A stretch of 64,000 bases of DNA from contig JAXCGZ010007567.1 of assembly GCA_037179515.1 (NCBI GenBank), positions 178,501 through 242,500 of the forward strand, in the 5' to 3' direction. The translations under genes and the position numbers were made by a program. Each line of letters starts with the position of its first letter. Positions within the stretch are counted from its first letter, which is position 1. This stretch comes from Halocaridina rubra. Lineage: Eukaryota; Arthropoda; Malacostraca; Decapoda; Atyidae. Below are positions 1-64,000 of the stretch, in pieces. Under the pieces are notes generated by a model. The model was not told the origin of the DNA. It saw only the letters and a program-made list of their open reading frames with translations, and did not search any database.

Positions 1-721
1 AAAGTGATATATAGTCTACTGTGACAAACCCCGTTTAGGGAAATCTGAGGCCTGATTCTGTAATTGATAATGGCTTAATACTGTTCACTATATACTTCAT
101 TGTATGTAAATTTTTTAAACTGGAAAGATGAAAGCAACTTTTTATATTATGAAGTTTTCTACCTTTTGCTGTGGCCACCCTACTGACCCTGAAGGGAAAT
201 AGAAATTCTGGAAAAATATACGAGAAATTTGTTTTCAGGTATCGTTGCAAGACATATGAAGCAGTTTATGGAAGATGTCATCTCTTTTAAAAATACAGTA
301 TTATAATTCTTAAAATGCTGAAAAATAGCAGGTGGTTGTAATAACTTGCAACATCTAAGATTTGAAGCATCATCACATTGTTAGTCTTGTCATCAGTGGT
401 TTATAGAACTAGTTTTAGTGTTCCCGCCATTTCTGTAAAGCTTTTTCTTTTAGGATTACATTAAACTTTCAAAACTTTCACACCCATGTATGTGGTATGG
501 AGTTCTCCTTGAAGTGGAATTGAACCTGTTTCCATTTCACTGATTTAAGAAATCCTTAAGAGCCTGTTAATCATTTGGCAAAAATTAACTTGGTATTGTG
601 AGCTGCATAGCATAGTCTTTCATTTCTAGAGAAGCTTGGCTCACTCCTTTATGAGTGGAAAGTTTAAAAGTATAAGTATAGGAACTATAATATTAATACT
701 TATACAGTAATGAACTTACAG
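1..721. other. No gene recognised; probable intron
   Basis: AT-rich sequence with no long open frame and no recognisable repeat. It lies directly upstream of the exon at 722-828 and ends in a usable acceptor (CTTACAG), so it is probably intron of the same gene. Confidence 0.4.
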
Positions 722-828
722 AATAAGGACGTTACCAGTGAGTATGACAGCTGCTTGGCTTTCCAGCTAAAGCATCCTAATCAACCTCCAATTGTCTTCC
801 ATGCAGACTCTCCACATTTAACTGAGAA
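722..828 (+). CDS. Internal exon, PH-domain-like protein
   Basis: An open 107-base segment bounded by an acceptor (CTTACAG) and a strong donor (GTAAGTAAT). It encodes 35 codons plus two bases, including CLAFQLKHPNQPPIVFHAD and SPHLTEK. Joined in phase to the exon at 1244 it reads on into KWILAMKEAVVLY. A beta-strand-rich stretch followed by a helix with a tryptophan near its start is the usual C-terminal end of a pleckstrin-homology domain, as in RhoGEF-type proteins. The family assignment is inference from this pattern; I do not recognise the gene. No earlier exon of it is visible in the window. Confidence 0.5.
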
Positions 829-1243
829 GTAAGTAATTTGCAATATACCACTGTAAACTTTTGAAGAAAATATGCAAACATTCTTGCAATATCTTAAAGT
901 GTTTGCCCTTAAGTGCTTAGTATGACAGAGAGAGCTTCCATCTGCATAGTAATAATGCATAAAGCCTTGTTTGAAGACAAATATGTGATTATATATTATT
1001 TTTTAGTGATGTTCGCAAATCAAAAGACTTTACAATTAATTTAAAGACTCTCACCACGATATGATTTGTTTGAAAGCTTTCATCAAAGCATTACTCAACC
1101 AATTGTAGTAGAGTTTTATGACAAGTGAAGCTTCCTTCACTAAAACAGTTTTTCTCACGTATTTTCATAAGTAATTATGCAACTCCTGATAATTTTCACC
1201 AAATATCTGGAGTAAAATGCTGGAATAATTTGTATTTTTCCAG

Positions 1244-1283
1244 GTGGATACTAGCAATGAAAGAAGCTGTGGTCCTATACTGA
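1244..1283 (+). CDS. Terminal exon, PH-domain-like protein
   Basis: It starts after the acceptor TATTTTTCCAG and completes in phase the split codon left by the exon at 722-828, giving K-WILAMKEAVVLY and then TGA at 1281-1283. The tryptophan matches the invariant one of the PH-domain C-terminal helix. An AATAAA follows 20 bases after the stop, which supports a last exon. If this is right, the PH domain ends the protein. It could also be a chance short frame, since only 13 codons are involved. Confidence 0.42.
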
Positions 1284-1302
1284 TAACTACTAGAGAAATT
1301 AA

Positions 1303-1308
1303 AATAAA
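1303..1308 (+). terminator. Poly(A) signal AATAAA
   Basis: A canonical AATAAA 20 bases after the stop of the putative terminal exon at 1244-1283. The (TA)n tract starts about 60 bases further on, so any 3' UTR is short. Confidence 0.4.
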
Positions 1309-1367
1309 TGTCCTTACCCTAACTCGAAGTGCAGCAGCATATATATCACTTGAATTTATATAAAATT

Positions 1368-1483
<116 letters not shown>

Positions 1484-1683
1484 ATTTGGTACGATCTGAA
1501 ATCAGGAGACAATGGAGTACCTTGGCACTTTCAAGTATATTTACGTACCCTACTTCAGAAGAAAATGAAGATGGAAAAACATATATTGTATAATCATAAG
1601 ACCTAAGGGACTCCATTGTTTCCTGTTTTCCTATCTTAGTCAAAATAATCATATTTACAATATTCATGCTTCTCCTGAAAGAA

Positions 1684-3334
<1,651 letters not shown>

Positions 3335-5280
3335 ATTGCAGAATTTAACAAAAGAGACAATAAAAGATGTGAATGGACAGTTGTTAAAAGGAAACGATAC
3401 GAGAAAGCGATGGGCTGAATATTTTGAGGAGTTGCTGAAGGTACAGGAGGATAGAGAGGCAGATATAGCAGCAGTAGGGGGAGTTCAAGTTCTAGTAATG
3501 GGAGAGGAGAATGAGAGAAAGATTACAAGAGCGGAGATGAAGAGGGCATTGAATGAAACAAAAGGAGGTAAAGCACCTGGAATGGATGGTGTAAGAGTAA
3601 AAATGTTGAAAGAGGGGGGTGTAACTGCATTGGAATGGTTGGTGAGTGTTTAATATATGTTTTATGTTGTCAATGGTGCCAGTGGACTGGGCAATTGCAT
3701 GTATAGTGCCACTATACAAAGGTAAGAGAGACTAAGTGTAGTAATATTAGGGGTATAAGTTTGCTGAGTGTGGTAGGATACTGATAAATAGCATTAGGGA
3801 TAAAACAGATGTTATTGCGGAAGTACAGAGTGGTTTTAGGAGTAGAGAATGTACTGATCAAAGTTTTATAGTTAGGCAGATATGTGAGAAGTATTTGGCA
3901 AAACGTAAGGATGTGTATTTTGCAATTTGGATCTGGAAAAAGTATATGACAGTTGATAGAGATGCAATGAGGAATGTTTAGAGAATACAGTATATGGAAT
4001 TGGTGATAGATTATTACGAGCAGTGAAGAGTTTATATGTGGCCAGTAAAGCTTGTGTTAGGGTGGGGCATGAAGTGAATGGTTTGCAGTGAGAGTGGTGT
4101 TGAGACAGGGATGTGTAATGTCACCGTGGCTGTTCAATTTGAATATGGATGGAGTGGTAAGAGAGGTAAATGCTCGAGTACTTGGTCACGGATTGAAGCT
4201 TGTAGATGGGAATGAAAATGAGTGGGAGTTGAATCAGTTGCTGCTTGCAGATGATACTGTGGTGGTGGCAGACTCTGAGAGTAAGCTGTGTCACTTAGTG
4301 ACAGAATTTGGAAGGGTGTGTGAGAGAAGGAAGTTACGAGTGAATGTGGGAAAGAGTAAGGTTATGAGGTGCACAAGAAACGAGGATGGTGCTAGACTGA
4401 ATGCTATGTTGAATGGAGAGGCAATTGAGGAAGTAGACCAGTTCAAATATTTAGGCTCCGTTATAGCTGCAAATGGTGGAGTGCAAGCAGATGTGCACCA
4501 CTGAGTGAATGAAGGAAGCAAAGTGTTTGGTGCATTGAAGGGGGTAATGAAGATTAGAGGGCTGGGAATGAATGTTAAGAAAATTTTGTATGAGAAAGTG
4601 GTTGTGCCAACTGTAATGTGTGGCTGAGTCATGGGATATGAAAGAAACTGAGAGACAGAAACTGAATGTGTTTGAGATGAAATGTCTGAGGAGTATGACT
4701 GGTGTATCGCGGTTGGATAGGGTTAGGAATGAAGAAGTGAGAAGGAGAATGGGTGCAAGGAGAGATTTGGCATCTAGAGTAGATATAAATGTTTTGAGAT
4801 GGTTTGGTCATGTAGAGAGGATGGATAATGAACGACTACTGAAAAAGGTAATGACATCGGAAATGGATGGGAGAAATGCCAGAGGGAGGCCTAGGTTGGG
4901 CTGGATGGATGGAGTAAGGAGGATATTGAATGATAGGAGAATGGATGTGAGGGAGGCAAGTGAGCGTGCTAGGAATAGAAATGAGTGGTGAATGCTTGTG
5001 ACACAGTTCTTATTGGCATCTGCTGTTATCATGGAGTGCCTTGTAGAGGCAACCTGTGGTAGGGGCAGTAGGGGATTTGGTAGTATGAAGCGACGTAAGT
5101 TGTGGAAAAGGGGGGAGGATGGGATGTGGCACTCCAGCAGTACTATCCAAACCCTTGGCCAAATACCGTGTCATTGTTAGAACGAAGTGTAACCACACGT
5201 TGTGTTATTTTGCTTATTCTTTATTGTTGGCTACCAGCCAAAATGGGGAAAAAGGCCAAGGTAAATATAATATAATATAA
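3335..5280 (+). mobile_element. RTE-type LINE, 5'-truncated copy
   Basis: The same family as the longer copy at 27328-30689. It begins within the segment just before the reverse transcriptase and runs to a 3' end with an AT-rich tail (TATAA repeats, 5260-5285). The GC-richer 3' UTR at 5020-5240 aligns by eye with 30420-30670. The element lies just beyond the 3' end of YIPF3, in the opposite orientation. 5' truncation is usual for target-primed reverse transcription. Confidence 0.85.
3341..4991 (+). pseudogene. Broken reverse transcriptase of the RTE LINE
   Basis: Frame pieces at 3306-3653, 4088-4504 and 4620-4991 together cover the RT. Visible parts are GKAPGMDGV (fingers), LLLADDTVVVADS (palm, where family members have FADD), FKYLGSVI, and the C-terminal RWFGHVERM and RGRPRLGW blocks. 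Stops and frameshifts separate the pieces, notably around 3650-4090 and at 4501, so no full enzyme can be made. The C-terminal block after the palm is typical of RTE-like elements in arthropod genomes. Confidence 0.82.
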
Positions 5281-5349
5281 ATATAACTTTCTTGAAAATG
5301 CAATAATTGTACAGGTAATGATTGTGAAAAGACAAATTTAAATTGGGTA

Positions 5350-5355
5350 TTTATT
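5350..5355 (-). terminator. Candidate poly(A) signal for the YIPF3 cluster
   Basis: AATAAA on the minus strand, about 210 bases beyond the YIPF3 stop and before the RTE copy that ends at 5280. It is the best candidate 3' end for the whole minus-strand cluster. Choosing it is inference from position and motif. Confidence 0.35.
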
Positions 5356-5565
5356 GTACTCCTTATTTACAGTGTTTGTTACAAATTATCAAGATTTTAC
5401 TTCACTTTTGAAATATTAAAATTTTCATACAACTACCAAGGGTCTAGCCATGTTGACGCACAGTCCAACAGAATACATTACCAGGCTACTTGTGCTGCAC
5501 ATATTTTAATCTGAATTAATACTTATTTTATCAGACACCCATTTCTAGAAGGAATATTGTCAAAC

Positions 5566-6243
5566 TTAGACGTTGAGTGTTTTCCTCATGACTGCAAAAT
5601 GCAAGTATAATAAGTGCATTAGATGTATACAAGCTAGAGTAGAACACATAAGTAGTCTCTGTCCAGGACCTGGAGTATGCGCTAACATTATGAGAGTTAG
5701 CCTGCCAGTTGTGAGGCCTCCAAATACAGTCATTAAAAAGAAGAAAATGCCATGATTCTCTTCTTGGTGTAAAAGTTCAGTTATGACAAGTACAAGACAA
5801 TGTCCTGTTAAGCTGTAACCAGTTACAGAGAGAAACTGAGAAAAAGAGAGACTAGTCTGGCAAAAATATCCCAGGAAAAAGGCTAAAATGGAAAAGCCTA
5901 ACCAATAACCAAATGTCAGTTTTGCTGTAGTTGATATCTCTGCTAATGCTGTCTGTTCAGGGCTATGGAAGCCGTACAAAAGTATAGCTGCAAGGAAAGT
6001 TACTATAATGAAAGGTCCTTTCAGGTCTGAATAAACTCGCTGAAATTCAGGGAAGAAGAAAGGAGGAGCCATAGAAGAAACAATTCTACGAGGAATACGA
6101 CTATTTGATACAGAAAAATAGGGCCTGGCATACCTGACAATATTCAATAAGTTTTGGTATAATGAGGCCCGAGTATGTCTTAGAACTTCACCTGGGTAAA
6201 TGGACTCTATAGTCACAACCGAGTAATGTTTAGGCGACATCAT
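5566..6243 (-). CDS. YIPF3: YIPF3-like Yip1-domain Golgi membrane protein
   Basis: A 225-residue open frame matching the Yip1 domain of YIPF3. A soluble part with RPYF-type sequence (residues 40-43) and YSDLKGPF (71-78) precedes five hydrophobic segments at about 77-92, 109-129, 134-157, 164-187 and 195-218. FGYWLG, GYSLTGHC, GGLTTGR and GPGQRLL are typical family blocks. YIPF3 partners YIPF4 in the early Golgi; that role is family knowledge. It is shorter than the human protein (about 350 residues) at both ends. The frame stays open upstream to about 6280, and an acceptor-like CAG lies 4 bases before the first ATG, so an upstream exon remains possible. It is the last gene of the tight minus-strand run, 151 bases after BANF1. 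Confidence 0.85.
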   Translation of the reverse strand: MMSPKHYSVVTIESIYPGEVLRHTRASLYQNLLNIVRYARPYFSVSNSRIPRRIVSSMAPPFFFPEFQRVYSDLKGPFIIVTFLAAILLYGFHSPEQTALAEISTTAKLTFGYWLGFSILAFFLGYFCQTSLSFSQFLSVTGYSLTGHCLVLVITELLHQEENHGIFFFLMTVFGGLTTGRLTLIMLAHTPGPGQRLLMCSTLACIHLMHLLYLHFAVMRKTLNV

Positions 6244-6394
6244 ATTACTGTCCTTATGTACATAAAAAATAAATTTACTTTAGATAAAAATACTGTATAT
6301 CCTGCAATTAATAGATCTTCAGCCCCTTCGTATTAATTCACCAACAGTTACAGTAATACCGTGAAACCCCCCAAATGAACACCTTTAGAACTTG

Positions 6395-6673
6395 TCACAA
6401 GAACTCACTGCACCAGTCGGCTAAACACTGGTAACATTCCGAGGCTTGATTTGAATTAGCTCCTACCAGGTCCTGCAACCATTCCACAAAGAGTTCTCGA
6501 TTTTTCTTAAGAACAAGAAACTGTCCAAGAACAACAAATGCCTTGTCAAATCCTCGATTCTCAAGCCGTCTCCCAAGAACTTCTCCAATGCCGGCCAACT
6601 CAGTTACAGGTTTTTCACCCATTGGTTCAGCAACAAATAAGGTATGCTTCTGGGATGTAGTTGTCATTGTCAT
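6395..6673 (-). CDS. BANF1: Barrier-to-autointegration factor
   Basis: A 92-residue intact frame matching BAF along its whole length (human BAF has 89). It contains [13 protein letters not shown] near the N terminus, the helix-hairpin-helix stretch [33 protein letters not shown], and a C-terminal [16 protein letters not shown] is a small dimeric protein that binds double-stranded DNA and LEM-domain proteins and helps rebuild the nuclear envelope after mitosis. A second ATG two codons in gives a length closer to other BAFs, so either start is possible. The gene has no intron here. It starts 73 bases after the COX17 stop, with no obvious promoter or acceptor in that gap. Confidence 0.93.
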
Positions 6674-6746
6674 TCACAGTTACACAAAAAGCCCATTAAT
6701 AAATCATAATTTTCATTTACAAGCTTCATTTATAATGACAGTCACT

Positions 6747-6947
6747 TTAAATATTAAAACCCATTTCCCTCATACACTTTTTATGCGCTTCTATAAGTTC
6801 CTGGCAGTTTTCTTCACCTTTCTCCACAATACAAGCATCTCTCAACTGCTTTGTTTCAGGGCATGCACAGCATGCTTTACACTTGGGCTTTTTCTCAGCA
6901 TCTGAGGTCTTACTGCTGACTTCACTCCCTGCATTTACTTCAGGCAT
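6747..6947 (-). CDS. COX17: COX17 cytochrome c oxidase copper chaperone
   Basis: A complete 66-residue frame. It carries the copper-binding CC pair within [10 protein letters not shown] and a perfect twin CX9C arrangement, [11 protein letters not shown] and [11 protein letters not shown], which is oxidised by the MIA40 pathway in the mitochondrial intermembrane space. COX17 hands copper to SCO1 and COX11 for cytochrome c oxidase assembly. Length and C-terminal MGFNI fit the family. The start is fixed by the first ATG, 58 bases after a strong splice-acceptor-like site at 7009-7030. It is intronless here, third in the minus-strand run, with 91 bases to the NCBP2AS2-like stop and 73 to the BANF1 start. 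Confidence 0.95.
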
Positions 6948-7008
6948 GATGAATTTTACAGAAAAAAGTAAATCTTAATGATAATTACCTTAAATACAAC
7001 ACTTACTG

Positions 7009-7030
7009 CTGTAAAAAAGGAGAAAGGAAA
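7009..7030 (-). promoter_or_regulatory. Strong acceptor-like site between cistrons
   Basis: On the minus strand a pyrimidine-rich stretch (CCTTTCTCCTTTTTT) runs straight into ACAGCAG, 58 bases before the COX17 ATG and 9 bases after the NCBP2AS2-like stop. It is as good as any splice acceptor in the cluster. It could serve cis splicing of a separate COX17 transcript or trans splicing of a polycistronic precursor. Function is inference. Confidence 0.45.
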
Positions 7031-7038
7031 CTCCAGAG

Positions 7039-7290
7039 TTACTGCTGCTTCTTCTGATTCCCTTGTTCTATTTCTTTGAATCCCTTCTGAACCTCATGTG
7101 TGAATCTTTCTGAGAAACGTGAAATGCGTTTCTTGGTTTCTGATTCTAAAGCTTCCTCTGCAGCAATTCTTCCCCTGTTCAATGCATAAGCTGTCAGCTG
7201 AGCAGCACGACGAATGGGATAGGACTCAGCAATTTTATCGATAACCTGCGGATTGTTTAGGATTTTGTTGAGGAGGTAACGCAGTACCAT
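7039..7290 (-). CDS. NCBP2AS2: NCBP2AS2-like microprotein
   Basis: An 83-residue intact frame starting MVLRYLLNKILNNPQVIDK, followed by the diagnostic ESYPIRRAAQLTAYAL and a charged helix ending SERFTHEVQKGFKEIEQ. This matches the conserved small protein encoded by vertebrate NCBP2AS2: an R-R-L-L type N terminus, then PIRRAAQLTA. Its molecular role is poorly known. The exon begins at 7298 after a clear acceptor (TTTTTTATTTTAG), so the ATG lies only 8 bases inside the exon. An out-of-frame ATG at 7298-7296 precedes it. The nearest upstream donor on this strand is at the MED9 stop codon (8935), which suggests both proteins share one mRNA. Confidence 0.75.
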   Translation of the reverse strand: MVLRYLLNKILNNPQVIDKIAESYPIRRAAQLTAYALNRGRIAAEEALESETKKRISRFSERFTHEVQKGFKEIEQGNQKKQQ

Positions 7291-7319
7291 GTCCACATCT
7301 AAAATAAAAAAGTGAAACT

Positions 7320-8934
7320 TCACTTAAATACCAACTGGGACAACAATGGACTTTAAAAATTCAACCCTTAAACAATACCTGCCAAACACTATAATTAAAA
7401 ATATATTCTAGAGTAGAGAATAAAAAATGTATATCTGTAGAAAGCTAAATCAATAAAACGACAAACGAATTAATTAAACGTTCCTAATGTTGAAAACACA
7501 GAAAATGTGTTAAATTATACACTGCTGAAAATGTATTTATAAAATAAAGTTCAGAATATGTAACACTAAAACTAAGAAGTTTCATACACAGAACAATCTT
7601 AACAAGCCATGATGACAATTTACAACTGCCCTCAGTAACTTATTCAGAAAACTGAGAGTAGTATATGATAAACGTGATGTACTGTTATGACAGTGCATGC
7701 GGTTACTGGCTTACGAAAGAGGTAGATTTCAGCCAATGAGATGATAATCAAACTGATTTTGAAGTTTAAAAATATGAAGTACTGTACTTAGGGTCACAGC
7801 TCTGCTATATAATGTGTTGCACAGTAAACTATACAATGTACATAATGTAAAAACCAGAAACATATAAGTAATGTAAGTTTTCTTTATTTCTTTATCTTAT
7901 GACTACAGTGCTGTAAGTAAGTGCTATCCTAGTGAGGAGTAGAGTGCTCATCCTCCCATTTCATTCTCAATTTCTCGGTATTTTCTTCTCTTTCTCCTGG
8001 AATGAGGATTAATGTATAATACCTTCATAAGGCAACTAAATGGGGTAGAGCCGGAGGATCGTATCTACCCCTTCATATATTTCATCCATGAAGAGTCAAG
8101 GCATACTACACGTAAAAAAAATCAAGATAGAATTATAGCAGTTAGGTCTCTGAAAGTGCGTGATTGTGGAACAAGTGACAACAAAATGGAGCATTGTAGC
8201 AAGTTTGCTATTAGAAAAATGGATGCGTCAGCACTAATAGAAACAAAGAAGGGGAAGGGGAAGAATGTATTTTTTGGTGAATGGGTGTACTTTGACTTGG
8301 CAACCCCCACAAGGGATAATGTAACTTTTGTACTGTAGCTAGATAGATATCTTGATTGCCTTTCATAATATAAAAAGCAATTATAATTGCTTAAGAAAAT
8401 ATTCTTGGAAGTCTGGATATCGCAAGACGAAATGTTGTAATGCAAGGACTAATTATTGTACAACGAAAGGCAGTAGACATCAACTGTTTTAATATTTAGA
8501 CATCATTAGAAATACATTTCTGGGAGAGTAATTTCGACACAGAGAGACAACTAATATCAGTAGCTGAGAGAGAGAGGAATTATGTATGTGTTAAACATTC
8601 ACACAGAGTTTTAAAATATCTGGAGTGTTGGAGATCATAAAGAAAATATTTTAGATACTGTTAAATTGCTAAAATTCATGGCGATAAGGGTATTTAGTTT
8701 TCAATATCTTCTTGGACACAATTAACTAATTAAAAAAACGGATTGCAAGATAAATTATAAAATACAGTTATAGCAAAGCTTATTCATGCTTAAGCTATGG
8801 CCTTTAAGCACTATACACAGCTAAAACAGTCACATATTTATATCTAACAAGACAATTCCTATTAGTATATTAATCTACATTTCCATAGGTATTGCAACCC
8901 ATCAACATTGCAATGTTCAATGCAATATTACTTA
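7320..8934 (-). other. Intron between MED9 stop exon and NCBP2AS2 exon
   Basis: About 1.6 kb between the donor TAG|GTAAGT (8936/8935) and the acceptor at 7299-7300. It contains an RTE LINE fragment at 7930-8340 and otherwise AT-rich unique sequence. The pairing of these two sites is predicted from motif strength, not observed. Confidence 0.5.
7930..8340 (+). mobile_element. RTE LINE 5' fragment (endonuclease start)
   Basis: The frame at 8140-8335 contains LKVRDCGTSDNK, then RKMDASALIETKKGKGK. This matches the start of the endonuclease in the RTE copy at 27500-27640 (CETKMKGKGE). The rest of the element is missing. It sits inside the predicted intron of the minus-strand cluster, in opposite orientation. 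Confidence 0.6.
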
Positions 8935-8935
8935 C

Positions 8936-9070
8936 CTACTAATGTTGAGTCTCACTTTTAGCTTTGTACTTGAATAACAATCGTTTCTTGAGCATCAACT
9001 GCTTTCGAAGAGCTTCTAGATGTTTCAGTTGTTCTTCCTTGCTGTATTCTACTCCAGGAAGTTTGCGAAC
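8936..9070 (-). CDS. MED9: MED9 C-terminal exon
   Basis: This exon begins after the acceptor TGTTTAATAG and encodes VRKLPGVEYSKEEQLKHLEA followed by LRKQLMLKKRLLFKYKAKSE and TAG at 8939-8941. The pattern (short helix, LPGV or MPGI, then S-x-E-Q-Q helix, L-R-x-Q, K-Y-K near the end) is the conserved C-terminal Med9 domain. MED9 is a middle-module subunit of the Mediator coactivator complex in the nucleus. A second in-frame TAG directly follows, and its G is the last base before a perfect donor GTAAGT. The stop is thus 3 bases from an exon end, an unusual place that means the mRNA continues by splicing into another exon downstream. Confidence 0.75.
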
Positions 9071-9116
9071 CTATTAAACAGGGATTGTACATAATTACAC
9101 AATTATTAAAAGATTT

Positions 9117-9890
9117 TTATGCTGAGTGTCTTGATGGAGAAGTATAGATAATGCAAGGAGTTGCAGTGTGTATTTGTAGTTTTAGAGAGGGTATATGACA
9201 TGATGCAGAGAGAGGAGGTATGGTATTACATGAAGAAGTCCAGAGTGCTGAGAAATACGTGAGGGTGGTGCAGGATATATATGAGAACAGTGACAGCATT
9301 TTTGTATGCAGAAGGATTGAAGGACAGGTTCATAGTGGGGGTGGGATTACTTCAAGGATCAGGTCTGAGCATTTTCTTATTGCAATGGAAATGAACAGGT
9401 TGACAGACAAAGATCAGACAGAAGTCACCGTGGACTTTCAAGTTTGTGGATAATATTGTGATCTGAGCTAGAGGTGGGGATATGCATTAGAGTGAAATGG
9501 AATAAAAGTAAGAATAAGAATGACAGAGTATATGTGTGTGAATGAGAGGGAGGTTAGTGGAGTGATAAGGTTGCAAGGCAAAAAAGTGTTGAAGATGGAT
9601 GAGCTTAAACATATGGGGTCACCTGTTCAAAGTAATGGAGAGTGTGGTAGAGAGATGAAGAAGAGTGGAGGCACAATGGCGTGGGTGGATAAGAGGGACA
9701 GAAGAGATAGTTGACAAAAAGGTACCTATAAGAGTGAAAAGTAAAGTTCACAAGATGGTACTAGGATCAGCTATGTTGTATGGTTTAGAGATTGTCCTAC
9801 TAACAAAAAGACAATAGGTAATGCTGGAGTTGGCAAAGTTGATGATAGACTTTTGCTTGAATGTGACAAGGATGGACAGGTTAAAGAATT
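9117..9890 (+). pseudogene. Decayed RTE reverse transcriptase in MED9 intron
   Basis: Scattered frames match the RT of a second RTE subfamily: GMVLHEEVQSAEKYVRVVQD (thumb side), SGGGITSRIRSEHFLIAMEM before the palm, MTEYMCVNEREVSG and MGSPVQSNGECGREMKKS. Stops and frameshifts every 100-200 bases show that it is old. It lies in the intron between the two MED9 exons. Confidence 0.65.
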
Positions 9891-10890
9891 CGGGCCATGA
9901 AATAACATAGTGGCATTCAGATAGAATGCTTCATTCCTAAGTATAGTAGATATAAGCTATAAGGGTGGATTCCTTTTAACCTTCTGTGGTGTGTAGTTAG
10001 TAGCGCCTTGACTTAGTAATTATAAGTCCTAGGTTCGAGTCCCGGTCGGGGTAAATAATGATTCATGTTTTCACATGTGTAATGTGCTTATTTGGTTTTT
10101 TCATGGCCTGAATGAGACTGGGAATTGAATTAAACGCAAAAATTAAGCCACGAGTGAGGTTGGGGAATCTGTAATATGAACATAATGGCATTCAGATAGA
10201 ATGCGTTCATTCCTAAGTATAGAAGATATAAGCTATAAGGTTGGATTCCTTTTAACCTTCTGTGGCGTGTAGTTGGTAGCGCCTTGACTTAGTAATTATA
10301 AGTCCTAGGTTCGAGTCCCGGTCGGGGTAAAAAATGATTCATGTTTTCACATATGTAATGTGCTTATTTGGTTCTTTCATGGCCCGAATGAGATTGGGAA
10401 TTGAATTAAACGCAAAAATGAAGCCACGAGTGAGGTTGGGGAATCTGTAATATGAACATAGTGGCATTCAGATAGAATGCGTTCATTCCTAAGTATAGCA
10501 GATATAAGCTATTAGGTTGGATTCCTTTTAACCTTCTGTGGTGTGTAGTTGGTAGCGCCTTGACTTAGTAATTATAAGTCCTAGGTTCGAGTCCCGGTCG
10601 GGGTAAAAAATGATTAATGTTTTCACATATGTAATGTGCTTATATGGTTATTTCATGGCCCGAATGAAATTAGGAATTGAATTAAACGCGAAAATGAAGC
10701 CACGAGTGAGGTTGGGGAATCTGTAATATGAACATAGTGGCATTCAGATAGAATGCGTTCATTCCTAAGTATAGCAGATATAAGCTATAAGGTTGGATTC
10801 CTTTTAACCTTCTGTGGAGTGTAGTTGGTAGCGCCTTGACTTAGTAATTATAAATCCTAGGTTCGAGTCCCAGTCGGGGTAAAAAAAAGA
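9890..10890 (+). repeat. Tandem array of a 276-base tRNA-derived repeat
   Basis: Three full units and one partial unit. The shared word CATTCAGATAGAATGC starts at 9914, 10189, 10465 and 10741, giving periods of 275, 276 and 276. Each unit holds a tRNA-like segment with an A-box-like TAGTTGGTAGCGCC and a B-box GGTTCGAGTCCC (for example 10032-10043), then about 190 bases of non-tRNA sequence. Such a head plus unrelated body fits a SINE, but the head-to-tail repetition is satellite-like. The last unit is cut off by the (TA)n tract at 10892. Confidence 0.85.

Positions 10891-10891
<1 letters not shown>

Positions 10892-10981
<90 letters not shown>
10892..10981. repeat. (TA)n microsatellite
   Basis: A pure TA tract of about 90 bases between the tRNA-derived array and the left end of a Tigger-like element. 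Confidence 0.95.
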
Positions 10982-12602
<1,621 letters not shown>

Positions 12603-12971
12603 GATGATTATGATCTTTTCTTATCGTAATCCTCTTTGTACTCATGGAAGCATGGGCTATTAGCATTTTGTAAGAATCCAAACTGGCTTTATATATAGTA
12701 ATATCCACAACAAATCTTGTTTATAGTACAAATACGGACGTCATAAATGCTCTTTATATCAGCTGGTAACTGGTATGATTATTAAAGGACTTAAAAAAAA
12801 AAACTATTGTATCCAGCAAAATAGTTATGAAGCTTTTGATCACTTAATATTGTGAAATAATACGTAATATAACTGTTGCTATCTAGTATTTCTAGAAATA
12901 GTTAATTATTTCAAATATTACTCTCTGGGTTACCCAGGTATATGTAGTACCCTATTAAAATGTATTTTTAC

Positions 12972-13068
12972 CTGTTCCCTTGCAATCTGGATCTTGCGTT
13001 GAAGTTCAAGAACTTTCTGACTCGATTCCTGGGATACGCGAGACAGATCTGTCTGCTCCTTTTCAAGG
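12972..13068 (-). CDS. MED9: MED9 upstream exon
   Basis: Bounded by acceptor TTTATCCTTTAG and donor CAG|GTAAAAATA. After completing a split codon it encodes LEKEQTDLSRVSQESSQKVL and then ELQRKIQIAREQ, a charged helix that joins in phase 0 to VRKLPGV of the exon at 8936-9070. A coiled helix leading into the LPG turn matches the Med9 domain, where a helix ending before MPGI precedes the second helix. The intron to the next exon is 3.9 kb and filled with an RTE remnant, the tRNA-derived array and a Tigger element. The N-terminal exon of MED9 was not found in the window. Confidence 0.68.
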
Positions 13069-13399
13069 CTAAAGGATAAAACAAATTATAAGTGATATTA
13101 TAATGATAATTTATCAAAATACTGTATACAAATACAAAACCATTATCATTAGTGTTTCATATATATGCCACACATTTGTAATACACATTAAGTCATAAAA
13201 ATATGTATGTGCAGTAGAGGCCTAAAAATCCACATGACATGATGGTTCATTTTATTAATTAAACTGCTTTTCTTTTTCATCACCAGACCCATCAATATAA
13301 AAATGCTTCAAAGTAAATAGTCATTTTTCATGGTTGAAAGTACTGTACATCAAGATTATATTAATGAATTTACATTAACCTGAAGATATATGCTATACA

Positions 13400-13770
13400 T
13401 TTAGTTAGATTGGATTGTTAAAAGGATGTATAAAAGGAGTATATTCACAGTGAAAAGCAGACTGTGGGAAAGCAGGTGTTTATCTGTTAAACCAAAAGTG
13501 AGGCAAGGAGGTGTGCTTCTTCACAGCTATTTATCATTGACATGGACAAAAGCCTAAGATGCATCCGTTGAGAGAGAATGAATGCAGATTTCATTGCTTA
13601 TAAAGATGATGTGGCAGTGATTGCTAACACAGATGAGAAGCTATAGGAGATGGACACAGGACTAGAAGGAAATGTCAGGAAAACCAATACAGATAAAATG
13701 GGAGTAATGCATGTAGGTGAGAAACTGCGAATAACAGTAGATTACTAATTTGATATTAACAAAACACTGA
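13400..13770 (+). pseudogene. Decayed LINE reverse transcriptase fragment
   Basis: Interrupted plus-strand frames read VRQGGVLSSQLFIIDMDKSL, then DFIAYKDDVAVIANTDEKL and TDKMGVMHVGEK. Order and spacing fit the G-x-L-S-P, palm (here YKDD) and downstream blocks of a LINE RT. It is too decayed to assign to a clade. Confidence 0.5.
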
Positions 13771-14365
13771 TACTTCTGCCGGCATCTATGATCCTCTAGC
13801 CGATAATATTCTCATAATATTAAGCCAAAGGTAGACTATACAAAGCAAAGAAAGTATTTTTTTTGCAAATGTTATTTCTATGGTCTGTGCAGTAAAGGAA
13901 ACGAATTTGAGCATCATATTCAACTGACAGAGCTTTTTAAGATTATTTCACTCCTTTCCCATTTGCATATGTCAGCAACAAGCGTTCATTTACTAGAGTA
14001 GGACTGTAAAAACTAGACATGCACGGTAAAAGAAGGTTGACTTTGCAAGTATATCTTAGCTAAGGATTGCAAATTCTGCCTATATTTGGCATCTTATGTG
14101 CTACCCCCATCAATAAAAAAAAAATAATAAAGTTTCTCCATTACTATTAAGCAAGAAGTTGGAAACATATTCAATATGGGTCATAATTGTGAAAAATAAA
14201 AATAAATTCATTGGAATCAACTAGAAAATCAAGGGAAAGATCGGTTTTGGCTCAAAGCAAGAAAATGGTGTATGTAACAATGTAGTAATGTTCTGTTAAG
14301 TTAGTTCACTTCAAGTTACGAAAAACGTCAGTATTGGAAACTATTGTCTTTTTACATACATATAC

Positions 14366-14562
14366 ATATGCCTGGCCTAATTCCCCCTTGTAAGGGGGGT
14401 GGCCGAACCAAGAAACACTCATTCACCATGATCCACACATACTTCAACCACTCCTCTGAGCTGCTTGGGGATAGAGGGTTGCCACATTTACCCCCTTTGA
14501 CCCTGCTTGGGTCGCCCACAAGGTAAAGGGGCAAGGATACTCTACAATGAGGCCCAACAGCC
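14366..14562 (-). mobile_element. 3' end of nested RTE LINE (subfamily B)
   Basis: The minus-strand 3' UTR and TATG-rich tail of an RTE LINE. It matches 58160-58340 nearly throughout and carries a terminal hairpin (CCCCCTTGTAAGGGGGG). The element resumes at 22691 after an 8.1-kb insertion. ACAGCC is present at both edges (14557-14562 and 22691-22696), and the uninterrupted sequence can be read in the copy at 58330-58350. Confidence 0.8.
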
Positions 14563-14586
14563 TGGAATACAATAAACAGCCTAATG

Positions 14587-15243
14587 GGACGAAAACAAAT
14601 TAATCATTCAAAGGAAATCAACTTAAAAAAAAATTATAATGACCACACTGCTAATATCTTTAATAATTATTTTTTAACTATAGCACAACTGACACAGGAA
14701 CAACAAAATGTGCAACAAAACTCACACCGACAATTTCTTAATAATCCACCAGACTTTTCGTTTTACTTGTATCCTGTAACAAGGGAAGTCACTAAATATA
14801 TAAAAACCTTAAAACCAAATACAGCGTCAGGATATGATGAAATTCCATCAAAACTACTCCAGGTCACTGCCCATTACATTGGTACCCCACTTACCCACAT
14901 AATCAATCTATGTTTTCAGCAAGGATGTTTTCCAGACAAACCAAAAAGTGCTAAAGTAATACCTATTTTTAAGTCAGGCACTGTAGATGATGAAAATAAC
15001 AATAGACCTATATCTATCTTACCGTCTTTAAGTAAAGTGTTTGAAAAAGCGATTGTTCACAGACTTAAAGAGTTCCTTCAAAAGTTCAACCTATTATCCG
15101 AAAATCAATACGGATTCCGTAATAATAAGACCACTGAAAAAGCAATAATGAATTTTACAAGTGATGTTTATCAAAATTTGGAAAATAAAAACTTTGTTGC
15201 AGGGGTTTTCCTAGACTTGTCCAAATCATTTGACTCATTAGAC
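14587..15243 (+). pseudogene. RT N-terminal half of the split LINE
   Basis: An intact frame up to the hAT insertion. It shows LKPNTASGYDEIPSKLL (fingers), AKVIPIFKSG, NRPISILPSLSKVFEKAIV, the NQYGFRNNKTTEKAI block and [16 protein letters not shown], the first catalytic aspartate block of a LINE RT. The frame is destroyed exactly at the 8-base target duplication CATTAGAC. Confidence 0.8.
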
Positions 15244-15323
15244 CAGTGGTTCCCAATCTGTGGTCCGCGGACCCCTGGTGGTCCGCAAAGGTAGTACTGG
15301 GGGTCCGTGAACTGAATTGAAAT

Positions 15324-15458
<135 letters not shown>

Positions 15459-15955
15459 TGAATAAGCATATTAAAAGAAAAAAATAATAATGCACTTATA
15501 CAAAGGCAACGTAACGTACCCATGCTCTCATAATTATGGCAATATTAAAAATAAATGTTTCCTGATTATATAATTTATTTATTTTCCTTTTCTTTCTCTC
15601 TTTAGTTTTTTATGCATTTAACACTGTACATGAAAGTGACATGTCGGATGTCAGGCAATCACAGTACGGTAGGACCGAAGCATTTATACGAGTGAGATTA
15701 CCAACCTGTCATGTGTTGAACATGTACAGTTGGACCGTGGCGTGCGAGCTCAGTCTGAGCTGAAGTTCTGAACACTGATTGCTGCAACTTCCCTCTTCCT
15801 TCACCGTCTTCACGTTTTGAACCGACAGTTGCATCCAAACGTTAATGCAACTTGAGCAGTCCATAGTCAGTGCGTCTGTGTTTGATTCCCGAACCTAAAT
15901 ATTTAGTTGTATTAACTACATCAGTGACTATTAATTGTAAATATCTGATCGGAAG

Positions 15956-17096
15956 ATGAATCGGTGGTTAAAAACCGGAAGCATGTTAAAACGAGACAGT
16001 AGTGACATAGAAGGTGAATGTGCGACAAGCTCAAGTGAAAAGACACCGACTCATCAGTCGAAACGCAAAAACCGTAAATACTGTGATGAATACATATCCT
16101 TTGGATTTACATGTAGAGGCAGTGAAGGTGAACAGAATCCACAATGTGTTCTCTGTAATGAAATATTGTCCAATGAAAGCATGAAGCCAGCCAAACTTCG
16201 CCGGCATTTTGAAACTAAGCATAAGGAGCATACTAACAAACCTGTTGAATATTTTCAAAGAAGACGGGAAGAACTGCTTTCAAGACAAAATATTATAGAA
16301 AAAATAGCAACCGGGGGTGATAATAAGAATGCTGTGTGTGCTTTGTATGATGTTTCTCTTTTAATAGCAAAGAGTGGAAAACCACACACAATAGCAGAGG
16401 AACTAATTCTGCCTGCTGCCAAAGCAATGGCCTCTAGGATGCATGGAGATAAAGTATCAAAGAGTTTTGATCTCATTTCATTGTCAAACACCACTGTCAA
16501 GCAGCAAATAGAAGACATGTCTGACAGTGTTAAAAATCAACTAGTGAAGAGAGTGATTAAAAGTCCATATTATTCTTTACAATTAGATGAAAGTACAGAT
16601 GTTGCTAACAGTGCTGATTTACTTGCATTCATACGATATGAATTTGACGGTACAATTAAGGAAGATTTTCTCTTTTGCCAGTCATTGCCAACACACACAA
16701 CTGGTGAGTCTATTTTTAATAGTTTGAATGATTTTACAATAGCTAATGAAATTGGAAAGTCAAAGTGCGTAGGAGTCAGTACTGATGGGGCTCCAGCAAT
16801 GTCAGGAAAGTACAAAGGACTCAAGGCAAAAATCCAAGCTATAATACCGAATGTCAAGTGGACTCATTGCTGCATACATAGAGAATCGTTGGCAGCAAAG
16901 AAAATGCCAGAAAAATTGAAGACGACTCTAGATGAAGTAGTGAAAATAGTTAACTTTATAAAAGCTCAGCCCTTAAATTCTCGTATTTTTAGTGTTCTTT
17001 GTGAGGAGATGGGTAGCGCTCATGAACAACTGCTCTTGCATTCTCAAGTGCGGTGGCTGTCCCGCGGTAAAGTATTTACCCGCATATTTGAGTTAA
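15956..17096 (+). pseudogene. hAT transposase, N-terminal part (ZBED5-like)
   Basis: About 380 residues of intact frame. A BED-type zinc finger lies at about residues 43-92 (CVLC followed by LRRHFETKHKEH), then SPYYSLQLDESTDVANSADL near residue 200 with the first catalytic aspartate, GVSTDGAPAMSGKYKGLKAK near 270, and WTHCCIHRESLAAKK near 300. It is the domesticable ZBED5/FAM200-like group of hAT transposases. The frame ends where a CR1 LINE was inserted; the remaining third of the protein is at 20367-21110. Apart from that insertion the gene looks unbroken, so the hAT copy was fairly young when it was split. Confidence 0.9.
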
Positions 17097-17260
17097 GAAC
17101 ATAAGAACATAAGAATAGAGGACACTGCAACATGCTTACTGGCACACACGAGGCAGCTCCATTTTGAATTGTATTTTCAGCATGTCTAACCTATTCTATT
17201 CTACTCTACTTATTTATTCTATTTTTCTTTTTATGATTTTTCTAATAAGCACTAACCTAT

Positions 17261-18500
17261 TCATACCCACCCTACCTCTGTCATATGTCTATCTAATCTA
17301 CATTTGAAGGTGTCTAAGGTATTGGCATTTACTATCATACTAGGAAGCTTGTTCCATGCATCAGCTACTCTATTACCAAACCAATTTTTACCAATTTCCC
17401 TTCTGAACCTAAATTTATCAAGCTTAAATCTATTATTACGAGTTCTGGTTTGATCATGAATCTTTGAAACTTTATTAATATCTCCCTTGTTAATCCCTTT
17501 AAACCATTTATACACTTCAATCATATCCCCCCTAACTCTTCGCCTCTCTAGAGAATGTAGATTAAGTTTTTTAATCTGTCCTCATATGGTAGATTTCTGA
17601 TATTGTGTATCATCTTGGTCATTCTTCGCTGCACTCTCTCCAAGGATTCAATTTCCAATCTATAATAGGGTGACCAGAATTGCACAGCATAATCTAAATG
17701 GGGCCTAACTAATGCAAGATAGAGCTGCAAAATAACTTTTTCCGTCCTATTGCTAAAGCTTCTTGAGATAAATCCTAGAATTCTGTTTGCTTTATTTCTG
17801 ACTGCTGTGCATTGCTCTCTTGGCTTAAGACTACTACCCACAAGAACTCCCAAATCCCTTTCACAATGAGAACTCATGATTTCATGGTTATTTAGCTTAT
17901 AACTAGTATTGTCTTTTATAGTACCCATTTTAACTACTTTACATTTTTCAACATTAAATTCCATTTGCCATTTGTCCGACCATACAGATAATCTATTTAG
18001 ATCTTCCTGTAAAGCATGAATGTCTTCTTTTCCATTTATAGTTCTACCTATTTCAGTGTCGTCTGCGAATTTACTTAGGTTACTACTGATATCCGAATCC
18101 AGATAATTTAGATATACGATGAATAATAGGGGACCCAGTACCGAGCCTTGTGGTACCCCGCTAGTAACCGAGCCCCACTCTGATTTCTCTCCATTTATGC
18201 AAACCCTCTGTTTTCTGTCTTTTAACCATTGTTTGATCCATCTGAGCACAGCTCCTCCTATACCATGAGCTTCCAGCTTTTTAACTAATCTTTTGTGAGG
18301 AACTCTATCAAAGCTTTGCTAAAATCTAGATATATTGTATCATATTCTTTGCCACAATCTACTGCCTCGTAAACTTCTGAATAAAAAGACAGTAAGTTTG
18401 TAAGGCACGAAAAACCCTTAAGAAACCTGTGTTGTGAAAGTTTTATCAGTCTGTGTAATTCTAGATGTGCCCTTATTTTATTTGCAATTATGGATTCTAG
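17261..18500 (-). pseudogene. CR1 reverse transcriptase, palm to C terminus
   Basis: Frames at 17548-18249 and 17261-17524. They show SGVPQGSVLGPLLFIVYLNY, the catalytic FADDTEIG, ERDLGVLVGSSLKPREQC, LVRPHLDYAVQFWSPYY and a C-terminal NRVADAWNKLPSMIV block, all standard CR1. A frameshift near 17540 and another near 18300 break it, and the fingers domain is deleted. Confidence 0.85.
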
Positions 18501-18727
18501 AATCTTACCCTGCTATTCTAACTTCGTATTTTCTTTTCGACTCTATCTTTTTAACTTCCCTGTTTAACTGTATATATTGCTGCCTCACCTGCTCTTCACC
18601 TCTTTTTAGTTTCCTGTATATTCCTCTTTTAATACCTATAAGATTCTTTATTCTATTGTTCATCCAATTAGGGTAATTTTTTCTTGATCTGCAATGTTTC
18701 ATGGGAATATAGTCTCTCTGACTATTC

Positions 18728-19850
18728 TTAAGTCATGACAAAATTGTTATATTCCTCATCCAAATTTATATTAACTGACGGACTGCTGTTCTTTCCTGTG
18801 AGAGAATTTAATGTATTGATCTTATCTTGTGATAATCCTTGGCATGTGGTACTCAAATTTTGGGGTAATCCGCTACCTGCGACCTGACCTGCTGGATTAA
18901 CTACCCACATCTGTACCCCAGAAATCCCTTCCCATACCTCATTAGATAATTCAGTTTTTAAGCCCTCAAAATCTCCTGCTCTAAAGTTTGGAACAATATT
19001 CTTATTTTCCTTTATAGTTTCCTTGAAAATTATGTTAAATCTAATGGAATCATGGTCACTGTTGCCCAATTTTTCACCAACTTCTAAATTTGTAACCATA
19101 TTCTCTCTATTACTAAGAACTAAATCTAGTGTATTCACCCCCCGTGTTGCTTCAAGTACATGCTGAGAAAGGAAATTGTCTTCTACTACTTCCGAAAACT
19201 CCTTAGAGCTACTATCACCTGTTATGGTTTCCCAGTTAATATGTCTAAAATTAAAATTGCCTACAATGCAAACTCTATTTGACCTGGTCACTTTAGAAAT
19301 TCATCGTATATAACTTGCGACTCTATATCGTCTAGATCAGGTGGTCTGTAGACTACTCCTACAACTAGACTTTCTATATTATTTTTAATTTCAACCCATA
19401 AGGTTTCTGAATTTAGATTTGTCTTAATTCCAGACTTAATGCAGCTTCTGAGGCTATCTTTAATATACATAATTACCCCTCCCCCTCTTCTATCTGCACT
19501 ACGATCAGCATTATAAAGTTTATATCCTGTAATTATGTACTCAGCTTTAAGGTGTTTGCTTTCTAAATTAATTCAACTTTCACTAATGCATATTATATCC
19601 GGTCTCTCACTACATACTATGGCTCTCAGTTCTTCTATCTTGTTACCTAAACTACGGCTATTTGTATAATAATATATTTTTAAACTTTCTCTAGCTTTAC
19701 CCTTCTTGTGGCTATTCTTTTTGTTAATATTTGTTCTATGTAACAAATGGTTCTTATCCTTGGACTCCCAGTTATTTGACCCACTATTTACTGAATCCTT
19801 GATGACTAATTTCTCTGCACAAGTATTATTCATTTCATTATTTGTGTCTA
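18728..19850 (-). pseudogene. CR1 apurinic-type endonuclease
   Basis: Pieces at 18728-19291, 19288-19470 and 19573-19854. They show YYTNSRSLGNKIEELRAIV, RPDIICISES (catalytic glutamate block), VVGVVYRPPDLDD, VCIVGNFNFRHINWET (the usual GDFN block has N for D) and a terminal GNSDHDSIRFNI (SDH block). Frameshifts separate the pieces. Confidence 0.82.
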
Positions 19851-20333
19851 ACAAAACCCCCCTACCTCTCTGTCTATCATACCAGCCAATATAGAGACAC
19901 CTGAAGTAGAAAGATGCACTCCATCCCTTGCATACATATGCTTACGACTAGTGAAGTGATCCCACCCGTCTATAAAACCTATATTATTCTCCTGACAGAA
20001 GACTTTCATCCTAGCATTTACTCCTATAGCTCGAGACCACCACTCTGAACTTTGGCTAAGCCTAGGGAGAATACCACACATCACAGGAACTGCACCCCTT
20101 TTCCTGATCTTATCCAGGGCTTGTCTATACAACCTAATCAGCTCTTCACTTCTACCATCCTGCACGTCATTTCCCCCAGCTATCAAACAAACAACATCTT
20201 TTTTCTCAATCCAGCTATTTATTGACTCACCCACCTTCTTCATACCTGCTCCAGGGAAAAAATATTTTCCTCTAACTCTATGCCTGAGTTTCCTGTCTAC
20301 ATATCTGCATAGTGAATCCCCTACATTTACCAA
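19848..20333 (-). CDS. CR1 ORF1 with SGNH/GDSL-type esterase domain
   Basis: A 161-residue open frame. It contains VGDSLCRYVDR (GDS block with the nucleophile serine), AGGNDVQDG (GGND block with the oxyanion asparagine), GILPRLSQS, and a C-terminal DGVHLSTSG carrying the aspartate and histidine of an SGNH hydrolase. Esterase ORFs of this kind accompany CR1 and related LINEs and are thought to act on lipid or acetyl esters. It is the best-preserved frame of the element. Whether it is made is unknown; it sits inside a dead transposon. Confidence 0.8.
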   Translation of the reverse strand: MVNVGDSLCRYVDRKLRHRVRGKYFFPGAGMKKVGESINSWIEKKDVVCLIAGGNDVQDGRSEELIRLYRQALDKIRKRGAVPVMCGILPRLSQSSEWWSRAIGVNARMKVFCQENNIGFIDGWDHFTSRKHMYARDGVHLSTSGVSILAGMIDREVGGFC

Positions 20334-20366
20334 AGAACGAGACTTATCTGGAGGATGGGATACTTG

Positions 20367-21110
20367 CGTGATGAAATAAGACTATTTCTTCATGATAAAT
20401 CATTTCATGGGAGAGAATGGTTTAATAACTCTTCGTGGCTAGCTATTGTGGCATACATGTCTGACATCTTTACTTATTTGAATGACCTAAATTTGAGCCT
20501 ACAAGGGAGATCCGTAACTATTTTTAAAGTTGAAGATAAAGAGGAAGCCATGATCAAGAAATTAGAATTGTGGTCTGAACGTCTGCATAGTGGTGTGTTT
20601 GAATCCTTTCCAACACTTTATGACTTTCTTGGAACTTCTGAAGAAAACATTTCTGAAGAAATAAGAAGCCTTTTTATTCAGCATTTGCAAGGTTTAAAGA
20701 TCAGTTTTAGGGATTATTTTCCTCCTCATGATGGTAATAACAAGTGGATTAGGGATCCTTTTCATGTAAATGTAAAAGATGTAAAAGAATTAACAGCAAA
20801 AGAAGAAAATAGTCTTGTTGAACTTTCATGTGACACTTCACTAAGATCACTTTTCAGCCGTTACAATTTATCAGACTTTTGGTTACTATTGAAAAATGAG
20901 TACCCAGAACTGGCAACCAAGGCCCTGAAATATCTAATGCCATTCCCTACTACGTATTTATGCGAGCAGGCTTTCTCACAGCTCATTTACATAAAATCAA
21001 AATACAGAAATAGGAGGAATGTGGAACCTGATCTTCGCTTAAAACTGTCTGCCACTGAACCTGAAATTGAAAACATAGTAGCAGCAAAACAACATCATCC
21101 ATCTCATTAA
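20367..21110 (+). pseudogene. hAT transposase, C-terminal part
   Basis: Continues the frame of 15956-17096 after the CR1 insertion with RDEIRLFLHDKSFHGREWF. It includes WLAIVAYMSDIFTYLNDLN and the C-terminal dimerisation part FPTTYLCEQAFSQLIYIKSK, where CEQAFS corresponds to the C-E-x-x-F-S block of hAT proteins. It ends at TGA-free TAA 21108-21110, about 250 bases before the right terminal repeat. Confidence 0.88.
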
Positions 21111-21363
21111 TGAGATTAAAATAGAGTATTTTTTTTCTGCTCTGTTATGTATTTCTTTCTTTATATTTTTTATATATTTTCCCATTTTTTCATTTACATA
21201 TGTCTTTCTGCAGAAATGAATCTAGTTTTCTGATAAGAGGAGTTTGTTGCTAGTTTATTAAAGCAGCATGTTAAGTTGACAGACATTTCAATATCCTGGG
21301 GTCCGGGGAAAAAATCATTTAAATAAAAGGGGTCCTTGGTAGTGAAAATTTTGGGAACCACTG

Positions 21364-22428
21364 CATTAGACCATGATATACTAATAGAAAAACTAACTTG
21401 TGTGGGTATTAGGGGAACACCATTACAGTTATTTAAGAGCTACTTGAAAAATAGAAAATAAGCCATATATTGTAATGGGAAAGCATCTTTGTTGCAAACT
21501 ATTGAGAGGGGATTACCACAGGGATCAATACTGGGCCCATCGTTATTTTTAGTTTATATAAATGATATTTCCAATGCCAGTAATAAATTCAAATACTGTA
21601 TATTCTTTATGCAGATGACACCTACCTTCTCTTGCATGATAATAACCTTGACCACCTGCATTTTGTTTTAAATAGTGAACTAGAAAAAATTAACAACTGG
21701 GTCTCTGTTAATAAATTAAAGCTAAATGTTTCCAGAACTGACTATATCTTATTTCAAAATAGATCTGTAGTACACAATATTGGTCAAGTTAATATGAATG
21801 GGTATGAAGTTAAAAGAGGTGCTTGTAAGAAATTTCTGGGAGTAATTATTGATGAAAATTTAAGTTGGAAATATCATATTCAATGTCTGCTCAAAACTGT
21901 CCAAGACGTGTGGAATTTTGTATAAAATTCGCCATAACCTAACAAATGAGGCCTTAAAAAGCATATACTATTCTCTGTGTTATGCTCATATTATATACTT
22001 TTGGCCATCTGGGGTTGTACTTGGCCGTCAATTGTAAGGGATGTATTTATAACTCAGAAAAGACTGATCAGAACTATTACATATAGTGGAAAATATGACT
22101 CAACTTCCTCTTTATTCAAGGAGCTAAACTTGCTTAAATATAATTACTTGATACAATATTTCTGTCTTATTATTATACATAGTGATGTTAATGATAACAG
22201 AAAATTATTTAGATTTATTCAACACAACCATGGAACCAGAGGTAACAATATAAATTTGATATGTCCACAGCCGAGAACAACCTTGTACAAATATTCTATT
22301 CACTGTTTTGGCCCAAAATGTTGGAATGCATTACCAGAAGATTTAAAAACAATAACTGGCACAACTTTATTTAAAAAGAAACTCAAACAGCATTTATTTA
22401 CTAGGCAAAATCAAGCAGCTGTTGATTA
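21364..22428 (+). pseudogene. RT C-terminal half of the split LINE
   Basis: It resumes after the hAT element. It contains RGLPQGSILGPSLFLVYIND, a palm block readable as YADD only across a frameshift near 21612, INNWVSVNKLKLNV, KFLGVIIDENLSWKYHI, and a C-terminal YSIHCFGPKCWNALPEDLK. There are breaks near 21612 and 21925 and a stop near 21459. The ADD frameshift alone makes it inactive. Confidence 0.8.
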
Positions 22429-22690
22429 ATAATTAATACAGTATTGGTGTATCATTATGTCCAGGTTAAGGTCAGGCTACTGTTTTGTTTTATTACAAGA
22501 TAAGTATGAGATTGCTCTATTGGAGCTTTTGTTAACTATTGCCATCATACTTTAATTTATGTGAAATGTATATTAAACTGCCTGCCAAGGAGCTCTTGCT
22601 CAGCAGGCTAGTGCCTCTGAATATAATGTACATATTTATTCCTGTATGTATACTAAATATTTGGCAATAAAATCTATGACAATGACTATG

Positions 22691-25040
22691 ACAGCCGCAA
22701 ATGGTTCACCCCTACCGCTTCATCACATGTCAACTCCCTCACACCCGTCCATCACAGTTCAATGAGTCAGCAGGTGCAAGAAATCCTTTTGGCCCGTGTC
22801 ACCTATATACAATCTTCTTCCACTCATGTCTATCTCTTCCTTGCTCCACTGACATTCCACATGCATTCAGTGCCCTTTTCACGCCATCCATCCAAGGTCT
22901 TCCTCTTGACCTAACTCCAATCACTTCTGAACACTCTCTCTTCACTATTCGTTCATCACTCCTTTCCATGCGTCCAATCCAAGTCAACACTTTCTGATCT
23001 AATTTATCCGACATATTCCTTTCAACATCCATTCTGCCTGACATCCTCATTTTTACTCTATTTATTCTAGATACACCAATCATACTTCTCAAACACCTCA
23101 TCTCCATTACATTCAATTTGTTCCATTCAACCTCTCTTGAATTCCAAGTCTCTGCTCCAAACAATGCTGTTGTCACAATCACACCTTCATATATCTTTCT
23201 CTTTGCATTCATTCCCAAATATCTATTTCTCATTACACTTTTCAATCCACTTAGACATTTACTTGCTTCTTTCACTCTATGACTTACCTCTGTATCCACT
23301 CGCCCACTCCTTGATGCATGCGACCCCAGATACTTAAAACTCTCAACTTCTTCAAGCAACTCCCCACTCACTCCTACATTCAATCTGTAAACATTAACAC
23401 TCTTCGTGCATCTCGAGACTTTACTTTTACCAATATTCACTCGCAATTTCCTTCTTTCACACACCCTAACAAACTCAGTAAACACATGATTCAGTTCATT
23501 CTCAGAATCACCCTCCAGTACAGTATCATCTGCAAATAGCAACTGATTCAATTTCCACAACCTTCCATTCTTAACCACTAGTTCCAACCTCTGTCTCATA
23601 TTCTTTCATTTATTTCCCTTATCACTCCATCCATATACACATTAAACAACCATGGACATATTACACAACCTTGAAGTAGCTCTACATGCACCGCTCCACA
23701 ACTCCTCTCAATCAACCCTGTCATACACTTTCGCTAAGTCCATAAAAGCCAAAAAAGTCTCCCTACCTTTCTCCATGAACTTCTTACAAACCTGTCTTAC
23801 CATAAACACCTGATCCGCACATCCTCTTCCTCTTCTGAACCCACACTGTTCTTCCCCAATCAATCTCTCAGAGCCTTTCCTAATTCTATCTCTCAGAGCC
23901 TTTCCTAATTCTCTCGATTAACACTCTTCCATATCTCTCACCAACTACACTCAACAAACTAATTCCCCTAAAACAACGACACTCATATTTATCTCCCTTT
24001 CCTTTATAAAGTGGAACTACACATGCACTCCTCCAATTAACAGGGGCCCTCCCTTTTCAGATTATACATTCAAGAACCTAACCATCCATTCTACTGATGC
24101 CTCCCTACCATTTGACAAGCATTCAGCATGACATCCATCTATCCCAGGTGCTTTACCTGGTTTCGTTGCTCTCAATGCCAAACGTACCTCCTCTTTGGTT
24201 ATATATCTATCCTAGCATTGGCATTCTCCATTCGTTTTCCACAGCCACAATCTCTGCCTTTCCATCATCTTCCTTATTCAGCAGGTTCTTGAAATATTCA
24301 GCCCATCTCTCTCTCACCTTTATTTCATCCACTAGCAATTGTCCATCTGCTCCTTTCACCCTCTTCTCCCTACCACATTCACCTTTCCTCACTTTTTTCA
24401 CTTTCTCCCAAAACATCTTTTTATTCCTTTCAAAATTCACAGACAAGCATCTGCCCCACCTTCCATCTGCCTCTCTCTTTGCCTCCCTCACCACGTGCTT
24501 TGCTAATCTCCTCTTTGCACAATACCTTTCATACGTCTCTATATTACCTACCTGCAACCATACCTCATAAGCCCACTTTTCAGCCACTACTGCACTCACC
24601 TGCTCATTCCACCATTCACTACCTTCCTTTTACTTCCACCAGTTAGTCTACTTCCGCACACTGCCTCGGCAAACTTCATAACTTCCTCCTTGAAACAGCC
24701 CCATTCTTCTTCCACTCCCTCCTCAACTTTCTCTTCCACTACATTCCACATATTTCTCACAATATCCTAATACTCACAGTCTCTCTCTTTCTTATACAAT
24801 TCATTCACTTTTAGCACCTCTCTTCTTCTCTCGCTTCGCCTCTTTCTCCACTTTTCTCCCACTCTTACTCTACCTTCCACTAAATAATGATCAGATATTC
24901 CACCACTAGCTCCTCACAGGACATTCACATCCAATACTCTTCCAGTCACCCTCCTGTTCACCACAACATAAGCCATTAATGCTCTGTCAACTACTCTTTT
25001 AACGAATCTAGCCTCTAAAACGTCATAAACTACTGGTTTT
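22691..25040 (-). mobile_element. RTE LINE subfamily B, main part
   Basis: A minus-strand continuation of 14366-14562. It holds RT, a pre-RT segment and the end of the endonuclease, and is truncated near 25040. The 58160-59025 region is another copy of the same subfamily. The pyrimidine-rich appearance on the plus strand reflects purine-rich coding on the minus. Confidence 0.85.
22799..23599 (-). pseudogene. RTE subfamily B reverse transcriptase, palm to C terminus
   Basis: A 266-residue open frame with LNQLLFADDTVLEGDSENEL (FADD palm), RRKLRVNIGKSKV, FKYLGSHASRSGRVDTEV, ALFGAETWNSREVEWNKLNV, LRSMIGVSRINRV and a terminal RGRPWMDGVKRAL. This half is intact. The fingers half at 23600-24200 is broken by stops and at least one short duplication (CTCTCAGAGCCTTTCCTAAT near 23870-23910). 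An N-terminal piece at 24207-24599 encodes READGRWGRCLSVNFERNKK. Confidence 0.85.
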
Positions 25041-25083
25041 TAGGTTACATTATATTTGGATAAAGTAGGTGAAGGGGTAGTTC

Positions 25084-25350
25084 ACAATTTTGCGGGCCAA
25101 GCCGCTCAACGACCTCACCCCTCCGCTCAGGTAAGGAGTTCGACCCTAACCTGTATGATGGGGGGGTTCCAGAGGGGTCGAAGCCCCCTGGCTAAGAGGT
25201 TAGGTAGGTATTTTTAGTTAGGATAGTAAAAAATTGTTTCGTATGTCTATTGTCGCCATTTTTGTTCTGCATTCATCCGCCAGTTCTCTAGTTAGAGCCT
25301 AGCGCCATCTATTGGTAGGTTTTGAACATTGGTATGGCCCGCAAAACTGT
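25084..25350. mobile_element. Small TIR element (MITE-like)
   Basis: ACAATTTTGCGGGCCA at 25084-25099 is matched in inverse by TGGCCCGCAAAACTGT at 25335-25350 (15 of 16 bases). The 267-base span has no coding capacity. Short size with terminal inverted repeats suggests a MITE. Its superfamily and target duplication are not clear. Confidence 0.55.
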
Positions 25351-26319
25351 AGGTGTCCCAGGTGAAGTGTTAATAGGTTAGGTAAAGTTAATAATTCCCG
25401 ACAGTTTAAAAGGTCATAATAATGCAAAACATCAAAGGCCAAAGGATAAATGCGACGGATGGAACCATACAAATTACCCATTTTCCCTCATGGTCTTTGA
25501 TTAACATGTCGACTAGCAGGTTCTAGCAAACATTTACCAACATTATTTTTTACTCAAAGGTACGTGCTAAAATAACATACCTTCAACTCACTCTCATAAC
25601 CTGAAAAATAACATTTCAAATACTACCACACGGTAGCCGGGTATAGATAGGACCTGCTACGGTAGAAAAATATGATGATAATGTTCCGACAACACTCTTA
25701 ATCCAGGATTATTATTATGTTTTGCCCTTACCCATGTGGATAATGCAATCTATAAATATCACGTGTTGCAATATTACGGCGAGAATTGTAATAATTACCA
25801 ATTCTGTAACTCCCCCCGTGGCCTGTACGAACGAAGAACTTGCGTAACAGAGAATCCGACCGGCGGCCGTCATTTGAATATTTACCTTGGCCAGGCAAGA
25901 AATAAAGCATAAACAAAAAAAAATACTAACTCACGCATGCAACAGGCATACTTCAGTACTCAAAGCAGGACCTCGAGACCATCCATACCTGTGGGCCAAT
26001 CATATTCCGCTATTAAAAATATGCATGCATGCTCTTCCAAGTCCGCATAGTTTGGCACTCGAACACAAATCGAATTTCCTATTTTTTTTTACTAAACACC
26101 AAAACATTTCGGCAACATGAGTCATCGTTTGCATATACCTGGAGTTACTATATACGTTAAGGAGCAATATTAATCTTACCAGCGCAAATATTGATAAATA
26201 ATTGGTAAAAAATCTACATCGATGTCCTCGGCAGCAACTACTTGGGATGACATCATTGAGTACAGTATTTAGAAAAGACAAACTCCTCAAAACTGAAATT
26301 GAAGTGACTGAACATTGGT
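25351..26319. other. Unique sequence, nothing recognised
   Basis: It includes a locally GC-richer patch at 25800-25880 but no frame, exon or repeat that I can name. Confidence 0.4.
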
Positions 26320-26470
26320 AAATTACATGTGAATACATGATTCATATTTTACCGGGACTAGAATCTATGACACTTACTTTGTGTGCCAAGGCGTTACCAA
26401 CTACATCACTGAAGGTCTAAAAGAAGAGGTAAACCTCACATTTAACTGCAGTGCTGCATTTATGATAAGT
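26320..26470 (-). repeat. tRNA-derived repeat, single minus-strand fragment
   Basis: The reverse complement of part of the 276-base unit: GATTCATATTTTACC, then a decayed B box, then TGTGCCAAGGCGTTACCAAC (A-box side) and CACTGAAGGTCTAAAAGAAG, all as in the arrays at 31140 and 36218. Confidence 0.7.
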
Positions 26471-26584
26471 ATCACTAAGTATAAAATGGAACCGATCAGG
26501 AGACGGGAAGATACGAGCTTTGGGCTCTTTCCCGTAAACACAATTAGGTACGTACCATTAGGTAAGTTGTCTTCTGGAAGAAGC

Positions 26585-27327
26585 TTATGCCTGTGACTCC
26601 AGCTCAATAGCCTCGTTACTACCATGACGGCGGGTGCGTGTGGTGGTTATGTTTGCCCTGTACTTGAAGTTCTGCCCCTGATCCCTCCACACTTTATCCA
26701 AGCGAATTTCAATTTTTTCTACTGTCTCTGCATTCATTGCCCACTTTGGTAACGCATTCCAATTATTCACTATTCTGTGCTGGAAAGAGTTCTTTCTCAG
26801 GTTGAGCGTTGCCCTTCTCTTAAAGATTTTCTTCGTATTACCACGTGCGTTGTCTTCCTCTCTCATTTGGAATAATCCCTCTGTACATTCATCATCATAC
26901 TTGTTGGTGATAATCTTGTATGCTTAAGTTTGATCACCACGAGATCTTCTGTAGGTCAGTGTGGGGAGGTTCAGCTTTTGCAATCTTTCTTCAAAGGTGA
27001 CGTTTTTCAATTGAGGAACCAGCTTTGTGGCTCGATTGTGTACATTTTCAAGAGCCTCTACATCCTTTAATAAGTACGGGCACCATACCTGATTAGTATA
27101 TTCAAGATGTGGTCTTACTGTGGTCGTATATAATGCCTTGAAAAGGTCTGGATCTAAATAAACAAAGATTAGCCTTATGAGACCCACAATCTTCATGCTT
27201 TATTGATTTTCTCTGCTAGGTGGTAAGAGAATGTTAAAATGTCATTCACAATTACTCCTATACCCTTTTCTGCAATAGTCTTAGTAACGGTATTAAACAA
27301 AACATAGTTATGGTCCTCTATATTGGA
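26585..27327 (-). mobile_element. CR1-like LINE, 3' part, split by an RTE LINE
   Basis: Minus-strand frames at 26585-26866 and 26924-27196 encode the RT C terminus: VRPHLEYTNQVWCPYLLKD, FEERLQKLNLPTLTYRRSRG, KNSFQHRIVNNWNALPKWAM. The element resumes at 30690; a frame reading NIEDHNYVLFN continues across the insert. The left edge near 26585 lacks a clear tail. Confidence 0.78.
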
Positions 27328-27561
27328 GTGCCCTGTGGTGCCGGGCACAACAAAAAAGAATAGCCTCAACGTATTCCCTGCGTGTCATAAAAGGCGACTA
27401 AAAGTGGACGGGGCGGGGGGACTAGGAATCACCCCCCTTGTATTAACCTCCTGCGAGATGTCAAAGAAGAAGAGGAGTAGAGGGGAGAATAACTTTACCC
27501 CAAACTCTAGTTTTGGGGTGTCTAAATGTGCGTGGTTGTAGTACGATAGAGAGCAAAAGAT

Positions 27562-28344
27562 GTGAGATTGGATATATGTTTGGTAGGAGGAGGATGGATG
27601 TATTGGCATTGTGAGACGAAAATGAAAGGAAAAGGAGAAGTGGCATTTGGTGATGTGACAGGTAGGGTGTCTGGGGTTGAAAGGGGGAGAGCGAGAGAAG
27701 GTGTGGCATTATTGCTGAGTGAATGGATGGTAAATAAAGTAGTGGAATGGAAAGAAATGTCATCTAGGCTGATGTGGGTGAGGGCTAGGATAGGAAGGGA
27801 ATGTTGGGCTTTTGTTAGTGAGTATGGGCCAGGATGTGAGAGAAGTGAGGAAGAGCAGGATGAATTCTGGAATGAATTAACTAGGTGTGTAGATGGTCTG
27901 AGTAGAAGGAACTATGTAGTTGTGTTGGGTGTCTTTAATGCCAGAGTTGGTGATGCAGAGATAGAAGGTGTTGTAGGAAAGTATGGGGTACCAGGTGGGA
28001 ATGAGAGTGGCGAGAGATTGTTAGATATGTGTGTGGAGCAAGAGTTGGTGATAGGTAATAGTTTATTTAAGAAGAAGTTAATAAATAAGTATACATGGAT
28101 AAGAGTGGCATTGATGGATTATGTGTTGGTAGCAAAGAGCATGCTTGGTAGAGTGAAAGATGTGCATGCATTCAGGGATGTGGCTGCTGGGATGTCTGAT
28201 CATTTTTTGGTTGAAGCAAAAGTGGTAGTAGCAAAACAGTGGGGAAATAGTGTGGGGGGATGTAGAAGAGAAATAGTGAAGGTGGAAGAGTTGAAAAAGC
28301 CAGAGAAGAGACGAATATCAGGACAGGTTGAGAGTGGCATATGA
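27562..28344 (+). pseudogene. RTE endonuclease domain
   Basis: A 260-residue frame. After a frame-shifted start it reads CETKMKGKGEVAFGDVTG, REGVALLLSEWMV, WAFVSEYGPG, NYVVVLGVFNARVGD (where active copies have GDFNA) and ends with MSDHFLVEAKV, the SDH catalytic block. The LGVFN substitution removes the aspartate of the GDFN block, so cleavage activity is doubtful. A 5' extension is out of frame. Confidence 0.8.
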
Positions 28345-30423
28345 CAGGGTGAAAGAAAGAGAAGTTTGGGAGTTAGGGGAGGAATGGGGGTTGATGAAAG
28401 AATGTTTTGTGGGACATGCAAGTGATGTGTGTGGAAAGAGGTTTGTTGGAGGTGGCATGAGGAGGGGCAGCGAAAGGTGGAATGAAGGGATGAAAATGAA
28501 GGTGGAAGAGAAAAAGAGGGCTTTTGAGGAATGGCTGCAGTGTAAAAGCAGGGAGAAGTATGAAAGATATAGTGAGAAAAATGTGGAAACCAAGCAGAAG
28601 GTAGAGGAAGAGAAGAGGTTGGCAAATGTTAGGTGGGGACAGGAATTTAGTAGGTCATATGAGGAGAATAAAAAGAAGTTTTGGAAAGAAGTGAAGAGAG
28701 TAAGGAAGGGTGGATCGAGGATGGAAGAGACAGTGAAAGATGTGAATGGACAGATGCTAGGAGGGAACGATGCAAGGAAAAGATGAGCAGAATATTTTGA
28801 GTGCTTGCTGAATGTTGAGGAAGATAGAGAAGCAGCAATAGAGGCAGTGGAGGGAGGGTGAACAAGGGCCAGTAACTGGTGATGAAAATGAGAGAGAGAT
28901 TACAAAAGAGGAGGTGAAAAGGGCATTGTATGAAGCGAAAGCAGGTAAAGCACCTGGAATGGATGGTGTGAGAGCGGAGATGTTGAAAGAAGGGGGTGTG
29001 ACTGCATTGGAATGGTTAGTGAGAGTGTTTAATATATGCTTTATGTTTTCATTGGTGCCTGTGGAATGGGTGATTGCCTGTATAGTGCCCCTATACAAAG
29101 GTAAGGGAGATGTGTATGAATGCAGTAATTTTAGGGGTATAAGTTTGTTGAGTGTGGTAGGAAAAGTGTATGGTAGGATACTGATTAATAGGATTAGGGA
29201 TAAGACAGAATATGTGATCACGGAAGTGCAGAGTGGTTTTAGGAGAGGTAGAGGTTGTATAGATCAGATTTTTATAGTTAGGCAGTTATGTGAGAAATAT
29301 TTAGCAAAGGGTAAGGATGTGTATTTTGCATTGTTGGATCTGGAGAAAGCATATGATAGAGTTGATAGAGAGGCTATGTGGAATGTTTTGAGATTATATA
29401 GAATTAATGGTAAATTGTTGCATGCAGTGAAGAGTTTGTATGAGGGCAGTAGAGCTTGTGTTAGGGTAGGGAATGAAGTGAGTGAGTGGTTTCCAGTGAG
29501 TGTGGGACTGAGATTGGGATGTGTGATGTCACCATGGCTGTTCAATTTGTATATTGATGGAGTTGTAAGAGAGGTGAATGAGTGAGTGCGTGGTCGAGGT
29601 TTGAGAATGGTAGATGGGGATGATAACGAGTGGGAGCTGAATCAGTTGCTGTTTGCAGATGATACTGTGGTGGTGGCAGATTCAGAGGAAAAGCTATGTC
29701 AGTTAGTGTCAGAATTTGGAATGGTGTGTGAGAGAAGGAAGTTGCGAGTGAATGTGGGAAAGAGTAAGGTTATGAGGTGTACAAGAAATGAAGATGGTGC
29801 TGGATTGCATGTTATATTGAATGGGGAGACACTTGAGGAGGTTAATCAGTTTAAGTATTTAGGCTCGGTTATAGCTGCAAATGGTGGTGTGGAAGCAGAT
29901 GTGTGTCACAGAGTGAATGAAGGATGTAAAGTGTTGAGTGCATTGAAAGGAGTGATGAAGAATAGAGGGTTGGAAAATGAATGTTAAGAAAGTTTTGTAT
30001 GAGAAAGTGGTTGTGCCATCTGTGATGTATGGATCGGAGTTATGGGGTATGAAAGTAAGTGAGAGACGGAAACTAAATGTGTTTGAGATGAAATGCCTGA
30101 GGAGTATGATTGGTGTATTTCGATTGGATAGGGTTAGGAATGAAGTGGTGAGAGCAAGAATGGGTGTGAGGAGAGAAATTGCAGCTAGAGTAGATATGAA
30201 TGTTCTGAGATGGTTTGGCCATGTGGAAAGGATGGATGATGAAAGGCTGCTGAAAAAGGTGATGAATGCGAGAGTTGGTGGGAGAAATGCTAGAGGAAGG
30301 CCTAGGTTTGGATGGATGGATGGAGTAAGGAGAGCCCTGAATGATAGGAGGATGGATGTGAGGGAAGCAAGCGAGCGTGCTAGGAATAGGAATGAGTGGC
30401 GAGCGATTGTGATGCAGCTCTGA
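28328..30423 (+). pseudogene. RTE reverse transcriptase and C-terminal block
   Basis: Frames 28328-28786, 28914-29585, 29586-29987 and 29977-30423. The visible parts are GKAPGMDGVRAEMLKEGG, CIVPLYKGKGDVYECSNFRG, LLDLEKAYDRVDREAMW, GLRLGCVMSPWLFNLYIDG, LLFADDTVVVADSEEKL, RRKLRVNVGKSKVMRCT and the C-terminal RWFGHVERMDDERLLKKV and GRNARGRPRFGW. Breaks are a frameshift near 28785-28900, a TGA at 29581-29583 and a single-base insertion near 29972. All catalytic aspartates of the palm remain. A few point changes separate this copy from an open one, so it is relatively recent. Confidence 0.87.
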
Positions 30424-30689
30424 TGGGCATCTGCTGTTACCACGGGGCTGCATCTTACAGAGGTAGCCCTGTGGTAGGGGCAGTAGGAGAAGTTGGCAGT
30501 TGTGAAGCAACACAGGTTGTGGAAGAGCCGGGAGGATGGGCTGTGGCACTCCAGCAGTGCCATCTGAACGGTCGCTAGCTCCCTCATCATTGCCCAGAGA
30601 GCAAAGTAATCCCCTTATTGTTTCCCTTTCTTGATGTTGGCTTCCCCCCAATTAGAGGGGGAAACAGCCAAGGGAGATAGATAGATAGA

Positions 30690-31125
30690 TATTAGACCTC
30701 CCCACTCTCATGGTCTTGCTTTAATCTGGGTGGAAATCTTGCATCCAGCTTTCTGACCATTTTCTTACTTTGTATGGGTCTTCCTGTAATCTACTGCAGT
30801 CCTCTCTCTTTCCAGTTTTTCTGAACTACTTTGTGTCATCAGCATACAGGTATATTTCACTTTCATGTTTAATTTCTTCAGGTAGGCCATTGATAAATGA
30901 AATAAACAGTATTGGACCGGGCACTGAACCTTGTTGGACACCACTCGTAACTTCTCTCCATTCAGATGCTACTCCATTCACCATAAGTTCTCTGTTGCCT
31001 TCCTGTCAAGAAGTTCTTTATCCACCCCAGAATGTTTCCCTCAATCCTGTAGGTGTTTACCTTCTCCTTGAGTCTCTTATGTGGTAATCTATCGAAGGCT
31101 TTCATGCAGTCGCAGTAGATAATAA
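30690..31125 (-). mobile_element. CR1-like LINE, 5' part of the split copy
   Basis: Minus-strand RT blocks continue the element of 26585-27327: DCMKAFDRLPHKRLKEKV, GNILGWIKNFLTGRQQ and, past a frame break, the region corresponding to GVQQGSVPGPILFISFINGL. It is truncated at an A-rich junction near 31128. Confidence 0.75.
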
Positions 31126-31139
31126 TAATAAAAAAAAAA

Positions 31140-31707
31140 ACATCAACATATATGAAAGCATGAATCATCGTTTGTCCTTGGCCAAAACTCGAACCTAAGA
31201 CACCTAATTAGTGTGCCAAGATGCTACCAACTACACCACTGTTGGTCTAAAAGAAAAAGAATAACTTACAGCTAACTGTTTTGCTAAGAAATAAACTCAT
31301 TCCTTCTGAATACTTGTTGTTCATATTACAGCTTCTTCCCAACATCACTCGTTGTTTCGTGTTTTTATTTAATTCATATCCCATTCTATATAGACATCAG
31401 CAATAATTAAAAAAACCCACACATTAACATATGGACACGTGAATCATATTTTACCCATGGTCGAGAGTCAAACCTAAGTCACTTGATTACTGTGCCAAGG
31501 ATATACCTACTACACCACTGAAGGTCTAAAAGAAGAAGCAAACTTCACAACTAACTGCTGAACTAGGGAGTGAACATATTCTTTCTGAATTCTTTTTGTT
31601 CATATTACAGCTTTTCCAAATCTCAGTTGTAGCTTCGTTTTCACATTTAATTCAAATCCCATGCTATATAGTCATCAATGATAATCAAGCACATTAACAT
31701 ATGTATT
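31140..31707 (-). repeat. tRNA-derived repeat array, minus strand, left of LTR element
   Basis: Two head-to-tail units in reverse orientation with about 278-base spacing (GAATCAT at 31161 and near 31440). Each contains the inverted B box (AACTCGAACCTAAG-type) and TGCCAAG...ACTACACCACT. The LTR retrotransposon cuts the next unit at 31708. Confidence 0.8.
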
Positions 31708-32104
31708 TGTGGTTTTGTGGAGACAATAGTTTTCATTTATGATTTTGTATAATTTGGATCTGGTAACACTGGTTGGCAACACTGTGCACGACATGTTGTT
31801 TATATTTTCGGCCAAACGATTGGGGATGAAGAGCAGTGCTCGTGGGGCTGTCGAGTTGGTTGAGTTGTGTGATGGATTTGCTTTATTGGATGAGTTGTGA
31901 GATGAAATCGCTTATTATTGAGTTGTGGAGGTTTAGAGGGAGCTCCCAATGTAGGTGTTGATTTCTTTTTGTATGTGGTGGTTTAGAGAAAGGGACAAGA
32001 AATCGGGTTTTGAACAGTTGTGAGTGGACTTTTAACTTCCAACATGTGCAAGTGGAGTTAAGTTGAGGTAAGTGATATATATTATTTTTTCTATCTCGAC
32101 CACA
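31708..32104 (+). repeat. Left LTR
   Basis: It begins TGTGGTTTTGTGG and ends ACA, about 397 bases. By eye it is roughly 90 percent or more identical to the right LTR at 35818-36217, with scattered substitutions and a few short gaps. Confidence 0.85.
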
Positions 32105-32130
32105 AGCTATCTAGGCCGTCTGAAAATCAC

Positions 32131-32850
32131 TATGGATGGAAAAAGCAAATTGTGTGGTGAAATGATGAAATCATTTGATGGCCAAGGTGATGTGGTTGCC
32201 TGGCTAAAAAAGGCCGAGTTGGTGGCGAGATTAGTGGAAATTAAGGATTTAGCCAGTTTTATACCTTTGTACCTTGAAGGAGATCCTTTGACTCTGTATC
32301 TCCAAATGAGTGGTGATGATCAGCTAGATGCCAAGAAAATCGCGAGCAGATTAAAGTTGGCCTTCTCACAATGGAAGGCTTAGGAAGGCACACTAGCGAT
32401 TAGCAGGACTGGCAGGATGGAAGGGAGAGGTCTGGCTCAGTCAGTAAAGCTGGCCTTTGTGACTGGTTTCCCAGATCGGATCTCCATGGAACCTCAGCAG
32501 ACAAAGGATGTTGAAATATTAGATATGGCTGAGATAATTGCAAGAGCTAGAGTGCTAACATCAGGTGGGGGGGGTCAAGAAGTTGCAGCAGTTGCGGCCA
32601 GAGGACATTCATTGATGGTACGGCAGCAAGGTCCCAGTTGCCGGGGATCTAGCCATCACAAGGCCAGCAAAGGGGCAGGAAAGGAAAAAATAAGATGTTC
32701 AAAGGTCGCTGTTACAGGTGCGGTAGGCCTCATATGGCAAGAGAGTACAAGGAGCCAAGACCACCCACAATGTGCTTCAAGTGTGGGAAGGAAAGTCATA
32801 TTGCAAACCACTGCGAGCAGGGAAATGGGCAAGGGGGAGCTGCTGCACAG
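32131..32850 (+). pseudogene. gag region with zinc knuckles
   Basis: It starts at an ATG near 32132 (MDGKSKLCGEMMKSFDGQGD) and runs to a stop at 32381-32383, then continues in other frames. VVAWLKKAELVARL and SFIPLYLEGDPL are gag-like capsid blocks. Across a frameshift near 32690-32820 two CCHC knuckles are visible (for example CFKCGKESH). Broken by a stop and at least two frameshifts. Confidence 0.72.
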
Positions 32851-33365
32851 GAAGCTACCCCCTCAGACAACTAAAGGCGTTTCCATCTTCATTGCCAGTG
32901 ATTAGTGTTAGCATGGGAGGAAGGAAGGTGAGGGCACTTGTCGATTCAGGTTGTTCCATCACAGTGTGTGCTTCTCAGTTGGTGGGGAAATGCACAGTGA
33001 AGGTAGAAGGGTTAATAACGGTGGATAGAAGACAGATTGAATGTGAGGGCAGTAAAGAGATAGTGCAAGGAGTATACCTGAGAACTACAGCAATTGTGCT
33101 TGCTAAGGTGATAACTGGCATAGATGCAGTAATGGGAGTGGATATGATTAGTAGACTAGGTGGTGTGACAAGTCGTGATGGATTTGCAGTTTTTAGCAAT
33201 GTGCTGGTACCAGTGAACATTTCACAAGTAGTGAAAGGCAGGATAAGGTGTGCAGTGACAGTTGTGAATGCAGGATTGGAAAGGGTGGCAGGAAAAGTCA
33301 AATCCAATGAAAATGGGAAGTTGATAGGAAAGCTAGGCACAGAGCAGAAGGCCAGTCTGTGCTAG
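32850..33365 (+). pseudogene. Aspartic protease region
   Basis: RALVDSGCSITVCASQL gives the D-S-G active site of a retroelement protease, and AVMGVDMISRLGGVT is the second conserved block. The frame runs from about 32772 to 33365 and overlaps the end of gag. Confidence 0.78.
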
Positions 33366-34911
33366 ATTGTGGACAAGGATTTCATTGCAGAGTTTGATGG
33401 TACTATGTGGGTGGTGGAGTGGTATTTGAAGAAGGGCTGCCAGTGTTAAAGAACAAGGTGGGCTGCTATGAGAGAGCATGTTAGGAAAGAATTTGACCGA
33501 GAGGTGGAGAGGTGGATCGATGAAGGCATACTGGTGCCATGGGGGATGGAAGTAGAATGTGGAGTGCTACCATTGATGGCGGTAGTTCAGCCAAACAAGA
33601 ACAAAGTTTGGCAAGTACTGGACTACCACGAACTTAACCAATACGTTATGTCTCACACTGGGGATGACACTACTGATGTTTGCAGTGAGACGCTGATGGA
33701 ATGGAGGAAGATGAGTGGGGCCTCTGCTATAGTTGATCTGAAGACGGCTTACCTGCAAGTCCACGTTGCAGAGAAGCTGTGGAAGTACCAACTCGTGAAT
33801 TATGGAGCAAGGACATACTGCCTAACGAGGCTGGGCTTTGGAGTAAGTTCAGCACCAAGAATCATGACCAAGATCATAAAGATAGTATTAAGAAGAGGAA
33901 AGGGATGGAAGCGGCCATAAACTCATATATAGACACTAAACTGGTAGAAGAGACCAAGGTAAGTGCATCAGAAGTTGTGGAGCAGCTGCGTGTGTATGGG
34001 CTGGCTACAAAACCACCTAAGCCACTAGAAGGGGGAACTGCTTTGGGTCTGTGATTGGAAAGAGGGAAGAATGGTGAGCTTGTTTTCCATAGGGGTAATG
34101 AGATTCCAGAAGTGCAGCAATACTTAAGTAGGAGAGAGATGTTTTCTGTGTACAGAAAATTGGTGGGCCGTTATCCTGTGGCAGGTTGGTTACAGGTAGC
34201 TTGTAGTTACGTAAAGAGGAGAGCAAAGGGCATCAGCTGGGAAGACAAGGTCGGGCAGCAAACGATGGAGATACTGCAAGAGATTATAAGGAGAGTGAAA
34301 CAAGAGGGCCCAGTGAGAGGGAGATGGTATACCCTGAAGTCAGGTAAGGGTGCGATGCGAGCAGTATTGCCACAGGAGTATTCTTAGAGATTGACAATGA
34401 GACTGTGGAGGATGGTGCATAGTTAAGGAGGAAAGAGGACTATAACTATATCAATGTGGAAGAGTTGGATGCTGTAATGAAAGGAGTCAATCTACCTGTG
34501 AAGTGGGGACTGCGAGATGTTGAGGTGAAGACGGACTCGGTGACAGTATTTGGTTGGTTGAATGTGACTGTAACAGCAGAGAACAGGATTCAGACGAAGG
34601 GAGCCTCGGAATTGATAGCTAAGTGCTTCCTGGGAACCTTTCGAGAGCTGATAGAGGAATTTGGGATGGAGTTGTGCCTATGTTTTGTGCTGTCGGAGAA
34701 GAATAAGGCAGATGTGTTAACTAGGGTGTGGAAGACCTGGTTAGGAATTCCGGATGAGATGTCTGAAGAGGTCAGAGTATGTTGTGCAGGAGTGACGAGT
34801 GTGGAGGACTTACATCAAATGCACCACATGGGAGTCGATAGGACTCTGTTTGTAGCAAGGAAGGTTGATCCAGGAGTCACAAGAGACAACATCCAGCAAG
34901 TAGTTAGGTGA
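33366..34911 (+). pseudogene. Reverse transcriptase and RNase H-like region
   Basis: Frames 33468-33920, 33779-34054, 34055-34387 and 34456-34911. They show VLPLMAVVQPNKNKVWQVLD, AIVDLKTAYLQVHVAEKLW, LTRLGFGVSSAPRIM, and INSYIDTKLVEETKV where the catalytic YIDD has become YIDT. That change plus several frameshifts make it inactive. The following ELDAVMKGVNLPVKWGLRDV, VKTDSVTVFGWL and SEKNKADVLTRV are RNase H-like. Confidence 0.8.
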
Positions 34912-35750
34912 TGCGACAAGTGCCAGTCGATCGATCCTCCACCAGTTGCGCATTAGACCGGGGGGCTTAGAGTGGAAGACAACTGGAAGAGATTGGTGGT
35001 AGATGTAACACACTACAGGCAAGGTTTGTATTTGTCTATGGTTGATTGCGGACCAGGCAGAGTAGCCATTTGGAGAGAGCTAAGAGCAGAAAATGGGGAG
35101 GAAATTGCAGGAGTGTTGAATGGGTTGTTTTTAGAAAGGGGGTCTGTTGATGAAATATTGGTAGACAACAGTACTGCCTTTAGATCACAGGCTTTGAAGG
35201 AGATGCTTGACAAATGGAATATTAACGCTATTCTAGAGCTGCGTATCGGCCTAGTGGGAATGGAATTGTGGAGCGACATCATCGAACAATCAAGGCCATG
35301 GCAGAGAGGGCTCAAGTGTCGCCTTGGAAGCAGTCTTTTGGTATAATATGTCCCTAAGTCAGGCCAGGATGAAGGACTTGTGCCACAGAAAGCTGTCTTC
35401 AAGTATGAGTGGTGACTTCCAAGCAGGGTAACAAAGACAGATAAAGGAGATGAATGGGCAGGTTCCATCAAGATTGGAGATGGTGTGGGTAAAGCTGCCA
35501 AGCTCAAGATGCACGTCACAATGGAGAAGTGGTACTGTGACCAATGTGAATTCCTGAAATAAAGTCTCAGTAGATGGGATGCCTCGGCACTTTCTGGATA
35601 TTAGGAGAGTGGTGTACTCGTCTACTGAGGATGAAAGGCCAATTGAACTACAGGAGAAAGAAGTTCCCCGGCAGCCGCACCGAGAAAGACGACGACCGGT
35701 GTTTATGAGAGATTATGTGGAGGGATCGTCGAGCGGGGAGGAGTGCTGAG
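34795..35750 (+). pseudogene. Integrase region
   Basis: LHQMHHMGVDRTLFVARKVD and then a CDKC-like pair across a stop (34911-34925) form the HHCC zinc-binding domain. WKRLVVDVTHYRQGLYLSMV holds the first catalytic aspartate, and ILVDNSTAFRSQALKEML the second. The glutamate region after 35225 is frame-shifted. A basic C-terminal tail (RQPHRERRRPVFMRDYV) ends at a TGA near 35750. Confidence 0.78.
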
Positions 35751-35817
35751 AGATGGGTGGCCATCTCTTGGTGGGGGAGCTGGTGGTGCTCTTAGAGATC
35801 TTAAGATCAAGGGGGTG

Positions 35818-36217
35818 TGTGGTTTTGTGGAGACAATAGTTTTCGTTTATGATTTTGTATAATTTTGATCTGGTAACACTGGTTGGTAAAACTGTGAATG
35901 GGATGTTGTTTGCATTTTTGGCCAAACTTTTGAGAATGAAGAGCAGTGCTCGTGGGGTTGTTGAGTTGGTTGAGTTGTGTAATGGATTTGCTTTCTTGTT
36001 GAGTTGTGAGACGGACCTGCTTTATTATTGAGTTGTAGAGGATTAGCGAGAGGTCCCAGTGTAGGTGTTGATTTCTTTTTGTATGTGGTGCTTTAGAGAA
36101 AGGGGGCAAGAAATTGGGTTTTGAACAGTTGTAAGTGGACTTTTATCTTCCAACACGTGCAAGTGGCCTTAAGTTGAGGTAAGTGATATATATTATTTTT
36201 TTTCTATCTCGAGCACA
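35818..36217 (+). repeat. Right LTR
   Basis: About 400 bases from TGTGGTTTTGTGG to ACA, preceded by a polypurine tract. It pairs with 31708-32104. Confidence 0.85.
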
Positions 36218-37165
36218 GTAAAGACATGAATAATATTTTGCCACTGGCTGGAACTCATTCCTAAGACACTTCATTTGTGCCAAGGAGCTATCAACTACAC
36301 CACTGAAAATGAAGCCATGAGTGACATTAGGAAGAAGGTGTAATATGAACAAAATGATTTAAAGAAGAATGCATTCATTCCCGAGCACAGCAGTTAGCCG
36401 TGATGTTTCATTCTTCTTTTTTACCTTCAGTGGTATATTTGGCAGTGCCTAGGCACAATTATTAAGTTTCTTAGGTCCGAGTTCTAACCAAGGGCAAAAT
36501 ATGATATGCATTTTCACATATGTAAATGTGTTTATTTGATTATTATTGATGCCTATATAGCATGGGATTTGAATTAAATGCAATAATGAAGCCACGAGTG
36601 AGGTTAGGAAGAAGTTGTAATATGAACATGAAGCATGCAAAAAGAATGCATTCATTCCCTAGCACATCAGTTATTTGTTAGGACTGTCTCTTCTTTTAGA
36701 CCAGTAATGGTGTAGTTGGTAGTGCCTTGGCACAGTAATTAAGTGTCTTAGGTTTGAGTTCCTGCCAAGGACATAACATGATTCTTGTTTTCACATATGT
36801 AATTGTGTTATTAGATTAGTATTGATACCTATATAGTGTGGAAATCGAACTGAATTGGAAAACAAAGCCATGAATGAGGTTGAGAAGAAGCTGTAATATG
36901 AACAAGAAGCATTCAGAAAGAACTATTTCATTCCCTCGCACAACAGTTAGTTGCGAATTTTGCTTCTTCTTTTAGACTCTCAGTGGTGCAGTTGGTAATG
37001 CCTTGGCACACTAATTAAGGGTCTTAGGTTAGAGTCCCTGTCAGGGACAAAATATGATTCTCGTTTTCACATATATTAATTCTTTTTTGATTGTTTGCTA
37101 TTATTGATGCCTATATAGGATGGAATTTAAATTAAATGGAAAAACAAAGCCATAATTGAGCTTGG
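36218..37165 (+). repeat. tRNA-derived repeat array, right of LTR element
   Basis: It starts with the rest of the minus-strand unit interrupted by the LTR element (36218-36305), then switches orientation to three plus-strand units. GAATGCATTCATTCC-like words start at 36367, 36644 and about 36920, again a 276-277 base period. B boxes are degenerate (TTAGGTCCGAGTTC, TTAGGTTTGAGTTC, TTAGGTTAGAGTCC), so this array is older than the one at 9890. Confidence 0.82.
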
Positions 37166-37179
37166 GAAGAAGCTGTATT

Positions 37180-37990
37180 TACCTAATTACCTAATTGTGC
37201 TTATGGGAAAGAGCTATATGATCGTAACTTCCCATCCCATGGTCGGTTCCAATTTTGTGCTCAGTGATGCTTATCATATTTATCCTTAACACTATAAATT
37301 GAGTTAGCATTAACTACCTTCTTGCTGAGCAAAGTCCAATGATCAACTACTCATACACTAAAAAAGTACTTCCTAACATCCTGCAAAGAAGTGTTCTTAT
37401 GAAGCTATAAACTATGACCTCTAGTTTTAGAGTCAGCCATATGAAAATATTGATCCCTATCCACTCTGTCAAAACCATGAAGGAAGTTACAAACCGTCAC
37501 CATATCCCCCCTCATTCCTCTAGCTCCATGCGATGGTAAATCTAATTCCATCAGCCCCTCTTAATAACTGAGATTATATATTTATGACACCAGTTTCGTA
37601 GCATGTTTTTGAACACTTTCCAGCTTAATCATGTGCCTTTTCGTGTGGATTCCAAAATGGGACTACATATTCAAGCTTTGGCCTCACATAAATTGCATAA
37701 ATATTTTTGCATATTTCCTTGTGTCTGTGTCTGATGGCTACCTTATATTTGCTAAGAAAGCATATGCAACCCTTGTTATGCCATTTATATGCACTTCCAG
37801 AGACAGATATATCAGTGTTTTTGCTCTTGGATCTCTCTCATTCTCTGTCTCATGAAGTTCTGTTTCTGCTATTAAGTAGCCAAGCTTGGGCCTACTTGCA
37901 CTGTTGGTCAGTATTTTGCAAGCAATTTGAGTGGACATGCGATGGAAGCTCTCTGAATTTACAATCCTAACCTTCTTTGAATATGGCCAT
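37180..37990 (-). mobile_element. CR1 LINE 3' end
   Basis: A minus-strand 3' tail with TACCTAATTACCTAATTG repeats (37178-37200), then the RT C-terminal region. RPKLGYLIAETELHETENER corresponds to LEYSVARVELQETENERDL of the copy at 40043-41014. It is cut at about 37990, where orientation switches. Confidence 0.78.
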
Positions 37991-38049
37991 ATATTGTTAT
38001 ATACCGTGTTATATTTAGTGAAAAGGATAGACATATATATTTTGTTAAT

Positions 38050-39775
38050 TTGTGACTTAGTTGAATATATATAAATTGAAAACCTACTGAAGGAGTTTCT
38101 GCTGTGTCATGATGGCCGAAGCAATGGTAAACAAACACGGTGGTGAGGAGAAGGATGACGACTAATAAAGAGAGTAGAGAACCAACAAGTGAAGGAACAA
38201 CGTCCACCAAGCCAAGAAGAACCAAAACGGGGAAAGGCGCAATAGCTGACGTATTGGCAGGAATCATTGAGAAAGCAAGAAGTAGAAATAATATAAGATT
38301 TGTAAATAGTGCAAAATCAGGAAGTTAATTGATTATCTTTTGTAATGTAGACATATTTAGTAAGGATACACAACTAGAGTTAAATGAAAGGTTAAGATTG
38401 ATGGAGGGCACTCCACATCTAATTGCCCTACAAGAAGCTTAACCAAAAAATTTCAGGTATGAAAAAATTATGAAAGAGTACAAAGCTGACCGGTTTGAAA
38501 TTATTGAACATAACATAACTGCAAGTGAAGGGAGAGAACTTATTTTCTATGCTAAACAAGGGATGCAGTATGAGGTTGTGGAACTGACAACAGACTACAG
38601 TAAATACTGCGGCATAGAGGTGAAAAGTGATAGTGGTAATGTACTTATAACTTGTTTGTACAGAAGTCCCACCAGCAATGTAGATAACAATTCTAGTCCG
38701 CTCCATTTGTTACAGGAGGTATGTGATTAACAAGTGAAATATAAGATAGTCTTAGGGGATTTTAATCTTCTGTACATTTACTTGAGCAACTGCACTTCCC
38801 AGACAGGGTCATCCGAGTTCTCTTCCATGTTTATAGAAAAGATAAGGGATTGTTTCTTCACTCAGTATGTAAAGGACATCACTCGGATGAGAGGAGACAA
38901 TATATGAAGCACTCTAGACTTACTATTCAGTAATGATGAATCAATCATAGAGGAGATCAACCTGCTAAATTCACTGGGCAGAAGTGACCATGCCTGTATA
39001 CATGCTAATTGTGACTTACAGGAGATAGAATTTAGTGGTAAGAAGACAGCTTAACTGTATGAAAGAGCAAATTACCAACCGATGATGAGATGCCTGGACA
39101 TTAACTGGCACAAATATTTGTCATGTGAATTATTCCTAGAGCAACAGTGGAAAAAGTTTATTGGTAAATTGAATAAAATCATTGATGAGTGTGTGGCAAA
39201 GAAAAATATTACAAGTGGACATGATAGAAGGAAGAGAATCAATGAAAATCTACAAGTAAATTAGAAACTTTGGTGTAAAGTAAAGGAGAAACAAAGATTA
39301 TTTGAAAGATTGAAGGAGATGAAGAGAAACACACATGCTCATGCAAGTAAAACATATGCAGAAGCAGAAACTGCATACAGGAGACTAAATAATTAAGTCA
39401 GGTGGGAGGCAAGAAAAGCTGTGAAACTGAAAGAGAACAAAAATGGCTTAAACGTCAAGGAAAATCCAAAATATTTCTGGAAATATGTGACATCAAAGAC
39501 AAGAACAAGATCTAGAATAGTGGACCTGTTTAAGAATGAAGAGCAGAAGGTAAAGACAACACGTGATGAGGAAAAAGCAAAGGTCCTCTCAGACAGATTC
39601 CCAAAGGTTTTCATCACTGAGCCAGAAAGTGAACTGCTAGTGGCTCAGTTAAGAAATGTACCAAACTCGGGAAATATGGAAATTACTCAATATAAGATTT
39701 GGAAGATAATCTAAAAGCTCAAGCTAAATAAATCCTCAGGCTCTGATGGTGTGTACCTAAGAATTATGAAATAAT
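38050..39775 (+). pseudogene. CR1 LINE 5' half (endonuclease to RT fingers)
   Basis: Plus-strand frames 38470-38730, 39082-39264 and 39421-39714. They show GVEVKSDSGNVLITCLYRSP, IVLGDFNLLYIYL (across a TAA at 38728-38730), a SLGRSDHACIHANCDL endonuclease end, VKENPKYFWKYVTSKTRTRS and KLKLNKSSGSDGVYLRIM, where the element stops at RT fingers. 3' truncation is odd for a LINE and points to rearrangement. In-frame stops are frequent. Confidence 0.78.
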
Positions 39776-39784
39776 AGGCCAAAA

Positions 39785-42200
39785 AACTACTTAACTACCT
39801 CCTTGCTTAGCAAAATCCAATCATCAGTTACTCTTACACTAAGCGTTTAATTCCTTACATCCAGCAAGGAAGGTTTCTTACAAAGGTTCAAACTATAACC
39901 TCTAGTTCTAGTGCTGGTTACATCAAAATATCGATTCCCATACACTCTGTCATAACCATGAAGGAATTTAAAAACCGTTACCATATGCCCCCTCATTCTT
40001 CTTGCTTTGAGTGTTGGTAAGTCTAATTCCCTCAGCCTCTCCTCATAACTGAGATTGTGTATTTCTGGCACATAGCTTAACTATGTGATTTTTCAAGTTT
40101 GTATTCCAAAAGGGGGCTGCATATTCAAGCTTTGGCCTCACATAGCTTACATAAATATTTCTGAACATTTCCTTGTCCATGTGTGTCATAGCTACAATTA
40201 AATTTGCTAAAAATGCATATGCTGCCAGTATGTTTACTCCTAGATCTCTCTCATTCTCTGTCTCTTGAAGTTCTACTCGTGCTACTGAGTATTCAAGCTT
40301 GGGCCTTTTTGCACTTGTACCCATTCTCATTACCTTACATTGAGAGGTATTGAATTTCATTAGCCACTTATTTTCTGACCACTTATGCAGACAATATAGT
40401 CCTTCCTGAAGTTTTCTACCATTGTCCTCGTCTCCTACTTTCTTCACAATCCTTACCACATATGCATGCATATTCATGTATGAATTTAGAGACTCTGGTA
40501 GGTCATTTACATATACAAGGAACAAAAGTGGCCCTAAAACTAAACCCTGTGGAACCCCACTTCTAATCCTTCTCCTTTCAGACACTGAGTGTCTTACTCT
40601 AACCCTCTGTTCCTTTCCTTCTAAGTATGTTCTTATCCATCCCAAGATGTTACCACTTATTCTCGCTGTTACTTGCAGCTTCTTAATAAGTCTCCTGTGT
40701 GGGAACATATTAGATGCCTTTTGGAAGTGTAGGAATATGCAATCTGCCCTGATCTCTCTTTCCTGTAAGATCCAGCTTAGCTCATTATGAAATTCTAGTA
40801 AGTTTGTTACTGTTGAGCTATCTTCTCTGAAGCCATGCTTTCTCACTAACAGAAAGTTAAAGGATTCCAAGTGAAGAGAAATGTGTTCTCTTAGCAGTTT
40901 TTCCATATCTTTGCAAACTACGCTGGTCAAGGAACAGGCGTATAGTTTAGAACTGTATCTCTCCTTTTTTTTTTTAATTTTAAGATAGGTGCCATGTTTG
41001 CTTGTGTCCAGCATCTTGGAATCTCCCCAGATTCCAGCGGCTTTTCAAATATGGTGCATAGTCCCACTGATATTGATATAGTGCATTTCTTAAGTACATA
41101 AGGAGATATATCATCATGACCTGTAGCTTTATGGGCATCTAACTTCATCAGCGCTTTGCATACCACTGTGGTTTAAAAGATGATATTTTCTAATGACGGC
41201 CCATGAGCTCCTATCTATGCAATATAAGAGGGTGGGGTATTTTCTGCTGTAGATACTGACTAAAACTCTTTGTTCAATTCTTAGCAGGTCTCTTCCTATT
41301 TTGGTGGAAGATATGCAACAATATATTATCTTCCCATATTCCTCACCAAAGATATCGTACATTTTTGTACAGATTTGTTGATAAGGAAGGTCCTCCTGTG
41401 TGTCCTTTTGGATAGCTACTCATGTACTCTCAGCGCCTTTACTTTCAAGCAGAATATCTTTGATGATATGCTCTATCAATAACACACAGTGGTCACTCTT
41501 TCCAATTGGTGGTTCATACTAAATTTTTTCCATATCCAACACATTATCTGTGAGTACTTGATCAAGCAGCGATGGCTCATTCCCATCCCTGTCCCTCGTT
41601 GGTTCCATTACATTTTGGTGTAGGAAATTCCCTTGAGTGCAATCTAGGAATCTTGCCCCGAAAGAGTCCTCACCACTGTGTGGGTCAAGATTTATATTAA
41701 GTGTCTCTCTATAATTAAAATCTTTCATAATAAAAATCCTACATTTTCTCTCCCGTGCAATGTTAACAACTTAGTTTGCGACTTTAATGGTACCTATATA
41801 ACTTTCCTCATAAACTTCTAGCCTATGTTGGTTCCTTGGTGAGTTATATACAATAGTTATCATAATCCTTTTTGACCCGGTATTTATGCAAGCAAAAAGA
41901 AATTCCTTGAACTCACTTTCTATAATAAAGTTTTCTTCTTTAACCTGAAATCTTTCACTTATGAGCAATGCTATTTCCACCAGTCCTCTCAGATATTTCA
42001 AACCTTAATATTTTGAAGCCCTTAGGAAAAATTGTGATGCTGTTTATGTCCTCACTCAACTTAGTCTCTGTAACTATTATATCTACCTTACTGTTGCAAA
42101 TTCTATAATTTAATTCTACTGCCTTACCAGCTACCCCATCTGCATTTGTGTAAAACAATTTTACTGAGCCTACATCCCCTGATCTTCTATCATCATCTTT
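39785..42200 (-). mobile_element. CR1 LINE, minus strand, nearly complete coding part
   Basis: It spans the RT C terminus (39847-40071, LSYEERLRELDLPTLKARRM), RT (40043-41014), fingers (40927-41166, KLDAHKATGHDDISPYVLKK) and endonuclease pieces to 42158 (MFYTNADGVAGKAVELNYRI, VTETKLSEDI). It has no 3' tail: the left end abuts the plus-strand fragment at 39775. The same CR1 family as 37180-39775. Confidence 0.82.
40043..41014 (-). pseudogene. CR1 reverse transcriptase with lost catalytic pair
   Basis: A 323-residue open frame. It has RSGVPQGLVLGPLLFLVYVN and the ERDLGVNILAAYAF region, but where the palm FADD should be it reads MHAYVVRI, so both catalytic aspartates are gone. The C-terminal part includes VSYVRPKLEYAAPFWNTNLK. 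The frame is long but cannot be an active enzyme. Confidence 0.82.
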
Positions 42201-42209
42201 ATCTCTCCT

Positions 42210-45180
42210 TTGACTGAAAGTGCTTGTGTAGATATGTAAATAGCATACTGTATGTTAGGTACGATACTTTATTGGTTGAGTACAATTGCATGGGAGATTC
42301 TCGCTGGGGGCTGGTGTTGTGGTTGTTGCTGTAGGTTGGTTGCAAGTGGCGGCGATGACTACGAACTTGCCAAATCATTGAGCTATTGGATGTATTGGAT
42401 CCGAGTGAGTAGAGCTTTTCCTTCACCTTACAACATTCATACACACACATATACACTGGTGCAGCTATGCTGTGTGCATATTATTCATCCTCAATAGCAA
42501 TTAAATTTTGTTTACCTGAATTGGGATAGATTTATTGCCCAATATGAAAGCTTCCAGCTGTTAGCAACATTGAACTTCATGGACAGCCTACTGAACATCA
42601 TCAGTCAGTACCCTCCTCCTAGTTAAGCAGGCCACTACTCATACTCTTTGTCAAGACATGAGCTCATGAGGTTGAAAATCTGTTCCTCTGCCTCTCCAAC
42701 ATGAGCCCAACACATACTGCTGTGGTTCCAAAAGGAAGCCTTGCCCTTGTTGGTCATCAGCAAGACCCCTTCTTTTTATTAATCTCTCCCTTCCATATTT
42801 GTTCATCCATTTATTTTTCATTTTTATATTTTCATACATTTATTTTTGTCTAGCTTCTCTTACCCTTCCTTCCTGGTCATCCTCTTGGGGTTAAAAGTGT
42901 GCACGTGGTGCTATCACCTCTCCCTTCTTCACCCCTATCTTATCTCGAGTTTCCCCTTCCTCTCTACAAGGCACCTCAAAAATTGAAGGAGACTATTAAT
43001 TCTGAGCAGAATAACTCTGTTCCCTCTTATCTTTACAGATGTATTCCAGATCCAGACTATCCCACCTGTGGGCCCACCATTGCCCAGTCACCCTCGGGGG
43101 TGGATATCGATCGATAACCTTAGCACGAGGGTCTGCCCCTCTCTTATTCCTCTATCATTATCTAATTTTCTTGCTTTCCCTCCCAATCTTTCCCATCCTA
43201 TTCCCCCCCTCTCTCGTGGCCTCACCCTGCATAGGGCTAAGTTCACTCTTCGCCGTCACTTTTCTCCCCTCTTATCCTACCCCATTGTATCGTTGGTATT
43301 AGATACCTGGGATTTGTTTTGTTGGGGGGAGGAGTGGCTTCGAGTGAAGTCTCTTAGCCATATTCTGAATTTCGTCTCTAGGGAGGTGGGGAGAAGGATA
43401 GGAGAGAGATTTTTTTTTTTTTTGAAGGGGAACACGAAAAGGAACTGGAGAAAGAGAGGAAAAAGAGATGGGCAGACCCTATTGTAAGGGTGGGTTTGTA
43501 TAGGTGATAGTGACTAAGGATATATCGCTCTGAAAGGAAGGGTCTACATTTTTTTTCTTTTCTTTTTTTAAGGAAAGATAAGGAAGTTTATAGTGTATTA
43601 TTGAAGGGAAGACTGAAGGAAACTATTCGGACTCATACTGGAAACAAATTTATTGTAAATATGTTTAAAAATGTGTTTCTATATCCCTCCAGCTTATTGG
43701 GAAACATTTCCATCCACATGAATTCTGTATATCGTTTCCAATTGATGTATTAAATAATCCAATAAAGGATTATAATTTCCCCCTTAATAAATATCTCTCC
43801 TGAGTCTCCTCATTCGTATAGTATATCAATTATGGCCATTATTATTTAAACAGTTGGCAACTTGGTCAGCTGTTGGATTGTAAACAATAGTATAACAAAG
43901 TACACGATATTATATTTATGCAACCCATTAGAATAATAAAATTAAAATAATGTGATAATGACTATCATGTCTATTGACGACATATTAAAATAACTATAAA
44001 TTTTCTTGTTATTCAAAGCTAGTATTATTATAATATAGCAATGATAAGTTTTAGTATTACGTTTAAATATAGGTGTTCTTAATTAATTTGGTAACATTCT
44101 TGTTTATTTTTTTTTTAATGATGGAAAGATTTGTCTTAGAGTTTTATAGTTCGAAACTACTCGTCATACCAACACTCTCCATTTATGAGGGTTTTTGACA
44201 GGGACAAAAGGATGAATTTCTTAGTATGGGTTACTGTAAAATGAGAGCCTTACCTAATCAAGGTTAATACACCATTTGATGGGCTGTATAGCGATTTGTA
44301 CCATTTCTCAATTGTTTCTCAAGAGAAAACAAGATTTTTTTGGAGAAAATTTTGGGCTTATACATGTTCAAAGCGCGCCCGTTGTCATTAAGGACAACAG
44401 TTCTTCCCCTTAAGCTAAAATTGAACGTTTCTTACAAAGATGGATTTGATAAAGGTAAGTGAAATGATTCAATAACGATTCAGATGTTCATCCTTAATGA
44501 AGGTGACTTTTACTCCTGCATTATAATATTCGTGAAGACTTACCTTATCAAAAAGAAGAAGAAAAAAAAATATAATAGAGACCTCATGCATTCTCTCTTT
44601 CCCTGCACGCAAGGCAGTGTTTAAGTATGTCCAGATCCATGGGGGGGGGGGGCCGGTACCAGTCAAGGCGAAAGTTTGTCCTTTCTTTCTTTCTCATTGT
44701 TTAGTCATGACGTGGTATTGTTTATTCGCTCTTTTGTCTCTACTTTGATATCACCTTCTCTCTTTTTTCTCGGCAGTTTTGACGAGTATCATTTTCATTA
44801 TAATTTACAATCATCATTTATCGTCCATTACTAAATATCTTAGTAAAGTAACTGCGTACTCTCACACACCCATGTAGGATCAAACGGCATGCAATTTATG
44901 ATTGCATAAGGTTAGTTCACCTCGATTAAGAAATGAGTTACTCGAAAGGATTTCTCACTATGCTGGGGGTAATAACCGTATAAGCCTGGAGCATGTGTCT
45001 TGAAACCCCTCCTCATTATATTTCTCGTGAGAGACAGTAAGTCCAATCCTTATTTCTCATAATGGATCACAGGGATTCAGTAGTTTAAGTGAATAAAAGT
45101 CTATCATCCATACAGTTTCGTCAACATACTGTTGCCCTTATCTGTGTTCTTGGTAAGTAACATACACTTGCTATGTAGTA
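42210..45180. other. Three kilobases without a recognised feature
   Basis: No exon, transposon protein or repeat unit that I can name. A pyrimidine-rich patch at 42880-43340 yields overlapping plus-strand frames with no family resemblance and low complexity. A (G)12 run lies at 44641-44652 and AT-rich sequence elsewhere. It may be unique intergenic DNA or old unrecognised transposon. Confidence 0.4.
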
Positions 45181-45345
45181 AACGCTGCCAGCATCATGAT
45201 AATATAAGTGGGCCACCTGTACTACAGTAACTTACCGAATTGAGATACACGGAACTAGGGAGTTAAAACTCGTGTGCACTCCGGCTCAAATTTTGTCTGA
45301 TAAACTTGTTGTAGTTTGATTTAAATGCATTTACGCTTTTATTAC

Positions 45346-47125
45346 TTACAACATCTGTTGGTAAGTTATTCCAGTGTTTGATGATACGAATGCTGAAGAA
45401 GTTTTTCCTCTTGTTTGTCCGGACATGTGGAACAGCCAATTTGAATTGGTGTTTTTTGTAGTAATGCCTGGGCCTTCCTGGATGATCGAGAAGAACTGAG
45501 AAGAGTCAATGTCAGTATGTCCACAAATCATCTTGAATACAGGGTCTTGAATCTTTCTTATAAGGTAGCTCTTTTAGTTCTGGCACTATAGCAGTAGCTT
45601 TTCTTTGAACTTGTTAAAGGATGTTAATGTCTTATTTTAGGTAAGGGGACTAACTCTGAACAGCGTATTCCAAGTGGGGACAAATTAAGGAATTATAAAT
45701 ACCTAAACATGTCTTTGTCCATATATATAAATGAGCGCCTTATAAGCCCCACATGGGAGTTAGCTATAGCTGCAATTTTGAGATATGGCCAGCAAACTTG
45801 AAGGTGTCAGATACATATACAGTACACCAAGATCTTTCTCTTCATTGGAAGCATTTATATTTATGTCATTTAAGGTATACACGTTCAAGGGATTTATGTG
45901 CCCAAAATGTATAGTACTGCATTTAGTATCATTAAACATCAAGAGCCATTTCTTGCTCTAGTCTTGTAACTCGTTCAAATCATTTTGTAGAGCTATTGCA
46001 TCAGTTGGGGTTTGTATGGCCCGAAAGAGTTTGGCATCGTCAGGAAGAAGTTTGATGGAAGAGTCATTGTTAAGAACAATGTCATTTATATAGGTAAGGA
46101 AAAGTACCGGGCCAAGTACACTACCCTTTGGGCCCCCAATTAGAACTTCTGCCCAGTCGGAGCTGGCACCTCTCAACACAACTCGCTGTTCACGTCCTGT
46201 GAGATATTCTTTGATCCAGGCTAAAACCTGCCCCCGTATGCCAACTGCCTCTACCTTTGTAAGGAGTCGGTGAATCGGGACAGAATCAAAAGGCTTTTGA
46301 CAGTCCAGGTAGACAGCTTCGACTGGGATTCCTTCATCTAAAAGTTTTGAAATTGCTTCAAAGTATTCTAACAGGGCTGAGACAGGATCTCTTGGCACAA
46401 AAGCCATGCTGATGTACTGTGAAAATATTATTCCTTTCTAAATGCTCAACCATCCTCTTCCTAATTATTTTCTCTTAAAGTTTGCATAAAACAGATGTCA
46501 GGTTGATAGGCCGGTAGTTCCGCAGAAGATCTTTTCCCCCTTTCTTAAAGATTGAAATTATATTGGCACGTTTCCAGTTTGTTGGGAGCATAGAGGAATT
46601 GATTGATTTTCTTAAAATTATATATATTGGTCTGGCAAGTGAATTTGAGCATTTCTTAAGCACTTTAGATGCAGTATCGCATGGTCCTGTCGCAGAATTT
46701 TTCTTGAGACCATCTAATAGTCTTTTAATTTCATGGATATTAAATTCTATATTCTCTAGACTAATGCCGTTAACTATGTAGTCAGGTTGAGGTAAATTAC
46801 CTGTAGGTTCTCTAGTAAAAACATTTTGAAATTTCCTATTGAGTAGAGAACAAGCCTCTCTATCCCCATTTGTATATGTTCCATCATCATTTTTAAGGGT
46901 GGTGATTTTTTCTTTTAAGGCAGTTTTACTGCGGATTTACCCATAAAGAGTCTGTGGATTGGATTTAACTTCCTTGGCTATATGCTTTTCAAATGCCTTT
47001 TTGGCCTCACGTATACATTTTGTGACTGTATTTCTGGCTTGGCAGTAGGCTTCACACCGTAGTGTAGTTTTCTTTTTCCAATACCTGTTCCAAGCATGCT
47101 TTTTCTTATTGATAATTAAAACCAC
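45346..47125 (-). pseudogene. Reverse transcriptase of the PHD-ORF1 LINE
   Basis: Pieces at 46937-47125, 46475-46663 (NWKRANIISIFKKGGKDLLR and NYRPINLTSVLCKL), 45958-46407 (VYLDCQKPFDSVPIHRLLTK, GGPKGSVLGPVLFLTYINDI, IKLLPDDAKLFRA) and 45760-45942. The palm keeps the aspartate pair as LPDD. Frameshifts separate each piece. Confidence 0.8.
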
Positions 47126-47487
47126 ATTTCGAGTAATCCATTTAAATTTGGTATGGTTAACTGGACACTGATTAAATACTGGTATGAATTGCCTAGTCTC
47201 CCTGTAGGTAGCTTGGAAAATGGAGTCACTCGCAGTAACGTGTTTTTCTTCCAGGCGGGTGTTCCAGTCATTAATCTGGCAAAAAAGCTATCAAGTCCTA
47301 CAAAGTCACCTTTCCATTAGTTCAGTTTGACCAAGTTTAAGGTATCAGGGAAAAAGCATCATCTAATACAAAAGAAAAGGAGAGTAGGATATGGTCTCTA
47401 GCCCCAAGAGGGGAGAGGTATTCAATTTCATCTATTTCATGTTCCAATTTTGTATATATCGAGTCAAGAGTTAATGGGTCGTGCCTT

Positions 47488-48173
47488 CCTCATATTCTTG
47501 TGGGCATACTAACATGTTGCTTAAAATTTACAAAGGTCTTATCTGCCCCTGCTTAGTATACTGCTCTCACATCTGGGGTGCTTCTTCCTTTACTTATCTT
47601 CTTGATAGGGTTGAATCTAAGGCAGTCAGACTCATTAATGCTCCTTCTCTTACTTCTAACCTAGATTCTCTCTCTCTTCGCCGTAAGGTATCTTCCCTTT
47701 CGCTTTTCTATCGCTACTACTTCCATCGCTGCTCTAATGAGTTGGCGAGTTGCATCCCTCCTCCACTACCGAGGCCGCGTAACACTCGCCAAGCGGCCTC
47801 ATCTCACAGGTACTGTGTGGAGATTTGTAGCTCGCAGATTGGTCGGTGCAGCGACTGCTTCTTCCCATCTACCTCCAGACTCTGGAACTCTCTTCCTCCT
47901 TCTGTCTTTCCTAATTCTTATGACCTTTCATCCTTCAAAAAGCAGATCTATCGTCATCTCAGAGCCTAGTCCTCCATATCTCTGGGTCCTCTGTACTCTG
48001 ACTGTTTTTTTCTGTCTGTCGTTTTCCTTTGTGCAACATTACCTCATCTCTGCCTTGCCCTTAACCTTTTTCTTTTCCTTCATCTTCGTATTTTCTTGTG
48101 GCCGGGCCTATATTGATGAGGGCAGTTTCTCTCTGTCCCAGTGTCACTCTTAAAAAAAGAAAAAAAAAAAAAG
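47488..48173 (+). mobile_element. 5'-truncated Jockey/I-type LINE, 3' end with poly(A)
   Basis: A plus-strand insert ending in an A-rich tail (48153-48173). Its frame at 47481-47969 is the RT C terminus: KIYKGLICPCLVYCSHIWGA, DRVESKAVRLINAPSLTSNL and SRLWNSLPPSVFPNSYDLSS. It is the same family as the minus-strand copy at 53026-56130, whose matching end reads SRLWNSLPPFVFPNSYDL. The minus-strand host LINE continues on both sides. Confidence 0.85.
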
Positions 48174-48808
48174 CAGTCTTGTATACAGTCGTAGAAGGTT
48201 TGAGTATAATGTGTTGAGCCAGTAGTTATATTACGGGTTTCCCAATCAATATCACCAAAATTGAAATCACCACAAAGTAGGGATTGGTCACAATTGTACT
48301 CACAAAGACATTTTATTTGATCAAAAAATATGGCATTTTTGTCCCTATCATAGGAAGGGGGTCTATACATACAACAAGCTAAAGCTTACTTATTTCCAAT
48401 CATAACAGTACTCTTTTCCAATCATAACAGTACAACCTATACATTCACAGCCATTAATTAAATACTGGTTACTTAACTTAACGTTACAGAACTGAGATAT
48501 TTCTTCACCAAGATACAGACACCTCCTCCACCCTCTGAAGGGGTTCTGTCTAATCTATACACTTCATAATTATTACACAAGAAGACTTCCGAATTAATTA
48601 CTTCTTTGGACAATTTGGTCTCAGTTATAAATATAATGTGAGGATTACTATTTTGAACTCTTATTTCAAACTCGCTCACCTTGTTTAGAATACTGTCACA
48701 GTTAGTAGGTATACACTTAAGGTTATGAACATTATCAGCAGTCCCGAGATTCATGTAGCATGGTGAATAAGTTCTATTCGCTGAGTTAGGCCCTTGGCGA
48801 GGACCCAT
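48080..48808 (-). pseudogene. Endonuclease of the PHD-ORF1 LINE
   Basis: 48473-48808 shows SILNKVSEFEIRVQNSNPHI, IIFITETKLSKEVI (glutamate block) and EGGGGVCILVKKYLSS. The part at 48174-48370 shows MYRPPSYDRD and LLCGDFNFGDIDWETRN (GDFN block). A frameshift near 48400 splits them, and the end is lost at the insertion. Confidence 0.78.
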
Positions 48809-49149
48809 ATATAAACTGTTAGTAGAATGACTATTTACATTACTTACTTGGGTATCTCGGTACTCCAGAGTAAATCTGAGACTAGATATGTTGTTGAGGC
48901 CAAGATTACTTGCAATATGTGAACTAATAGCTGAGTTAGGGCTTAGGCTATTAGTAGAACAATTATTTACATTACTGACCTGAACATCATGATTAATCTG
49001 AGAATAGTAAGGACTAGGTATGTTGTCACAGCCAAAACAATTTACAATATGTACAGAATGACTTACAGAAGTTATATCTAAAGCTGGGTCGGCAGATTGG
49101 CCAACCTGCCAGCATTTCCTGACTTAGGAATCCTAACAATTTTTTTATG

Positions 49150-50114
49150 TCATATGACCCAGCTGAGGTTTTCGTTCTTATTTCTACTATCATTTCGTTT
49201 CTTCCAAAGCTCTTCTACTAGTCTGTCGTTTTCCTCCTTGTCAGCTGTACACATATCAGGGGCATTGACAACCTTATACTGAGGGTTTCTTGGGCTTTTG
49301 AGTGCCTTAGCCTTTCTCAAGATTTCTTCCCTGTAGTCAGCTGAAGAGAGGATTACTCTGGTGGGTCTGGGTTTATTGATATTAGCCGGTTTGGAAACAC
49401 GTGGGGTTAACCAAATTACCTTATCAAAACTTACATGGCTTAATCCTAGTTCATCACTTAAAATATCATTTACTTTAGCAGAGTCATGCTGCACATGTAT
49501 TTCACAGTTGAGATTTTCAGGTTCAGCAAGGCCACATATGATATTGTTTCTTCTTTTAATCTCTCAGCCTCAGTTTGAAACAACTCACGATATTCTTTCT
49601 TAATCATATCTTGTCTGGCCACATCATCATCAACATCCTTGTTTTCAATATCCGTGACCCTAAGTGTGAGATGATGTATTTCATCCTCCATTGCATCACA
49701 CCTTTTTGTAATAACACCTAATGAATTATGTAACTTAGGAACCAATACTTTGCACTCATGACAGTACCAGGGCATATCATCACTATGTAGGGCAATAATA
49801 GCATCATATCTTTGTTTAGTTACCCTTTGGCATGAAATATGGAACCATAGGTTACACGAATCATACTGGAGTGCTTCATTGTCTTCTGTGACTGGTCTAC
49901 CACATTTGTTTGTAAAGCCCCCCTTACAAGTATCACTGGACTTAGCTGTGTTTTGACCTTGGTTTGTTGCTCCTCTATCATGGGGATTTTGATTGTTTAA
50001 ATCTGTAGATGGAGGGCAGCCAGTGTTGTTGTTGTTAGGTTTGTTGTTCCGGTGACGTGTGACTTGACCTTTTCCTCTTGTCATAATTCGAAGTAGATCA
50101 AAATATTCAGACAA
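49150..50114 (-). pseudogene. LINE ORF1 with PHD-type zinc finger
   Basis: 49470-50114 carries a C4HC3-like array: CGRPVTEDNEALQYDSCNLW, FHISCQRV, then MPWYCHEC, the spacing of a PHD finger. A coiled-coil stretch follows (EIHHLTLRVTDIENKDVDDD). The downstream frame 49150-49494 (VSFDKVIWLTPRV, PRPTRVILSSADYREEILRK) resembles the RRM-like part. A frameshift near 49490 separates them. PHD-bearing ORF1 proteins are known in CR1-group LINEs, where they are thought to bind nucleic acid or chromatin. Confidence 0.75.
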
Positions 50115-50149
50115 AAATATTATACATGCACAATCTCTAGAGCCTTAGA

Positions 50150-50807
50150 CAACTCCCTAGACCTATGCTATCCAAATTCAGAAACACCCAAAGCAAAAAT
50201 TAGTTGAAACCAGCAGAGCCGGGATTTAGACGAGTGTACCCATCAGTGCTGCCCTCTACTACCGCACCCAAAACTCTAATCAAAGAATAACCCACCTTCA
50301 GTTGAAGGATTGGTACAATTGCTGCAGGACATTATCTCCTTCTTCATTCTTCTTACAATCCTTTAAAAATTTTGACTGTGCTATTTACAATTTGCCAAAT
50401 AATTTTTTCCTTTCTTAAGTTTCTCAGAATGAAACCAGAGTGGGTCTTGTTTTCTGGCATTGGCTGCGGGTCTTCTATTACGCATGAATAATGAAATGTG
50501 CCAACTATTTGTTTAGATTAGAAAGAAGATTGTGTATAATTACGGAGACACATAGCAACTGGGCACCTGAGGCATGGGAACTTTTGAATTGGAGAGGATC
50601 ATGTCATGTCAGGATAAGAATAGAAAAACATCAGAATTCATATGTACATGCATGATGCAAGTTTACTTGTTGGTGAATTTTATATTTTACCTTGAAAATT
50701 TCTTTTAATCTTTATTACTTCAAAAAATTAGCTTAAACACTGAAATAGCATGAAATTTCCATCAAAGTTAATCCGATATGTTTAAGCTATTTGACTACTA
50801 ATCAAGT
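50150..50807. other. Intergenic stretch, nothing recognised
   Basis: AT-rich unique sequence between the LINE and the TIR element beginning near 50808. Confidence 0.4.
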
Positions 50808-51815
50808 ACACCCAGTTCTTGGAATAACACGAAGAGAGGTTCTCAGAAGTGACATGTAATGTAAAAGTCACGTAATGTAACGAGTCATTTTCCTTAAGAA
50901 ACAATGATAATGGGCATAGATACTTTTCACTTAAAGGGTGACTGAATCAGATGAGCTCACCACAACACCTCGTACTACTCTCCAACACTCGCTTCCATCC
51001 CTAGTGACGAAGTTATCATATAGAAACGCTGATTATCTAAGTCAAATTGATGTAAAATGCAACACAACGAAAGGATATCAAGACATCGTCATTTATGACA
51101 TTAGTTTACTACAAATACTTACATAAAAGGTCAATTTTTTGCTGTTTATAGTTTAGATAGAGCCCTTTCCTTTTACATCTGGCACCAGCACACATTAAAG
51201 TTGCCAGAAATTAGTAAAAGAGAAAATCGCCCTCTTCACCCCCTCCCCCTCTCAACCCAGGGCGTACCTTTAAAGGGCAACTGAATCAGATGAGCTCACC
51301 ACAACAAATCATACCACTCTTCCAACACTTGCTTCCATCCCTAGTGACGAAGTTATTGTATAGAAACGCTGATTATGTAAGTCAAATTGATGTAAAATGC
51401 AACACAACGAAAGGATATCAAAACATCGTCATTTATGACATTATTTTACTATGAATACTTAATAAAAGGTAAATTTTTTGCTGTTTATAGTTTAGATAGA
51501 GCCCTTTCCATTTACACCTAGCACCAGCACACGTTAAAGTTGCCAGAAATTAGTAAAACAGAAAATTGTCCTTTTCACCCCCTCCCCTCTCCAAACACAG
51601 GGTGTCCCCTTAATTCCCATGTAAACGTATGCACATGGCAGCAAGGTGGGAAAGTGCCTCCGAGGTAGTTGCTTATTTACTAAAATAAATTTTTTTTTTT
51701 CGAATTTTTTGCACAGGTGTTATTCATGTATTTCGCATTTTTTTACTATTATTTTTTGGGGGCATTATTCCAATTTCGCGTATTTTAAAAATACGTAAAA
51801 AGCGAGCTGAGTGTA
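50808..51815. mobile_element. TIR element with internal 339-base tandem repeat
   Basis: It starts ACACCCAGTTCTTGG and ends GCGAGCTGAGTGTAC, an approximate inverted match. CTGAATCAGATGAGCTCACC starts at 50942 and 51281, so about 339 bases are duplicated head to tail with about 90 percent identity. The first 120 bases and the last 170 (GTGCCTCCGAGGT, then a T-rich part) also appear at 61265-61380 and 62345-62480, so this is the same family as the element there. No transposase. Confidence 0.65.
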
Positions 51816-51892
51816 CTATCATGTAATAGTTAAATCATTACTAAGAAGAAATTCTTGTATTTCCATTGCAATAAATTGTGTACTTATATTAA

Positions 51893-52880
51893 CAGGGTTT
51901 TTATGATTTAAATCAAATTATTTAAGTCACCTGATATACATCACTTTAAATGAAAGTAAAAAAAGCATGATTTAAATCAGAATAAATTTTTACAAAATAT
52001 GGTAATATGTCCAACTCCATTTGAATAAATATAAAGCTGTGCAGTTTATTTCAACGGAAATAAAATGTGTTTCTACTCTTTGGTAATGATTTATTAATTA
52101 TATGCTGGTACTTGATTAGTTTCCTCGAAGTGGGGGGTAAGAATACCTCCTCCGTGTTCCCCCCATGTGTATTAAAAGTCGACTACATGGGGCAGAGTGA
52201 GGGGACTGGGAATCCTCTCATCAGTATTTTCTCCCTGCAAAGAGTCAATATATATCGCTATCTCAGCCACTTATCTCATAAGTGGGAATATGGCTCTTGT
52301 ATGTAGAGACTTTATTAATGGGTAAATAGTTTAACATTTAATATTAACTTTGATGGAAAATTTCAGTGTATTTTAGTTTTATATCAGTTTTGAGAAGTAT
52401 TAAGGTACAGGCATAAGACCAAGATGCTGTAGTGATATTTTGATTGAAGAATAAACATATCTTTGACATCTTACCACACTGGATTATGTAATAGATAAAA
52501 AATATCAAGGTAGGTCTCTGACTATTGATCATTGACACACTGCAGAGCAGTTTGTGTGTGTCGTTTATATTATCTTCCAACTTTCATTTTATTCCATGGA
52601 AAAAGTGCATTATATAAAGACCTTCATTTTGCTAACAAGTTTGTAGAATCTCTCTCCTCCTTTGCTTGTTGAAGTATTTTGCAAATGATTTTAAAGAAAA
52701 TGTAATGGATGCTCTTGAGCATTAATTTATGCCAGTTGCATCATTAGCAAGTTTTGAGAGAATTTTTTTCATCGTGTGGTTCTGTTCATTCTGAAATCAG
52801 GAATCATTTAGGTCAGGAAAAAAATCAAAGCTAGAGATTGTTCATAGGCATTTCAACTACGTATGTTTTAACAATTGCAT
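51893..52880 (+). mobile_element. Probable decayed hAT-like element
   Basis: 51895-51980 has the GATTTAAATCA palindromic words typical of some hAT ends. 52720-52870 reads, with frame breaks, PVASLASFERIFF, SEIRNHLGQEK and AFQLRMF, resembling the C-terminal dimerisation part of a hAT transposase (E-R-x-F-S, R-N-R-L). Between them, 52120-52270 looks like an RTE LINE leader fragment (CCATGTGTATTAAAAGTCGAC). Weakly supported. Confidence 0.35.
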
Positions 52881-53165
52881 TTTTCTTTCTAATTGCTGCA
52901 AACTGAGAAGTACATGTTTACTTCTGTGTACGTGCTCTACTAAGGTTTTTCCATATAAGTAGCAAACTAGCTAGTTGTTAACATTAACACTCTAATACTT
53001 GCTCTGCCAAGGTTATTTATTATTATTTACCTTTTTTTTACTTTTTTTATAAGTGTGACACCGGGACAGGCAGAAACTGCCCTCATCAACAAAGGCCCGG
53101 GCACGAGAAAATACCAAGACGAAGGAAAAGAAAAAGGTTAAGGGCAAGGCAGAGATGAGGTAATG

Positions 53166-55213
53166 TCACACAAAGGAAAACGACAGACAGAAAAAAACAG
53201 TCAAAGTACAGAGGACCCAGATATATGGAGGACTAGGCTCTGAAATGACGATAGATTTGCTTTTTGAAGGATTAAAGATCATAAGAATTAGGAAAGACAA
53301 AAGGAGGAAGAGAGTTCCAGAGTCTGGAGGTAGATGGGAAGAAGCAGTCGCCGCACCGACCATTCCGCGAGCTACAAATCTCTACACAGTACCTGTGAGA
53401 TGAGGCCGCTTGGCGAGTGTTACGCGGCCTCGGCAGTGGAGGAGGGTTGCAACTCGCCAACTCAGTAATGACGAAAACGAAACAAAACCCCCAATTTTTT
53501 GGATGAAGATTTAGAAATTTGGATTATGTGATTCCTCCAGGACAAGTTAGAGGCTATATAGATTCCTAATATATTGATGAGAGTTAAGAGGGTACATGTC
53601 ATTAGTTTCGAAGACAATAGGGTTATCAGGAGGAGAGGAAGATAAAGAGATAGACAGAAACTGTGTCTTGGAGGCATTGAATTTAACAAAATTTTGAGTG
53701 CCCCATTCAGATACTCTCTGCAAATCGGAGTTAGAGTAGAAGTAAGAGTGATACGAGATTGATTACGAGTAACAGATGAAGGTTGCGAAGAAAAGGCAGA
53801 GGAAAAGTGAAGGGTAGAATCATCGGCAAAGGCATGAAGAAGAGAGGAAGATGGGGATTGTAGAAGATCATTGATGAAGAGAAGGAAGAGAGTAGGTGAA
53901 AGAACAGAGCCCTGTGGAACACCACTGGAAACAGAGAAAGGGCTAGATGTCGCGCCATCAACAACTACAGATATAGAACGGTCAGTATGAAAACTGGAAA
54001 TCAGAGAACAGAAAGAAGGGGTAAAGCCATAGGCAGGGAGTTTGGCCAACAGAGCCTTGTGTCAGACTCTGTCAAAAGCCTTAGAGATATCGAGGGCGAC
54101 GACAAAGGATTCCCCATAGTTCCTCAGAGAAGATGACCATACATGAGTAAGATAGGACAGGAGATCACCAGTGGATCATGCCTTGCGGAAGCTGTACTGG
54201 TGATCGGAGATAAGTGAGTTAGATTCAAGGCGTTTCAAGAAGTGAGCATTGAGCAAAGTTTCGAAAATTTTAGCAATAGAGGAGGTTAGAGCAATAGTTC
54301 GGTAGTTAGAAGGAATAGAGCGGTCACCCCTCTTAGGATCAGGTTGAACTAGAGCATGCTTCCAAGATGAAGGATAGATACTGGTTGACAGAATGAGGCG
54401 AAAAAGACGGCAAAGCAAGTGAGCCAGTTCATCTGCAAACTCCTTAAGGAACCTTGCAGGGATGCCATCGGGACCAGATGCCTTGTTCGTCTTTAGTGAG
54501 CGAAGAACCTTATGAACTTTGCGTGAAGAATGGATAAGGGAGGGCATAGGGTTAGAGAGAGGAAAAGACTGAGGAACAGGTGCGCTGGAATCATTGATAG
54601 AAGAGTTGGCAGAAAAATGAGAGCCAAAGAGAGTGACTTTTTCAGTGGGAGAGCAAGCTATAGAACCATCAGAACGAATGAGAGGGGGAAAGCTTGAGTT
54701 ACAGAAGTTTTTGGAGAGGTTTTTGGGTAACCAGAAGCATTTGTCAGTGGAAGAGGAGTTAAGATCATCAACTTTCCTTCTTATAAAGGATGCCTTAGAC
54801 CTTCGAATCTGAGCTGTACAGCGATTCCTAGCTATAATAAAAGCAGAGCGAGTTAAATCGGAAGGAGAGGCTTGGTAAGATCGGTGAGCCTGATTCCTAG
54901 CCTGGATAGCCATGGAGCAGGCACGGTCAAACCAAGATTTAGGGGGAGAGAAAGTTTTTGTAGAAGAGGGGATGTACGCCTCCATTCCCGCGGTCATGAT
55001 CTCGGCAACTTTTAGAGCTACCTGATCAGGGTTGCGGGACCAAAAGCGGTAGTCATCCCATGGGAAGTCAAAGAGAAAGTTACGCAAATTTTCATGTTGG
55101 GTTCGCTCAAAGTGCCAAAGGCGGTGCTGAGTAAAAGGAATTGGTGGTGGGGGAGCGAAAATGGAAGAGACAGAGATCATAGAGTGGTCAGATATACCAA
55201 GAGGCGAAAGCAC
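53166..55213 (-). pseudogene. Reverse transcriptase of the Jockey/I-type LINE
   Basis: 54176-55213 is a 345-residue frame with KTNKASGPDGIPARFLKEFA (fingers), ALVQPDPKRGDRSIPSNYRT and SDHQYSFRKA. 53462-54049 has SGVPQGSVLSPTLFLLFIND and a palm HAFADDSTLHF. 53166-53460 is the C terminus (SRLWNSLPPFVFPNSYDL). Breaks are the stop near 54176, a stop near 54063 and the deletion at 53460. Catalytic residues remain visible. Confidence 0.84.
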
Positions 55214-55950
55214 AGAATAAGAGTAGTTTGAAGGGTTAGAATAAAAAATAGGTCAAGAGTGTTTGCAGCATGTTCGTGACGATCAGGAACGCGAGTAGGA
55301 TGTATGATAATTTGCTCCAGATCGTGAGTAATAGAGAAAGCAAGGGCCTTGCTTCCTCCCGCATCAGTGTGAGAAGAATGAAGCCACTCACTGTGGTGTA
55401 CATTGAAGTCTCCAATGTAGAGAACTTCGGCATGTGGGTGAGAAGATAGCAAGGACTCATGGCACGAGGAGAGATATTCAAAGAAAGACACAAACTCGGT
55501 GGAGTTTGGAGAACAGTAGCAGAAGCAAAGGATAATAGTGGTAGTGGAGAGATAGACTTTTAGCCAGAGAACATCAAAGTCAGGAGATTCAAGGTCCTTG
55601 AGCTTTACAGTAGGATTGTTAATGTTGCAGTATGCACAGACCCCACCTTTGGAACGAAAACGAGTATACAGATTATAGTGGGAGATTTGGAATGGGTCAG
55701 TGGAAGCATGTATAGACAACTGGGTTTCAGATAGGAGGAGGAGGTTAGGGAGGAAAGTGCCCAAGTGCTGTTCCACAGACGAAAGATTAGAGTTCAGTCC
55801 ACGAATGTTTGAATAGTGAAGCAGACCTATTGGGAGGTGCAAGGTTAAGAGCAGAATCATTACTACCACCATTACTACCAAGCCAATGGTGGAGGCAACA
55901 CGATCCCAGGAGATTCTTCGCACCCCACTATTCCGGGTACTGGGGGCCAT
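55177..55950 (-). pseudogene. Endonuclease of the Jockey/I-type LINE
   Basis: A 257-residue frame. It shows HYSNIRGLNSNLSSVEQHLG, LLLLSETQLSIHA (catalytic glutamate), IILCFCYCSPNSTE, EVLYIGDFNVHHSEWLHSSH (GDFN) and AANTLDLFF. A frameshift near 55215 moves the last part into the RT frame, where GISDHSMISVSS provides the SDH block. All catalytic blocks are present, though split over two frames. Confidence 0.82.
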
Positions 55951-56221
55951 TAGTTGTCAACCTTCCATAAATAATAAAATGTGAGGAAAAGGAAGTAAAA
56001 GAGACAGATGTGCAGAATGTTGTGGCTTGGCAAATGTAATGGAATAGCAAGAGATGTGTAATGAATATGCCAGAATATTCAGTGTAGATGTAGGCATGAG
56101 GAAAGAACCGTCCTGAAGGAAGACTCATCCTGGAACTGTCTGGACCAGTCCTAGTTGCATCCTGATACCTTCAGTCGTAGTCTTTCAATGGGCGGCTGAT
56201 GCCATGGCCAACCTACTAATC

Positions 56222-56610
56222 ATAAGGTTAGATTAGGTTAGGTTAATTTTTTTACCTTTATATCTCTAAATAAATTAATTATCTTACTTTTTAATATTTT
56301 GGCCTAATACAATGGTAGATTATAGATCTTCAGTCGATCACATATTGGAAGATCATCTATTTTCCATATATAGCGTATTGCAATTTTAAGTTTCCAGCTC
56401 CAAAATGCCTGACAGTTCTTTTAGATTAGGTCAGGTTAATTTTTGTACCTTTATAGCTCTAAATAAATTAATTATCTTACCTTTTAATATTTTGGCCAAA
56501 TACAATGGGAGATTATAGATTGTCAGTTGATCACATATTGAAAGATCATCTATTTTCCATTTATAGTGTATTGCAATTTTAAGTTTCCAGCTCCAAAATT
56601 CTTAACAGTT
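56222..56610. repeat. 193-base direct tandem duplication
   Basis: AAATAAATTAATTATCTTAC-type sequence starts at 56268 and 56461. Two copies of about 193 bases with more than 90 percent identity by eye. Each begins with TTAGATTAGG/TTAGGTTA words that resemble arthropod telomere units, but only two to three are present. Confidence 0.85.
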
Positions 56611-56619
56611 CTTTTTTCA

Positions 56620-57760
56620 ACATTGAAGAACAACATCCTGTTCTATGACCATTCTTCTAGTCTACTTAGGTGTCACTAGAAATGGCTCCCTCTTCAGGAA
56701 TTTCGTTCACACCTTTATATTTTAGTATCTTCAGCGAAGACATTACATTTGCATCATAATTAAAGGGGTAAATAATTTACGTATATCTCATAAAGAATTG
56801 GGCCTAATACTGATCCTTGAGGTATCCCTCTGCTTACATCTTGTTAACTTGATCATGATTTATTCTCTTCATACATCTGTATCTAGCCCTCCAATGCTTC
56901 CAGTAAGTTTGTCAGGCATGATTTAAAGGGCACAGATCCATTTTGACTGTGTGAAGTAATTAATTTTAACTACGTGTAATGTTAATGATATCAGTGTATA
57001 ATTACTGGTTTGTTTCTCTCCTTACTTATGTTTCTCTGTCACTATTGCAATTTTCCAATCTATTGGTAGATTTTTTCTCTCATTAATCTATTTCATAACA
57101 TTGTGAGTGGTGTTGCTATAGCATGTATAATGTCTTTGAAAACTCTTGGATGGATTTCATCAGGACCTACAGCTTTGTAAACATTCAGATTCTTATGAGT
57201 TTCTTGACCTGCCACTTTTCCACCTGCAAATCATTAAGTACTGATTTTCGGGTATGTTTTTGTATATTACAGGGTTCTTTATTTTCTGAAACAACATCCT
57301 AAGAGATTCCTTTATTACTAGCACTTTATTGTCTTCACTACCGAATACTAATTAAAAAAAATTATTTACTACTTTGTTATTTTCAAAGTCAGTTCTAGTT
57401 AGATCTCCTTTTGCTATCTCCAAGTTACAAACTGGATATTTTAAAGTTTTCTTTCTAATTGTATGTTTATGACACTAGGATTTATTTTAAGATTTTGCAT
57501 CAAACTTGTCTTCATACTTGCGCTTCTCAGCACGAACAACTTTGGTACATATATCTCTTGCATTCATATCTTTTTCTTATCTAGCACAATTTATTCTTTC
57601 TTTACATATATAGTTCCCAAGCACACTTTTTATGTTAGATGAATTTTAAAAGACTCCTTATTTACCTAAGATTTTTTATATTATGTCCTAGGTTTAGTTT
57701 CTTTTACATAATGTCTTACATATTTTTCATCTCTGTACCTAAAAATTAGCCATACATCAC
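56620..57760 (-). pseudogene. Decayed LINE reverse transcriptase
   Basis: Minus-strand sequence near 56780-56840 reads SRGIPQGSVLGPI, the conserved RT block. Neighbouring plus-strand text (CATCAGGACCTACAGCTTTG near 57160) is the reverse complement of a fingers block of the SGPDE type. Heavily decayed; clade not assignable. Confidence 0.55.
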
Positions 57761-58149
57761 CTGTCTTGTTTTCAAGCAGCAATTTTTTTGAACTCAGCCT
57801 CACAAATACTCCCATAAAGAGCAGTCATGAGATCTGCTGTCCATTATCCTACGCACTGCTCCATGTTGTATAAAGAATAGGTGATCTTATGAGTGCTCAT
57901 CATTAAAATGAAGTCTTCCCACAATGGCAGTTGGCTATGTCCTAAGTCTCGTTGTATAACATGTTCTTACTTGAATGATATCTGAGAAAAGAGGTAACTA
58001 CACTTTCAGTCCATTAACATCTTTATTGATATCAGCTTACAATGGATTAGGAAGCCGTGCAGCACAATATTTTGTGTTCATAAACCCAAATTGTGAAAAA
58101 CTCTTGGTTCAAAGAAAACATTGGTTACTCCCATGTTTCATATTACATA

Positions 58150-59025
58150 CAAATATACTAGGCCTCATTCCCCCTTGTAAGGGTGGTGGCTGAGCCAAGA
58201 AACACCCATTCACCATGATCCACACATACCTCAACCACTCCTCTTAGCTGCTTTGGGATAGTGGGATGACACATTACCCTCTTCCACCCTGATTGGGTCA
58301 TCCACAAGGTAGGTGGGCAAGGATATTCTACAATGAGGCCCGATAGCCGCAAATGGTTTACCCTCACCGCTTCATCACATGGCAACTCCCCACACACCCG
58401 TCATTCACAGTTCACTTAGCCAACAGGTGCAAGAAATGTCTTTGGCCTGTGTTATCTATACACAATCTTCCTCCACTCATTCCAGTTTCTTGCATGCTCT
58501 CTTCCCTGCTCCAGTGACATTCCAAATGCATTCAGTGCCCTTTTCATGCCATCCATCCATCTCATTCTAGGTCTTCCTCTTGACCTAACTATTACTTCTG
58601 CACTCCACACTCTCTTCACTATTCATTCGTCACTCATCCTTTCCATACGTCCAAACCAACTCAACACACACTGATCTAACCTATCAGACGGCTACCTTTC
58701 AACACCACTTCTCTAAGGACATGCTCATTTCTTACTCTCTCTATTCTAGATTCACCAATCATACTTCTCAAACACCTCATTTCCAATACATTCAGCTTAT
58801 TCTTTTCATCCTCTCTTGCATTCTAAATCTCTGCTCCATATAATGCTGTTGGCACAATTACACTTTCTTATATCCTTCCCTTTGCATTCATTCCCAAATA
58901 TCTATTTCTCATTACGCTTTTCAACCCACCTAGACATTTATCTGTACTTGCTTCTTTCACTGTATTACTTACCTCTACTCATCCTCTTCCTCTCCTGAAC
59001 CCACACTGTTCTTCCCCAGTGTTTC
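58150..59025 (-). mobile_element. RTE LINE subfamily B, internally deleted copy
   Basis: It matches 14366-14562 and then 22691-23300 almost throughout on the minus strand, with the same 3' hairpin and TATG-like tail. Near 58975 it jumps directly to a segment matching 23820-23860 (CATCCTCTTCCTCTNCTGAACC-type), so about 540 bases are deleted. The undisturbed junction at 58330-58350 shows what 14562/22691 looked like before insertion. Confidence 0.8.
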
Positions 59026-59435
59026 ATATTAGCTTCAGTACAAATTAAAAATACTATGATTGATTCAGAGATTTTTGCATTTCTAAAAATATTGCATTTT
59101 ATGTGATAAGACATAATTTATAAAAGTAGTCCTGGCTTTAAGTGAAACTGTTATCAATGTTAAGGCAACTGCTAATCCCCTCTGTTGTCTTAACTCCATT
59201 AATTAGTCTTACTGCTCCAATTTGAAAACTGTAATTTCTGTAGTAAGTATTTCTGGCAGTACATAAGGTACAGTATTACAAGAGTAAACAGTAAGTGTAC
59301 TCTTCAGTGTCTTCTCACTTTTATGTTTCTGAAAAATGTAAGAATTTTGAATTTGTAGCTACAGTTGTTGTAATAATTCTTTGTGATTTCATGTTGAGAA
59401 TGTTATCAGTAGTGACACTACGATAACTCACATAT

Positions 59436-59482
59436 ATACATACCTCATTCCCCCTTGCAAGGGGGATGGCTAAGCCAAGATA
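59436..59482 (-). mobile_element. RTE subfamily B 3'-end fragment
   Basis: CATACCTCATTCCCCCTTGCAAGGGGGATGGCTAAGCCAAGA is nearly all that remains: the terminal hairpin and tail of the element. It ends where the neighbouring word AAGATAACTCACAG repeats 59418-59428, suggesting a very short insertion with a target duplication. Confidence 0.65.
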
Positions 59483-60424
59483 ACTCACAGTTGGCGCTAA
59501 TTTTACTTTTTTATTCCAATTATTCAACTTTTTAATTCCTCTTGCTTTTTTAAGTTTATGAAAGTATACCAAGCAACTTACACTTAGTTTATCATTCAAC
59601 TTTATCATTTTCTTTCATACTATTCATTTTTTAGTATATTCCATTGAAATTTTTAATTTTCTTTTGAGTATTGAAAACCTTACTATTTGCAAAGTATTCT
59701 TGTACATTAGCTCATGAGCTCAGACATAATATATCATCATGATTTTTTTTATGTCTTCTATATACGTGCTGAACAGGTAGAGCTTGTTACACTTCCTTGA
59801 GCTGCTCCATGTGTTAAGTTCTTTAGTGTCATATGAAATTATAACACTCTATTTTATAGTCTCATACCATTTATATACATGATCATTAATTGTATCGTCT
59901 AAAATAACCAGTTTTCCATATTCCACTACATCAGTCAGACCATTAAATCACCTGTCACCAAACTCAATTATTTGAGTCTGTAGATTATTCTATTTATTTT
60001 AATTATCTATAATATATTAGTTTTGTATGCTGTTAGAAGCAGCTGAAAGGGGTACCTAGACGTTGGGGAAGAAGAGAATTGCAAATTCATTTTTCTTGTG
60101 CATTGTATGAGTCAAATGAAAGGGTGTCTTTGCACTTTAAGAAATAGAGTAAACAACTAATGGAATAGAGGAGATGGTGGCTGGCAATTCCTCCCTCCCT
60201 CCGAGATTTTTATTTTATTGCCAGAAATAATGATAAAAAAGAGGAGACTAGAATGGGCTATGTATAATCTTTTGTTATGGACTCACAGTTGTGGACACCC
60301 TGGGATCTCAATTGGATATTGTGCTTCGTAAGATAAAAATGATCAAAGACTCATGTGATTAGGTTGTTCTCTACGGCTTCATAGTAATATAATTAAGTAT
60401 GCATTACTTATCATTGCCCCTCAG
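59483..60424. other. Probable intron or upstream sequence, nothing recognised
   Basis: AT-rich unique sequence ending in the acceptor TCATTGCCCCTCAG directly before the exon at 60425. Confidence 0.4.
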
Positions 60425-60606
60425 GGAGTTGTGAATGGATATTTTTATGGACTTCGAGACAGTCTTAGAGGGTTTGTTTTGATATTTACATATGATAATG
60501 AAGTACATGAGAAACCCCGCAACTCATCAAGTCAGGAAACAAACCTAGCAAGACGCCGAGCAGTACAGCAAGCTGAAAAGAAACTGAAACATTCTCAGGA
60601 GAAAGA
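60425..60606 (+). CDS. EI24: EI24-like exon
   Basis: A 182-base open segment between acceptor TTGCCCCTCAG and donor GTAAGTTTTG. It encodes GVVNGYFYGLRDSLRGFVLI, FTYDNEVHEKPRNSSSQETN and LARRRAVQQAEKKLKHSQEK. The G-x-x-D-S-x-x-G block, a hydrophobic segment, D-x-E-x, then L-A-R-R-R and a basic linker fit the N-terminal region of EI24, an endoplasmic-reticulum membrane protein linked to autophagy and p53 responses. In the family this is followed by a QCCxLNGG block, which would be in the next exon and was not found before the window ends. The assignment is by pattern memory only. That the segment is a real exon is better supported than its name. Confidence 0.6.
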
Positions 60607-60789
60607 GTAAGTTTTGTAGTTCTTGTTGTCCTAGTTTGTTTTTATAAATAAAAAGGTTAGATATAAGAATAATTAAACTTTTCCATGGTTGATGAAACAG
60701 ATTGAATTATATTTATTGTTCTATCCTGGAGAGGAGTTGAGCTGTCTCTGTTTTTCATAATTCCTTTCTTCCTTATCTCTTACTCAATA

Positions 60790-61264
<475 letters not shown>

Positions 61265-62511
61265 CACACTTAGTTCTCAGAATAACGCTGAGATAGGTTC
61301 TCAGAAGTCACGGGTAAATGGAAAATCGCTTGAAAAACGAGTCATTTTTCATAGGAAACAATGATAAAGGGCATAGCTCGTTTCACAACCGTCCATGGAC
61401 ACACTATACCAAAGATATAAGATAAGTAAAACATATTTTATAATTACATAACAAAGCAGAAAGACTTGTAGTTATTTGTATTAACATGCAAATAGTGTAC
61501 AGTATAAAAGATATACAGATTTACTGTACAGTAAACAAATTAATGCACTCTATTATGCCTGTGGCGACAGGCTTACACTGGGACATGCTTGGTGGCCAGA
61601 CACACTAAACCAAAGATATAAGATAGGTAAAACTTATTTTATAAGTACATAACAAAGCAGAAAGACTTGTAGTTATTTATATTAACATGCAGATAGTGTA
61701 CAGTATAAAAGATATACAGATTTACTGTACAGTAAACAAATTAATGCACTCCATTATGCCGTTGGCAACAGGCTTACACTTGGACGTGCATGGTGGCCAG
61801 GGTTGCCAGATAAAGCGGATGTTTTTATTTTCAAATGTATGGTGCATTTTAAGATATATATTAATTATAAGATGATAGTACATACTGTAATTTAAATAAA
61901 AATGCACTTCATCTTTAAGATACTTGAATTAACTTACCAGCTTACATGTATATTTTTTATATTTATAATTTCTCTCATTCATATATTCTGGTAACACTGA
62001 TGGTGGTGGTGAGGACGAGGATGCATACGTTTTGTCTCACTTCCGTATCAGCTGATGCACCCTCACACGCTATTTCTCTGACGATATTATATTGAAAATA
62101 TGTTTGCTGTTTGTTCTTAATGCTTTTTTTCAATTTTCTTCATAATATCCGATCGCATTAAGCGGTAGAAGAGTAGGATGCGGGAGAACGAACCTCTATC
62201 GTCAAACGTTTTGCTACTTCCGTATCAGCTGATGCACCCTCACACGCTATTTCCCTGACGATATTATATTGAAAATATGTTTGCTGTTTGTTCATAATGC
62301 TTTTTTTCAATTTTCTTCATTAAGCGGTAGAAGAGGAGGAGGAGCGGAAAAGTGCCTCCGAGGTGGTCGATTTTTTACTAAAATGAATTTTTTTTCCTTC
62401 AAATTTTTTGGCATGGGCGTTATTCGTGTATTTCGTATGTTTTTTACTGTTATTTTTTAGGGGCTTTAGTGCAATTTCGCTGATAAAAAAAACGGGGAAA
62501 AAAGGAACAAG

Positions 62512-62514
<3 letters not shown>
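61265..62514. mobile_element. TIR element with two internal tandem duplications
   Basis: It lies between two (TA)n tracts. It starts ACACTTAGTTCTCAG and ends GGAACAAGGTGTA. It shares its first 120 and last 140 bases with 50808-51815. Inside, AAAGATATAAGATA starts at 61411 and 61612 (201-base period), and CGTATCAGCTGATGCACCCT at 62044 and 62221 (177-base period). No transposase frame. Confidence 0.65.

Positions 62515-62583
<69 letters not shown>
62515..62583. repeat. (TA)n microsatellite
   Basis: About 69 bases of TA between the TIR element ending near 62514 and the Tigger-like element starting near 62585. Confidence 0.95.
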
Positions 62584-62586
<3 letters not shown>

Positions 62587-62667
62587 CAGTGTTCCCTCCC
62601 TTATCGCGGTAGTTCGGTTCCGGGACCCGGCGCAAACCAGGAAAACCGCGAAGTAGGATCAGCCTTA

Positions 62668-62783
<116 letters not shown>

Positions 62784-62794
62784 TTTTATTTTTT

Positions 62795-63006
62795 AATAGG
62801 ATGATTATGACACCAGGACAGGCCAAAAATTATAAAATAAAACGGCCTTTATCAGGCTGTAAAGAGAAACAGAGATGGAGAGTGTAATGACCTGTCAGAT
62901 GTGAAGGGATTATAAAAGATATGTAATGAATATCCAGCTCTCTGCTGGGTTTACTATACCTCTGCATTACTTTCATGATGTCTATTTTAAAAATTCTCCT
63001 TAGATC

Positions 63007-63059
<53 letters not shown>

Positions 63060-63095
63060 GGCAACAATAATTTTCCTTTGATGATGATTGGGGAG

Positions 63096-63130
<35 letters not shown>
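62795..63130 (-). repeat. Left arm of a large inverted repeat
   Basis: Pairs with 63515-63868. TGACACCAGGACAGG at its left and GGCAACAATAATTTTCCTTT near its right recur inverted on the other arm with about 90 percent identity over some 300 bases. The start resembles the 3' end of the Jockey/I-type LINE at 53050-53080 (GTGACACCGGGACAGG). Confidence 0.85.
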
Positions 63131-63139
<9 letters not shown>

Positions 63140-63168
63140 CATTATTATTATTATCATCATTATTATTA
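63009..63168. repeat. (ATT)n trinucleotide repeat, interrupted
   Basis: Two ATT tracts (63009-63059 and 63099-63168) separated by about 40 bases of unique sequence containing GGCAACAATAATTTTCC. Confidence 0.92.
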
Positions 63169-63245
63169 CTAGGAATTCGTAATTAAATCATTATTTTTAC
63201 TATAGATAATGTAGTTTTGGTTGAATGAACAAGAGTTACTTAAAG

Positions 63246-63392
<147 letters not shown>

Positions 63393-63508
63393 ATTCTATT
63401 CTACCCAACCCCCCACACTCTCTTTGTCCCAGCCAACTAGGGAGGGGCACTTTACACAGTTATTAAAAGTAAATAAACCAACAGATGTACAAACAGTGAT
63501 GAGCCCTT

Positions 63509-63599
63509 AATAATAATAATAATAATGATGATGATGATAATCTCCACAATCATCATCAAAGGAAAATTATTGTTGCCAATAATAATAATAATAATAAAA

Positions 63600-63640
<41 letters not shown>

Positions 63641-63868
63641 TAATAATAATAATAAGACTAAAGCCGAATTATTGGAATAGACATCATGAAAGTAATGCAG
63701 AGGTATATTAAAACCCAGCAGAGAGCTGGATATTCATTACACATCTTTTATAATCCCTTCACATCTGACAGGTCATTACACTCTCCATCTCTGTTTCTCT
63801 TTACAACCTGATAAAGTCTGTTTTATTTTATAATTTTTTGGCCCATCCTGGTGTCACAATAATCTTTT
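63509..63868 (+). repeat. Right arm of the large inverted repeat, with (AAT)n
   Basis: The mirror of 62795-63130, including an (AAT)n tract at 63576-63655 and ending in an A run before the Tigger-like right terminus. Confidence 0.85.
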
Positions 63869-63936
63869 AAAAAAAAAAAAAAAACCCGCGATACAGTGAA
63901 AACGTGAACCGAGAAACGCGAATAACCGGGGGAACA

Positions 63937-63939
<3 letters not shown>

Positions 63940-64000
<61 letters not shown>
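63940..64000. repeat. (TA)n microsatellite reaching the window edge
   Basis: TA tract of at least 61 bases directly right of the Tigger-like terminus. It continues beyond the window. Confidence 0.95.

Follow-up and report, generated by a model that had tools for sequence, protein, structure and literature searches.

The window analysed here, 64,000 nucleotides of Halocaridina rubra contig JAXCGZ010007567.1, carries five genes, MED9, NCBP2AS2, COX17, BANF1 and a YIPF3-like gene, that follow one another in tandem and in the same direction on the minus strand (Table 1). A preliminary description of this DNA had reported such a head-to-tail cluster, and the last four genes are found as complete open reading frames (ORFs) at the positions and on the strand it gave, with MED9 confirmed as well. 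The intergenic gaps, 91 nt between NCBP2AS2 and COX17, 73 nt between COX17 and BANF1, and 151 nt between BANF1 and YIPF3, are reproduced exactly, and each of the four is one uninterrupted ORF, intronless as had been claimed. All five reading frames are open, that of MED9 after exon joining.

Table 1. Features of the cluster, in order along the minus strand (window positions).
Feature	Position	Strand	Remarks
MED9 exon 1	26180-26256	-	From ATG, begins ATGATG; donor GTAAGA at 26179; own-genome match
MED9 exon 2	12972-13068	-	Own-genome match
MED9 exon 3	8936-9070	-	Stop TAG 8941-8939, second TAG 8938-8936; own-genome match
Predicted intron 3	7299-8935	-	From MED9 stop to NCBP2AS2; splice signals; holds AATAAA 7888 and ATTAAA 8493
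Predicted single last exon	5335-7298	-	Four ORFs; 3' end assumed about 15 nt past AATAAA
NCBP2AS2 ORF	7039-7290	-	83 aa, complete; start context GACATGG
Acceptor-like site TCCTTTCTCCTTTTTTACAG/CAG	7006-7028	-	First exon base 7008; NCBP2AS2-COX17 gap; rank 1 of 3955 AG sites
COX17 ORF	6747-6947	-	66 aa, complete; CC site and twin CX9C intact
BANF1 (BAF) ORF	6395-6673	-	92 aa, complete, no intron
YIPF3-like ORF	5566-6243	-	225 aa, complete
AATAAA	5350-5355	-	210 nt past YIPF3 stop; putative shared poly(A) signal

Pfam matches identify COX17 (2.9e-21, with both CX9C motifs present), BANF1 (BAF family, 7.8e-42) and MED9 (Med9 family, 2e-15 for exons 2 and 3 together). The YIPF3-like ORF matches the Yip1 family at 1.8e-6, 0.2 bit below the curated cut-off, and its closest named match is a Penaeus "protein YIPF3-like" with 64% identity over the full length. 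The identity of NCBP2AS2 rests on 3 of 35 matches, homologues from Haliotis, Lineus and Spea that bear the name. The five products are a Mediator subunit, a microprotein, a mitochondrial copper chaperone, a chromatin factor and a Yip1-family membrane protein. In a search of the H. rubra contigs, this locus was the sole match in the genome for NCBP2AS2, COX17 and MED9. The protein database includes H. rubra MED9 (SK128_010187); the best matches there for NCBP2AS2 and YIPF3 reach only 86% and 73% identity, and the H. rubra versions of these two proteins are therefore absent from it, an illustration of how annotation can miss such ORFs. Rfam at gathering thresholds gave no match within the window, DNA related to BAF, YIPF3 or NCBP2AS2 was not found among the viral contigs scanned, and a scan of genome contigs with YIPF3 found no related DNA. 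A description of the cluster was not found in the titles and abstract openings of the papers listed by searches of an open-licence library.

MED9 is complete within the window. The preliminary description had recognized exons 2 and 3 only; exon 1, located by means of the H. rubra protein, is added here, starting at 26256, and the joined exons encode a 101-aa protein that matches H. rubra MED9 (P0070) exactly. In the DNA, 1.6 kb separates MED9 from NCBP2AS2. Right after the MED9 double stop, 3 nt beyond the first TAG, stands a splice donor (TAGTAG/GTAAGT) that ranks 12th among 3123 GT sites, and 8 nt upstream of the NCBP2AS2 ORF is an acceptor (first exon base 7298) that ranks 89th among 3955 AG sites, ahead of the two acceptors of MED9 itself (203rd and 398th of 3955). 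These ranks refer to the minus strand of the window and to a generic scoring matrix. The 1.6-kb stretch reads as a predicted intron, and the sequence predicts one cis-spliced RNA in which MED9 is followed by four ORFs within a single last exon. The original observation of a candidate polycistronic cluster is upheld, and is stronger than first stated.

We consider it probable, judging from the sequence, that the cluster is a single co-transcribed unit of about 21 kb that yields a five-ORF mRNA by cis-splicing; the mature mRNA and the translation of its later cistrons are what we infer. RNA polymerase II would start upstream of the MED9 ATG, and polyadenylation would occur past YIPF3, at about 5340. 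Three introns would be removed by ordinary cis-splicing, the last running from the MED9 stop codons to 8 nt before NCBP2AS2. The resulting mRNA, about 2.3 kb long, would carry the ORFs in the order MED9, NCBP2AS2, COX17, BANF1, YIPF3, separated by predicted spacers of 11, 91, 73 and 151 nt.

The AATAAA downstream of YIPF3 is likely to be the poly(A) signal common to the unit; an ATTAAA at 5510 lies nearer to the YIPF3 stop. No poly(A) signal was found after NCBP2AS2, COX17 or BANF1, in keeping with what had been claimed for the last four genes, but the absence of AATAAA and ATTAAA is not significant, either from NCBP2AS2 to the YIPF3 stop (0 vs 2.0 expected, P 0.11) or in the three gaps alone (0 vs 0.75 expected, P 0.46). 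The gap between COX17 and BANF1 holds a TATAAA (6734), which may be an internal promoter. Downstream of MED9, candidate poly(A) signals occur at 8493 (ATTAAA) and 7888 (AATAAA), both inside predicted intron 3, and either could mark the end of a MED9-only mRNA. All three signals suit an alternative in which the genes form a compact cluster, each ORF with its own small promoter upstream, so that their order is tight linkage and joint RNAs are read-through. Drosophila offers a precedent, as no more than 45 of its 159 dicistronic loci seem to make both products from dicistronic transcripts alone, and 3' genes there usually have monocistronic mRNAs served by a downstream or external promoter (PMC4528330). 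We nevertheless judge separate expression unlikely: gaps of 73 to 151 nt leave little space for a terminator and a promoter, the stretch from NCBP2AS2 to the YIPF3 stop lacks poly(A) hexamers (subject to the significance given above), and the donor that follows the MED9 stop would have no common purpose with the acceptor that precedes NCBP2AS2. Internal promoters, alone or in addition to a common precursor, are possible.

In nematode SL2 operons, genes lie head to tail with gaps of about 100 nt. The H. rubra cluster has the same arrangement and gaps of similar size; unlike those operons, it lacks an acceptor-like site ahead of each gene. An operon-like precursor, trans-spliced with a leader before each downstream gene into monocistronic mRNAs, had been proposed, with suggested joining sites near 7009, 6674 and 6249. 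The first coincides with the acceptor-like site at 7008/7009, the highest-scoring of the 3955 AG sites. At the second, no AG scoring at least 3 was found in the COX17-BANF1 gap before the BANF1 start, and near the third the best AG of the BANF1-YIPF3 gap, at 6252, is weak (rank 464 of 3955). Good acceptors precede NCBP2AS2 (7298) and COX17 (7008), with none scoring at least 3 before BANF1 and a weak one at best before YIPF3. Nor does a poly(A) signal close each upstream gene, as expected of such an operon: candidates follow MED9 only, although the lack of the others is not significant. Because the NCBP2AS2 acceptor has a cis partner, the donor after the MED9 stop, and BANF1 has no acceptor, resolution by a spliced leader is unsupported, while the other parts of the proposal, a common precursor and some gene linkage in crustaceans, stand. 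Reads from the amphipod Parhyale have been trimmed of leader sequences (PMC5111886), and a further paper states that no operons have been reported in copepods or amphipods (PMC7986045). We reject a spliced-leader operon as the main reading, and regard it as very improbable.

Comparison with relatives took in MED9, NCBP2AS2 and YIPF3. After exclusion of seven named genome-assembly rows from each search, 28 of 35 NCBP2AS2 rows and 27 of 34 YIPF3 rows were compared for the sizes of their longest source contigs. Ten sizes are exactly equal (1756, 1994, 2307, 2384, 2493, 2681, 2741, 2747, 3025 and 19785) against 0.26 expected, the mean of a jittered null whose maximum was 5 in 20000. Within the ten pairs, protein distances for NCBP2AS2 and YIPF3 agree (Mantel r 0.68, reached in none of 20000 permutations); pair 2747 includes an NCBP2AS2 shortened to 71 aa (P0025), and for pair 2741 the choice between two NCBP2AS2 matches was made by eye. 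NCBP2AS2 and YIPF3 appear to be linked in these relatives. A MED9 match with exons 2 and 3 joined (P0079) and a YIPF3 match (P0060) are both on contigs of 2798, a coincidence for which, taken by itself, chance might account (about 0.09 under the jittered null). Two further sequences, P0082 and P0083, are near-identical to P0079 in the exons and retain intron sequence at the joint of exons 2 and 3. The "lgn" contigs, presumably Logan assemblies, are partly genomic, since P0082, P0083, P0095 and P0096 carry intron sequence. In Petrolisthes, MED9 (Pmani_007860) and YIPF3 (Pmani_007863) share one contig (202951), and NCBP2AS2 (Pmani_027629) is apart from them on another (279381). The preliminary description had called for gene order to be compared in other decapod and arthropod genomes; the signs of linkage seen concern NCBP2AS2 with YIPF3 and, on one Petrolisthes contig, MED9 with YIPF3, and Petrolisthes NCBP2AS2 is an exception. 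If the mRNA is truly pentacistronic, the equal-sized contigs in divergent relatives suggest that it is old. That five unrelated proteins would be made from one cis-spliced mRNA, with no spliced-leader processing, and that this arrangement would have been kept across malacostracan crustaceans, is a broader proposition that we put forward tentatively and hold to be somewhat doubtful.

A second BAF gene, which bears an intron, is found on contig C5527, and the cluster BANF1 is not the sole BAF of the genome. Second copies of COX17 and NCBP2AS2 were not found in the H. rubra genome, and BANF1 alone is observed to combine the lack of an intron with an intron-bearing relative on another contig. Intronless copies may have been added downstream of an older MED9-NCBP2AS2 pair; BANF1, through this relative, is the only one to show a sign of it. 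The second BAF, together with the lack of introns in all four downstream ORFs, would also fit a recent retrocopy or an assembly artefact, that is, intronless copies or cDNA contamination lying side by side with no functional unit. We find this scarcely credible and reject it, since all five frames are open, COX17 and NCBP2AS2 have no other match in the genome, the gaps hold no run of more than 4 A and the 231-nt 3' end has none of 6 or longer, and NCBP2AS2 and YIPF3 are on contigs of equal size in divergent relatives.

Translation of the later cistrons from the proposed five-ORF mRNA may involve more than one route. Ribosomes might arrive at NCBP2AS2 by leaky scanning, passing over the MED9 start, because the first MED9 AUG has T at -3 and that of NCBP2AS2 has G at both -3 and +4. 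Three results count against leaky scanning: the second in-frame MED9 AUG, which follows the first directly, carries A at -3; depletion of out-of-frame AUGs was not found in any of the five ORFs; and the predicted mRNA has 26 AUGs ahead of the YIPF3 start. COX17, BANF1 and YIPF3 would be served by reinitiation, internal entry or shorter mRNAs from internal promoters, or by an alternative splice into 7008 that skips NCBP2AS2, in which case the 7008 acceptor would act as a switch placing COX17, rather than NCBP2AS2, behind MED9. With introns only in the first cistron and at the junction by its stop, a pentacistronic mRNA would not have its later cistrons marked as aberrant 3' UTR.

We read the cluster as a candidate polycistronic unit like those of Drosophila, with one cistron more than the longest in FlyBase. 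FlyBase 6.04 counts 159 dicistronic pairs, 7 tricistronic and 2 tetracistronic sets (Crosby et al. 2015, PMC4528330). These Drosophila melanogaster loci are likewise nuclear arthropod loci with several, mostly dissimilar ORFs per processed mRNA, and -34 to 319 nt separate the ORFs of polycistronic-only loci (PMC4528330). The H. rubra cluster has at least two conserved ORFs on one strand, and after predicted splicing its four spacers all fall inside that range. The Drosophila sets are known from cDNA and RNA-seq and have at most four cistrons in the FlyBase count, whereas the H. rubra cluster has five genes and is known from genomic sequence; if pentacistronic, it would be longer than any set in that count (PMC4528330).

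Green-algal bicistronic loci resemble the cluster in a short ORF 1 and a short inter-ORF distance, and their leaky scanning, which passes an ORF 1 start in weak context, resembles that proposed here for NCBP2AS2, but they have two cistrons and an underrepresentation of initiation codons before ORF 2 (PMC11892635), a depletion not seen in H. rubra. For the human bicistronic STREMI/SLC35A4, also with two cistrons, an origin by read-through after retroposition has been proposed (PMC13303939), which parallels the intronless BANF1 with its intron-bearing relative. Among mRNAs with conserved peptide uORFs (Hayden and Bosco 2008, PMC2276209), some pairs are kept to Pancrustacea (CG33713/CG33714, "Carmae"), mitochondrial import proteins are enriched, twin-CX9C ORFs recur, CG9865 is listed with three uORFs, and several ORFs of the set have no known function. 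The five genes of the cluster are not named as pair members in the available sections of that paper, where Cox17 figures in a comparison only (PMC2276209). Unlike those mRNAs, the H. rubra unit has its largest ORF last, after four small ones. The label "Carmae" in that listing we take to be Carcinus maenas.

If real, the unit would offer a concrete test of ribosome access to third, fourth and fifth cistrons in animals. A dicistronic arrangement presumably holds for Drosophila MED9/CG42518, and our guess is that CG42518 is the counterpart of NCBP2AS2. A P insertion named for MED9 is tabulated under the CG42518 allele symbol, in the same manner as for the dicistronic pair CG33785/CG33786, and from this parallel fly MED9 has a closely placed partner (PMC4978919).

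The preliminary description had reported five genes in this unit, and its positions and minus-strand assignment proved right for all of them. In COX17 (Pfam, 2.9e-21) the CC site is intact, as are the two CX9C motifs; the BANF1 product, BAF (Pfam, 7.8e-42), can be aligned to a PDB BAF chain from residue 3 through the C-terminal end. The last gene matches Pfam family Yip1 at 1.8e-6, slightly below the family cut-off, and its nearest matches (34 hits, from Penaeus, Homarus, Procambarus, Oratosquilla, and others) are named YIPF3 or YIPF3-like. No Pfam family matched NCBP2AS2, for which 35 homologs were found, three distant ones (in Haliotis, Lineus, and Spea) bearing the name NCBP2AS2 or that of its homolog. 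MED9 exons 2 and 3 score 2e-15 against Pfam. Joined, all three MED9 exons encode 101 residues, 100% identical to Halocaridina rubra SK128_010187, which assigns the window to this atyid shrimp or a near relative of it. The five-gene observation is confirmed, and is extended by a complete MED9 gene and by a predicted intron that abuts the MED9 stop.

The last MED9 exon ends in TAG TAG, directly followed by GTAAGT; CTTTTTTATTTTAG precedes NCBP2AS2, whose predicted exon starts 8 nt before the ATG. Scored with a generic splice matrix and ranked over the minus strand of the window, this donor stands 12th among 3123 GT sites and the NCBP2AS2 acceptor 89th among 3955 AG sites, better than MED9's own acceptors, which rank 203 (exon 2) and 398 (exon 3). 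Most simply, the 1,637 bases separating MED9 from NCBP2AS2 can be read as an intron, with both genes on one predicted mRNA. Splicing would bring the MED9 stop to within 11 nt of the NCBP2AS2 start, and the COX17, BANF1, and YIPF3 ORFs would share the NCBP2AS2 exon, with spacers of 91, 73, and 151 nt. An AATAAA lies 210 nt 3' of the YIPF3 stop, and the predicted mRNA measures about 2.27 kb counted from the MED9 ATG. Against this model, one AATAAA and one ATTAAA occur inside the predicted intron, and a MED9-only mRNA could end at either of them.

In the joint mRNA, the last exon junction would fall 3 nt past the first MED9 stop, with no later intron. Nonsense-mediated decay tolerates a junction so near a stop; introns in later cistrons would not be tolerated wherever decay depends on exon junctions, a dependence that is probably weaker in Drosophila. 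With such a junction and no downstream intron, we infer that the exon layout suits the needs of a stable polycistronic mRNA.

At -3, the first MED9 AUG carries T and the second, directly after it, A; the AUG of NCBP2AS2 is flanked by G at both -3 and +4. Judged from sequence, the T at the first start and the two G residues at NCBP2AS2 would suit leaky scanning. Against leaky scanning, out-of-frame AUGs were not depleted in MED9 (1 vs 1.0 expected) or NCBP2AS2 (2 vs 1.7 expected), and a 13-codon overlapping ORF begins 8 nt before the NCBP2AS2 AUG. The YIPF3 start is preceded by 26 AUGs in the predicted mRNA, and therefore simple scanning cannot serve it.

The top acceptor-like site on the window's minus strand (rank 1 of 3955, same generic matrix) lies just past the NCBP2AS2 stop, between two ORFs, and is unused in the simplest gene model. 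Splicing of the MED9 donor to this site would skip NCBP2AS2 and make COX17 the second cistron; alternatively, the site may act in trans-splicing or as a pyrimidine-rich initiator. The operon-like precursor proposed earlier finds support in the form of a predicted cis-spliced polycistronic unit, and not in that of a spliced-leader operon.

Linkage in relatives was assessed for NCBP2AS2, YIPF3, and MED9 by comparing the "longest contig" lengths of protein hits. With seven named genome-assembly rows omitted from each, 28 of 35 NCBP2AS2 rows and 27 of 34 YIPF3 rows were used. Ten lengths are exactly common to the two sets, against a mean of 0.26 and a maximum of 5 in a jittered null (20,000 trials). 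Across the ten pairs, NCBP2AS2 and YIPF3 show correlated pairwise distances (Mantel r 0.68; none of 20,000 permutations as high), where one of two candidate NCBP2AS2 hits at length 2741 was picked by eye and NCBP2AS2 is cut short in the 2747 pair. Nine of the ten contigs measure 1.8-3.0 kb, about the predicted mRNA size, which by itself is no proof of RNA because the "lgn" contig class also includes genomic DNA. For MED9, omission of 17 of 27 rows (those from genome assemblies, plus one lacking a length) left ten lengths, one common with YIPF3 (2798; chance of at least one match about 0.09) and one with NCBP2AS2 (2896; about 0.10). The MED9 hit at 2798, P0079, lacks exon 1 and has exons 2 and 3 joined; since two further hits with almost the same exons, P0082 and P0083, keep the intron at that joint, its sequence suggests spliced RNA. 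The MED9 piece at 2896, P0095, continues into intron sequence and comes from genomic DNA. In Petrolisthes, MED9 (Pmani_007860) and YIPF3 (Pmani_007863) are on the same contig, judged by length, and NCBP2AS2 (Pmani_027629) is on another. In Penaeus, Procambarus, and Oratosquilla, one chromosome length is common to MED9 and YIPF3, which is weak evidence.

Searches of the animal's own assembly (1.18 Gb, 21,031 contigs; the window is C6485:178501-242500) found a single match each for NCBP2AS2 and COX17, and the three exons of MED9, all at the window locus. BAF occurs in two places, the cluster and contig C5527. The second BAF gene has two open exons and one intron with clean splice sites (AAG|GTGAGA ... 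TTTCTTCTTTCAG|GC), and is about 73% identical to the intronless cluster copy.

The cluster is a candidate for an unusually long polycistronic locus of an already known type. In Drosophila, only 45 of 159 dicistronic loci appear exclusively dicistronic (PMC4528330), and all the spacers here (11, 91, 73, and 151 nt) are within the range of -34 to 319 nt given there for loci with polycistronic transcripts only. Hayden and Bosco describe conserved uORF mRNAs, some common to crustaceans, with mitochondrial import proteins in excess (PMC2276209). A fly P insertion is listed under MED9 and CG42518 alike (PMC4978919); CG42518 might conceivably correspond to NCBP2AS2. A 2026 proposal derives human bicistronic transcripts from read-through after retroposition (PMC13303939), an idea in keeping with BANF1 here, which is intronless and has a relative with an intron on C5527.

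Coordinates of features in the unit, its surroundings, and the second BAF locus
Feature	Position	Strand	Detail
MED9, three exons	26256 to 8936	-	
ATTAAA in predicted intron	8493		
AATAAA in predicted intron	7888		
Top acceptor-like site	7008	-	
276-bp tandem unit, MED9 intron 2	9904-10895		3.6 copies, 95% matches
TA/AT dinucleotide run	10894-10982		44.5 copies, perfect
TA/AT dinucleotide run	12425-12600		88 copies, perfect
Reverse transcriptase fragment, LINE-like	28842-29585	+	Pfam RVT_1 8.3e-25
Reverse transcriptase fragment, LINE-like	4118-4504	+	Pfam RVT_1 3.7e-11
Second BAF gene	C5527:23568-29361		loci L009, L008

Both dinucleotide runs lie in introns. The 276-bp unit contains a stretch that looks tRNA-like by eye, and is perhaps a tRNA-derived SINE. 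LINE-like RVT_1 fragments flank the MED9 unit on both sides.
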